44,024 nucleotides of DNA from Dongia mobilis. GTDB taxonomy: Bacteria; Pseudomonadota; Alphaproteobacteria; Dongiales; Dongiaceae. Numbering within the stretch: the stretch's first letter is position 1; the number at the start of each line of letters is the position of its first letter. This document shows positions 1-44,024 of this stretch, in pieces. The DNA lies in NCBI RefSeq assembly GCF_945906275.1, contig NZ_CAMDRA010000006.1, positions 1 to 44,024 on the forward strand, written 5' to 3'. Position numbers and translations under genes: made by a program. The notes beneath the pieces were generated by a model that did no database searches, was not told the DNA's origin, and saw only the letters and a list, made by a program, of their open reading frames with translations.

Positions 1-503
1 GTCTTGACCGTGTTCTCCGGCAGATCCAGGACCTCGGCGATCTCCTGGACCGAGAACTCCTGATAGTAGGCCAATTGCAGGATCTCGCGGTGATCCAGGG
101 ACAACCGGTCGATCAGGCTGATCAACAGCCGCGACATGCCGCGGTCCGAGGCCTGGACATCTGGTGCCGGCGCGCCGTCTTCGATGTTGGCGGCGACTTC
201 CTCGTCCAAGGCCACTTCGCGCATGCGGCGGAGGCGACTGACGGCCTTGTGGTGGCCGATCGAAAACAGCCAGGTCGTGACCGACGATTTTCCCTCGAAC
301 CGCCCGGCCTGGCGCCAGACGTCCAGCATGGTCTCGCTCAGGACCTCTTCAGCCATTTCGCGATCCCGGACAAGCTTGACCAGGAAGGCGAAAAGCGCGC
401 GATTGTGCCGCTGATAGAACTCAGTAAAGGCGGCCTTGTCGCCCTTGGCAATACCGTCCAGGAGCTTTCCGTCGGGAATCACGTTGCCCGCGTCCAGTCT
501 CAT
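1..503 (-). CDS. RNA polymerase ECF-type sigma factor (3' end off window)
   Basis: Absent from the ORF track because its stop lies outside the window; read from the reverse complement. The frame starts MRLDAGNVIPDGKLLDG and runs open to base 1. Sigma region 2 is visible (AFTEFYQRHNRALFAFLVKL, then a DVWRQAGRFEG-type stretch and TWLFSIGHHKAV). Region 4 follows (DHREILQLAYYQEFSVQEIA, then EVLDLPENTVKT), a typical helix-turn-helix for -35 recognition. The order and about 167 visible residues fit a group 4 sigma-70 factor, which directs RNA polymerase to a small stress or envelope regulon. The ATG at 503 is the first good start in frame; a GTG about 20 codons upstream is possible. No anti-sigma gene is visible because the downstream side is outside the window. 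The family call is firm; the regulon is unknown. Confidence 0.88.
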   Translation of the reverse strand, partial: MRLDAGNVIPDGKLLDGIAKGDKAAFTEFYQRHNRALFAFLVKLVRDREMAEEVLSETMLDVWRQAGRFEGKSSVTTWLFSIGHHKAVSRLRRMREVALDEEVAANIEDGAPAPDVQASDRGMSRLLISLIDRLSLDHREILQLAYYQEFSVQEIAEVLDLPENTVK

Positions 504-766
504 GCTGCATCTGCCATCTTGTACAATCTGTCGCTCGATCACATCATCGGGTTCAAGAAAATGTCGTCTGAATGACGTTGTTTTGGCGGCCCATTTCAGC
601 CATCCCGATCCGTGCGCGTGCGGCGTCGGGTCCCCAGCCTGGGCCGGCGGCAGGGTAATCTGGTCTACCCGGCTTGTATAGGCTGCTTGCCAGGGCCGGC
701 CGCCTGGGATAAGCGGGTCAACAGCTTGAATTTTGCTCAATTGCCACCCTGGGCGGAGAATTCGGT

Positions 767-1738
767 ATGGGACGTGTTGTTGATTGTGCGGTCTACGAGG
801 CCGGGCGCCGGGTCGGCAGCCTCGACATCAACGATCCCGAACAGATGCGGATCGAACCGGGCCGTGTGATCTGGATCGGCCTTTACGAGCCCAGCCAGGA
901 TGAACTGGCCAAGCTGCAGGGTTATTTCGGTCTGCATGAACTGGCAATCGAGGACGCCTATCGCGCTCATCAGCGGCCCAAGCTTGAGGTCTATGGCGAG
1001 ACCCTGTTCGTGGTGATGAAGACGGCGCAGCTGGAAGGCTCGCATGTTGCCATGGGCGAGACCAGCTTCTTCATCGGCCGCGGCTACGTGATCACCGTGC
1101 GGCATGGCCCGTCAACCAGCTATACCGAGGTGCGCGCTCGCTGCGAACACACGCCGGAGCGATTCAAGAAAGGCGAGGACTTCATCCTCTATGCACTGAT
1201 GGACTTCATCGTCGATCGCTATTTCCCGATCGTGGACAGCATCGAGGACGATATCGAGAAGCTGGAGGAGGCGGTGCTTGACGGCAAGAGCACGCTCGAT
1301 GTCCTTGAGGAGATCGTGGTGCTGCGCCGTGACCTGCTGCACCTTCGCCATGCAGTGGCGCCGCTGCCGGAAATCTGCCAGCGTCTGATGCGCTACGATA
1401 TGGCGCTCATTGATCGCAATACGCATCCATACTTTCGCGATGTGTTCGATCACAGCACGATCCTGCTCGACCGCATCGAGAATCTGCGCGAATTGATCAA
1501 GACAGTGGTCGATACCAAGATGCTGATGAGCGCCATGAAGCAGAACGAGGTCATGCGGCAATTGGCGGCCTGGGCTGCCATGCTGGCGGTTCCCACGGCC
1601 GTCGCCGGCATCTATGGCATGAACTTCGAGCACATGCCGGAATTGACCTGGAAATACGGCTATTTCAGCGTGCTTGGGCTGGTCTTCGCCATTTGTGGAT
1701 TGCTGTTCTGGCGCTTCAAGCGGTCCGGCTGGCTTTAG
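767..1738 (+). CDS. corA: CorA-family magnesium/divalent cation transporter
   Basis: 323 aa, the usual CorA length. The long N-terminal cytoplasmic part is acidic and helical (for example IVDSIEDDIEKLEEAVLDGK). The C-terminus has two membrane helices, with the CorA pore signature YGMN right after the first one (GIYGMNFEHMPEL), then a second helix and a basic tail (FKRSGWL). CorA proteins form pentameric Mg2+ channels in the inner membrane. The ATG at 767 has a GGCGGAGAA Shine-Dalgarno stretch just upstream. The 263 nt between this gene and the divergent sigma factor hold no convincing ORF. The stop overlaps the convergent pspF stop by a few bases, leaving no room for a conventional terminator. 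Confidence 0.93.
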   Translation: MGRVVDCAVYEAGRRVGSLDINDPEQMRIEPGRVIWIGLYEPSQDELAKLQGYFGLHELAIEDAYRAHQRPKLEVYGETLFVVMKTAQLEGSHVAMGETSFFIGRGYVITVRHGPSTSYTEVRARCEHTPERFKKGEDFILYALMDFIVDRYFPIVDSIEDDIEKLEEAVLDGKSTLDVLEEIVVLRRDLLHLRHAVAPLPEICQRLMRYDMALIDRNTHPYFRDVFDHSTILLDRIENLRELIKTVVDTKMLMSAMKQNEVMRQLAAWAAMLAVPTAVAGIYGMNFEHMPELTWKYGYFSVLGLVFAICGLLFWRFKRSGWL

Positions 1739-2730
1739 CTGATCCGGTATTTCTTCAGCAGCCGCCGGAACTGGTGGTAGCTGAGGTCGAGCAGTTGCGC
1801 GGCCTCGGTCTGGCTGCCGCCAGCTGCTTGCAGCGCACGGCGCAGCAGCCCGGTCTCGAAAACAGCCACCGATCTGGCGAACTCTGCCGGCGGCGCGCTC
1901 ACTGGCTTTTCCGATATCTGCCGGCCCAGGCGCCAGGGACTCTCGAAGGGATCGATATGGATGGCGGTGATCGGCTGCTCGGTCGGTCCGGCGCGATAGA
2001 CCGAGCGCTCGATCACATTGCGCAGCTCGCGCACATTGCCCGGCCATGAATGTGCCAGCAGAGCGTCGCGGCAGTCCGCCGTGAAGCCGGGAAAGAGCGG
2101 GTGACCGAGGGTCTTCGCCATGCGGATGCCAAAGGCATCGCTGAGGTCAAGAATGTCGGACGGCCGCGCCCGCAAGGGCGGCAGGGTCACGACATCGAAG
2201 GCCAGGCGATCGAGCAGATCGGCACGGAACTCGCCCTTGGCGGCTAAGTCCGGCAGATCGACATTGGTGGCAGCCACCACGCGGACATCGACCTTCAGGG
2301 TCAGCTCGCCGCCAACTCGCTCGAACTCGCCATATTCGATCACGCGCAGGATCTGCTCCTGGAGGCGCGCCGAGGCGGTGGCGATTTCATCAAGGAACAG
2401 GGTGCCGCCATCGGCTCGCTCGAAGCGGCCGCGACGCCTGGTGCGCGCCCCGGTGAAGGCGCCGGCCTCATGGCCGAACAGCTCACTTTCCAGCAGGGTC
2501 TCGCTCAGCGCCGCGCAGTTCACTTTGGTAAAGGGGCCGCCCCATCTGGGCGAGAGGAAGTGCAGACGCTCCGCAAACAGCTCCTTGCCGGTGCCGCGCT
2601 CGCCGATGACCAGAGCCGGGCGGTCGAGCTGGGCCAGCCGCGAGACATGCTCCAGCGCCTCGAGAAAGGCCGGGTCCGAGCCCAGCAAGGCGGTTGGCTC
2701 GTTCGATTGGTTTGTCGATATGGTTTCCAT
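1735..2730 (-). CDS. pspF: PspF, sigma-54-dependent activator of the phage shock operon
   Basis: About 331 aa. It is a single AAA+ domain plus a C-terminal DNA-binding helix, with no receiver or GAF domain in front, as in PspF. Visible motifs are Walker A GERGTGKE, the sigma-54 contact loop GAFTGA, Walker B GGTLFLDEI, the arginine-rich sensor region LRARPSDI and WPGNVRELRNVIERS. The Fis-like helix-turn-helix at the end reads GGSQTEAAQLLDLSYHQFRRL. It opens sigma-54 polymerase complexes at psp promoters and is normally held inactive by PspA. The track starts at a TTG (2748); the ATG at 2730 (METISTN) is preferred, although neither has a strong Shine-Dalgarno. It is divergent from the psp operon, as in other bacteria. 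Confidence 0.93.
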   Translation of the reverse strand: METISTNQSNEPTALLGSDPAFLEALEHVSRLAQLDRPALVIGERGTGKELFAERLHFLSPRWGGPFTKVNCAALSETLLESELFGHEAGAFTGARTRRRGRFERADGGTLFLDEIATASARLQEQILRVIEYGEFERVGGELTLKVDVRVVAATNVDLPDLAAKGEFRADLLDRLAFDVVTLPPLRARPSDILDLSDAFGIRMAKTLGHPLFPGFTADCRDALLAHSWPGNVRELRNVIERSVYRAGPTEQPITAIHIDPFESPWRLGRQISEKPVSAPPAEFARSVAVFETGLLRRALQAAGGSQTEAAQLLDLSYHQFRRLLKKYRIS

Positions 2731-2764
2731 TGTTAAAAAAATAGACAATAATGGCGATAAAGGA

Positions 2765-2779
2765 TAGCGATAATCGCTA
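2765..2779. promoter_or_regulatory. Perfect palindrome, candidate PspF upstream activator site
   Basis: TAGCGATAATCGCTA is a perfect 7+1+7 palindrome in the pspF-psp intergenic region. Its centre is about 60 nt upstream of the -24 element of the sigma-54 promoter, so about 85 nt upstream of the expected start site. That is the range where PspF binds in enterobacteria. A second GCGATAA lies just to its left. The binding role is inferred from position only. Confidence 0.5.
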
Positions 2780-2829
2780 ATATTCGTGCTGTCTATTGAC
2801 TAACTAATTGAAATATAATGAATCATCAC

Positions 2830-2846
2830 TTGGCACAGCGTTTGCC
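2830..2846 (+). promoter_or_regulatory. Sigma-54 promoter of the psp operon
   Basis: TTGGCACAGCGTTTGC matches the sigma-54 consensus TGGCAC-N5-TTGC. The invariant GG (2832-2833) and GC (2844-2845) are separated by exactly 10 nt, giving the required -24/-12 spacing. It points toward the 50-aa ORF and pspA and lies between them and the divergent gene for the sigma-54 activator PspF. Transcription should start near 2857. Confidence 0.88.
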
Positions 2847-2881
2847 CTGAGAGGTGGGTAATTCGACCTCAGGAGCTTGCC

Positions 2882-3034
2882 ATGACAGACGATTCTGATC
2901 CCCTCTTTCGCCGCGGCCTGGCCGCCGACCTCGACCGGGCGGTGGATTGGGCCAAGGCCTTTCTCAGCACCCGGAAGGCGTCCGACTGGGCTTTCTTCGC
3001 CTGCGGCATCGCCATCGGGCATTTCCTATTCTAA
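2882..3034 (+). CDS. Unnamed 50-aa protein, first ORF after the psp sigma-54 promoter
   Basis: Too short for the ORF track. An ATG follows AGGAG at 8-nt spacing, and 50 codons run to TAA. The N-terminal part is charged and amphipathic (DPLFRRGLAADLDRAVDWAK). The C-terminal stretch is hydrophobic (WAFFACGIAIGHFLF) and could lie in or on the membrane. It is about 25 nt from the predicted transcription start and 49 nt upstream of pspA, so it must be co-transcribed with pspABC. It does not look like PspB, PspC or the enterobacterial PspD as I remember them. The clean ribosome-binding site and operon position make a real gene likely. A role in membrane-stress sensing or PspA recruitment would be a guess. 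Confidence 0.7.
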   Translation: MTDDSDPLFRRGLAADLDRAVDWAKAFLSTRKASDWAFFACGIAIGHFLF

Positions 3035-3083
3035 CCCGCATTTCTTACCGTCTTTGACTTGATCACCTTGAAAGGACTGCCAA

Positions 3084-3755
3084 ATGGGCATTTTTTCGCG
3101 CCTCAGTGACATCGTGAACGCCAATCTCAATTCGCTTCTGGACCTGGCGGAAGACCCGGAAAAGATGGCCAAGCTCATGATCCAGGAGATGGAGGACACG
3201 CTGGTCGAGGTGCGCTCGGCCGCCGTGAAGAACATCTCGGAAAAGAAGGAAATCCAGCGGCGGCTTGACCAGCTGGCCGCGGCCGAGGCCGATTGGGCCC
3301 AGAAGGCGGAGTTCGCCATCAGCAAGGGTCGCGACGACCTTGCCAAGGGCGCCCTACTGGCCAAGCGGAAGCTGGCGGAAAGCGCCGACGCCCTGCGCGG
3401 TGAGCTCAAGGCGGTCGACGAGGCCCTGGCGCGCCATGACGAGGATCTCGCCCGCCTGCAATCCAAGCTTCAGGAGGCCAAGGCCAAGCAGAAAGCGCTC
3501 CTCATCCGCCTCAACGCGGCCCAGAAGCGCGTGCAGGTACGCCGGACCCGGGCCGATGGCCGGGTCGACGACGCCTTGGCGCGCTATGACACCCTCCATC
3601 GCAAGATCGACGAGCTTGAAGGTCGGGCCGAGGTTTACGATATGGGTCAGGCAAAGACACTGGAGCAGGAGTTTGCCAGCCTTGAAGCAGAGACCGGCCT
3701 TGATGCAGAGTTGGACGCGCTGAAGGAAAAGCTCCGCGCCGAGCACAAGGCCTGA
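3084..3755 (+). CDS. pspA: PspA, phage shock protein A (ESCRT-III-like membrane repair protein)
   Basis: 223 aa, the usual PspA/IM30 size. It opens with the family's start MGIFSRLSDIVNANLNSLLD, an amphipathic membrane-binding helix. Next comes the typical DPEKMAKLMIQEMEDTLVEV segment and a long coiled coil rich in Lys, Glu and Ala up to about residue 185. PspA binds stressed inner membrane as oligomers and, when free, inhibits PspF. The ATG has GAAAGGA upstream. It is followed by pspB and pspC on the same strand, all downstream of the sigma-54 promoter, so expression should depend on PspF. Confidence 0.96.
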   Translation: MGIFSRLSDIVNANLNSLLDLAEDPEKMAKLMIQEMEDTLVEVRSAAVKNISEKKEIQRRLDQLAAAEADWAQKAEFAISKGRDDLAKGALLAKRKLAESADALRGELKAVDEALARHDEDLARLQSKLQEAKAKQKALLIRLNAAQKRVQVRRTRADGRVDDALARYDTLHRKIDELEGRAEVYDMGQAKTLEQEFASLEAETGLDAELDALKEKLRAEHKA

Positions 3756-3814
3756 ACCCATGTTCTGGCTGAGCACCGTCGCTTCAACTGCCCAACCTCC
3801 CAAAGGGATCGCCG

Positions 3815-4051
3815 ATGAGTTTGCTTCAATTCCTCTCCGTTCCTGCGATCCTGTTCATGGTCATCGTGGCGCCGCTGTGGCTGATCTTCCACTACAAGAC
3901 GATGTGGAAGAACCAGAAGCAGCAGGGGCCCGCTGATCAGAAGGCGGTTAAGGAAATGTGGGATGTGGCGGTGCGATTGGAAGATCGTGTCGCCAATCTG
4001 GAAAAACTGCTCGACGCCGAAGCGCCGGGCTGGCGGGAGACGAAGAAATGA
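3815..4051 (+). CDS. pspB: PspB, phage shock inner-membrane protein
   Basis: 78 aa. One N-terminal membrane helix (LSVPAILFMVIVAPLWLIF) is followed by a short basic stretch (HYKTMWKNQKQQG) and a cytoplasmic helical part with a leucine-zipper look (LEDRVANLEKLLDAEAPGW). Size and plan match PspB, which with PspC senses envelope stress and draws PspA away from PspF. Its TGA overlaps the pspC ATG (ATGA), a sign of translational coupling. Confidence 0.93.
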   Translation: MSLLQFLSVPAILFMVIVAPLWLIFHYKTMWKNQKQQGPADQKAVKEMWDVAVRLEDRVANLEKLLDAEAPGWRETKK

Positions 4052-4497
4052 ACAGCGATTATTGGCGCGATCCAGCGTGGAATAGCAACGGCGGTGATCG
4101 CCCACCCTTCTGGGGCTATCAGGGGTTGCGCCGCTATCCCGAGCATGGACGCGTGAGTGGCGTCTGCGCGGGTATCGCGCAGCATTGGGGCATCAAAGTG
4201 AAATGGGTTCGCTTTGCGGCGATCCTGGCACTCATCTTCTTCACTATGCCCACGCTTATCTGCTATGGGCTTGCGACTCTGTTCTTGAAGTTGGCCGAGC
4301 CGGAGCCGGTGCAGCCTGCGGAGAGAGCGTCCGAGAAGGATAGTTGGGCGACCGGCGACCTTCCGCCGGATCTCAGCTTCCCCAACCTGCGCCGCAAGTT
4401 CCGCGAACTTGAGGAGCGGGCCGGCGCCATGGAGACGCAAGTCACCTCGCAGGAGTTTCATCTGCGGCGCGACTTCAGGCGAATGGGCGAGGCCTAA
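4048..4497 (+). CDS. pspC: PspC, phage shock membrane sensor
   Basis: 149 aa from the ATG at 4048; the track's longer ORF from 3958 reads into pspB. The PspC domain is clear: GLRRYPEHGRVSGVCAGIAQ, then a hydrophobic segment FAAILALIFFTMPTLICYGL crossing the membrane. A cytoplasmic tail ends in LRRKFRELEERAGAMETQV, a likely coiled coil. It works with PspB to signal membrane stress to PspA and PspF. It is the last gene of the operon; its TAA overlaps the convergent DUF1491 stop by 4 nt. Confidence 0.94.
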   Translation: MNSDYWRDPAWNSNGGDRPPFWGYQGLRRYPEHGRVSGVCAGIAQHWGIKVKWVRFAAILALIFFTMPTLICYGLATLFLKLAEPEPVQPAERASEKDSWATGDLPPDLSFPNLRRKFRELEERAGAMETQVTSQEFHLRRDFRRMGEA

Positions 4498-4829
4498 AGA
4501 ATCTTCCCCGGAAACGGATTGCGACCAGCGCGATCTTCGATCTCGACCACCCAGAGGTCGGGATCGCGCTGGACCGACCGCGCGATATAGGCATCGGCTT
4601 CCACTTCGGTGAGCAGCGCACCGCCTTGCACCGGCAACCAGGCGATCTCGCCATCCTCGTCCCGGGTCTGCGTCAGTAGCCGGCAGCCTGGACCCAGCAG
4701 ATTGAGCTTCACCAGGATGGCGCCGCCCCAGGCGTCACCCTTATGTGCGACCACGGCGGTGAGGCCGAGCGAAAAACACAGCCGCACATGGCCCTGGACG
4801 AACAGCTCGGTCGAGAGGCCATCGCTCAC
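4494..4829 (-). CDS. DUF1491 family protein
   Basis: 111 aa, recognised as the alphaproteobacterial DUF1491 family by overall pattern: FVQGHVRLCFSLGL near the start, GGAILVKLNLLGPGCRLLTQ, then DEDGEIAWLPV and a final RDPDLWVVEIEDRAGRNPF. The function is unknown. It starts with GTG at 4829, overlapping the TGA of the ThDP enzyme gene (GTGA), so it is probably translated from the same message. The family is often found singly, so the coupling here may just reflect compact packing. Confidence 0.8.
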   Translation of the reverse strand: MSDGLSTELFVQGHVRLCFSLGLTAVVAHKGDAWGGAILVKLNLLGPGCRLLTQTRDEDGEIAWLPVQGGALLTEVEADAYIARSVQRDPDLWVVEIEDRAGRNPFPGKIL

Positions 4830-6514
4830 GCCTTCTGTGCCTTGAGGGCCGCCTCGCGCAGATCTGTGAGCGAATCCTTGGGCGTGATCGCTTCCGGATC
4901 GAGACGGAGTTCGAGGAGCGCCGGCTTGCCGGCCGCCAGTGCCCGTTCGAAGGCTGGCGCGAATTGCTCTGTCGTCTCGACCAGTTCGGCGTGGGCGCCA
5001 TAGGCCTTGCCCAATGCGACGAAGTCCGGATTATGCAGTTCGGTGCCGCTGACGCGACCGGGATAGGTCTTTTCCTGGTGCATGCGGATGGTGCCGTACA
5101 TGCCGTTATTGACGACCAGGAAAACCGCATTGGCACCGTACTGCACGGCAGTTGCCAGCTCCTGGCCGTTCATCATGAAGCAGCCATCGCCATTGAATGA
5201 AACGACGATGCGGTCGGGTGCGGCGAGCTTCGCCGCGACCGCGGCCGGCACGCCATAGCCCATCGACCCGTTGGTGGGGCCAAGCTGCGTGCGGTATTTG
5301 CGATACTGATAGAAGCGATGGCTCCAGGTTGCGTAATTGCCGGCGCCGTTGGTGAGGATGGCATCGGCCGGCAAACGCTGGCGCAGCCAGGCCATGATGT
5401 CGCCCATCTGCAGGGAGCCCGGAATGGTACCGTGCTTGATGTTGTCGAGATAGTCGCTGCGCGCAGCAGCGGTCCAGCCGTCCCAGGCCTTGTGATCGAC
5501 CGGGTTCATCTTGCGGGCAGCGCGGGCAAAGGCAGCCATGCCGCTGTTGATCGGCAAGGCCGCCTGATAGACGCGGCCCAGTTCCTCGGCGCTGGCATGG
5601 ACATGGACCAGCTTCTGTGCCGGCATCGGAATATCGATCAGCGTATAGCCGGACGTGGTCATTTCACCGAGGCGCGCACCGATGGCGATGAGCAGGTCAC
5701 TTTCCTTGATGCGCTGGGCGAGCTTCGGATTGATTCCGATGCCGACATCACCGACATAATTGGGCAAGGTATTGTCGTAGAGATCCTGGCAGCGGAAGGC
5801 GCAGCCGGTGGGCAGATTGTTGGCTTCGGCAAAGACGCGGAAGTCAGCCACTGCCTCGGCATCCCAGCCGCCGCCGCCCAGGATGACGAGCGGCCGCTGC
5901 GCCTTCGCCAGCATGTTGCGGAAGTTCGCCATGTCTTCGTCGCCGGGATGGGCCCGGCTCACCTTGAAATGATCGGCATCGCCAACTTCGACCGTGTCGG
6001 TCAGCATGTCTTCCGGCAGGGCCAGCACGACCGGGCCGGGCCGGCCATTGACGGCGCGGTGGAAAGCCTGGCTTACCAGCTCCGGAATGCGGCGGGCATC
6101 GTCGATCTCCGCCACCCATTTCACCATCGGGCCGTACATGCGACGGAAATCGATTTCCTGGAACGCCTCGCGCTCGACCTGATCGCGGGCCACCTGGCCG
6201 ATGAACAGGATCATCGGCGTCGAATCCTGAAACGCGGTATGGACACCGACCGAGGCGTTGGTGGCGCCTGGCCCGCGCGTCACGAAACAGATGCCGGGCT
6301 TGCCGGTGAGCTTGCCATAGGCGTCGGCCATGTAGGCGGCGCCACCTTCCTGGCGGCAGACGATCAGCTTGATCTTGTCCTTGGAATCATGAAGCGCATC
6401 GAGGGCGGCGAGATAGCTTTCGCCGGGCACGCAGAAGGCCATCTCCACGCCATGCTGGATCAAGGCGTCGATCAGGATTCGACCGCCATTGCGTGGCTTT
6501 ACATTCTTGGTCAT
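4826..6514 (-). CDS. Thiamine diphosphate-dependent enzyme, acetolactate synthase-like
   Basis: 562 aa from the ATG at 6514; the track's start at 6610 overlaps the amidase end and adds an unrelated leader. All three domains of the IlvB-type ThDP family are present. The N-terminal domain carries the catalytic glutamate (CRQEGGAAYMADAYG, near residue 56) and RGPGATNA. A central domain follows (RPLVILGGGGWDAEA). The C-terminal domain has the ThDP/Mg motif FNGDGCFMMN ending in VVNNGMYG. Such enzymes carboligate or decarboxylate 2-keto acids. No small regulatory IlvH-like subunit is nearby, so branched-chain synthesis is unlikely. Position downstream of an ABC transporter and an amidase suggests a catabolic role on an unknown keto acid. 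Confidence 0.88.
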   Translation of the reverse strand: MTKNVKPRNGGRILIDALIQHGVEMAFCVPGESYLAALDALHDSKDKIKLIVCRQEGGAAYMADAYGKLTGKPGICFVTRGPGATNASVGVHTAFQDSTPMILFIGQVARDQVEREAFQEIDFRRMYGPMVKWVAEIDDARRIPELVSQAFHRAVNGRPGPVVLALPEDMLTDTVEVGDADHFKVSRAHPGDEDMANFRNMLAKAQRPLVILGGGGWDAEAVADFRVFAEANNLPTGCAFRCQDLYDNTLPNYVGDVGIGINPKLAQRIKESDLLIAIGARLGEMTTSGYTLIDIPMPAQKLVHVHASAEELGRVYQAALPINSGMAAFARAARKMNPVDHKAWDGWTAAARSDYLDNIKHGTIPGSLQMGDIMAWLRQRLPADAILTNGAGNYATWSHRFYQYRKYRTQLGPTNGSMGYGVPAAVAAKLAAPDRIVVSFNGDGCFMMNGQELATAVQYGANAVFLVVNNGMYGTIRMHQEKTYPGRVSGTELHNPDFVALGKAYGAHAELVETTEQFAPAFERALAAGKPALLELRLDPEAITPKDSLTDLREAALKAQKA

Positions 6515-6570
6515 CGGGGCACCCAGGATAGCTGCGGATTGAAGGAAAAGCGGGCTAGGGCTAGCGCCTT

Positions 6571-8001
6571 TTACGCCTGCTTGGCAAGTGGGGGTCGCTT
6601 GTCCACCCATGGCTGGAGCTTTTCCAGGGCGGCCCCCAGGCCGAGGACGCCCCGGTCATCGTGCCGGCGGCCGATGATCTGCAGGCCGATGGGCAGATTG
6701 TCGCTGGTGAAGCCGGCCGGAACGGACAGGGCCGGGCAGGGGCTGACGAAGTTCCAGACCGAGGTGAAATCGAGGGCGTCGTAGCGGCCCTGGTCATCCA
6801 GTTTCCAATATTCCGTGTCGCTGCGGCCGACCCGGGCCGCCGGCTGGCACATGGTGCCGGTGAGGATCGCCTCGTTGCGGGCGAGGATCGGTTGCAGCTC
6901 ACCCCACATGCGGGTACGCACGACCTCGATCTTCTTGAACTCGACCGCGTTCATGGCAAAGCCGGCATCCATGAGGCGAACGACATTGGGATCCATCTTG
7001 GCGCGGTAGTCCTTCAGGACATGGCCGAAGAACGTCGCGAGGTAGACACCCCAATGCTGACTCCAAAGGTCATCCTCATCCTTGCCCCAGGGCAGCGAGA
7101 CTTCCTCGATAATGGCGCCTTGGCTGGCAAAGAGATCGGCGGCGCGCCGGACGGCCGCTTCGACCTCGGGATGCCAGACATGGTGGCCGACGTTGAGGAG
7201 CAAGGCGAGACGGCGCCCCTTGAGGTCGCATGGCAGTGGCGCCATGAAATCGAGAGGGGAGGTGAGCGACTGGATGTCACGCTCATCAGGCCCCTGGGTG
7301 ATCTCCATGAACAGGCAGGCATCGGCGATGGTGCGGGCAAGCGGACCGAAATGCGAGATCTGATCGAACTGGCTGGGCAGGATGGTGAAGGGAATGCGAC
7401 CAAAGCTCGGTTTCAGGCCGACGATGCCGCAGAAGCTGGCCGGAATGCGCACCGAGCCGCCCATGTCCGACCCTTCGGCAAACGGCACGCAGCCGCTGGC
7501 GACCGCGGCGCCTGATCCGCCCGACGAGCCACCGGCGGTGCGCTCCAGGTTCCATGGATTGCGCGTGATGCCCCAGAGCGGGCTCTCGGTAAAGCTCGAA
7601 TAGGCGAATTCCGGCGTCGTCGTCTTGCCGATGAGAATGCCGCCGGCCTTGGCCAGCGCTTCGGCGATCGGCGCGTCATGGTCCGGGACCCAATGTTCAT
7701 AGGCATAGGAGCCAAGCGTCGTGCGCTTGCCCTTGGTGGGCGTCAGATCCTTCAGCGCGTAGGGCACACCATGCAGCGGCCCGCGGAATGTGCCGGCCTT
7801 GGCCTCGGCCTCCATCACCCTGGCCATCGCCAGGGCCTCTTCGGCATAGACGAAGCAGAAGCAGTTGAGGATCGGATTGACCTCGGCGATGCGGGCCAGC
7901 GCGTTGGTCACGAGTGTGACCGGTGACAAGGTGCCGGCGCGAATCCGGGCGGCGAGGTCGGTGGCGGGGGTAAAGCAGAGATCGAGGTCAGTCACGATCA
8001 A
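6571..8001 (-). CDS. Amidase (amidase-signature family)
   Basis: 476 aa. The Ser-cisSer-Lys triad is visible: Lys in YALKDL (near residue 84), the Gly/Ser-rich signature TAGGSSGGSGAAVA (cis-Ser near 160) and the nucleophile in SDMGGSVRIPA (near 183). It hydrolyses C-N amide bonds in the cytoplasm; the substrate cannot be read from sequence. GatA is unlikely because no gatB or gatC is present. Its ATG overlaps the stop of the upstream permease gene (ATGA) and the ThDP enzyme gene follows after 56 nt. It is therefore likely to act on the compound imported by, or linked to, this ABC transporter. Confidence 0.9.
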   Translation of the reverse strand: MIVTDLDLCFTPATDLAARIRAGTLSPVTLVTNALARIAEVNPILNCFCFVYAEEALAMARVMEAEAKAGTFRGPLHGVPYALKDLTPTKGKRTTLGSYAYEHWVPDHDAPIAEALAKAGGILIGKTTTPEFAYSSFTESPLWGITRNPWNLERTAGGSSGGSGAAVASGCVPFAEGSDMGGSVRIPASFCGIVGLKPSFGRIPFTILPSQFDQISHFGPLARTIADACLFMEITQGPDERDIQSLTSPLDFMAPLPCDLKGRRLALLLNVGHHVWHPEVEAAVRRAADLFASQGAIIEEVSLPWGKDEDDLWSQHWGVYLATFFGHVLKDYRAKMDPNVVRLMDAGFAMNAVEFKKIEVVRTRMWGELQPILARNEAILTGTMCQPAARVGRSDTEYWKLDDQGRYDALDFTSVWNFVSPCPALSVPAGFTSDNLPIGLQIIGRRHDDRGVLGLGAALEKLQPWVDKRPPLAKQA

Positions 8002-8810
8002 TATCCGTTCCGGGCTTGAGTGAGGTGTCCAAGGCGTCGAATGACGGCAACCAGCAGGATGGCGTCGATCAGCACCATGAACGCCACCAGGGCATGATAG
8101 AGCGGCGAGGCATTCTGGGCGACCCCCGACAGGATGGCGCCTGGCAGCAGCACCGCATCGCCGGAAAGGGCGTTGCCGAGATAGAAGTCCCCCAGTGACA
8201 GGATCAGTGCCAACAGTGCCCCGAACACGGCATAAGGGCGCAAGGTCGGCCAGGTCAGGCGCCGGAAGATCGTCAATTCATCGGCGCCAGCTTCCAGGGC
8301 GGCCTCGCGCCAGGCGGGATCGACCCGTCGCCAGCCGAGACACAGGATGGCCGCAACCAATGGTGCCGCAACGGCCGCCTGGCTCGCGGCGACCAGGCCG
8401 AGCCCCAGCGCATTGCCACCCCATTGCGCGAGCTTGAGGCAGGCCAGCAGGAAAAGCGCCCCCAGACCGAAACGCGGCAAGAGGAAAGGCAGGGCCGAAG
8501 CCAGGATGGCGGCATAGCGGCGCCTGGCGATCCATTGCCGCCAGAGAAGAGAGAGGCACAGTCCCCAGGCCGAGGCGAGAAAGGCGACGGCAAATGCCAT
8601 CAGCGGTGTCTGCAACAAAGCGGGCGCGATGCCGGCTTCCTTGCTCAAGGCTGCCATCATCTGGCCAGCGTCCGCCACAAGGAGGATGCCGAGACTGTAA
8701 TAGAGACCGAGCCCGAAGATGGCGCCTATCGGCAGCAGCAGAAACAGAACGAGCAGCAGGGCGCTGATCTGGATAAGCCATGAAGGGGTGTGGCTGACGC
8801 GGCGGATCAT
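7998..8810 (-). CDS. ABC transporter permease, PotC-like
   Basis: 270 aa with about six hydrophobic segments (for example LLVLFLLLPIGAIFGLGLYY). The cytoplasmic EAA loop that docks the ATPase is well kept (EAALEAGADELTIFRRLTWP). The polyamine/iron-type binding-protein-dependent permease fold is the best match. It overlaps the preceding permease by ATGA and the following amidase by 4 nt. The pair of permeases looks intact, in contrast to the upstream ATP-binding protein. No substrate-binding protein gene lies in the cluster. Confidence 0.85.
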   Translation of the reverse strand: MIRRVSHTPSWLIQISALLLVLFLLLPIGAIFGLGLYYSLGILLVADAGQMMAALSKEAGIAPALLQTPLMAFAVAFLASAWGLCLSLLWRQWIARRRYAAILASALPFLLPRFGLGALFLLACLKLAQWGGNALGLGLVAASQAAVAAPLVAAILCLGWRRVDPAWREAALEAGADELTIFRRLTWPTLRPYAVFGALLALILSLGDFYLGNALSGDAVLLPGAILSGVAQNASPLYHALVAFMVLIDAILLVAVIRRLGHLTQARNGY

Positions 8811-9646
8811 AGTTTGATCTCCCTCCCGCGATGCTTGGCCAGCAGCACGACAAACAGCGGCAAACCGGCCAACAGCAGCATGAGCATGAGCATCGCCGCC
8901 GCATAGGGCCAGCCGGTCTCACTTTCCAATGCGCGCTGCAGCCACTCGCTCGCTTGCTCGAAATCGCCGGTGCCAAGCAGTCGCGGCTCCAGGAAGCTGC
9001 CGACCGAACCGCAGAAGACGATCGCCGCGGCAAGTGCCGCAAGACGGCGGTTGAGCGGCCAAAGAATGTCGATGAGCAGCACGAAGGCGGTGGCTCCGCA
9101 TTCGCGCGCGGCGTCGAGGACAGAGCGATCGACGCGTGCAAAGCCAGCAGCGAGGCACAGGGCTGCCGGCGGCAGCCAGGCATGGACACTGGCGATCAGT
9201 TCGGCGGAAAAGCCGGCCAGCAAGTCGACAGGAATGAAATTGATCAGCGCCAGATCCTTGAAGGCCTGCATCCAGCCCAGGATGCGCATGCCTGGATCGA
9301 AGAACCACATCAGGATGATGAACCCGAGCGCAAGTCGGCCGAGAAAGCGGCGGCGTATGGCGATCAAGAAGGCAAGAGGCGTGGCCAGCAGCGTCGTGAT
9401 CAGGGTCGACAAGGTGGCCAGCAGCATGCTGTTCAGCAAGGCTGTGCGTGCCTCGATCGATCCTAGAACTCTCAACCAAGCTGTGCCGGTCATTGTGGTG
9501 GGCTGGTCAGGGGCACCCTGCAGGCTGAGCCATAGGACCATCAATAGCGGTGCTGCGAAGAAGCATATCTGCGCGAGGATCGCGATCCAGGCGAGGCCCA
9601 TGAGCGGACCCTGCAAGATGCCGGCACGCGGGGATTCCCGTGTCAT
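8807..9646 (-). CDS. ABC transporter permease, PotB-like
   Basis: 279 aa from the ATG at 9646 (MTRESPRAGILQG). The track's 522-aa ORF runs back in another frame through the ATP-binding gene and its N-terminal half is a shadow. Six or so membrane segments are visible (for example LMGLAWIAILAQICFFAAPL). The EAA-type loop reads DAARECGATAFVLLIDILWP. It pairs with the next permease to form the membrane channel. The ATG shares one base with the TGA of the upstream ATP-binding gene (TGATG), so translation is probably coupled. Confidence 0.85.
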   Translation of the reverse strand: MTRESPRAGILQGPLMGLAWIAILAQICFFAAPLLMVLWLSLQGAPDQPTTMTGTAWLRVLGSIEARTALLNSMLLATLSTLITTLLATPLAFLIAIRRRFLGRLALGFIILMWFFDPGMRILGWMQAFKDLALINFIPVDLLAGFSAELIASVHAWLPPAALCLAAGFARVDRSVLDAARECGATAFVLLIDILWPLNRRLAALAAAIVFCGSVGSFLEPRLLGTGDFEQASEWLQRALESETGWPYAAAMLMLMLLLAGLPLFVVLLAKHRGREIKL

Positions 9647-10743
9647 CAATCGGCCGGCAACAAATAGGCGTCGGCGCGGTTCCAGCCCAACGTGATGCGC
9701 CGGCCCGATTCCAGAGGAAAGGGAGCCGGCAAGGGAATGTCTGCGATGATACCGGGCGGGAAGCCCTCGACAGTCGCACGAATTTGCGCGCCGCCACCGC
9801 GCGGCATTACGTCGGCGATCTGCCCGTCGGCCAGCATGTCGAAGCGCCGGATACCAAGAAAGGGCCGCACTGCCTCGGGCCGGATCAGGAGTTGCGCCGG
9901 CCCGCTTGTCAGCGTGGGGTGACAGCGATCGCGGCCGATATCGCTGCCGCCGGCGAGCAGAATGGGGCTGCGCAGAATGACCTTGCTCTCGGTCATGTCG
10001 ACCTCGACCGGCAGCAGATTGCAGGGTCCGGCCAATCGCGCGATCACGGCATTCGCCGGTCGACCAAACAGGTCTTCCGATTTGCCGCGCTGGGCCTCGC
10101 GGCCATCGATCAGGACCGAGATGACATCGGCCAGCGCCATCGCTTCGGCAAGGTCGTCCGTGGCAAGAAGTGTGGTCAGGCCGAAATGTCGATGCAGGCG
10201 CTTCAGCACCGGCAAAAAGGCGCGCCGCGCCGCCGGCGCCAGCGAGTACAGCGGCCATTCCAGCAACAGGACTTCCGGCTCGCCGCCCAGGGCACGTGCC
10301 AGGGCCACGCGCAATTTCTGCTCGGCGGATAGCGCATTGGGCATCAGCGGCAACAGGTCGGTGCTGATACCGCATTCTTCAGCCAGGCGGTCGAGGCGAT
10401 TTTTGATCTCCCCGCGATCATGCCCTCGTTGCTGCAGCGGGAAGGCGATATTGGCAAGGACAGTGAGGTGCGGAAAGAGCGCGAGGTTCGCCCGCACAGT
10501 CATGATACCGCGCTCGCCTGGTGCGCGCAGCCCGAGATCCTTGCCGTCAAGGAGGATACGACCGTGCTGCGGGCGCACGAAGCCTGCTACGGCGTCGATC
10601 ACGGCGCGCGTGCTCTCCTGATCCTGCGATACCAGTGCCGAGAGCACGCCACGTTCCAGACTTGCCGAAAAGCCGTCGAGGATCGGTCCCGCCGGGCCAC
10701 CGACCGTCAGATCACGTAGATCGAGATGCGTCGGCACCGACAT
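9646..10743 (-). CDS. Degenerate ABC transporter ATP-binding protein (predicted inactive ATPase)
   Basis: 365 aa in one uninterrupted frame. It has the length and layout of a PotA/CysA-type subunit: an ABC domain (about 1-235) and a C-terminal regulatory TOBE-like region (about 260-365, with LLIRPEAVRPF). Every nucleotide-handling motif is changed. The Walker A position reads VSQDQEST, with no GK. The Q-loop glutamine is replaced (VRANLALFPHL). The signature is LSAEQ instead of LSGGQ. Walker B ends LLLEWP, so both the Asp and the catalytic Glu are altered. The H-loop reads LLATDDLAEA with Asp for His. Surrounding family features (ALFPHLTV, LRVALARAL) are kept. No frameshift or stop is seen, so it is probably expressed as a structural pseudo-ATPase. 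Confidence 0.85.
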   Translation of the reverse strand: MSVPTHLDLRDLTVGGPAGPILDGFSASLERGVLSALVSQDQESTRAVIDAVAGFVRPQHGRILLDGKDLGLRAPGERGIMTVRANLALFPHLTVLANIAFPLQQRGHDRGEIKNRLDRLAEECGISTDLLPLMPNALSAEQKLRVALARALGGEPEVLLLEWPLYSLAPAARRAFLPVLKRLHRHFGLTTLLATDDLAEAMALADVISVLIDGREAQRGKSEDLFGRPANAVIARLAGPCNLLPVEVDMTESKVILRSPILLAGGSDIGRDRCHPTLTSGPAQLLIRPEAVRPFLGIRRFDMLADGQIADVMPRGGGAQIRATVEGFPPGIIADIPLPAPFPLESGRRITLGWNRADAYLLPAD

Positions 10744-10773
10744 TCCTGCTCCACTCTTCCCCTGACGTAACCG

Positions 10774-11118
10774 TCAGTGGTGATGAGCTTCGTGCAGCAT
10801 GCTCTGGCGCATGCCGGTATCGTAGCTGTGGCCGGCAGGCGTCAGGATGCAGGCGCGGGGAAACATCGCCTTGATGAGACCCTTGCGCTCCAAGGCGCGC
10901 CAGGCAGCCTCGTTGCCAAGGCCGGTCGCGTCGCTGGCCGAGAGAACCCAGGGGCCAAGATGAAAATGATCGCCATGGGCATGGGGCAGGCGCTGAATGA
11001 GGGTGTGGCCAGCTTCCTCTGCCGGCACGGCATAGCCTTCAAGTCCGGACAGGGCCTGGAACAGGGTCAGCGTTTTCAACTGCAGGGCGTTGAGATTGAG
11101 TGGGTTCTTCTTCGGCAT
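10774..11118 (-). CDS. Hypothetical protein with His-rich segment and C-terminal His tail
   Basis: 114 aa, not assigned to a named family. It begins MPKKNPLNLNALQLKTLTLF. It has a His-rich stretch HAHGDHFHLG, a segment reading ALERKGLIKAMFPRACILTP that resembles the recognition-helix and wing part of small winged-helix proteins, and ends HEAHHH. The histidines suggest metal binding, which is inference. A GGGAAA ribosome-binding site precedes the ATG. It lies 24 nt after the GNAT gene and 30 nt before the ABC ATP-binding gene, so it probably shares their transcript. Confidence 0.65.
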   Translation of the reverse strand: MPKKNPLNLNALQLKTLTLFQALSGLEGYAVPAEEAGHTLIQRLPHAHGDHFHLGPWVLSASDATGLGNEAAWRALERKGLIKAMFPRACILTPAGHSYDTGMRQSMLHEAHHH

Positions 11119-11142
11119 GACGATATTTCCCGGGTGAGTGGC

Positions 11143-11604
11143 TTAGGCGGTGAGAATCTTTTCCATGAACAGCGAATTGGGATCGGCCTGGTAGGCGCCA
11201 AATGGCCCGATCTCGCGATAGCCTGCGGCGCGATAAAGGGCAATCGCTTCCGGCTGCTTGGTGCCGGTTTCCAGTCGCAGGCAATTGAGGCCGACGGCGC
11301 GCGCATCCGCCTCCAGTGCCGACAGCAGGCGGCTGCCAAGTTTCAGGCCACGTGCCTTGGGGTCGACGAACATGCGCTTGATTTCGGCATAGCCTGATTG
11401 ACGCAGGATCGCCGCGATGCCACGCACGGCGCCGTCAACGCGGGCGACGAAAAAGCTCGTATCCGGGCGCTGCAACAGCGCGATGTCGACCAGGTGATTG
11501 CTTTCGGCCGGGTAGAGGGTCGCGTAATAGGCGTCGCTGGCCTGGAGCAAGGCGTGGATTTCCGGCTGATCCGGATTCTCAAGTCGAATGACGGGATTGA
11601 TCAA
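11143..11604 (-). CDS. GNAT family N-acetyltransferase
   Basis: 153 aa, a full single GNAT domain. Motif A, which binds the acetyl-CoA pyrophosphate, reads KRMFVDPKARGLKLGSRLL. The preceding strand is AAILRQSGYAEI and motif B ends in ALYRAAGYREIGPFGAY. The substrate is not predictable; small molecules and protein N-termini are both possible. It lies 9 nt downstream of yajQ on the same strand. Confidence 0.88.
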   Translation of the reverse strand: MINPVIRLENPDQPEIHALLQASDAYYATLYPAESNHLVDIALLQRPDTSFFVARVDGAVRGIAAILRQSGYAEIKRMFVDPKARGLKLGSRLLSALEADARAVGLNCLRLETGTKQPEAIALYRAAGYREIGPFGAYQADPNSLFMEKILTA

Positions 11605-11613
11605 GGCGTAACC

Positions 11614-12099
11614 TCAGTCGCGGAAGTTGGTGAATTGCAGCGGTTGCTCGATCTTCAGTCCCTTGACGATGGCGATCGCGTCCTGAAGGTCATCACGCTT
11701 CTTGCCGGTGACACGCAGTTCGTCGCCCTGGATTGAAACCTGGACTTTCAGCTTGCTGTCCTTGATGTCCTTGACGATCTGCTTGGCCAGCTTCTGGTCG
11801 AGCCCCTGCTTGACGACGACCTCCTGTCGGCGCGAATTGCCGGTCGCCTTCTGCTCTTCCTTGAACTCAAGGCAATTCGCATCCAGCTTGCGGCGGGTGA
11901 TGTAGACCTTGAGCAGGTCCTGGACCTGCGTCAGCTTCAGATCGTCATCGGCATTGATGGTGATAAGCTCGTCCTTGCGCTCGACGGTGCATTTCGAGCC
12001 CTTGAAATCGAAGCGCGTCGCAATCTCGCGGACCACGCCCTGCACGGCATTGTCGACCTCGGCCAGCTCGGTCTTTGAAACGATGTCAAATGACGGCAT
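11614..12099 (-). CDS. yajQ: YajQ family nucleotide-binding protein
   Basis: 161 aa, nearly the exact length of YajQ. Family landmarks include the start MPSFDIVSKTELAEVDNAV, then RFDFKGSKCTVERKD, and the end DDLQDAIAIVKGLKIEQPLQ. Members bind nucleotides including cyclic di-GMP in some species and may act with transcription factors. An upstream stretch reading AGGAGGTTCC (reverse strand) is a strong ribosome-binding site. It appears to head the minus-strand run that continues through the GNAT, His-rich and ABC genes. Confidence 0.93.
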   Translation of the reverse strand: MPSFDIVSKTELAEVDNAVQGVVREIATRFDFKGSKCTVERKDELITINADDDLKLTQVQDLLKVYITRRKLDANCLEFKEEQKATGNSRRQEVVVKQGLDQKLAKQIVKDIKDSKLKVQVSIQGDELRVTGKKRDDLQDAIAIVKGLKIEQPLQFTNFRD

Positions 12100-12163
12100 C
12101 GGAACCTCCTAGATAATCCGCGAATGTGCCATAGCAGCGGTCATTTCGCCAGCGCTGCGCCAC

Positions 12164-13495
12164 TCAATGTGCCAGGGCCCTGGGAATGCGGGGATACCAG
12201 AGATAGAGGGTAGCCGCGCGCAGGATGAAGAACAGCATCAGGGATGCCCATAGGCCATGATTCCCGAAGGCGGGAATGAGGAAGTACTGGGCGATGATGG
12301 CGCCGAGACCGGCGATGATCATGCCGTTGCGCATCTCGCGCCCACGTGTGGCGCCGATGAAGATGCCGTCAAGGATGTAACACCAGAATGCCACCAGCGG
12401 CGTCGCCACCAACCATGGGAGATAGGGGCTGGCCAGCGCGATGACGGTGGGATCAACGGAAAACAGACCGATGATTGCCGGCCCGAACCGGTAGAGCAGG
12501 GCAGATAGCGCCAGCGCCATGAGCAGGGCCCAAAGCAGGGAACCCCAGACGGCGTGCCGCAATTGCCGCCGGTCTTGCGCGCCGACTGCCTGGCCGGCCA
12601 GAGCCTCGGTGGACTGGGCAAAGCCATCAAAGGTCTGGGCGATTGTCGCCAGCAGCACGAACAGCACCTGGTTGGCCGCGACCGTAGTATCTCCCATGCG
12701 GGCACCGAGCCCGACGAAATAGGCCATGATGAACATGATGGCCAACGTTCGCAGGAAGATATCGAAATTGACCGAGATCAGCACGAACATCTTGTCGAGA
12801 TCGATCAACGAGCCCGCATCGTCGCTGAGGGGCACAATGCGCAGCAATCGCCGCACCACGACAAAACCGATAACGGCCGTCACTGTTTGGGCGATAGCCG
12901 TTGCAATCGCGGCGCCGTCGACGCCGAGGTGGAGGCGAAATACCAGGATGTAGCAGAGCACCACGTTCAGTCCGTTGAGCAGGAGCTGGAGTGCCAAGGC
13001 GCGCCCGACGCGTTGCAGCCCGATGAGCCAGCCGAGGATGACATAATTCGTGAAGTCGAACGGCGCGCTGAACAGGCGGTAGTGGAAATAGCGCGCGGCG
13101 AGATCGGCGACAGCCTCGCTGGACCCGAACAGCGGCACCGCGACAAAGGCCAGGGGGACCATGACGAGGAGCACCACGAAGCCGAAGATCCAGGCGAGCG
13201 AAAGGGCGCGGTTCAGCGTCGCCTTGATTTCGTCACCGTCCTCGGCGCCAAAGGCCTGGGCCGTGAAGCCGGCGGTCCCCAGGCGGAGGAAGGCGAAAGC
13301 CCAGAGGATGAGGGTGGCCAAGGCGGCGCCCACGGAAATGCCACCGAGGGCCGTGGCATCCCCGGTTTGGCCGACCAGGGCGGTGTCGACCAGATTGGGC
13401 AAAACCGCCGAGAAATTGGCAAGGATCGCCGGAATCGCCAGAGCGAGAATGCGGACATGGGTCGATTGGGACGATGGGGCGGCTGTGTCTGTCAT
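12164..13495 (-). CDS. MATE family efflux transporter (DinF-like)
   Basis: 443 aa from the ATG at 13495 (MTDTAAPSSQSTHVRILALA); the track's longer start adds a non-conserved leader. About twelve hydrophobic segments are present. The MATE N-terminal pattern is clear: IPAILANFSAVLPNLVDTAL, followed by VGQTGDATALGGISVG. The second half has AANQVLFVLLATIAQTFDGF and QSTEALAGQAVGA, typical of the DinF branch. It exports small cationic or amphipathic compounds using an ion gradient. It is divergent from the GGDEF/EAL gene and 64 nt upstream of yajQ. Confidence 0.93.
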   Translation of the reverse strand: MTDTAAPSSQSTHVRILALAIPAILANFSAVLPNLVDTALVGQTGDATALGGISVGAALATLILWAFAFLRLGTAGFTAQAFGAEDGDEIKATLNRALSLAWIFGFVVLLVMVPLAFVAVPLFGSSEAVADLAARYFHYRLFSAPFDFTNYVILGWLIGLQRVGRALALQLLLNGLNVVLCYILVFRLHLGVDGAAIATAIAQTVTAVIGFVVVRRLLRIVPLSDDAGSLIDLDKMFVLISVNFDIFLRTLAIMFIMAYFVGLGARMGDTTVAANQVLFVLLATIAQTFDGFAQSTEALAGQAVGAQDRRQLRHAVWGSLLWALLMALALSALLYRFGPAIIGLFSVDPTVIALASPYLPWLVATPLVAFWCYILDGIFIGATRGREMRNGMIIAGLGAIIAQYFLIPAFGNHGLWASLMLFFILRAATLYLWYPRIPRALAH

Positions 13496-13609
13496 GCTGC
13501 TGCGCTGCGATGGGCGGCGCAATATAGGCAGGGCGTCCGATGGCTGGCAAGTTGAGGTGGTGTCGCCGGATTCCGCCAAATTGCCGAATTTTGTCAATAT
13601 TTCAGCTAG

Positions 13610-13649
13610 CTAGAGCAATGGTAACCTATCTTTAAACAATTCGCTCTAG
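13610..13649. repeat. Inverted repeat in MATE / EAL-protein intergenic region
   Basis: CTAGAGC and GCTCTAG face each other across a 26-nt AT-rich spacer. The 266-nt divergent gap between the MATE gene and the c-di-GMP gene holds no ORF and must contain both promoters. The repeat may be an operator or a transcript hairpin; nothing decides between them. Confidence 0.35.
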
Positions 13650-13761
13650 GTAACGAAGACCATTTCCGCGATTGCCTGGCTGCGCCCTTTGGGGTGATTC
13701 TGAGCAATCCAACCCTCATTGCAGGGGCGCCGGAAGCGCCCAGGCCGAGCCGGGTGGCGCA

Positions 13762-15828
13762 ATGCATGACGGCCACATTCTCTGTCTGCTGACTGACGAC
13801 GCGGAATGCGCCGCCATTCGTGCTGCACTCGGTGATGGGAGCTACCTTGTCGATCTGGTGACGTCGCGCGAATCGCTGCTCGGCGACAAGGGCGGCGAGC
13901 CGCCGGCGGACCTGCTCCTGATGCGTGCCAGATCGGGCGCGGATGGTGAATTCATCAAGGCCATACGCGCAGACCATGGCTCCGACCGGTTCCCGATCGT
14001 TTTCCTCGTCGATCCTGGCGAGGAAACCCTGGTCGAGCATTGCCTGTCCTGCGGTGGCGATGACTTCCTGACGCTGCCAATTCACGGTGCCGAACTGCAA
14101 GCCCGAATTCGCAGCCAGTTGTCGCGCGCCCGTGCCATTGCCGCCAGCCGGCTCGATCGCGATCGCTTCGCCCTTGCCGTGGCCGGTTCCAGCGACGGCA
14201 TCTGGGATCTGACGCTGAGCGATGATGCGCTGTTCATGTCCCCGCGTTGCGCCGAATTGCTTGGGCGCAACGGCGATGATGGCTTCAAGCGTCTCGAAGA
14301 CTGGTTGGCCATCATCCATCCCGACGACGTCGACCAGTTCCAGGTGGAACTGCGCAACCATCTTGAGGGCATTACCCTGTCCTTGCAGATGGAGTGCCGC
14401 ATGCAGCACCGCAACCAGACCTATCGCTGGTTCCTGGTACGCGGCACGGGCCAGCGCAATGCCACGGGCAAGGCGTTCCGGATTGCCGGTTCGCTGACCG
14501 ACATCAGCGAACGCAAGCTCACCGATGCGATGACCGGTTTGCCGAACCGCATCGTGCTCTATGACCGCCTCAATCAGACCATCGTCAAGAACCGGCGCAA
14601 GACCTCGGCCAATTTCGGCATCATTCTGCTGCAGATTGACCGCTACGAAACGATGCGCGAGGCCTATGGCCAGGTGTTCTGCGATGCTGTCCAGAAAGTC
14701 GTCTCGCAGCGCCTGGTTGGCACCCTGCGCACGACTGACACGCTCACCATCATGGGCGAGAATACCATGTGCATCCTCCTCGACGTGATGCGCGACGATA
14801 CCGATCTGGTGCGTGTTTCGCACCGTGTCCGCGCCGCCGCCGAGGAACCGATCACGCTGGGTGACGAAAGCGTCCTGCTCAGCCTCTCGATCGGCATGGC
14901 CCAGGCCCAGGCACATCACCAGAGCGCCGAGGATCTGATCCGCGATGCCACGGCTGCCCTCAACAAGGCCCGGGCCGAAGGTGGCGGACAGGAAGTCGTG
15001 TTCGATCCCGATATGCAGCGGCGCGCGCGCGACCGCCTGCGGATCGAGGCCGAGCTGCATCTTGCCCTCAAGCGCAATGAACTCCTGCTGCTCTACCAGC
15101 CGATCGTCGACCTCAATACCGGGCGGCTTGCCGGCTTCGAGGCGCTGGTACGCTGGCAGCATGCCCAGCGCGGTCTGATCCCGCCGATGGAGTTCATCCC
15201 GATCGCCGAGGAGACCGGCCTCATCGTCCCGATCGGCACCTGGGTGGTGCAGGAGGCCTGCCGCCAGGGTCGGGAATGGCTCGACCAGGAAGGCAATGCC
15301 GACCTGTTCATCAGCGTCAACGTGTCGTCACGGCAACTGGACGGTCCGGCCCTGCCGGAGATCGTGCGGCAGGCCCTGCGCGAACACCGGCTGGCGCCTG
15401 AGCATCTGAAGCTCGAGATCACGGAAAGCGCCGTGATGCGGGACTTCGAACTGACGATGAAGTTGCTGAAGCGCTTGAAGGAAATCGGCGTCGGCCTGTC
15501 GCTCGATGATTTCGGCACCGGCTATTCCAGCCTCAGCCTGCTGCGCCGCCTGCCGGTCGATACGTTGAAGGTCGATCGTTCCTTCGTCACGGCCATGACC
15601 GCCGACACCAGCGGGGTGAAGATGGTGGAAGCCATTCTGCAGCTCGCCCGCCTGTTCGATCTCAAGGTCGTGGCCGAGGGGATCGAGCATGAGGAGGAGG
15701 AGAAGCTCCTCAAGGATCGCGGCTGCGAGTTCGGCCAGGGATGGCGCTATGGCAAGCCGCTCACTGTTGCGGCCTGCCTCGATATGATGCGCGAGCAGCG
15801 CAAATCAACCAAGCGCATCGCAGGCTAA
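13762..15828 (+). CDS. Cyclic di-GMP phosphodiesterase: pseudo-receiver, PAS, degenerate GGDEF, EAL
   Basis: 688 aa from the ATG at 13762. Residues 5-120 look like a receiver fold, but the phospho-acceptor region reads ADLLLMRA with no Asp there, and the usual KP reads LP (FLTLPIHG), so it is unlikely to be phosphorylated. A PAS domain spans about 135-250 (FALAVAGSSDGIWDL ... SLTDISERK). The GGDEF domain (about 253-410, DAMTGLPNRIVLYDRL) has MGENT at the active loop (331-335), so cyclase activity is probably lost. The EAL domain (about 430-680) keeps GFEALVRW and DDFGTGYSSLSLLRRLPVD. The protein probably hydrolyses c-di-GMP, with the GGDEF as a possible GTP sensor. Confidence 0.92.
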   Translation: MHDGHILCLLTDDAECAAIRAALGDGSYLVDLVTSRESLLGDKGGEPPADLLLMRARSGADGEFIKAIRADHGSDRFPIVFLVDPGEETLVEHCLSCGGDDFLTLPIHGAELQARIRSQLSRARAIAASRLDRDRFALAVAGSSDGIWDLTLSDDALFMSPRCAELLGRNGDDGFKRLEDWLAIIHPDDVDQFQVELRNHLEGITLSLQMECRMQHRNQTYRWFLVRGTGQRNATGKAFRIAGSLTDISERKLTDAMTGLPNRIVLYDRLNQTIVKNRRKTSANFGIILLQIDRYETMREAYGQVFCDAVQKVVSQRLVGTLRTTDTLTIMGENTMCILLDVMRDDTDLVRVSHRVRAAAEEPITLGDESVLLSLSIGMAQAQAHHQSAEDLIRDATAALNKARAEGGGQEVVFDPDMQRRARDRLRIEAELHLALKRNELLLLYQPIVDLNTGRLAGFEALVRWQHAQRGLIPPMEFIPIAEETGLIVPIGTWVVQEACRQGREWLDQEGNADLFISVNVSSRQLDGPALPEIVRQALREHRLAPEHLKLEITESAVMRDFELTMKLLKRLKEIGVGLSLDDFGTGYSSLSLLRRLPVDTLKVDRSFVTAMTADTSGVKMVEAILQLARLFDLKVVAEGIEHEEEEKLLKDRGCEFGQGWRYGKPLTVAACLDMMREQRKSTKRIAG

Positions 15829-15835
15829 AGAAGAC

Positions 15836-15860
15836 GGCGCCGTCCCATGGGAACGGCGCC
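15836..15860. terminator. Hairpin between convergent EAL-protein gene and potI
   Basis: GGCGCCGT and ACGGCGCC form an 8-bp stem with a 9-nt loop, placed 8 nt after the stop of the EAL gene and 22 nt after the potI stop. No long U-run is present on either strand. Probably a shared bidirectional terminator. Confidence 0.55.
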
Positions 15861-15881
15861 GCCCGATATCCTCCAGCAAAT

Positions 15882-16724
15882 CTACTTGTTGATCTGCAGC
15901 GCCAGTTGAATATCCCGCTGTCGCCGCTTTTCGCTGCGTGTCATCAGGATGTGCGAGGTGATGACGCCGGACGCCACCAGCGTAATGATCAACGTCGCCA
16001 GGGCATTGATCGTGGGATCGACGCCGCGCCGGACCTTCGAGAAGATCAGCTGCGGCAAGGTGCCCGATCCCGGACCGTTGGTGTAGAGCGTGATGACAAG
16101 ATCATCGAGGGAGATGGTGAAAGCCAGCAACCAGCCGGATACGACGGCCGGTGCCACGATCGGCAATGTGATGAGCAGGAAAGTTTTCAACGGCCTGGCG
16201 CCCAGATCCAGCGCCGCTTCCTCCAAGGACATGTCGAAGACAGAGAAGCGCGACTGCATCACCACCGTGACATATGACATGGAGAAAGTGATATGGGCGA
16301 GAATGACTGTCGTGAACCCCATGCGATCCGGCCAACCGATGACGTCGTCCAACTGCTTGAACAAGAGGAGCAGGGACAAGCCGGTAATGACCTCGGGCAT
16401 GACCAGCGGGGCCGTGACCATGCCGCTGAAGGCGACACGGCCGTGGAACTTCCGATAACGCGCGAGGACATATCCTGCCATCGTGCCCTGCACAGTGGCA
16501 AAGGTGGCGCTCACGGCAGCGATGATGAAGCTGTTCTTTGCAGCAGTGAGAACGGCTTCATCCTGCAGCAGTATTGGGTACCAGCGTGTCGAGAAGCCGC
16601 CCCAAAGGGTCATCAACTTGTTGTCGTTGAACGAATAGCTGACCAGCACCACGATCGGCCCATAGAGGAACGCAAAGCCCAGCACCAGCATCAGCAGAAC
16701 GAACCAGGAGAGGCGCTTGTTCAT
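15882..16724 (-). CDS. potI: Putrescine-type ABC transporter permease PotI
   Basis: 280 aa with about six membrane helices. It starts MNKRLSWFVLLMLVLGFAFL and has the PotC/PotI pattern YGPIVVLVSYSFNDNKLMTL. The cytoplasmic coupling loop reads EEAALDLGARPLKTFLLITLP, with the following SFTISLDDLV-like segment (AFTISLDDLVITLY). It overlaps the potH stop by 4 nt. With PotH it forms the inner-membrane channel of a PotFGHI importer for putrescine or related polyamines. Confidence 0.9.
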   Translation of the reverse strand: MNKRLSWFVLLMLVLGFAFLYGPIVVLVSYSFNDNKLMTLWGGFSTRWYPILLQDEAVLTAAKNSFIIAAVSATFATVQGTMAGYVLARYRKFHGRVAFSGMVTAPLVMPEVITGLSLLLLFKQLDDVIGWPDRMGFTTVILAHITFSMSYVTVVMQSRFSVFDMSLEEAALDLGARPLKTFLLITLPIVAPAVVSGWLLAFTISLDDLVITLYTNGPGSGTLPQLIFSKVRRGVDPTINALATLIITLVASGVITSHILMTRSEKRRQRDIQLALQINK

Positions 16725-17668
16725 TTCGGCGCCTCCTGGGCTTTACCCTGAAAGTACTGAAACGCCATAATCGGAATCACCAGGATGATAAGGATGGCGA
16801 CGGCAACGGCTGAAGCCATCGGCCAGTCGCGGTTCTGGAAGAACTCATCGGCGACGACCTTGCCGATCATGAGGGCGTTGGGACCACCGAGCAGTTCCGG
16901 AATGACATATTCACCCACAGCCGGGATGAAGACGAGCAAAGCTCCGGCGATGATGCCGGGCAACGATAGCGGAATAGTGATGACGCAGAAGGCCTTCAGT
17001 GGCCGGCAGCCGAGGTCTGCTGCAGCTTCCAGCAACGACAGGTCCATTTTTTCCAGATTGGCATAGAGCGGCAGGATCATGAACGGCAGGTAGGTATAGA
17101 CGACGCCGATATACATCGCGGCCGGCGTGTAGAGAATGAGCAGAGGTTCATCGATGATGCCGAGACCCAACAGGAGGTCGTTGACCACACCTTCCTTGCT
17201 GAGGATGCTCTTCCACGCATAGACGCGAATGAGGAACGAGGTCCAGAAGGGCAGGATGATCGCCAGCAATAGCAGTGCACGCGTCGAGGGCGAGCAGCGG
17301 GCAATGCCATAGGCCATCGGGTAACCGATGAGAAGGCAGATGAGGGTCGAGAAGAAGGCAAGGTTCAGTGAGTTCAGATAGGCCTTGTAGTACAGCGAAT
17401 CCTGGAACAGGCGCTTGAAGTTGTCGAACAGTTGATCATGCGGCACGCTTTCCGGCCCGAACATCGGCGTATAAGGCGGCTGGGCGATGACAGTTTGGGC
17501 AAAGCTGATCTTGAGAATGATGATACAGGGGACGACGAAGAAGATCGTCAGCCACAGATAGGGGACCAAGATCACCGCTGTCCGCGGCTTGAAACCGAGG
17601 GCGATGAGGATACTGCGGATCTGCCCACCAAGCGGCAGGGAGGTCTGCTGGGGAACGTCGGATGCCAT
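16721..17668 (-). CDS. potH: Putrescine-type ABC transporter permease PotH
   Basis: 315 aa from the ATG at 17668 (MASDVPQQTSLPLGG). The track's start at 17737 lies inside potG. Membrane segments include LVPYLWLTIFFVVPCIIILK; the PotB/PotH signature region reads SFLIRVYAWKSILSKEGVVN. The coupling loop is EAAADLGCRPLKAFCVITIP, then LVFIPAVGEYVIPELLGG, typical for PotH. It lies 8 nt downstream of potG and is coupled to potI. Substrate specificity (putrescine against spermidine) is inferred from the whole operon. Confidence 0.92.
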   Translation of the reverse strand: MASDVPQQTSLPLGGQIRSILIALGFKPRTAVILVPYLWLTIFFVVPCIIILKISFAQTVIAQPPYTPMFGPESVPHDQLFDNFKRLFQDSLYYKAYLNSLNLAFFSTLICLLIGYPMAYGIARCSPSTRALLLLAIILPFWTSFLIRVYAWKSILSKEGVVNDLLLGLGIIDEPLLILYTPAAMYIGVVYTYLPFMILPLYANLEKMDLSLLEAAADLGCRPLKAFCVITIPLSLPGIIAGALLVFIPAVGEYVIPELLGGPNALMIGKVVADEFFQNRDWPMASAVAVAILIILVIPIMAFQYFQGKAQEAPK

Positions 17669-17676
17669 GTGCCGCC

Positions 17677-18822
17677 TCAGCTCAACAAGGCGACGGGGCT
17701 GTTGGCGTGCCAGGTGACATATACCCGGTCGTCCCAATCGATCGCATGCTCGGCGGCGCGGCGCTGGTTCGACATCGTGACTTTGACTTCCTTGCCGCTG
17801 TCGAGCTTGATCAGATAGACGGACATGTTGCCCATATAGGCGATGCCCTTTACGACGCCGCCTGCGCAGTTGTTGGCGTCATCCGGCTTGGTCTTGTCCA
17901 GCTTCATCTTCTCCGGCCGAACAGCAACCCACACCTTGGCGCCGGGTGCTGCTGAAATGCCGTGATCGATATAGATCGGGCAGCCAGCCTCCGTTGACTC
18001 GATCAGCACATGGCCGGGCTCGTCCTCGACGATGTTGCCTTCGAATAAATTGACCGACCCGATGAAGTCGGCGACGAACTTGGTATTGGGGTACTCGTAT
18101 ATTTCCTTGGGCGTACCGACCTGCACGATCTGACCATTGTTCATGACGCCGATCCTGGTCGACAGCGTCATCGCTTCTTCCTGGTCGTGGGTCACGACGA
18201 TGAAGGTGATGCCGAGCCGATCCTGGATGTTCATGATCTCGAACTGGGTCGCTTCGCGCAGCTTCTTGTCGAGGGCGCCCAAGGGTTCGTCGAGCAGCAG
18301 CAACTTGGGTTCCTTGACCAGCGAACGGGCAAGTGCCACGCGCTGACGCTGGCCGCCGGAGAGCTGATGCGGCTTGCGGTGGGCGAACTGGCGCATCTGC
18401 ACCATGTCGAGGATGGCGTCGACGCGGCTCTTGATCTGGTCAGGCGGAGTCTTGTCATGATTGAGGCCGAAGGCGACATTCTGTTCGACCGTCATGTGCG
18501 GGAACAAGGCATAGGATTGAAACATCATGTTGGTCGGTCGCTCATAAGGCGGGATATCCGCCATATCGACGCCGTCGATGTAGATCTTGCCCGATGTCGG
18601 TTGTTCGAAGCCGGCCAGCATGCGCAGCAACGTCGTCTTGCCGCAGCCCGATCCACCCAGCAGGGCAAACAATTCACCGCGATAGATGTTGGCGGAGACA
18701 TTGTTGACCGCGACGAAATCGCCGAACTTTTTGGTGACGTTCTCGATGCGGATATAGGGCTGTGCGTTCGGATCGTTCCAGATCTGCGTGCTCGGTTCCG
18801 CTTTTGCTCGTTCAGCCGCCAT
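17677..18822 (-). CDS. potG: Putrescine-type ABC transporter ATP-binding protein PotG/PotA
   Basis: 381 aa from the ATG at 18822. All ATPase motifs are intact: Walker A GGSGCGKTT, Q-loop MFQSYALFPHM, signature LSGGQRQRVALARSL, Walker B LLLLDEPLGALD and H-loop VVTHDQEEAM. A C-terminal TOBE region follows (VAVRPEKMKL). It powers import by PotH/PotI. The intact motifs make a sharp contrast with the degenerate ATP-binding protein at 9646-10743, and this subunit could in principle serve those permeases too. That sharing is inference only. Confidence 0.94.
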   Translation of the reverse strand: MAAERAKAEPSTQIWNDPNAQPYIRIENVTKKFGDFVAVNNVSANIYRGELFALLGGSGCGKTTLLRMLAGFEQPTSGKIYIDGVDMADIPPYERPTNMMFQSYALFPHMTVEQNVAFGLNHDKTPPDQIKSRVDAILDMVQMRQFAHRKPHQLSGGQRQRVALARSLVKEPKLLLLDEPLGALDKKLREATQFEIMNIQDRLGITFIVVTHDQEEAMTLSTRIGVMNNGQIVQVGTPKEIYEYPNTKFVADFIGSVNLFEGNIVEDEPGHVLIESTEAGCPIYIDHGISAAPGAKVWVAVRPEKMKLDKTKPDDANNCAGGVVKGIAYMGNMSVYLIKLDSGKEVKVTMSNQRRAAEHAIDWDDRVYVTWHANSPVALLS

Positions 18823-18868
18823 GATGTTTCCTGTCACTGCAGACCCGGTCCGGGTCGAGGCACTATCC

Positions 18869-18915
18869 AAAAAAAGAAGCGGCGGCGCCTTGATCGGGCG
18901 CCGCCGTGTTTTTTT
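18869..18915 (-). terminator. Intrinsic terminator after potF
   Basis: On the minus strand CGGCGGCGCC and GGCGCCGCCG form a 10-bp GC stem with a short loop, followed by CTTCTTTTTTT. This is a textbook terminator placed directly after potF and before potG. It probably lowers expression of the potGHI genes relative to the binding protein, a common arrangement. Confidence 0.88.
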
Positions 18916-20038
18916 ACTGACCAGTCTTCACCCGTGTCCATTGACGCGTGATGACACGGCTGAGCTCCTGGGTACGGATCATCGAGGGGAACCCGCGCTT
19001 CATCACCTCTTCGTTCGGATAGATGGCTGGATCCTCCAGGATTTCCTGGTTCACGAACTCCTTGGCCGCCATATTGGCGTTGGCGTAGTAAGTATAGTTG
19101 GTGGCGGCCGCAATGACTTCAGGCCGCATCATGTAATTGAGGAACAAATTGGCGTTCTTGGGATGTGGCGCATCCGCCGGGATCAACATGCCGTCGAACC
19201 AGATGTTGGTGCCTTCCTTCGGGATCGTGTAGGCGAGATTGATCTTGAGGCCGGCCTCGGCGGCGCGAGTCGCAGCCGTGGCATAGTCACCCGACCAGCT
19301 CATCGAGATGCAATTCTCGCCATTGGGCAGCGATGTCAGATACTGCTGCGAGTCGAAATTGCGGATGTAGGGACGCACCTTCATCACCATCTCGGCCGCA
19401 GCAATGATGTCTTCTTCCTTCTGCGAGGTCGGATCCTTACCCATATAGGCAAGCGCCAGCGGGAACACGTCCTCGGGTGAATCGAGGAAGGTGACGCCGC
19501 AATCGGCGAATTTGGAGAGGATGTTCGGATCGAAGATGATGGCGAGGCTGTCGAGCGGCGCGTCGGGCATACGCTCCTTCAGCATGTCGACATTGTACGA
19601 AAATCCGTTGGTGCCCCACATATACGGAATGGCGTGTTCATTGCCCGGATCGGCGTCCTTGGCAAGAATGGCCATGATGGACGGATCCATGTTCTTCAGG
19701 TTCGGGAGCAGGCTCTTGTCGAGCTTTTGATAAAGGCCGATGCGAATCTGCCGCGCGAAGAATGACGAGGATGGGAAGACGACATCATAGCCCGTACCGC
19801 CAGTGACGAGCTTGGCTTCCAGATCTTCATTGCCGGTATAGGTGTCGTATTGCACCTTGATGCCGGTCTCCTTCTCGAAGTCGGCGATGGTGGTCTCGCC
19901 GATATAGTCGGACCAGTTGTAGACATTCAGTTCTTTGGGTTCGTCATTGTCTTGGGCGCTCGCTGTCATGACTGATCCAGCCATCAGCATAGCCACCCCG
20001 ATCATCATGGATCGGCGGAAACTGCAGTAAACTGCCAT
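18914..20038 (-). CDS. potF: Periplasmic putrescine-binding protein PotF
   Basis: 374 aa. A Sec signal peptide (MMIGVAMLMAGSVMTASAQ) with an ASA|Q type cleavage site is followed by the PotD/PotF start LNVYNWSDYIGETTIADFEK. Other family features are VQYDTYTGNEDLEAKLVTG, YDVVFPSSSFFARQI and WSGDYATAATRAAE. It delivers polyamine to the PotGHI complex. It is the first gene of the potFGHI set and is separated from potG by a strong terminator. Confidence 0.93.
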   Translation of the reverse strand: MAVYCSFRRSMMIGVAMLMAGSVMTASAQDNDEPKELNVYNWSDYIGETTIADFEKETGIKVQYDTYTGNEDLEAKLVTGGTGYDVVFPSSSFFARQIRIGLYQKLDKSLLPNLKNMDPSIMAILAKDADPGNEHAIPYMWGTNGFSYNVDMLKERMPDAPLDSLAIIFDPNILSKFADCGVTFLDSPEDVFPLALAYMGKDPTSQKEEDIIAAAEMVMKVRPYIRNFDSQQYLTSLPNGENCISMSWSGDYATAATRAAEAGLKINLAYTIPKEGTNIWFDGMLIPADAPHPKNANLFLNYMMRPEVIAAATNYTYYANANMAAKEFVNQEILEDPAIYPNEEVMKRGFPSMIRTQELSRVITRQWTRVKTGQ

Positions 20039-20204
20039 ATCCTCTCCCTTCGTTCAGCCGTATTCGCTCGCGAGGCCCGGTCTTGTCGCCATTAACTATC
20101 GCGAACGCAGTCCCTGTTTAATCTTTTGCTATTGGTTTCTTATATCAGACCCCGGCGAAGCATCCGCTGTCAACCCTGGCAACGCAATGCAGATTGCGAC
20201 GATA

Positions 20205-20244
20205 TGTTGAAAGCAAACGACCCCGCGGTGTTGCCCGCGGGGTC
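20205..20244 (-). terminator. Hairpin terminator after the second PotF-like gene
   Basis: GACCCCGCGG and CCGCGGGGTC make a 10-bp stem around a 6-nt loop, about 57 nt after the 20301 stop on the minus strand. The following minus-strand bases (GTTTGCTTT) form a weak U-tract. The remaining gap to potF holds no ORF and presumably the potF promoter. Confidence 0.7.
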
Positions 20245-20300
20245 GAGTTTCTTAACCTTTGATGAGCGTTGCACAACAACGCCCGCGGGTTTGATTGCGC

Positions 20301-21527
20301 TTACTGGCCGGTCTTGATCTTGGTCCAGGTGCGTGTCCGGAGGCGTTCGATCTCCGGCGTGGCGACCTTGTCCGGGAACAAGCGTGCGCGCACATCTTCC
20401 GGCGGATAGATGTTGGGATCATCCCGCAGGGCCTTGTCGATCATCGGCATGGCGGCGGCAACGGGGCTGCCATAGGCGACATAGTTGGCATTGGCCGCCG
20501 CGACCTTCGGATCGAGGTTGTAGTTGATCCACTTATAGGCCTGTTCGATGTTAACGGCATCGGCGGGGATGGCCATTACGTCCATCCAGATCATGGTGCC
20601 TTCCTTGGGGATGGAATAGGCAATCTCGATACCGTTCTTGGCTTCTTCGGCTCGGGCTGCGGCCAGGCTGAAATCACCGGACCAGCCGAGGGTCAGGCAG
20701 ACGCTGCCGGCCGCGATATCGTTGATGTAGCTGGAACTGTGGAAATACTTCACATAGGGACGCACGCCGAGCAGCAGTTTTTCTGCCGCGGCGTAGTCAT
20801 CGGCGCTGGCGGTATAGGGATCCTTGCCGAGATAATGGAGCGCGATCTGCAGCACATCCTGCGGCGCATCGAGCATAGTGATGCCGCAATCAGCGAACTT
20901 CTGGGCCAGTTCAGGTTTGAAGATGATGTCGAGGCTGTTCACCGGCGCATCCGGCATGCGCTTGTTGATTTCGGCAACATTGTAGCCGATGCCCGTCGTG
21001 CCCCAGAACCATGGCACAGAGTATTTGTTGCCCGGGTCAAAGGCCGCGAGGACCTCCATGATCTTCGGGTCGAGATTCTTGTAGTTGGGGATCTTGGCCG
21101 GGTCGATCGGCTGATAGATGCCGACGATGATCTGCCGAGCGAGGAATGCGCCGGAGGGATGCACCAGATCGTAACCCGTGCCGCCGGCCATCAGTTTCGC
21201 TTCGAGCATCTCGTTGGAATCATAGACGTCGTACTGAACCGCAATGCCGGTTTCTTTCTCGAACTCGCCCTTGGTTTCTTCGGCGATATAGTCCGACCAG
21301 TTGTAGACATTGAGCTTGCCGCCGGAATCGGCGGCTGGTGCGGCTGCGGGGGTTGCTGCTGTCTCCGTCGTGGCGGCCGGCGCTGTTTCGGCGGTGTTGG
21401 TTGCCGGCGCTGCTTCCGTCGCGGTCGTGTTGGTGGCTTGTTCAGCTTCCTTCTTTTCCTCGCCGCACGCCGTCAACAGCAGTGCCGAGATAAAAGCTAC
21501 CCCGATCAGTTTTGATTTTTGCACCAT
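20301..21527 (-). CDS. PotF-like polyamine-binding lipoprotein
   Basis: 408 aa from the ATG at 21527 (MVQKSKLIGVAFISALLL). A lipobox reads LLTAC, so the mature protein should be lipid-anchored. About 45 residues of low-complexity Ala/Thr/Pro linker follow before the PotF fold, which begins LNVYNWSDYIAEETKGEFEK. The ligand-binding domain is close to PotF next door (VQYDVYDSNEMLEAKLMAGG, LTLGWSGDFSLAAARAEE). It looks like a diverged duplicate that may feed the same PotGHI transporter with another polyamine. A good GAGGAGGCC ribosome-binding site lies upstream (CCATGGCCTCCTC on the plus strand). Confidence 0.9.
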   Translation of the reverse strand: MVQKSKLIGVAFISALLLTACGEEKKEAEQATNTTATEAAPATNTAETAPAATTETAATPAAAPAADSGGKLNVYNWSDYIAEETKGEFEKETGIAVQYDVYDSNEMLEAKLMAGGTGYDLVHPSGAFLARQIIVGIYQPIDPAKIPNYKNLDPKIMEVLAAFDPGNKYSVPWFWGTTGIGYNVAEINKRMPDAPVNSLDIIFKPELAQKFADCGITMLDAPQDVLQIALHYLGKDPYTASADDYAAAEKLLLGVRPYVKYFHSSSYINDIAAGSVCLTLGWSGDFSLAAARAEEAKNGIEIAYSIPKEGTMIWMDVMAIPADAVNIEQAYKWINYNLDPKVAAANANYVAYGSPVAAAMPMIDKALRDDPNIYPPEDVRARLFPDKVATPEIERLRTRTWTKIKTGQ

Positions 21528-21717
21528 GGCCTCCTCGTTATTGTTGAACTGCCGGATTGCTGATCTCGGCTGCGCCGATCGGCCCGGTGGCCCGCAATCC
21601 AATGGTTAACACGCTCGGTTGCCATTTTCGCACCCCCGAGGGTGGTTTTGTCAACAAATGGCCGTGAATGACTGTCCGCCAGCGACGATTTGCGCCACGA
21701 ATCATGCGCACCCTTGG

Positions 21718-22593
21718 TCACTCGCTCCAGTTCTGGCCGTCCAGCGTCATCATCACCGTGTAGAGATCCGGGCGGCGATCACGGAACAGGCCCCAGCCGG
21801 CCCGCTGGCGGCGCAGGGCCTGGAAGTCGAAATCGGCGGTGAGAATCGCCTCCTCGGCGCCGGCTTCGGTGATGATTTCCCCGCGCGCACCGGCAATGAA
21901 GGAGCGGCCGTAGAAGGTAAGCGAGCAGGTCTGGCCATCCTCTCGCCCGATGCGGTTCGAGGCCACGACCGGCACCATGTTGCAGGCGGCATGGCCCTGC
22001 ATGGCTCGCTGCCAGTGATCGGCGCTGCTGAAATTGGGATCGTTGGGCTCGCTGCCGATGGCGGTCGGATAGAGCAGCAGTTCAGCCCCCATCAAGGCCA
22101 TCGCCCGGGCGCATTCCGGGAACCATTGATCCCAGCAGATGCCGCAGCCGATTCGGGCATAGGCGGTGTCCCAGACCTTGAAACCGGTGTCGCCGGGATT
22201 GAAATAGAACTTCTCCTGATAGCCCGTGCCATCAGGAATGTGGGATTTGCGATAAAGTCCCAACATCTCGCCATCGGCATCGATCACGGCGAGCGAGTTG
22301 TAATAGGCATTGTTGGCGGCCTCGAAGAACGAGATCGGCAGCACGACTTCGAGTTCACGGGCGAGATCCTGCATCCGCGCAATGGTCGGATGATCCTCGG
22401 CCGGTTGCGCGAGGTCGAACAGCTCGGCCAGTTGGTCCTTGCAGAAATAGGGTGTCTCGAACAGTTCCTGGAGCTGGATGATTCGGGCGCCGCGCTTGGC
22501 GGCCTGCCGCACCAGGGCTTCGGCCCGGTCGACATTCTGGGCGGAGTTCGCCGAACAGGCGAATTGAGTTGCCGCAACAGTCACCGTAGCCAT
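21718..22593 (-). CDS. aguB: N-carbamoylputrescine amidase AguB
   Basis: 291 aa, a complete nitrilase-superfamily domain. The Glu-Lys-Cys triad is seen in IQLQELFETPYFC, LYRKSHIPDG and GCGICWDQWFPE. The family-specific part YQEKFYFNPGDTGFKVWDT and the end WGLFRDRRPDLY match AguB closely. It cleaves N-carbamoylputrescine to putrescine, CO2 and ammonia, the last step of the agmatine route. No agmatine deiminase (AguA) gene is in the window. The position beside two polyamine-binding proteins supports the assignment. Confidence 0.92.
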   Translation of the reverse strand: MATVTVAATQFACSANSAQNVDRAEALVRQAAKRGARIIQLQELFETPYFCKDQLAELFDLAQPAEDHPTIARMQDLARELEVVLPISFFEAANNAYYNSLAVIDADGEMLGLYRKSHIPDGTGYQEKFYFNPGDTGFKVWDTAYARIGCGICWDQWFPECARAMALMGAELLLYPTAIGSEPNDPNFSSADHWQRAMQGHAACNMVPVVASNRIGREDGQTCSLTFYGRSFIAGARGEIITEAGAEEAILTADFDFQALRRQRAGWGLFRDRRPDLYTVMMTLDGQNWSE

Positions 22594-22863
22594 GGATGAA
22601 TCCCCGATTATCGATCTTGCTGCCTCGATTCATAGTCATTGCGCGCGGTCGATCAAGCCTTTCCTGGTGCACTGGTCAGCCCCTCCTTTCGGAGTACTTG
22701 CATGCTGTTCCGGAATCGTCACATTGTGTCCCGGGCGGCGCACAATGGCACCAGCGTCTTCGGTTGTCTTCGCGGCACCTCGTGGAGCGCCCCTTAAATA
22801 TCTGACTCGATGACCAGGATTCCCGTGGGATCCCAGCAAACATAGTCAACTTGGGAGGATTTT

Positions 22864-23958
22864 ATGCTTCGTCGCAATTTCCTGAAAGGCGCCGGCATCG
22901 GCGTTGCCGCCACTGCGGTGGCGGCCCCCGCCATCGCCCAAAGCAGCCCCGAACTCAACTGGCGCCTGACGTCGAGTTTTCCGAAGAGCCTCGACACAAT
23001 CTTCGGTGCGGCGGAGACCTTCGCCAATTACGTCTCGGATGCCACCGACGGCAAATTCAAGATCCAGGTCTTCCCGGCGGGCGAACTCGCCCCGGGCCTT
23101 GAGGCCGCGAACGAGGTCGCCAAGGGCTCGCTCGAAATCTGCCATACCTGCAGCTATTATTATTGGGGCAAGGATCCAACCTTCGCATTCGGCACCGCCG
23201 TGCCGTTCGGCCTCAACAGCCGCATGCAGAACGCCTGGATGTATCATGGCGGCGGCATCGAGCTGATGAACGAGTTCTATGCCGGCCACAATCTCTACGG
23301 TCTGCCCTGCGGTAACACCGGTGCCCAGATGGGCGGCTGGTTCAGGAACGAGATCAAGTCGGTCGCTGACCTCAAGGGCGTCAAGATGCGCATTGCCGGG
23401 TTCGCCGGCAAGGTCATGTCCGGCGTCGGTGTCGTCCCGCAGCAGATTGCCGGTGGTGAAATCTACCCGGCGCTCGAAAAGGGCACGATCGATGCGGCCG
23501 AATGGGTCGGTCCCTATGATGACGAGAAGCTCGGCTTCTACAAGGTTGCGCCGTACTACTATTATCCCGGTTGGTGGGAAGGTGGCGCCTACCTCCACAT
23601 CATGATCAACAATGAAAAATGGAACGCGCTGCCGAAGAGCTATCAGTCGATCGTGAAGGCGGCCGCTCAGGCGACCACGGCTGACACCCAGGCCAAATAC
23701 GATTTCCTCAACCCGACGGCACTCAAGAAGCTGGTTGCCGGCGGGGCGAAGCTGAAGCCCTACCCGCAGGATGTCATGGAAGCCTGCTTCAATTCGGCGA
23801 CAGCGGCCTATGAGGAGATCAGCGCCACCAACGCACCTTTCAAGAAGGCCTACGAGGCGATGGCGGCCATCCGTGCCGACCAGTATCTGTGGTTCCAGGT
23901 ATCCGAACACACATTCGACACCTTCATGATGAACCAGCAGCGCAAGAAACAACTCTAA
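22864..23958 (+). CDS. TRAP transporter solute-binding protein, DctP type (Tat-exported)
   Basis: 364 aa. The start MLRRNFLKGAGIGVAATAVA carries a twin-arginine motif and a signal ending AIAQ. The DctP fold follows: WRLTSSFPKSLDTIFGAAET, FPAGELAPGLEAANEVAKGS, GNTGAQMGGWFRNEI and the ligand-site region IDAAEWVGPYDDEKLGFYK. It is most like the TakP group that binds 2-keto acids or other monocarboxylates; the ligand is not certain. The GGGAGGA ribosome-binding site is strong. A clear terminator follows, so it forms its own transcript. The 270 nt upstream, shared with divergent aguB, hold no ORF. Confidence 0.92.
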   Translation: MLRRNFLKGAGIGVAATAVAAPAIAQSSPELNWRLTSSFPKSLDTIFGAAETFANYVSDATDGKFKIQVFPAGELAPGLEAANEVAKGSLEICHTCSYYYWGKDPTFAFGTAVPFGLNSRMQNAWMYHGGGIELMNEFYAGHNLYGLPCGNTGAQMGGWFRNEIKSVADLKGVKMRIAGFAGKVMSGVGVVPQQIAGGEIYPALEKGTIDAAEWVGPYDDEKLGFYKVAPYYYYPGWWEGGAYLHIMINNEKWNALPKSYQSIVKAAAQATTADTQAKYDFLNPTALKKLVAGGAKLKPYPQDVMEACFNSATAAYEEISATNAPFKKAYEAMAAIRADQYLWFQVSEHTFDTFMMNQQRKKQL

Positions 23959-23978
23959 GCGCGACTGTTGAATGCGAT

Positions 23979-24017
23979 GAGGCCCGGCAATCCACCGATT
24001 GCCGGGCCTCTTTCTTT
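23979..24017 (+). terminator. Intrinsic terminator after TRAP binding-protein gene
   Basis: GAGGCCCGGCAATC and GATTGCCGGGCCTC form a perfect 14-bp stem with a 4-nt loop, followed by TTTCTTT on the plus strand. It begins 20 nt after the stop codon. It also faces the convergent dctM gene. Confidence 0.93.
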
Positions 24018-24037
24018 GCGCGCGATCAAGCTCGACG

Positions 24038-25726
24038 CTATTCGATGACGGGGGGCTCCGACAGGTCGAAGCTCGGCAGGGTCGGAAGTTCCTCGGTCCC
24101 GCCCAACCCGTCGGTTGACGGCAAGGTGATCTCGATATTGGCCGGATCGACCGTCGAAATCTCGTCCTGGTAATGGGTAACCAGTTTGGGGAACAGCATT
24201 ACCGCACCAACCATCAGCAACTGAAGAAGGATGAAGGCGACAGCACCGCGATAGATGTCGGTCGTCTTCACGCCGGCCAGGGTCTTGCCCGTCACCTTGT
24301 CGAGCCAATTGCCGACCGGTGCCACCGACCGCATGTAGAAAAGGGCGAATCCGAAGGGTGGTGTCAGGAAGCTGGTCTGCATGTTGACGCCAAGCAGCAC
24401 GCCGAACCAGATGAGGTCGATGCCCATCTTGGCGGCGACCGGCGCCAGCAGCGGGATGATGATGAAGGCGATTTCGAAGAAGTCGATGAAGCAGCCCAGA
24501 ATGAACACCAGGATGTTCACCGCGATCAGGAAGCCCCATTCGCCCCCCGGCAGGCCGGACATCAGTTCCTCGACCCAGACATGGCCGTTGACGCCGTAGA
24601 AGGTCAGCGAGAAGACGCGGGCGCCGATCAGGATGAAGAGCACGAAGCAGGACAGCTTGGTCGTGGCATCGAGCGCTTCGCGGAGCGATACCCACGAGAT
24701 GCGGCGCTTGGCCAGTGCCATCAGCAGGGCGCCCGCGGCACCCATGGCGCCGCCCTCGGTCGGTGTCGCGATGCCGAGGAAGATGGTGCCCAGCACCAGG
24801 AAGATCAGCGCCAGCGGTGGGATCAGCGTGATGACGACTTCCTGCGCAAGCCGTGAGAGCCAGCCCAGATTCATCGTCTTGTTGGCAACGGCCAGGGCAT
24901 AGATCACGGCCGCGCCGATGGTGGCACCCCAGATGCCGGCCCCGTTCTCAATGCTGTCACCGATGGTGAGGGCAACGGCAAAGGCGATCGCCGTGCCGAT
25001 AAGTGTTACGATGAGCAGCGACATGGCACCACTGCCCAGCGTGCGCGCCTCGGCGGGCAAAGCCGGTGCGGCTTTGGGGCGGATGATGGTGATCACGAAC
25101 ACATAGGCGCAGTAGATCGCCGTCAGCATCAGGCCGGGGACGATGGCGCCTGCATACATGTCACCGACCGAGCGCCCGAGCTGGTCGGCAAGGACGATCA
25201 GCACCAGAGATGGCGGAATGATCTGGGCGAGCGTGCCGGAAGCGGCGATGACGCCGGTGGCCAGCGACCGGTCATAACCATAGCGCAGCATGATCGGCAG
25301 CGAGATGAGGCCCATGGCCATCACCGATGCGGCAACGACGCCAGTGGTCGCGGCCAGCACCGCCCCCACCAGAACCACGGCATAGGCAAGGCCACCGCGG
25401 ATCGGGCCGAACAACTGCCCCACGGTATCGAGCAGGTCCTCGGCCATGCCGGATTTTTCCAGCACGATCCCCATGAAGGTGAAGAATGGAATGGCGAGCA
25501 GGGTTTCGTTGTTCATCACCCCCAGCAGGCGACCGGGGGATGTCTGCAGCAGAGGCCAGGAAAGCGTGATTTCGCCGCCGGAAATCGGTGCGAGTTCGAC
25601 GCCGATGAAGAAGAAAAACAGCCCGTTTGCCGCGAGGGCGAAGGCGACCGGATAGCCCATGATCAGGAACAACACCAGGGAGGCGAACATGATCGGGGCG
25701 AGGTTATGGGCGATGAGTTCGATCAT
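24038..25726 (-). CDS. dctM: TRAP transporter large permease, DctM type
   Basis: 562 aa with a dozen or more hydrophobic segments. DctM landmarks include FLIMGYPVAFALAANGLFFF near the start, GALLMALAKRRIS in the middle and GVLLGVNMQTSFLTPPFGFA near the end. It is longer than the common 430-aa DctM, with an internal insert and an acidic C-terminal tail (TVDPANIEITLPSTDG ... SEPPVIE). Larger DctM proteins of this kind occur with keto-acid-type binding proteins. It is coupled to dctQ by a 4-nt overlap and moves the solute using an ion gradient. Confidence 0.92.
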   Translation of the reverse strand: MIELIAHNLAPIMFASLVLFLIMGYPVAFALAANGLFFFFIGVELAPISGGEITLSWPLLQTSPGRLLGVMNNETLLAIPFFTFMGIVLEKSGMAEDLLDTVGQLFGPIRGGLAYAVVLVGAVLAATTGVVAASVMAMGLISLPIMLRYGYDRSLATGVIAASGTLAQIIPPSLVLIVLADQLGRSVGDMYAGAIVPGLMLTAIYCAYVFVITIIRPKAAPALPAEARTLGSGAMSLLIVTLIGTAIAFAVALTIGDSIENGAGIWGATIGAAVIYALAVANKTMNLGWLSRLAQEVVITLIPPLALIFLVLGTIFLGIATPTEGGAMGAAGALLMALAKRRISWVSLREALDATTKLSCFVLFILIGARVFSLTFYGVNGHVWVEELMSGLPGGEWGFLIAVNILVFILGCFIDFFEIAFIIIPLLAPVAAKMGIDLIWFGVLLGVNMQTSFLTPPFGFALFYMRSVAPVGNWLDKVTGKTLAGVKTTDIYRGAVAFILLQLLMVGAVMLFPKLVTHYQDEISTVDPANIEITLPSTDGLGGTEELPTLPSFDLSEPPVIE

Positions 25727-26346
25727 CGGGCATCTCCTGCGCCATCGCGCTTGCTGGCGTCATGGGCATGAGGGCCGATCCCGGCAGAGAGCAACTCGGT
25801 ATCGACGCTGGCCTGCATGTTGGCATGCTCGTCGGCATCGTCGAGGATACCTGCCAGAACGGCCACACGCTTGATGATTTCGGAGATCGCCTGTGCCAGC
25901 AGCAGGATAAAGCCCACCAGGATGATGAACTTGGCCGGCCAGATGATGAGCCCGCCGGAGTTCATCGACATTTCCTGCGACTGGTAGGAGTCGAGAGCGA
26001 ACGGGACGCACAGCCAGATCATCATCAACACAAAGGGCAGCAGGAAGACGATATGGCCGAACAGGTCGATCCAGTCCCTGGTGCGCTTCTTGAGATGCGC
26101 GGAGATGACGTCGATGCGGATATGGGCGTTGCGCTGCAGGGTATAGGCGGCAGCTAGCATGAATACGGCGCCGAACAGGTACCATTGCAGTTCCAGCCAG
26201 GCATTCGAACTCTCGTCGAACGCTTTGCGGATGATGGCATTGACCGCGCTTACGATGATTGCCACCAGGATCAGCCATTTCACATGCCGCCCGATGAACG
26301 CCGTCACCGCATCGATCCCGCGGCTGGCCGCAAGCAATGCCTGCAT
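25723..26346 (-). CDS. dctQ: TRAP transporter small permease, DctQ type
   Basis: 207 aa with four membrane helices (such as WLILVAIIVSAVNAIIRKAF). It has the DctQ-typical segment AYTLQRNAHIRIDVISAHLK and a polar C-terminal tail. The middle carries ELQWYLFGAVFMLAAAYTL. It partners DctM in the TRAP membrane complex. The ATG at 26346 is the natural start. Its stop overlaps the dctM ATG. Confidence 0.92.
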   Translation of the reverse strand: MQALLAASRGIDAVTAFIGRHVKWLILVAIIVSAVNAIIRKAFDESSNAWLELQWYLFGAVFMLAAAYTLQRNAHIRIDVISAHLKKRTRDWIDLFGHIVFLLPFVLMMIWLCVPFALDSYQSQEMSMNSGGLIIWPAKFIILVGFILLLAQAISEIIKRVAVLAGILDDADEHANMQASVDTELLSAGIGPHAHDASKRDGAGDAR

Positions 26347-26475
26347 CCGCCTGTCCTCCCGATTGTCACCGATTCCGGTGGTTTCTTGAACTCCCGGGCC
26401 AACCTACCTAAAGCCTTGATGGGGCGCAATCATTCCGGGTCTGGCGCCAAGGTCGACTTTAGTCTGGCTGGGGTC

Positions 26476-27102
26476 CTAGCTCTGGCTGGCGCGGGCCGTC
26501 GCGGTGAGAATGCCGGCGCCGATCAGCAGGCTGCCGCCGACCTTGTTGGCGGCTCCCACGACGCGCTCGTTGCGGATTGCGGCCCGCGCCCGCGAGGCCA
26601 CGAGCGCATAGCCGATGGCGTTGGCGAAGGCCAGGATCAGGAAGGTCGTTTCGAAGACGAGCATCTGGGTCAGGAAGTCGGCTTGCGGATTGAGGAATTG
26701 TGGCATAAAGGCCACGAAAAAGATGATGCTCTTGGGATTGAGTGCCGTGACGATCCACGCATGCCCCAGCATCTTGAGGCGCGAGGCGCCGTCGGCGCGG
26801 GGCTTGGCGTTGAGCGCCCCGCCGGCGCGCCACAGCTTGATGCCGAGCCAGATCATATAGGCGGCACCGACCCATTTGAGAATGGTGAACACCGTGGCCG
26901 AGGCGGCCAGCAGGGCGCCCAGGCCGAGCATGGACAGGGTCATGGCGGTGAAGTCGCCGAGCGCCACACCGATCGCCATGGGGAAGGCCGCGCGCCAGCC
27001 TTGGCCGAGGGCATAGGAGATGACCAGCAGGATCGTGGGTCCCGGGATGATCATCAGCAAGGCCGACGCTGCCGTGAATGCGGCCCAAGTTTCCCAGCTC
27101 AT
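26476..27102 (-). CDS. LysE/RhtB family amino-acid exporter
   Basis: 208 aa from the ATG at 27102 (MSWETWAAFTAASALLM). The family pattern PGPTILLVISYALGQGWRAA lies near the N-terminus, then VGAAYMIWLGIKLWRAG and ALNPKSIIFFVAFMPQF. Six hydrophobic segments fit the LysE fold. These proteins export amino acids such as threonine, homoserine or lysine; the substrate is not readable. It sits between the dctQ gene and the second TRAP binding-protein gene, all on the minus strand, which may be chance. Confidence 0.9.
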   Translation of the reverse strand: MSWETWAAFTAASALLMIIPGPTILLVISYALGQGWRAAFPMAIGVALGDFTAMTLSMLGLGALLAASATVFTILKWVGAAYMIWLGIKLWRAGGALNAKPRADGASRLKMLGHAWIVTALNPKSIIFFVAFMPQFLNPQADFLTQMLVFETTFLILAFANAIGYALVASRARAAIRNERVVGAANKVGGSLLIGAGILTATARASQS

Positions 27103-27212
27103 TGTTCCAATCTCCCCAACGTTGCTGGAGTGATCAAGCCACAGGCGGGAGTCCAGGTCCAGTCCAAGCGTCAATCAAGGAAGATCAATCTAACTATCTG
27201 AAAGATAATAGT

Positions 27213-28325
27213 TTACCCGGTCGGATAGGTGAACCCGAGATCCCGGGCGGCGAGGAAGCCGCCTTCACTGACGCGCGTCCAGGTCAGGGTGGTCTTCCGG
27301 TATTTGAGATAGGAGCCGACGATCCGCTTGGTCACGTCATCGCCGGCGTCGAGCACCTCCTGGACGACTTCGCTGGAAGCGTTGCCGAAGGCGATCAGCA
27401 CATCGCGCGAGAACTTCTTGAGCTGCACGTCATGCTCGTTCACCAGGGTGGCAAGGGCTGCCGGACTGCGGCCGCTATATTCCGCCGCCGTGAGATCATT
27501 CTCGGCCATGCAGGCCGCGGCCACGATCTGCTTTAGATCGTCCGGCAAGGCTGAGAATTTGCTCTTGTTGACGATGCATTCCAGTCCCGTGCCCGGCTCC
27601 TGGAAACCAGGCCAGTAGTAAAGCTTGGTGATCTTGTAAAGGCCGAGCGAAAGGTCGTTATAGGGGCCGACCCATTCGGCGCCATCAATGGCGCCGTCCT
27701 GCAGCTTGGCAAACAGCTCGCCGCTCGCCATCGGCATGACGTCGACGCCGAGCTTCTTGAGAGCTTCGCCGCCATAGCCGGGAATGCTGAATTTGCGGCC
27801 CTTGAGGTCGGCGACCGAATTCACCTCCTTCAGGAACCAGCCGCCCATCTGCACGCCGGTATTGCCAGCGAGGAAGGGTTTGACGCCGGCGGCGTCATAG
27901 AGTTCGTCCCACAATTCCTGTCCGCCGGCGAAATTCATCCAGCCGTTGAATTCGGACGGGATGAGGCCGAACGGCACGGCGCTGAAAAAGCCGGCGGCCG
28001 GCATCTGCCCGATATGATAGAGCGAAAAATCATGGGCCATTTCCGCAGTGCCATGCGATACGGCGGCAAAGCCCTGCAGGGGCGATACCAGTTCACCAGC
28101 CGCATAGACCTTGATCGTCAGTCGGCCGCCGGACAGCTGGTTGATGCGCTCCGCCAGTCGTTCGGCGCTGGAGCCGAGGCCGGGCAGGCCTTTCGGCCAG
28201 GCCGTCACCATTTTCCATTCAATGCGGTCTTGGGCGAGAGCGGGTTTGGGAAAGGCACCGCCCAGGGTCGCGGCACCCGCGGCACCGGCTGTGAGTGCGC
28301 CGGTCAGAAAGCGACGACGTCGCAT
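27213..28325 (-). CDS. Second TRAP transporter solute-binding protein, DctP type (Tat-exported)
   Basis: 370 aa from the ATG at 28325 (MRRRRFLTGALTAGAAG), with a twin-arginine signal ending ALAQ. The fold matches the protein at 22864 in many places: WKMVTAWPKGLPGLGSSAER, YAAGELVSPLQGFAAVSHG, GNTGVQMGGWFLKEVNSVAD and IDGAEWVGPYNDLSLGLYK. It is a clear paralogue, probably for a related keto acid or carboxylate. It lies upstream of the LysE and dctQM genes on the same strand. Both binding proteins may therefore serve the one DctQM complex here. Confidence 0.92.
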   Translation of the reverse strand: MRRRRFLTGALTAGAAGAATLGGAFPKPALAQDRIEWKMVTAWPKGLPGLGSSAERLAERINQLSGGRLTIKVYAAGELVSPLQGFAAVSHGTAEMAHDFSLYHIGQMPAAGFFSAVPFGLIPSEFNGWMNFAGGQELWDELYDAAGVKPFLAGNTGVQMGGWFLKEVNSVADLKGRKFSIPGYGGEALKKLGVDVMPMASGELFAKLQDGAIDGAEWVGPYNDLSLGLYKITKLYYWPGFQEPGTGLECIVNKSKFSALPDDLKQIVAAACMAENDLTAAEYSGRSPAALATLVNEHDVQLKKFSRDVLIAFGNASSEVVQEVLDAGDDVTKRIVGSYLKYRKTTLTWTRVSEGGFLAARDLGFTYPTG

Positions 28326-28389
28326 GCAAGCAATCCTCGATCTGGTCAATTCGGGCCGTGCGCCGCCGCCGTTTTCGGAGGAACTGCCA

Positions 28390-28414
28390 CCGGCCCATTA
28401 CTATCTGGGGCCGG
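28390..28414 (-). terminator. Hairpin after the Bpt gene
   Basis: CCGGCCC and GGGCCGG make a 7-bp stem with an 11-nt loop in the 147-nt gap between the Bpt stop (28473) and the next start (28325). There is no clear U-run, so termination is only probable. Confidence 0.4.
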
Positions 28415-28472
28415 AAACTATCAGGTCGGCGTTGCCAAGGAAAGCGGCCTCACGGCTGGCGCCGGTGGGTCG

Positions 28473-29201
28473 CTATTGGTCGGCAGCGAGACGTCGCCAG
28501 CCGTCGGCGCCATAGCGTTCCAGGGGCTGGAATCGCCGTTTATAGTCCATCTTCTGGCTGCCCTTCACCCAATAGCCGAGATACAGGTAGGGCAGGCCTG
28601 CCTGGCGCGCGAGGTCGATCAGGCGCAGCACCACGAAACTGCCGAGACTGTCTTGCGCCCGGTCAGCGGCAAAGAAACTGTAGACGGCGGAAATACCGTC
28701 GGCACTCCAATCCGTCAGGCATGCGGCGATCAGGTTGCGATCGGCATCGCGGAACTCGACCATGCGCGTGTCGATCGGACTGTCGGCGACCATGCTGGCG
28801 TAATCCTGCGGTCCCATGCCGACCATTTCGCCGTCATTGTGGCGCTGATCCAGATAGCGGCTGAACAACTGGTATTGTTCCTGGGTTGGATGCGCCGGCC
28901 GGATTTCGGTCACCAGGTCGGCATTCCGCGCCAGCACCCGGCGCAGGGACCGGGAGGGGTGGAAATTGGCGATGTCGATGCGCACGGGAATGCAGGCCTG
29001 GCAGCCCGCACAGGCCGGGCGATAGGCGATCGAGTGACTGCGCCGGAAGCCTGCCCTGGACAGAAGCTCGAACAATTCGGTGGCTTGTCCGCCGGACAGT
29101 TCGGTAATGATCTTTCGTTCCATCCGCTCAGGCAAGTAGGGACAGGGGACCTCGGTGGTCACCATGAAGCTGATCGGGAAGCTGCGGCTCTGCACGCTCA
29201 T
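28473..29201 (-). CDS. bpt: Aspartate/glutamate leucyltransferase (Bpt, Ate-family)
   Basis: 242 aa. The N-terminal Ate domain keeps TTEVPCPYLPERMERKI and the cysteine pattern PACAGCQACIPVR. The C-terminal acyltransferase part has DWSADGISAVYSFFAAD and YLYLGYWVKGSQKMDYKRRF, diagnostic for the family. In alphaproteobacteria this enzyme adds Leu from tRNA to proteins beginning with Asp or Glu, marking them for ClpS/ClpAP degradation (N-degron pathway). An older name is arginyl-tRNA-protein transferase. It is preceded by the RDD gene on the same strand. Confidence 0.95.
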   Translation of the reverse strand: MSVQSRSFPISFMVTTEVPCPYLPERMERKIITELSGGQATELFELLSRAGFRRSHSIAYRPACAGCQACIPVRIDIANFHPSRSLRRVLARNADLVTEIRPAHPTQEQYQLFSRYLDQRHNDGEMVGMGPQDYASMVADSPIDTRMVEFRDADRNLIAACLTDWSADGISAVYSFFAADRAQDSLGSFVVLRLIDLARQAGLPYLYLGYWVKGSQKMDYKRRFQPLERYGADGWRRLAADQ

Positions 29202-29263
29202 GGCGTTATCCTACGCCAAGGACCCGTTTGTGACCAGTATCGGTGCAGGGGAGGGGGCTTCGC

Positions 29264-29800
29264 TCAATCCGGGTCGGCGCGCACGACGATCGTGCCAACG
29301 ACGATGTCATGCAGCAGTCGGGCGCGGTCGGCGAAAAAGCCCACCGCCAGCACCGGGAAGAACACGGTAACGGTGGCGAAGTACATCGCCGTCATCAGGA
29401 ATGCCTGCACATGGTCAAGCTTGCGACCGTCGAGATTAACCACGCGCAGGCCGGCGGCCCGCATGCCGAGCGTGGCGCCGCGCGGCTCAGCCATCAGATA
29501 GGTTGCCATCGCCACATGAATGACGATCGGTGCCAGCACCAGCGCCGGGAGCGACAGCAGCCCCAGGGTCGCGATTGTGGCCATGCAGTTGGCCAGCCAC
29601 AGCACGCAGGACAGGATGAAGGCGATGGTGAAATCGACACCTGCCGCACAGAAGCGCCGCAGCAGGACACCTTCAAAGCGGCGCGGGTCGGCGAGATCGA
29701 TATCGTTGTGGAAGGCCGGCGCTTCGTCGCTCCAGCCACGTCCGGCACCGCCCGGATCGAGGCGGCTCAATTGGATCGAGGGCGGTTTGCGGTCGGTCAA
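29264..29800 (-). CDS. RDD family membrane protein
   Basis: 178 aa. A polar N-terminus of about 45 residues leads into RRFCAAGVDFTIAFILSCVL, the R-D motif helix of the family. Another helix follows (LLSLPALVLAPIVIHVAMAT) and the conserved GATLGMRAAGLRVVNLDG loop. The end FFADRARLLHDIVVGTIVVR is typical. Some RDD proteins are Na+/H+ antiporters, others are unknown. It lies 62 nt upstream of bpt, a neighbourhood I recall from other alphaproteobacteria. Confidence 0.9.
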   Translation of the reverse strand: MTDRKPPSIQLSRLDPGGAGRGWSDEAPAFHNDIDLADPRRFEGVLLRRFCAAGVDFTIAFILSCVLWLANCMATIATLGLLSLPALVLAPIVIHVAMATYLMAEPRGATLGMRAAGLRVVNLDGRKLDHVQAFLMTAMYFATVTVFFPVLAVGFFADRARLLHDIVVGTIVVRADPD

Positions 29801-29918
29801 ATCTGGGCCTGTGGCTTGACTGCGGACTGGCTACGCCCTGGATATGTGATGTCGGAGCGCCGATCTCAAGCCCACTTTCCATCAGGAAATGCGGGTTTCC
29901 GCGGCGATCACGGGATCG

Positions 29919-30932
29919 TCACCCGCCGGAATCGGGTTCGACGTTTACAGGCGGGATGATTTCTGCAGGTGGCTCATCCGGTGCTGCTGGTGCGGCCGGT
30001 GCTGCGGCTGGCGCGGCACCTTGGCCCGCGGGGGCGTCTTGCACATTGCTCAACAGCGTGATCGAGATACGGCGGTTCTTCGGATCCGCGGGATTGTCTG
30101 CGATGAAGGGGTCGGTATCGGCGCGCCCGACAACGTTGCGGACATTGCTCGCCTGGACCCCGTTTTCGACCAGGACGCGCCGGGCCGCATTGGCGCGATC
30201 AGACGACAATTCCCAATTGGTGCGCCCATCCGAGCCGACATAGGGGGCTGAATCCGTGTGGCCCGAGATGGCGAGCTTGTTGGGTAAATTCTTGAAGGCC
30301 TGCGCGACCAGGCCAAGTAGACGGCGGCTCTTTTCATCCATGTTCGCGCTGCCGGAGGCGAACATCGATTCCTTCTCGGCATCAAGCAACTGGATGCGAA
30401 GTCCTTCCGGCGTCTGGTCGATCTTCAGATTGTCCTGCAGGCCGGAAAGGTCCGGCGATTCCGCGATCACCTGCTGGATCTGTTGCTTCACTTCCTCGAA
30501 CTTCTTCTCTTCCGCGGCCTTCAGCGCTGCCTTGGCCTCGGCGGCATCGATCGGCTTCTCGCCTTCAGGTGTGGCCGCAGCTTCCTCGACAGTGGCCTCG
30601 CCGGTCCCGTCGCCCGTGGCGCCGGTACCTTCTTCCTCGATATCGACCTCAACCTCGGCGGCGGCCGTGCCGCTGGCTGCGTCCATCACCTGCTCCTGGC
30701 CTTCCATCACGGAGACCGAAGTCGCCGCATCTGTTATGGCAAGAGTGGGGGTGAAATACTGGCCGATGGCCTTCTTCTGCTCATCGGTGGTGTTGCCGAG
30801 CAGCCACAGCAGCAGGAAGAACGCCATCATCGCCGTCACGAAATCGGCATAGGCCACCTTCCAGGCACCGCCATGGGCGCCGCCTGCGACCTTCTTGATC
30901 CGCTTGATGATGATCGGTCTTTCATCCGCCAT
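29919..30932 (-). CDS. motB: Flagellar motor stator protein MotB
   Basis: 337 aa. A short basic cytoplasmic N-terminus (IIIKRIKKVAGGAHGGAWKV) precedes the single membrane helix. The proton-carrying Asp lies in VAYADFVTAMMAFFLLLWLL (about residue 30). A long acidic, Ala/Glu-rich linker of about 80 residues follows. The OmpA-like peptidoglycan-binding domain then reads LAISGHTDSAP ... NVVGRADTDPF and NRRISITLL. The tail is Ala/Pro-rich and unusual in composition. It forms the proton-driven stator with MotA, 21 nt upstream. No other flagellar genes are in the window. Confidence 0.94.
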   Translation of the reverse strand: MADERPIIIKRIKKVAGGAHGGAWKVAYADFVTAMMAFFLLLWLLGNTTDEQKKAIGQYFTPTLAITDAATSVSVMEGQEQVMDAASGTAAAEVEVDIEEEGTGATGDGTGEATVEEAAATPEGEKPIDAAEAKAALKAAEEKKFEEVKQQIQQVIAESPDLSGLQDNLKIDQTPEGLRIQLLDAEKESMFASGSANMDEKSRRLLGLVAQAFKNLPNKLAISGHTDSAPYVGSDGRTNWELSSDRANAARRVLVENGVQASNVRNVVGRADTDPFIADNPADPKNRRISITLLSNVQDAPAGQGAAPAAAPAAPAAPDEPPAEIIPPVNVEPDSGG

Positions 30933-30953
30933 GGATCTGACCTCTCAAGAGCC

Positions 30954-31814
30954 TTAAGGAGTCGGCAGGGCGCTGACGGCCTGCTCGACCTCATAGAAGC
31001 TCGGTCGTTCCGTCGACCACAGAACCTTGCGTGCGAACTCGACCGACACGGCCGGCGGGTAGCCCTGCATGTGGGCCAGCAGGCCGGCCTTCATGCACTG
31101 ATAATATTTCGCATCGGCATTGTCGGTCGCCACGACCACATTGGCCAACGGCGCGAACACGCCATAGGACATCAGGATACCAAAGAACGTACCGACCAGC
31201 GCTGCACCGATGAGGTGGCCCAGGATTTCCGGTGGTTCACTGATGGAACCCATGGTGTGAATGACACCCAGCACCGCCGCGACGATGCCGAGGGCCGGCA
31301 AGGCGTCCGCCATGGTCTGGATGGAATGACTGCCGACATGCAGTTCGGCGTGATGGGTTTCGAGTTCCGCGTCGATGAGTGTTTCCACTTCATTGGGATT
31401 CTCGGTACCCAAGGTCATCATGCGCAAATAATCGCACAGGAATTCGACCGCATGATGATCATGCTGGAACTTCGGAAATTGTGCGAAAAGCGTGCTCTCG
31501 TCCGGCTTTTCCACATGCTGCTCCAGGGCCAGCATGCCCTTGGTCTTCGCCAGCCGGAAGATCTGGTAGAGGACCGAGAGAAGCTCGACATAATCGGTCT
31601 TCTTGTAGACTGGCCCCTTCAGCGCGCGTTTAAATGCCTTGCCGGCTGATTTAATGCCGGTTTTCGTGCTGCCGACAATCAGCGCACCAAGCCCTGCTCC
31701 CAGGATGATCACGAATTCGGACGGCTGCCACAACACACCCAGGTGTCCGCCATGGACAGCGTAGGCGCCAAAGACGCAGCCGAAAACGACGACAAGACCT
31801 ACGATGACCAGCAT
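30954..31814 (-). CDS. motA: Flagellar motor stator protein MotA
   Basis: 286 aa, the proton-type MotA length. Four membrane helices are seen (LVIVGLVVVFGCVFGAYAVH and three more). The conserved segments are PSEFVIILGAGLGALIVGS, ALPALGIVAAVLGVIHTMGS and GAALVGTFFGILMSYGVFAP. It assembles as a ring around MotB to drive rotation. It precedes motB on the same strand with a 21-nt gap, the standard order. Confidence 0.95.
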   Translation of the reverse strand: MLVIVGLVVVFGCVFGAYAVHGGHLGVLWQPSEFVIILGAGLGALIVGSTKTGIKSAGKAFKRALKGPVYKKTDYVELLSVLYQIFRLAKTKGMLALEQHVEKPDESTLFAQFPKFQHDHHAVEFLCDYLRMMTLGTENPNEVETLIDAELETHHAELHVGSHSIQTMADALPALGIVAAVLGVIHTMGSISEPPEILGHLIGAALVGTFFGILMSYGVFAPLANVVVATDNADAKYYQCMKAGLLAHMQGYPPAVSVEFARKVLWSTERPSFYEVEQAVSALPTP

Positions 31815-31899
31815 GAAATGCCGAAACCCGCCCCTGGTGAACCCGCCTCAAGATGGCCGGTTTTAGTTAATACTTGGTTTAGGATTCGGGGCAAGAGCT

Positions 31900-31918
31900 T
31901 GAATTGAGGTTCAATTCA
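31900..31918. repeat. Inverted repeat upstream of motA
   Basis: TGAATTGA-GGT-TCAATTCA is a perfect 8-bp inverted repeat in an AT-rich stretch between the acylase stop and the motA start. It is 86 nt before the motA ATG. It could be an operator for motAB or a weak transcript hairpin. Confidence 0.4.
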
Positions 31919-31949
31919 GATAGTAGCTGAAGAGTTGCACGGTCATGGC

Positions 31950-34271
31950 CTATTCCGGATCGGCGGGCTGCAAAACCAGTTGCGCAGCCCCGCCACCCTT
32001 TAGTCCACGATAGACCCCATCCCGCCAATCGGTCAGCCAATCATCATAGTGCGGCGAGAGCGGATTGCCCGATTGTCCGCCGGCCAGGGCAAACTGTGCT
32101 GCCTCGGGTGCGGCGAAATCGAGCACGAAGCGCAGACCCGGCCCATGCACATGGGCGAGGGCGACACCCTTTCGCGGCGGCAGCGGCGTCCCGCGGTTGA
32201 TGGCAAAGAAATCGCCGTCCGTCGGCAGATCGGCGTCGAGCCAGTCGGCGAGCAGCGGCAGGTGGCGGAAGACGGGATGGCTGAAATGCGCCCGGTGGCT
32301 GTCGCCCCATCGCCATGTCGCCGCATCTGGTCCGTAAGCATCGGTGAGGTCACGGCGCGTTTCGCGAAAGGCCGTGGCGAGGATATCGGCACAGCTCTCC
32401 TTTGCCGGGCTGACAATATCGTCGCAGGCGCGCCCATCGGCGAGGATCAGCTGGAGCCGGGCGATCTGCCAGAACCACCAGTCGGGGAAATGGCCGCGCA
32501 TCTCGTCGGCAAGGAGCTGCTTCGCGACACGATCGATCAGGATCGTGGCGATCAGCGGGGCCGCCAGGTCGCGGTCCATGGCGCCATCCCAACTGGCGAG
32601 GATATCGGCCATCTCCGCATCCGCCGTCTCCAGTGCAGTTTGCCATTGCCGCACGAAGGCAAGCACAGGCGCCGAATGATTGTCCATCTGGACAGATTGC
32701 AATTGGCCAAGAGTGACCTGGTACTTGTTTTCCAGCAGGGCGCCAATCCGGTTCGCGCGGTCTTCTTCCGGCCAATCCGCGGTGATGAAGGAACGATAGC
32801 CCGCCGGCCTGATATCGTTGTTCGCTGTGACCAGCACACCGTTTCTGTCGCCATGCAATTGCGGCAGGGCCGCCATCGGCAGGGTACCCAGCCAGTCATA
32901 GGCGCCGCTCCAGCCCGGTGCCGGCAGGCGGCTCTCGGCAAAGATCGCCCGGCGCAGCGGCACGCGACCGGCAGCGATGAAGCCGGTGGCGCCGGTGCGA
33001 TCGGCATAGACCACGTTCTGCTCAGGCGCGTGAAAATCGACCAGCGCCACTTCCAGCGCTGTCGCATCGCGCGCATGGTTCATGGCAAGGATGCTCTCCG
33101 GCGTGCGGTCGCCTGGCAGCAGTGCCGTCCAGGCCAGGGCCAGCACGGTGTCCGGCGAAACACCATCGTCGCTGAGATCGGAAACGACCGGGCCGTGACG
33201 CGTGCCGCGCACGGTGATCTCGATCTCGGCCGCATCCTTGATCCTGATCGTTTCCTGCCGTGTGAGAAAGGGCTGTGGGCCGGTCGGGGTCAAGTAGTGA
33301 TCCGGGCGCTCCGCCACGATCCGCTCTTCGAACAGATCCTGTGTATCGCCATGGGTGGTCGTGAAGGTCCAGGCGACTTGGCCATTTGTGCCGATCATGA
33401 TGAAGGGAAGGCCAGGTGCCGTCGCTCCCGTCCAGGTCATATCTGGTGTTTCGAGGCGCGCCAGGTACCAGGTTGCCGGCAGGCCGAGGCCGAGATGCGG
33501 ATCGTTGGCGATGAGCGGCATTTCGCTGGCGCTGCGGAGAGGCCCCACAGCCCAGCTGTTCGAGGCTTCACTGAGCGGCTGGCGCCAGGTCGGCACGCTG
33601 CCGTCATCATTGCTGGCGGCGCGCGCCGTTGGTGCTGAAACCAGGAGATCGAACAGATAGGGCGGCAGCGCGCGCTTCATCAGCCGGTTGGTCGTTTCCG
33701 CCTGCCAATTGTTGGAAAGATCGAGGGCCATCAGGCGGCCCCAGACCAGGTAATCCGCCGGCCGCCAGGTCTCTGGCCGGTAGCCCAGCAGGTAGAATTC
33801 CGGCGGCCAGGCGCCTTCATGCGCCCCGACAAACGCATTCACGCCGGCGCTGTAGGCATTGAGCACGGATTTGAGCGCGGGACTTGCCGCCAGGACCTGT
33901 GCCTCGGCCGAGCGATAGAGCCCCAGCGTGCGCATCAGCCGGTCGGTCTCGAGCGTGTCAGATCCCAGAACCTCGGACAGGCGACCCGCGCCGAGGCGGC
34001 GCATCACATCCATCTGGAACAGCCGGTCCTGGGCATGGACGAAGCCCAGCGCGAAATAGGCATCGTTGCTGGACTGCGCGGCAATGGTGGGGACGCCGCG
34101 ATCGTCGCGGGTGATCGACACCGCGGCAGCGATGCCGTGCAAGACAATGTCACCCTCGGTCTGCGGCAGACTTGAGCGCAGCCACAGATAGCCGCCCAGG
34201 CCAGCGACGATGACAAGCAGGATCAGGCCCGCAAAGAGGCGGAATGTCCAGCGCAGCCCTTTGGCCATCAA
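31950..34271 (-). CDS. Penicillin acylase family protein (Ntn hydrolase)
   Basis: 773 aa, a full-length precursor. A membrane or signal segment is near the N-terminus (FRLFAGLILLVIVAGLGGYL). The alpha-chain begins with ITRDDRGVPTIAA and has GFVHAQDRLFQMDVMRRLGA. The autoproteolysis site reads EASNSWAVG, with the nucleophile Ser near residue 237. The beta-chain continues GLPFIMIGTNGQVAWTFTTT. Members cut amides such as penicillins, acyl-homoserine lactones or other N-acyl compounds; the natural substrate here is unknown. The CoA-transferase gene lies 36 nt upstream on the same strand. Confidence 0.93.
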   Translation of the reverse strand: MMAKGLRWTFRLFAGLILLVIVAGLGGYLWLRSSLPQTEGDIVLHGIAAAVSITRDDRGVPTIAAQSSNDAYFALGFVHAQDRLFQMDVMRRLGAGRLSEVLGSDTLETDRLMRTLGLYRSAEAQVLAASPALKSVLNAYSAGVNAFVGAHEGAWPPEFYLLGYRPETWRPADYLVWGRLMALDLSNNWQAETTNRLMKRALPPYLFDLLVSAPTARAASNDDGSVPTWRQPLSEASNSWAVGPLRSASEMPLIANDPHLGLGLPATWYLARLETPDMTWTGATAPGLPFIMIGTNGQVAWTFTTTHGDTQDLFEERIVAERPDHYLTPTGPQPFLTRQETIRIKDAAEIEITVRGTRHGPVVSDLSDDGVSPDTVLALAWTALLPGDRTPESILAMNHARDATALEVALVDFHAPEQNVVYADRTGATGFIAAGRVPLRRAIFAESRLPAPGWSGAYDWLGTLPMAALPQLHGDRNGVLVTANNDIRPAGYRSFITADWPEEDRANRIGALLENKYQVTLGQLQSVQMDNHSAPVLAFVRQWQTALETADAEMADILASWDGAMDRDLAAPLIATILIDRVAKQLLADEMRGHFPDWWFWQIARLQLILADGRACDDIVSPAKESCADILATAFRETRRDLTDAYGPDAATWRWGDSHRAHFSHPVFRHLPLLADWLDADLPTDGDFFAINRGTPLPPRKGVALAHVHGPGLRFVLDFAAPEAAQFALAGGQSGNPLSPHYDDWLTDWRDGVYRGLKGGGAAQLVLQPADPE

Positions 34272-34307
34272 ACGCGTGTCCTGACAGAGTCGGTTCGGAC
34301 GGCGAGC

Positions 34308-35516
34308 TTAGCCGGCTTCCGGGAAGTCGGCCAGAATGCGTGCGCGATCCTGGTCAAGCTCCGGCGCCGCCGGCCGCACAGCGGGTGTCGCAAAGCCGGA
34401 GAATTTGATCGGCGAGCCGGCCACCTCCAGCGGTGCCACGCTGGGATCGTCGACCGGCAGCACGATCTGCCGGTGCTGCACCTGCGGGTCGTGAATCGCC
34501 TGTTCCACATTGTTGATCGGCGCCGAGGGGATGCCCGTGCGGTTGAACAGGTCGAGCCAATAGGCGGTCGAATTCTCGGTCAGGAATGTCTCCAGCGTCT
34601 CCTTCAACTGGATGACATGTTCCGACCGCTTGGCGTTGGTAGCGAAGCGCGGATCGTCGGCCAATGTGGCATGCTGCACCACGCCGCAGAAGGTTCTGAA
34701 CAGGGAATCATTCCCGCAGGCGATGACGACATAGCCGTCTTTCGTCCGGTACGCTTCAAAGGGTGCAATCGATGGGTGCCGCGCACCCAGTGGTTTGGGC
34801 GATGTGCCGGTGGAGTAATAGCGCGCGATGGCGTTCTCCAGCAAAGCGAGCTGGCTGTCGAGCATGGCGACATCGACGGCAATTCCCTCGCCGGACTGAT
34901 TGCGGTGATGCAATGCCGAGACGATGCCGAGTGCTGTGAAGAGACCGGCGCCGAGATCACCGATCGAGGCACCGACGCGGGTCGGTTCGCCACCCTCATG
35001 GCCGGTGATGCTCATGATGCCGCCCATGGCCTGGGCGATGATGTCGTAGGCCGGGCGGTCTGCATAGGGGCCGGTCTGGCCGAAGCCGGAGGTCGAGGCG
35101 TAGATCAGCTTCGGATAAAGCCGCTTCAGTTCCTCCTGGCCGAAACCGAGCCGTGCCATGGTGCCGGGGCGGAAGTTCTCGATCATCACATCGGCGCCGC
35201 GCAGCAGCCGGTGCAGGATCGCCTGGTCATCTTCATTCTTGAGATCAAGGGCGATCGATTCCTTGCCGCGGTTCTGGGCGATGAAATAGCCGGACTTGCC
35301 GTTGATGAACGGCCCATAGGCGCGGGAATCGTCGCCGCCCTTGGGATTTTCCACCTTGATCACCCGGGCGCCCAGATCAGAGAGCAGCATGGTGCAGAAC
35401 GGCCCCGCCAGCACCCGGGTCAGGTCGATGATCACGATGCCGGAAAGCGGCCCCCTGGTCGTCCCCGCGGCCGTACCCCCGGCCTTATCTCGGGTCGCCC
35501 CGTTCGACTGCGCCAT
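34308..35516 (-). CDS. CaiB/BaiF family (class III) CoA-transferase
   Basis: 402 aa from the ATG at 35516 (MAQSNGATRDKAGG); an upstream ATG at 35573 is possible but lacks family sequence. Family landmarks are GIVIIDLTRVLAGPFCTMLL, DLGARVIKVENP, the Asp-containing DVMIENFRPGTMARLGFG region and VGASIGDLGAGLFTALGIVS. Members transfer CoA between carboxylic acids, for example formate/oxalate, carnitine or succinate pairs. Specificity is not readable. It is divergent from the decarboxylase gene and probably co-transcribed with the acylase. Confidence 0.93.
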   Translation of the reverse strand: MAQSNGATRDKAGGTAAGTTRGPLSGIVIIDLTRVLAGPFCTMLLSDLGARVIKVENPKGGDDSRAYGPFINGKSGYFIAQNRGKESIALDLKNEDDQAILHRLLRGADVMIENFRPGTMARLGFGQEELKRLYPKLIYASTSGFGQTGPYADRPAYDIIAQAMGGIMSITGHEGGEPTRVGASIGDLGAGLFTALGIVSALHHRNQSGEGIAVDVAMLDSQLALLENAIARYYSTGTSPKPLGARHPSIAPFEAYRTKDGYVVIACGNDSLFRTFCGVVQHATLADDPRFATNAKRSEHVIQLKETLETFLTENSTAYWLDLFNRTGIPSAPINNVEQAIHDPQVQHRQIVLPVDDPSVAPLEVAGSPIKFSGFATPAVRPAAPELDQDRARILADFPEAG

Positions 35517-35662
35517 CTCCCCAATCCCCCCGACCTGCGTTTTGTCATTAATATGACTTGTTCCTTGGGGCATTTAGATAGCTGATCCGGGGGCTGGGTG
35601 ACAACAGCGGGGCTATCGGCTAGAAGCCCATGAGGTCGGCACATGAGCTTCGTGAGTAGGGT

Positions 35663-36814
35663 ATGGCGAAGGAATTCGAGAGCGTTCGGAGCATGATCGA
35701 GACGCTGAAGCCCAGCTATCCGGTCTATTGCCTGCGGCCCGAGATCATCACCCAGGCGGCGACCCGGTTCCTGGAGCAGTTCCCCGGCCGGGTCCTCTAT
35801 GCGGTGAAGTGCAACCCTCATGCCGAGGTGCTGCGCGCGCTGCACCGCGCCGGCATCCGCCATTTCGACACCGCCTCGCTGCCCGAGATCGCCCAGGTGC
35901 GCGAGAGCTTTCCCGATGCCGCCTGCTACTTCATGCATCCGGTGAAGGGCCGCGCCGTCATCAACACGGCCGCCAAGGTCTATGAGATCGACACTTACAT
36001 CATCGATCATCCGAGCGAGCTCAACAAGATCCTCGCCGAAACCGGCGGTGCCGAGGGTCTTACCATCTATGTCCGCCTGAAGACGCCGCCGGTCGATGGC
36101 GCCTTCTATCACCTTGCAGCGAAATTCGGCGCCGATGTCGACGATGCGGCTGCCATGCTGCGCGATGCATCCTCGCGCGGCTGCCGCGTCGGCCTTGCCT
36201 TCCATGTCGGCTCGCAATGCCTCGTCCCCGGCGCCTATGGCGAGGCGCTGAAGATCGTCGGCGAGGTGCTGGAGAAGGCCAAGGTGGATATCGTCGGCCT
36301 CGATGTCGGGGGTGGCTTTCCGGCGGAGTATCTCGGCACCAACATGCCGCCCTTCGAGGATTTCATTCACGAGATCGAAGAGGGTGTGAAGAAGCTGAAA
36401 CTGCGCCGCGATTGCGTGTTGATGTGCGAACCCGGCCGCGCGCTGGTGGCGCATGCGGTCTCGGTGGTGACCCAGGTTCAACTGCGCAAGGACGACCAGC
36501 TCTACATCAATGACGGCATCTACGGCTCGCTGTCGGAAACGGTCGATGCCGGCGTCAAGCTGCCGGCGCGGGAGCATCGCCTGGCCGGTTCGCTCACCGG
36601 CGGGCCCAAGGACTTCATCCTCAACGGTCCCACCTGCGATTCCCTTGACGTGCTGCCTTCGACCTTCTCATTGCCCTCGGATATCGACGAGGGCGACTGG
36701 ATCGAGATCGACCGTGTCGGTGCCTATTCGAACGCGCTGGCCACGCGCTTCAACGGCTTCGCGCCGGAAACGCTGGTTGTTGTCCATGACCAGCCGATGG
36801 GATCGGTGCGTTGA
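35663..36814 (+). CDS. Type III PLP-dependent ornithine/lysine decarboxylase
   Basis: 383 aa, the alanine-racemase-fold decarboxylase type. The PLP lysine lies in LYAVKCNPHAEVLRAL. HFDTASLPEI and AFHVGSQCLVPGAYGEAL follow, then GLDVGGGFPAEYLG, which binds the cofactor phosphate, and MCEPGRALVA. The second-subunit active-site Cys is in GPTCDSLDVL. It makes putrescine from ornithine or cadaverine from lysine, tying in with the polyamine transport genes at 15882-22593. The ATG at 35663 has AGTAGGGT upstream. Its stop overlaps the TTG of the next gene. Confidence 0.93.
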   Translation: MAKEFESVRSMIETLKPSYPVYCLRPEIITQAATRFLEQFPGRVLYAVKCNPHAEVLRALHRAGIRHFDTASLPEIAQVRESFPDAACYFMHPVKGRAVINTAAKVYEIDTYIIDHPSELNKILAETGGAEGLTIYVRLKTPPVDGAFYHLAAKFGADVDDAAAMLRDASSRGCRVGLAFHVGSQCLVPGAYGEALKIVGEVLEKAKVDIVGLDVGGGFPAEYLGTNMPPFEDFIHEIEEGVKKLKLRRDCVLMCEPGRALVAHAVSVVTQVQLRKDDQLYINDGIYGSLSETVDAGVKLPAREHRLAGSLTGGPKDFILNGPTCDSLDVLPSTFSLPSDIDEGDWIEIDRVGAYSNALATRFNGFAPETLVVVHDQPMGSVR

Positions 36815-37662
36815 GCGGCATGCGGCAAAAGCAGTTTCTGGCACTCAGTCCGGCCGGCTTTCACAATGTCGCCTATGTGGAATGGGGCGATCCCGCGGCG
36901 TCGCGCGTGATCCTCTGCTGCCATGGCCTCACGCGAAACAGCCGCGATTTCGATGCCCTGGCGACCGAATTGTCGAAAGTGGCACGGGTCATCTGCCCGG
37001 ATATCGTCGGTCGCGGCAAGAGCGATTGGCTGCGCGATCCGGTTCATTACGGCTACCCGCAATATTGCGCGGATATGAGCGCCCTTATCGCCAGGCTCGA
37101 TGTCACGGAACTCGATTGGGTCGGCACCTCCATGGGCGGCCTCATCGGCATGACGCTGGCAGCCCAGGCCGGCACACCCATCCGCAAGCTGGTCATCAAC
37201 GATGTCGGCCCGTTTGTGCCCAAGGCGGCACTGCTCCGCATCGCGGATTATGTCGGCCTCGACAATCGCTTCTCGTCGCTGATCGCCGTCGAGACGCATC
37301 TCCGGAAAGTGCTCGCCCCCTTCGGCCCGCTGACTGATGCGCAATGGCAGCATATGGTGGCCTTCGGTCACCGCCTGCGGCCGGACGGCACCTATGGCCT
37401 CGCCTATGATCCGGCGATCGCCGTCAACGTAAAGATGGCGGTGCAGGATTGGAATTTGTGGGCGCTCTGGGACAAGGTCGTGGCGCCGACCCTGGTCCTG
37501 CGCGGTGCGGATTCCGATCTGTTGACGGCGGAGACCGCTGCGGAAATGACGCAGCGTGGTCCCAAGGCACACCTGGTGACCTGGGCCGGCATGGGCCACG
37601 CCCCGGCCCTGTTGACGGCAGAGCAGATCGATCAGATCAAAGAATGGCTGACGGGCAGATAA
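36811..37662 (+). CDS. Alpha/beta hydrolase
   Basis: 283 aa from the TTG (TTGA overlap with the decarboxylase stop) or 280 aa from the ATG at 36820. The fold is clear: CCHGLTRNSRDFDAL oxyanion region, nucleophile elbow GTSMGGLIG, acid in VLRGADSDLLTAE and histidine in GMGHAPALL. The substrate is unknown. Translational coupling to the decarboxylase suggests a shared transcript but not necessarily a shared pathway. Confidence 0.88.
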   Translation: MSGMRQKQFLALSPAGFHNVAYVEWGDPAASRVILCCHGLTRNSRDFDALATELSKVARVICPDIVGRGKSDWLRDPVHYGYPQYCADMSALIARLDVTELDWVGTSMGGLIGMTLAAQAGTPIRKLVINDVGPFVPKAALLRIADYVGLDNRFSSLIAVETHLRKVLAPFGPLTDAQWQHMVAFGHRLRPDGTYGLAYDPAIAVNVKMAVQDWNLWALWDKVVAPTLVLRGADSDLLTAETAAEMTQRGPKAHLVTWAGMGHAPALLTAEQIDQIKEWLTGR

Positions 37663-38618
37663 GAACCCTCCGGAAACTCGAATTGCCGCCGTTCCGGCCG
37701 TTGCGGCTGTGGCGGGGTGGCGATCTGCAGACCCTGCGCAACTGGATCCGGCCGCCCAAGGACAATCTCGATCTCTGGCCTGGCGAAGGACATATCTTCA
37801 CCTGCAACGACGGCACCGGCGATCGGCTGATTGCCAAGCTGCACCGGCCGACCGATGCCGGGAAACGCCCACTCATTCTCCTTATCCACGGCCTGTCAGG
37901 CAGCGAGGACAGCTACTATGTGCGGGTCAGCGCCAGCCATCTCCTGGCGGCCGGCTACCCGGTCATGCGCCTCAATCTGCGCGGCGCCGGTCCTGGCCGC
38001 GACTTTGCCAAGGGCACCTATCACGCTGGGCGCAGCGAAGACATCGCAAGCGCGCTGGCTGGTCTCGATCCAAGGCAGAAACGGCATGGCGTGGTGGCGG
38101 TCGGATTCTCGCTGGGCGGCAACGTGCTGCTGAAATATCTGAGCGAAACCGGCGCCAACGCCGATCTCTTGGGCGCCGTCAGTATCTCGGCGCCGATCGA
38201 CCTCAAGGCCACATCCGTTTCCATCACCTCAAAGCGCAACCGGCTTTACCATGCGCATCTCATCGACGGCATGCGCGTTGAGCGCGGCATCATCGCCAAG
38301 GATATCCGCACCATCACGGAATATGACAACCGCATCGTGGCGCCTGAGAACGGTTTCCGCGATGCCGACGAATACTATGCCGAATCCTCAGCCGCCCCGC
38401 GCTTGGGGGGTGTTCGGGTGCCGACCATGGTGATCCACGCTTCGGACGACCCGTGGATTCCGGTTGCCTGCTACGGCCAGGTGAAGTGGGACGACAATCC
38501 CTACCTGCAGTTGAAGCTGCCGGTCTCCGGCGGCCATGTCGGCTTCCATGGCCAGGGCCTCGACCGGCCCTGGTACGACATGGCGCTGCTGAAATTCCTT
38601 CAGATTCTTGCACGCTAG
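37644..38618 (+). CDS. YheT-family alpha/beta hydrolase
   Basis: 324 aa from the ATG at 37644, overlapping the previous gene by 19 nt. The track's start at 37449 is inside that gene in another frame. YheT features: PPFRPLRLWRGGDLQTL at the start, ILLIHGLSGSEDSYYVR, NLRGAGPG, the nucleophile elbow GFSLGGNVLLKYL, acid in HASDDPWIP and histidine in SGGHVGFHG. Members are esterase-like enzymes of unclear role. Confidence 0.88.
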   Translation: MADGQIRTLRKLELPPFRPLRLWRGGDLQTLRNWIRPPKDNLDLWPGEGHIFTCNDGTGDRLIAKLHRPTDAGKRPLILLIHGLSGSEDSYYVRVSASHLLAAGYPVMRLNLRGAGPGRDFAKGTYHAGRSEDIASALAGLDPRQKRHGVVAVGFSLGGNVLLKYLSETGANADLLGAVSISAPIDLKATSVSITSKRNRLYHAHLIDGMRVERGIIAKDIRTITEYDNRIVAPENGFRDADEYYAESSAAPRLGGVRVPTMVIHASDDPWIPVACYGQVKWDDNPYLQLKLPVSGGHVGFHGQGLDRPWYDMALLKFLQILAR

Positions 38619-38703
38619 ACCTGCGACAACGTGCCCTGAGCCCAGCTCGCCCAGGAATGCTACTCAAACGCATTCCAAATTCGGCTCGCTGTGAGACAGG
38701 TCA

Positions 38704-38910
38704 ATGCAAAACCCGGAAATAACAGAGTCGGCGCGGTCGGCAATGTCGGACTTCGACGACGGACTTGCCTGGTTCGGATTCAATGTGATCCTGACGATCG
38801 CGCTGGTTGCGATCCTCTGGTCGCCAGCCATCATCTTCTATGTAGCGGCGACACTGGTGCCCACGATGCTGTTGGCGATCATCGGCATCACGCTCAACCA
38901 AAAAGCCTGA
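38704..38910 (+). CDS. Small membrane protein, unknown
   Basis: 68 aa. A charged N-terminus (PEITESARSAMSDFDDG) is followed by two hydrophobic stretches (FGFNVILTIALVAILW and AIIFYVAATLVPTMLLAIIG). The start is preceded by GACAGG. I do not recognise the family. Membrane-like composition throughout makes a real gene more likely than chance, but the evidence is modest. It is convergent with hemB, 15 nt apart. Confidence 0.55.
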   Translation: MQNPEITESARSAMSDFDDGLAWFGFNVILTIALVAILWSPAIIFYVAATLVPTMLLAIIGITLNQKA

Positions 38911-38925
38911 CCTGCCGGCTCTCGC

Positions 38926-41401
<2,476 letters not shown>

Positions 41402-41425
41402 TGTACGTCTCCAGAGTGTGATATG

Positions 41426-41896
41426 TCAGGCGGCAAGTGAATTATTGTCTCGCAGGTTTATGGAAATCTCAAGCCGGGTGGGTGTCGCGTTTCGGAGCAG
41501 GTCCAGCACCGGGTCATGCCGTTCGACTGTGATTCGCAGCCGTTCCAGGGCATAAATATCTGCGGAACTAGAAATTCTCGCTTCAGCGCGCAAAGAACTC
41601 GGGCCTGGGCGGACGCTGTCCGACGTGGCTGCAAGCCCATTGAGATCCAAGCCCGCTTCGATGCGGATTTCAACCTCGTTGAGCGGAATGTCGAGGGCCG
41701 CGGCAAAACGGCGATAGCTAGCGGCAAGGCTGCCGGCGAGCACCTCCAGGATCCGCTGCACATGGTCGAGTTCCGGTCGCCGCGCCTGGGGCGCTTCCAC
41801 GCCGGCGCGCGCTTTCAACGTGACCTGGGCGCAATGCGGGCTGCGCCGGATCTCGTCCTGCAATCGGGAAATGGTGGTGTCGGTTTCGGTCGTCAT
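41426..41896 (-). CDS. OsmC-like protein lacking the catalytic cysteine
   Basis: 156 aa. The OsmC fold is recognisable from LEVLAGSLAASYRRFAAALD, LNEVEIRIEAGLDLNGL, SVRPGPSSLRAEARISSS and the end RHDPVLDLLRNATPTRLEI. In OsmC/Ohr peroxidases the first helix holds a reactive Cys (GSC-type); aligned from the following Tyr, that position is Ser (about residue 56). The second Cys position is also not Cys (HDPVLD). Peroxidase activity is therefore unlikely. A strong GAGGAGG ribosome-binding site lies 9 nt before the ATG. It is the first gene behind the SAM-II riboswitch and is followed by metY, suggesting a role in sulfur or methionine metabolism. Confidence 0.75.
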   Translation of the reverse strand: MTTETDTTISRLQDEIRRSPHCAQVTLKARAGVEAPQARRPELDHVQRILEVLAGSLAASYRRFAAALDIPLNEVEIRIEAGLDLNGLAATSDSVRPGPSSLRAEARISSSADIYALERLRITVERHDPVLDLLRNATPTRLEISINLRDNNSLAA

Positions 41897-41947
41897 CGAA
41901 GATAGCCCTCCTCAAAGGCAGTCACATCCGCCCGGGGCCAAGGCACT

Positions 41948-41999
41948 GCAGCGCTTTAGCTCTTGGTGACGCGGTGCAAGCTGCCCCTCAAATCCCGCG
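41948..41999 (-). promoter_or_regulatory. SAM-II riboswitch upstream of the OsmC-like/metY operon
   Basis: Minus-strand RNA. P1 is CGCGG pairing with CCGCG. Loop 1 begins GATTTG and ends CTTGCA, the conserved SAM-II loop. The 3' part has the conserved GCTAAA. The pseudoknot P2 pairs GCAGC in the loop with GCTGC after GCTAAAGC. From P1 to the end of P2 is 52 nt, the same size as the known minimal SAM-II aptamer, and the order of all conserved elements matches it. The regulated gene set (metY) is a classic SAM-II target. The gene start is about 52 nt downstream, so the switch probably acts on translation or on a further hairpin. Confidence 0.85.
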
Positions 42000-42032
42000 G
42001 GTCCGTTGTGGTGGACCAGGCCCGGAAACGAC

Positions 42033-42060
42033 AAAACCCGCCGCGTCAGGGACGGGCGGG
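42033..42060 (-). terminator. Intrinsic terminator inside the metY leader
   Basis: Minus strand: CCCGCC-CGTC, a 3-nt loop, then GACG, one bulged C, and GGCGGG, followed by TTTT. This makes a 10-bp stem with a U-run, placed 3 nt after the stop of the 13-codon ORF and about 34 nt before the SAM-II aptamer. Readthrough would be needed for metY expression from the upstream promoter. Confidence 0.82.
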
Positions 42061-42063
42061 CAG

Positions 42064-42105
42064 CTAAAACACTGGTTTCATGCCGAAACCGCGCTTTAGC
42101 TGCAT
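42064..42105 (-). CDS. Putative 13-aa leader peptide before the terminator
   Basis: Too short for the track. ATG at 42105, then MQLKRGFGMKPVF and TAG. GAGG sits 11 nt upstream of the ATG. The ORF lies between a good promoter and an intrinsic terminator, the position of an attenuation leader peptide. It carries two Met codons but no run of a single control codon. The sequence also forms a long hairpin (GCAGCTAAA with TTTAGCTGC, with an inner GGTTTC/GAAACC stem). It shares AGCTAAAGCGC with the riboswitch downstream. Translation is predicted, not shown. Confidence 0.6.
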   Translation of the reverse strand: MQLKRGFGMKPVF

Positions 42106-42125
42106 TTATAAGGCACCTCAACGTC

Positions 42126-42154
42126 GGATAGAACATTTGGCCACCCGGCGTCAA
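42126..42154 (-). promoter_or_regulatory. Sigma-70-type promoter for the leader and metY operon
   Basis: Minus strand: CTTGACG (-35) and CTATCC (-10) with a 17-nt spacer, close to the alphaproteobacterial housekeeping consensus. The start site would fall near 42120, only about 15 nt before the leader ORF, which leaves just enough room for its GAGG. Confidence 0.65.
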
Positions 42155-42244
42155 GTGTTTGATTTTATTATGTCTGATGGCTGTTGTCGGATGACCGAAA
42201 GGTGAACGACATTCGACATTGGCGCGCAACGTGGCGCGTTACGA

Positions 42245-42448
42245 TCACTTGAACTGCTCCTTTTCTTCCAACTCGCTGCAGTCGCCGCAGACGTGCCGCC
42301 ACTCTTCGCGCTCGCCCAACTCGACCAGCCAGCCGCGCCGGCGCGCTTCGTTGGTCAGAGCCTGAACGTCGCGGGCGGGGTGGACAACCTTGCGGCTTTC
42401 GCAGATGTCACAGGTGGCGGAAACGCCCTTGCCAGTGAAGCGGATCAT
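42245..42448 (-). CDS. Small CxxC...CxxC protein, probably phage-derived
   Basis: 67 aa. Two CxxC pairs (TCDICESRKV and HVCGDCSELE) suggest a zinc ribbon. AAGGAAA precedes the ATG at a good distance. It lies 16 nt downstream of the DNA polymerase fragment, an arrangement seen in phage replication modules. The function is unknown. Confidence 0.65.
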   Translation of the reverse strand: MIRFTGKGVSATCDICESRKVVHPARDVQALTNEARRRGWLVELGEREEWRHVCGDCSELEEKEQFK

Positions 42449-42464
42449 ATGCAGTTTTCCTTAT

Positions 42465-42731
42465 CTATTTGCGGTAGCGTCGGCCGATCCAGCCGGACGC
42501 AGCGATCGGCAAACCCCCGGCCCAAGCTGGGGGCTCGGCCAGTAGCTGCTCAAAATGCTCTTTGGAGCCCCGGCCCTTGCGGATGCGGGCCACGGCCTGA
42601 TCGTGGACCGACAACACCGTCTGGTATCCGTGCCGTTCGATCCGGACCATCGCTTCAGCCATGACATCCCTGGCGACGCCGGACGTGACGTTTTCGGCGC
42701 AACCGGAATACCCGGCCGCTTCAATGAGGGA
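42465..42731 (-). pseudogene. C-terminal remnant of a phage family A DNA polymerase
   Basis: The frame is open for 88 codons back to a TAA at 42732. It matches the last part of phage T7-like/Pol I palm domains: GCAENVTSGVARDVMAEAMV, then HGYQTVLSVHDQAVARI, and the end WAGGLPIAASGWIGRRYRK. The catalytic HDE of motif C reads HDQ. The rest of the polymerase is absent upstream in any frame I checked. The track's 65-aa ORF (from 42662) is the 3' part of this. It is a relic of a prophage or similar element and is unlikely to be functional. Confidence 0.8.
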
Positions 42732-42734
42732 TTA

Positions 42735-43053
42735 TTTCTGCGGCGCTTACAAACGAGCCTGTTGCTGCCGAGCTATCCATTCACTGGCTGTACGCCTATC
42801 CCCCGCGGGACGATGGATGAGGCGAGTTCGCCAGGGCTCTTGGATCGGTCGCACCGTCGCGATCAGACCGCGCGTCAGATTGGACCTCCTCATTCTTCTG
42901 ATCCCATACTGGGAGAGCCGAAGGGTTGATCCCGAAGAGAAGAGAGCACCGCGAGCGACATCAAACACCGTAGCCGTGGAAAGCCTGAAAGTGCTTGACC
43001 CCAAACCGCCGAATAGAGAAGAGCCAATATTGGACGCGAAAAGGGGGTCGCTA
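42735..43053. other. No gene recognised; likely junction of decayed mobile DNA
   Basis: Short overlapping ORFs are present on both strands but none has recognisable motifs or a good start. The base composition seems more AT-rich and the codon pattern less biased than the neighbours. It starts where the polymerase remnant breaks off, consistent with deletion or insertion scars. Confidence 0.4.
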
Positions 43054-43188
43054 TTGGAAGCGAACAGACAATCCTCTCTGCTTTGGAGCGCCGTCGGCTG
43101 GGTTCACCGTGAACCGAGCTTGTTCGTGCTGCAGGGGGCGTTTACATTGATCAACCTGCTCGGCATCTATCGGTGGGCGGCGCTTTGA
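43054..43188 (+). CDS. Possible 44-aa membrane peptide or gene fragment
   Basis: The last part of the track's 175-aa ORF (42661-43188) reads SAVGWVHREPSLFVLQGAFT then LINLLGIYRWAAL, which looks like one membrane helix and resembles the end of small multi-helix membrane proteins. A TTG at 43054 follows AGGGGG at a fair distance. The upstream part of the ORF is low-quality sequence. It could be a true tiny protein or the tail of a broken gene. Confidence 0.3.
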   Translation: MEANRQSSLLWSAVGWVHREPSLFVLQGAFTLINLLGIYRWAAL

Positions 43189-43220
43189 AAATGCGGTGCA
43201 AAGCGCAATGAGGACTAACG

Positions 43221-43661
43221 ATGACACCTGAGCAATCGCTCCGGGAGAAGCTGCGCAAGATCGAGGCCCTGTTCTCAGGCGCCGCGACCGATGGAGAACG
43301 GATTGCGGCAGGCGCCGCCGCGAACCGCATCCGCGCCCGCCTCTGCATGGTGGCCGGAAAGGAGAAGGCGATCGAGGTGAAGTTCTCGATCTCCGACATG
43401 TGGTCGCGACAGCTGTTCGTCGCGCTCTGCCGCCGCTACGGGCTTCATCCCTTCCGATATCGCCGGTTGCATCGACAAACCATCATCATCCGGGCGCCGA
43501 AGAGTTTCGTCGACCAGGTGCTGTGGCCGGAGTTCGAAGAACTCAGCGCCGCATTGACCGCCTACCTGTCCGAGATCACCGAAAGGGTCATTCGGGAAGA
43601 AGTGCACGGCGAGACCGGGGAGGCCGATGAGGTCGACGAGCCGCGCCGGATCAGCCGATGA
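43221..43661 (+). CDS. Conserved-type hypothetical protein (DUF2786-like N-terminus)
   Basis: 146 aa. The N-terminus (LREKLRKIEALFSGAATDGE, then RIAAGAAANRIRARL) resembles DUF2786, a helical domain often in phage or plasmid proteins. The middle reads WSRQLFVALCRRYGLHPFRY and the C-terminus is acidic. The start has GAGGA at good spacing. Its stop overlaps the ATG of the nuclease gene. The function is unknown. Confidence 0.7.
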   Translation: MTPEQSLREKLRKIEALFSGAATDGERIAAGAAANRIRARLCMVAGKEKAIEVKFSISDMWSRQLFVALCRRYGLHPFRYRRLHRQTIIIRAPKSFVDQVLWPEFEELSAALTAYLSEITERVIREEVHGETGEADEVDEPRRISR

Positions 43662-44024
43662 CGCAGCGGTTGCTCATAGCCGTGTTCCTTGCTGCAACGG
43701 CCGGCGTCGCGAGCGCGATCGTGCAGTCGTCTAATGTGGGCGTCGCCAGCGTCATCGATGGCGACACACTGGAAATCCACGGTCAGCGCATCCGGCTCCA
43801 CGGAATCGACGCACCCGAAAGCGGGCAATCCTGCGAGAGGGGCGCATTAGAATATCGATGCGGCCAGCAGGCCGCCCTGGCGCTCGCCGACAAGATCGGA
43901 CAGGCAACGATCCGGTGCGAGCAGCGCGACATCGATCGCTACCAGCGAATCGTGGCTGTCTGTCGGCTCGGCAACATGGATCTCAATGCCTGGATGGTCC
44001 GCCAGGGCTGGGCTATCGCTTACC
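43658..44024 (+). CDS. SNase-like thermonuclease, secreted (3' end off window)
   Basis: Not in the track because it is cut by the window end; 122 codons are visible. A signal peptide (LLIAVFLAATAGVASA) is followed by the staphylococcal nuclease-like core ASVIDGDTLEIHGQRIRLHG and IDAPE. The catalytic Arg/Glu of RLHGIDAPE and the later Arg in DRYQRIVAVC are in place, and WMVRQGWAIAY is near the end. It cleaves DNA or RNA with Ca2+. ATGA overlap with the preceding gene suggests coupling. Such genes are common in alphaproteobacterial accessory DNA. Confidence 0.9.
   Translation, partial: MTQRLLIAVFLAATAGVASAIVQSSNVGVASVIDGDTLEIHGQRIRLHGIDAPESGQSCERGALEYRCGQQAALALADKIGQATIRCEQRDIDRYQRIVAVCRLGNMDLNAWMVRQGWAIAY

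Follow-up and report, generated by a model that had tools for sequence, protein, structure and literature searches.

An integrase-carrying element has very probably inserted into the first of two tandem SAM-II riboswitches in front of an OsmC-like/metY operon, leaving a 13-codon ORF as a functionless by-product. The window, that is the whole 44,024-nucleotide stretch of Dongia mobilis DNA analysed, carries the operon on its minus strand in the order aptamer II, OsmC-like ORF (41426-41896) and metY (40088-41401). A preliminary description of the leader had proposed two control steps, in which translation of a leader peptide decides readthrough of a terminator and a SAM-II riboswitch then acts. 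The succession of a terminator and a SAM-II-type aptamer stands, and the letters of all the pieces named are present on the minus strand, but the leader peptide is not a conserved gene and control of readthrough by its translation is not retained. The features of the region are listed below, with the strand in the second place (. where none is given).

40088-41401, -, metY, O-acetylhomoserine aminocarboxypropyltransferase (homocysteine synthase); TIGR01326 at 618 bits (cut-off 495), PF01053
41426-41896, -, OsmC-like small ORF, first cistron, between leader and metY; PF02566 at E=2e-4, below the gathering score, and NF041052, below cut-off
41906-41913, -, Shine-Dalgarno sequence GAGGAGGG of the OsmC-like cistron, by direct reading
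41936-42008, -, aptamer II, an intact SAM-II variant whose 3′ pseudoknot strand follows a variable hairpin insert; sub-threshold covariance score, cross-genome core
42036-42057, -, intrinsic terminator, formerly of riboswitch I; from folding and a terminator scan, with a terminator at the same place in relatives
42060-42103, -, hairpin of the aptamer I core GCAGCTAAA with TTTAGCTGC; ligand-free fold in congeners
42064-42105, -, 13-codon ORF of the preliminary description, overlapping the aptamer I core and the hairpin
42089-42111, -, leftover 3′ half of aptamer I (TTATAAATGCAGCTAAAGCGCGG), in agreement with congeners, whose aptamer I is complete, as far as the junction
42105-42111, -, 7-bp junction core TTATAAA at the right junction, attR-like; the left copy is on contig C135 of the same genome, ending at 9312
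42112-44024,., right end of the integrated element, continuing past the contig end, with a polymerase fragment, a plasmid-type ORF and an SNase-like nuclease
42126-42190, -, outward promoter candidates in element DNA
42468-42731, -, phage-type DNA polymerase fragment; phrog_7766 at 1.6e-22, C-terminal part of phage DNA polymerases only
43221-43661,., plasmid-type ORF with homologues on conjugative plasmids
43658-44024,., SNase-like nuclease, PF00565

The ORF called for hemB (ALAD), 38926-40278 on the minus strand, runs into the end of metY, and its PF00490 match starts at residue 129; the true hemB start probably lies further in than called.

The leader in the window

The 13-codon ORF runs from ATG to TAG at 42105-42064 (minus strand) and encodes MQLKRGFGMKPVF, and the hairpin of the intrinsic terminator (42057-42036, minus strand) follows about 6 nt past its stop; both are confirmed. 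The leader folds better than shuffled sequences (z = -4.07), with a long hairpin at 42103-42060 and then the terminator. The GAGG noted upstream of the ORF is present, but it has no counterpart in relatives, and everything upstream of 42112, promoter or promoters and GAGG included, is foreign element DNA. The promoter proposed earlier, TTGACG-N17-CTATCC (42154-42126), is readable by eye but weak by consensus; a promoter scan picks CCGACA-N17-TAAAAT (42190-42162) instead, with a 9/12 promoter match (shuffles, 0.0 ± 0.2).

The tandem riboswitch in relatives

A search with the leader DNA gave matches in 15 of 17 family genomes, the window's own genome counted. Twelve relatives have a full tandem before the OsmC-like gene/metY, consisting of a TTGACA promoter, aptamer I, an intrinsic terminator, aptamer II and the start codon; in G009 the tandem is present with a one-base insertion. 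At the place of the 13-codon ORF, relatives have an aptamer I of the form CGCGCC-GATTTGA-GCCTCAGCTTGC-GGGCGCG-TTATAAATGCAGCTAAAGCG. A conserved TTGAC(A) promoter hexamer lies upstream of it, and the terminator and aptamer II come downstream. Aptamer I of the relatives has the characters of a SAM-II riboswitch, namely P1, GATTTGA, CAGCTTGC, the GCTAAAG core and terminator switching, the last predicted by folding in sister genera and not in the window's genus. The tandem was also found in loci L023-L026 and L029, from metagenome-assembled Rhodospirillales-type or unplaced alphaproteobacterial/proteobacterial genomes; the second aptamer of L025 was read in the matching genome G015. On this comparison of sequences, the ancestral OsmC-like/metY leader is a tandem SAM-II riboswitch, and its first stage is itself a SAM-II riboswitch in relatives. 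Loci L143, L151, L153, L157 and L159, in the same family, have a lone SAM-II riboswitch of the aptamer I type, in most cases followed by a terminator-like hairpin, with no second aptamer.

The preliminary description had made its leader peptide depend on conservation of the short ORF among relatives, and start, stop and codons are not kept there. The equivalent position reads MQLKRGF* in G005, MQLKRGFR* in G002 and MQLKRGSVKEISF* in G003; in G007, the closest congener, the frame runs to 19 codons, and elsewhere to 29-47 codons or longer. The tandem-bearing relative G011 starts with GTG, and the tandem-bearing outgroup loci L026 and L029 have a non-start codon (TAC, TTT) at this place. No Shine-Dalgarno site precedes the equivalent of the ORF in relatives, and neither the stop, the length nor such a site is common to them. 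The part that stays the same is the aptamer I nucleotide core, ATGCAGCTAAAGCG. By this reading MQLKR is the aptamer I core read as codons, the peptide is a by-product, and the 13-codon ORF is without function of its own. Conserved RNA letters read as codons can thus mimic a leader peptide, a trap that is corrected here.

Two halves of aptamer I on two contigs

Aptamer I of the window's genome is split between two contigs. One piece, on C135 of this genome (G000) and ending at 9312, carries the native promoter, the P1 5′ strand, GATTTGA, CAGCTTGC and the P1 3′ strand, and diverges after TTATAAA; the window carries aptamer I from TTATAAATGCAGCTAAAG onwards (3′ half, 42111-42089, minus strand). 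The covariance match of the C135 piece to SAM_alpha is weak (28.5 bits), and two ordinary SAM_alpha riboswitches are present elsewhere in the same genome. In alignments to five congeners, the match of C135 ends at 9312 and that of the window at 42110-42117. The ends of the two alignments lie 5-12 bp apart in every one of the five, that is, the flanks abut. The left junction is GCGGGCGCG|TTATAAA|AACTGAC, the right junction GAGGTGCC|TTATAAA|TGCAGC, and the empty site in G007 GCGGGCGCG|TTATAAA|TGCAGC. The ambiguity of the junction is exactly 7 bp, and the core TTATAAA is the same in all three sequences; the insertion point falls within aptamer I, between the P1 3′ strand and the conserved GCTAAAG core.

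A search of the window's genome gave no intact copy of this type of aptamer I; the 5′-half pattern occurs there once, at the broken copy. Wherever else in the family the pattern occurs as an exact copy, its own 3′ half follows. Restoration of aptamer I by the element ends was considered and ruled out, as ATTTGA is missing from the relevant strand in approximately 300 nt of the right end and GCTAAAG is absent at the left border. Between the junction and the terminator's end the leader differs from that of G007 at only two positions, and the two genomes have the same aptamer II sequence; the insertion therefore looks recent.

The probable integrated element

A tyrosine recombinase of 377 amino acids lies just inside the left border and reads toward it (C135:9417-10550, minus strand), with its stop about 100 nt from the left junction. 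It matches PF00589 (6.7e-15) and phrog_1 (9.8e-39). Four copies of the word TGTCGGA lie in 100 nt at the left end and one in 120 nt at the right end, whereas none of 2549 host windows of 220 nt has more than one; these words are candidate recombinase arm sites. The polymerase fragment at 42468-42731 is apparently a remnant inside the element. Homologues of the ORF at 43221-43661 were found on plasmids of Bradyrhizobium, Novosphingobium and Sphingobium (15 of 24 classed as conjugative). Neither this ORF nor the integrase was found in the relatives searched.

The borders are on two contigs of a 271-contig assembly, and the element runs off both contig ends; we infer that one element spans both borders. 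No close homologue of the integrase was found in 385 alphaproteobacterial genomes, viral contigs or plasmids; a phage homologue with 32% identity was all that the searches gave, and this integration was not seen in any other genome. The predicted attP occurs in the genome only as attL itself, and was not found in the viral contigs. The viral contigs gave 29 matches to the 3′ core of aptamer I.

Folding of the leaders

When aptamer I was locked, the predicted terminator probability rose from 0.05-0.37 to approximately 1.0 in four sister-genus genomes, and from 0.51-0.73 to 1.0 in two further genomes. The sister-genus aptamer I is therefore predicted to be an OFF switch, whose core pairs with the terminator region in the ligand-free state. 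For the window's own genus, equilibrium folding gives the terminator in both states (0.93-1.00), with the aptamer I core in a long hairpin just upstream of it, and coupling of the terminator to SAM may be kinetic or weak in this genus. Locking aptamer II gave no consistent change in predicted access to the Shine-Dalgarno sequence.

Aptamer II

The SAM-II aptamer of the preliminary description, placed here at 42008-41936 (minus strand), is borne out by comparison of core and pseudoknot, but its covariance-model scores do not exceed threshold: 20.5 bits with SAM_alpha (gathering score 36) and 16.1 with SAM-II RF01726 (gathering score 44). A default Rfam scan of the window gave no match. The blocks ATTTGA, GCTTGC and GCTAAAGCG are invariant in 14 genomes, and the SAM-II blocks (G)ATTTGA, CTTGC and GCTAAAG are present in order. 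P1 (CGCGG/CCGCG) is possible in all, but invariant. The pseudoknot helix P2a covaries in a wider set, from GGGC/GCCC (GGGG(C)/(G)CCCC) to GGGA/TCCC in relatives, as judged by eye on anchored segments. The group is marked by a variable hairpin, which lies between GCTAAAG and the 3′ pseudoknot strand. The SAM-II nature of aptamer II is accepted here because the core is common to 14 genomes and the pseudoknot covaries.

The variant also occurs at L018 (G016; 1477-1553, minus strand), directly before a cysG-like siroheme synthase gene, and at L027, directly before metY with no OsmC-like gene. On these sequences the variant appears to be a sulfur-assimilation regulator missed by Rfam thresholds.

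Proposed course of events and alternatives

We propose that the ancestral leader had aptamer I with an intrinsic terminator, and variant aptamer II just upstream of the Shine-Dalgarno sequence of the first cistron, and that a tyrosine-recombinase element inserted inside aptamer I at the 7-bp core TTATAAA. The transcription start would then have to lie in the element or beyond, with 42190-42162 as a candidate site, and the operon would now be transcribed from a promoter in the element end. Since the P1 strands and L1 are gone after insertion, the terminator could not answer SAM through aptamer I; it would be a terminator of fixed strength without a SAM sensor. Aptamer II would be the only sensor left on the window's leader and would probably act on translation.

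A chromosomal rearrangement or an assembly error could also have separated the two halves of aptamer I, and the assembly is indeed fragmented, with the halves on separate contigs. Neither would readily account for a common 7-bp core at both borders, an integrase at one border with repeats at both ends, and on the other side an element gene that is missing in relatives, and we regard this origin of the split as quite improbable. Attenuation by a leader peptide, in which translation of MQLKRGFGMKPVF controls the terminator before SAM-II controls a second step, is more improbable still. It would draw on an ORF with an upstream GAGG and a terminator soon after its stop, an arrangement seen in one genome only, in which the GAGG belongs to element DNA and the ORF start falls on the aptamer core. 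Relatives do not conserve its stop, its length or its Shine-Dalgarno site, and it has no run of regulatory codons (2 Met in 13 codons), so that no conserved short ORF with the start, stop, regulatory codons and Shine-Dalgarno site of a peptide-mediated attenuator was found. The leader-peptide reading is rejected because the ORF is not conserved among relatives.

It is less easily dismissed, though unlikely, that aptamer II is a decayed SAM-II relative or one with a different ligand, and no SAM sensor. Its sub-threshold Rfam score and its hairpin insert would fit such a view. A third point is that pairing is also possible between the 3′ pseudoknot strand and the Shine-Dalgarno region (GTGGCCC/GGGCCAC in G015); taken alone, this would predict an ON switch. 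Against this stand the invariance of ATTTGA, GCTTGC and GCTAAAGCG in the 14 genomes and the position of this form before cysG and metY at other loci. The invariant blocks and this gene context therefore point to an aptamer under selection and tied to sulfur metabolism.

A broader proposal is that the SAM-II riboswitch is a specific attachment site of the integrative element, that integration removes the transcription-step SAM sensor from the metY operon and supplies a promoter, and that methionine control changes its mode whenever the element is gained or lost; with one integration of this kind seen, we give this somewhat less than even weight.

Relation to known systems

Integrative elements use tRNA, tmRNA or sRNA genes as attachment sites, and mobile elements favour conserved structured-RNA genes such as tRNAs. 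The present element resembles these in having a tyrosine recombinase, a short identical core and an insertion in a conserved structured RNA, but its target is a cis-acting riboswitch, which is restored at neither border. A riboswitch as insertion point would add cis-regulatory RNAs to the targets of mobile elements, and each gain or loss of the element would then change metabolic regulation. Our literature search gave no account of a mobile element integrating inside a riboswitch, an absence that is no proof of priority.

Tandem SAM-II riboswitches have been described in 44 examples, some of them with aptamer 1 followed by a terminator and aptamer 2 at the ribosome binding site (PMC9481103), so that the ancestral architecture was already known. 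The relatives studied here are alike in having aptamer I, a terminator, and aptamer II beside the first start codon, whereas the window's aptamer I is cut by a mobile element and its aptamer II is a hairpin-insert variant missed by the Rfam threshold. The SAM-II/SAM-V tandem of Ca. Pelagibacter (PMC9481103, PMC11508383) likewise combines a transcription step with a later translation step, both driven by SAM sensors; here, in contrast, a SAM-II-like aptamer with the core GCTAAAGCG takes the second place, and SAM-V was not among the covariance models matched. In S. meliloti, SAM-II controls metZ by termination and metA by sequestration of the Shine-Dalgarno sequence (PMC9373788). These too are alphaproteobacterial SAM-II riboswitches before methionine genes, but they are single, with no tandem and no insertion.

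The SAM-II variant of the aptamer II type, at approximately 1501-1574 of L019, L020 and L021 (G003, G005 and G007), also precedes a conserved 21-aa ORF. The ORF ends in GTCC and has several Cys codons (MNTDREIRILITALCCGGTCC, MKPRQEPRIHFTASCRSGTCC and MNTLPIPVTSASCYCRMGTCC), and is followed by a hairpin-like repeat, a conserved ORF and then a LysR-type gene. It is a better candidate than the window's ORF for a translated leader coupled to SAM-II.
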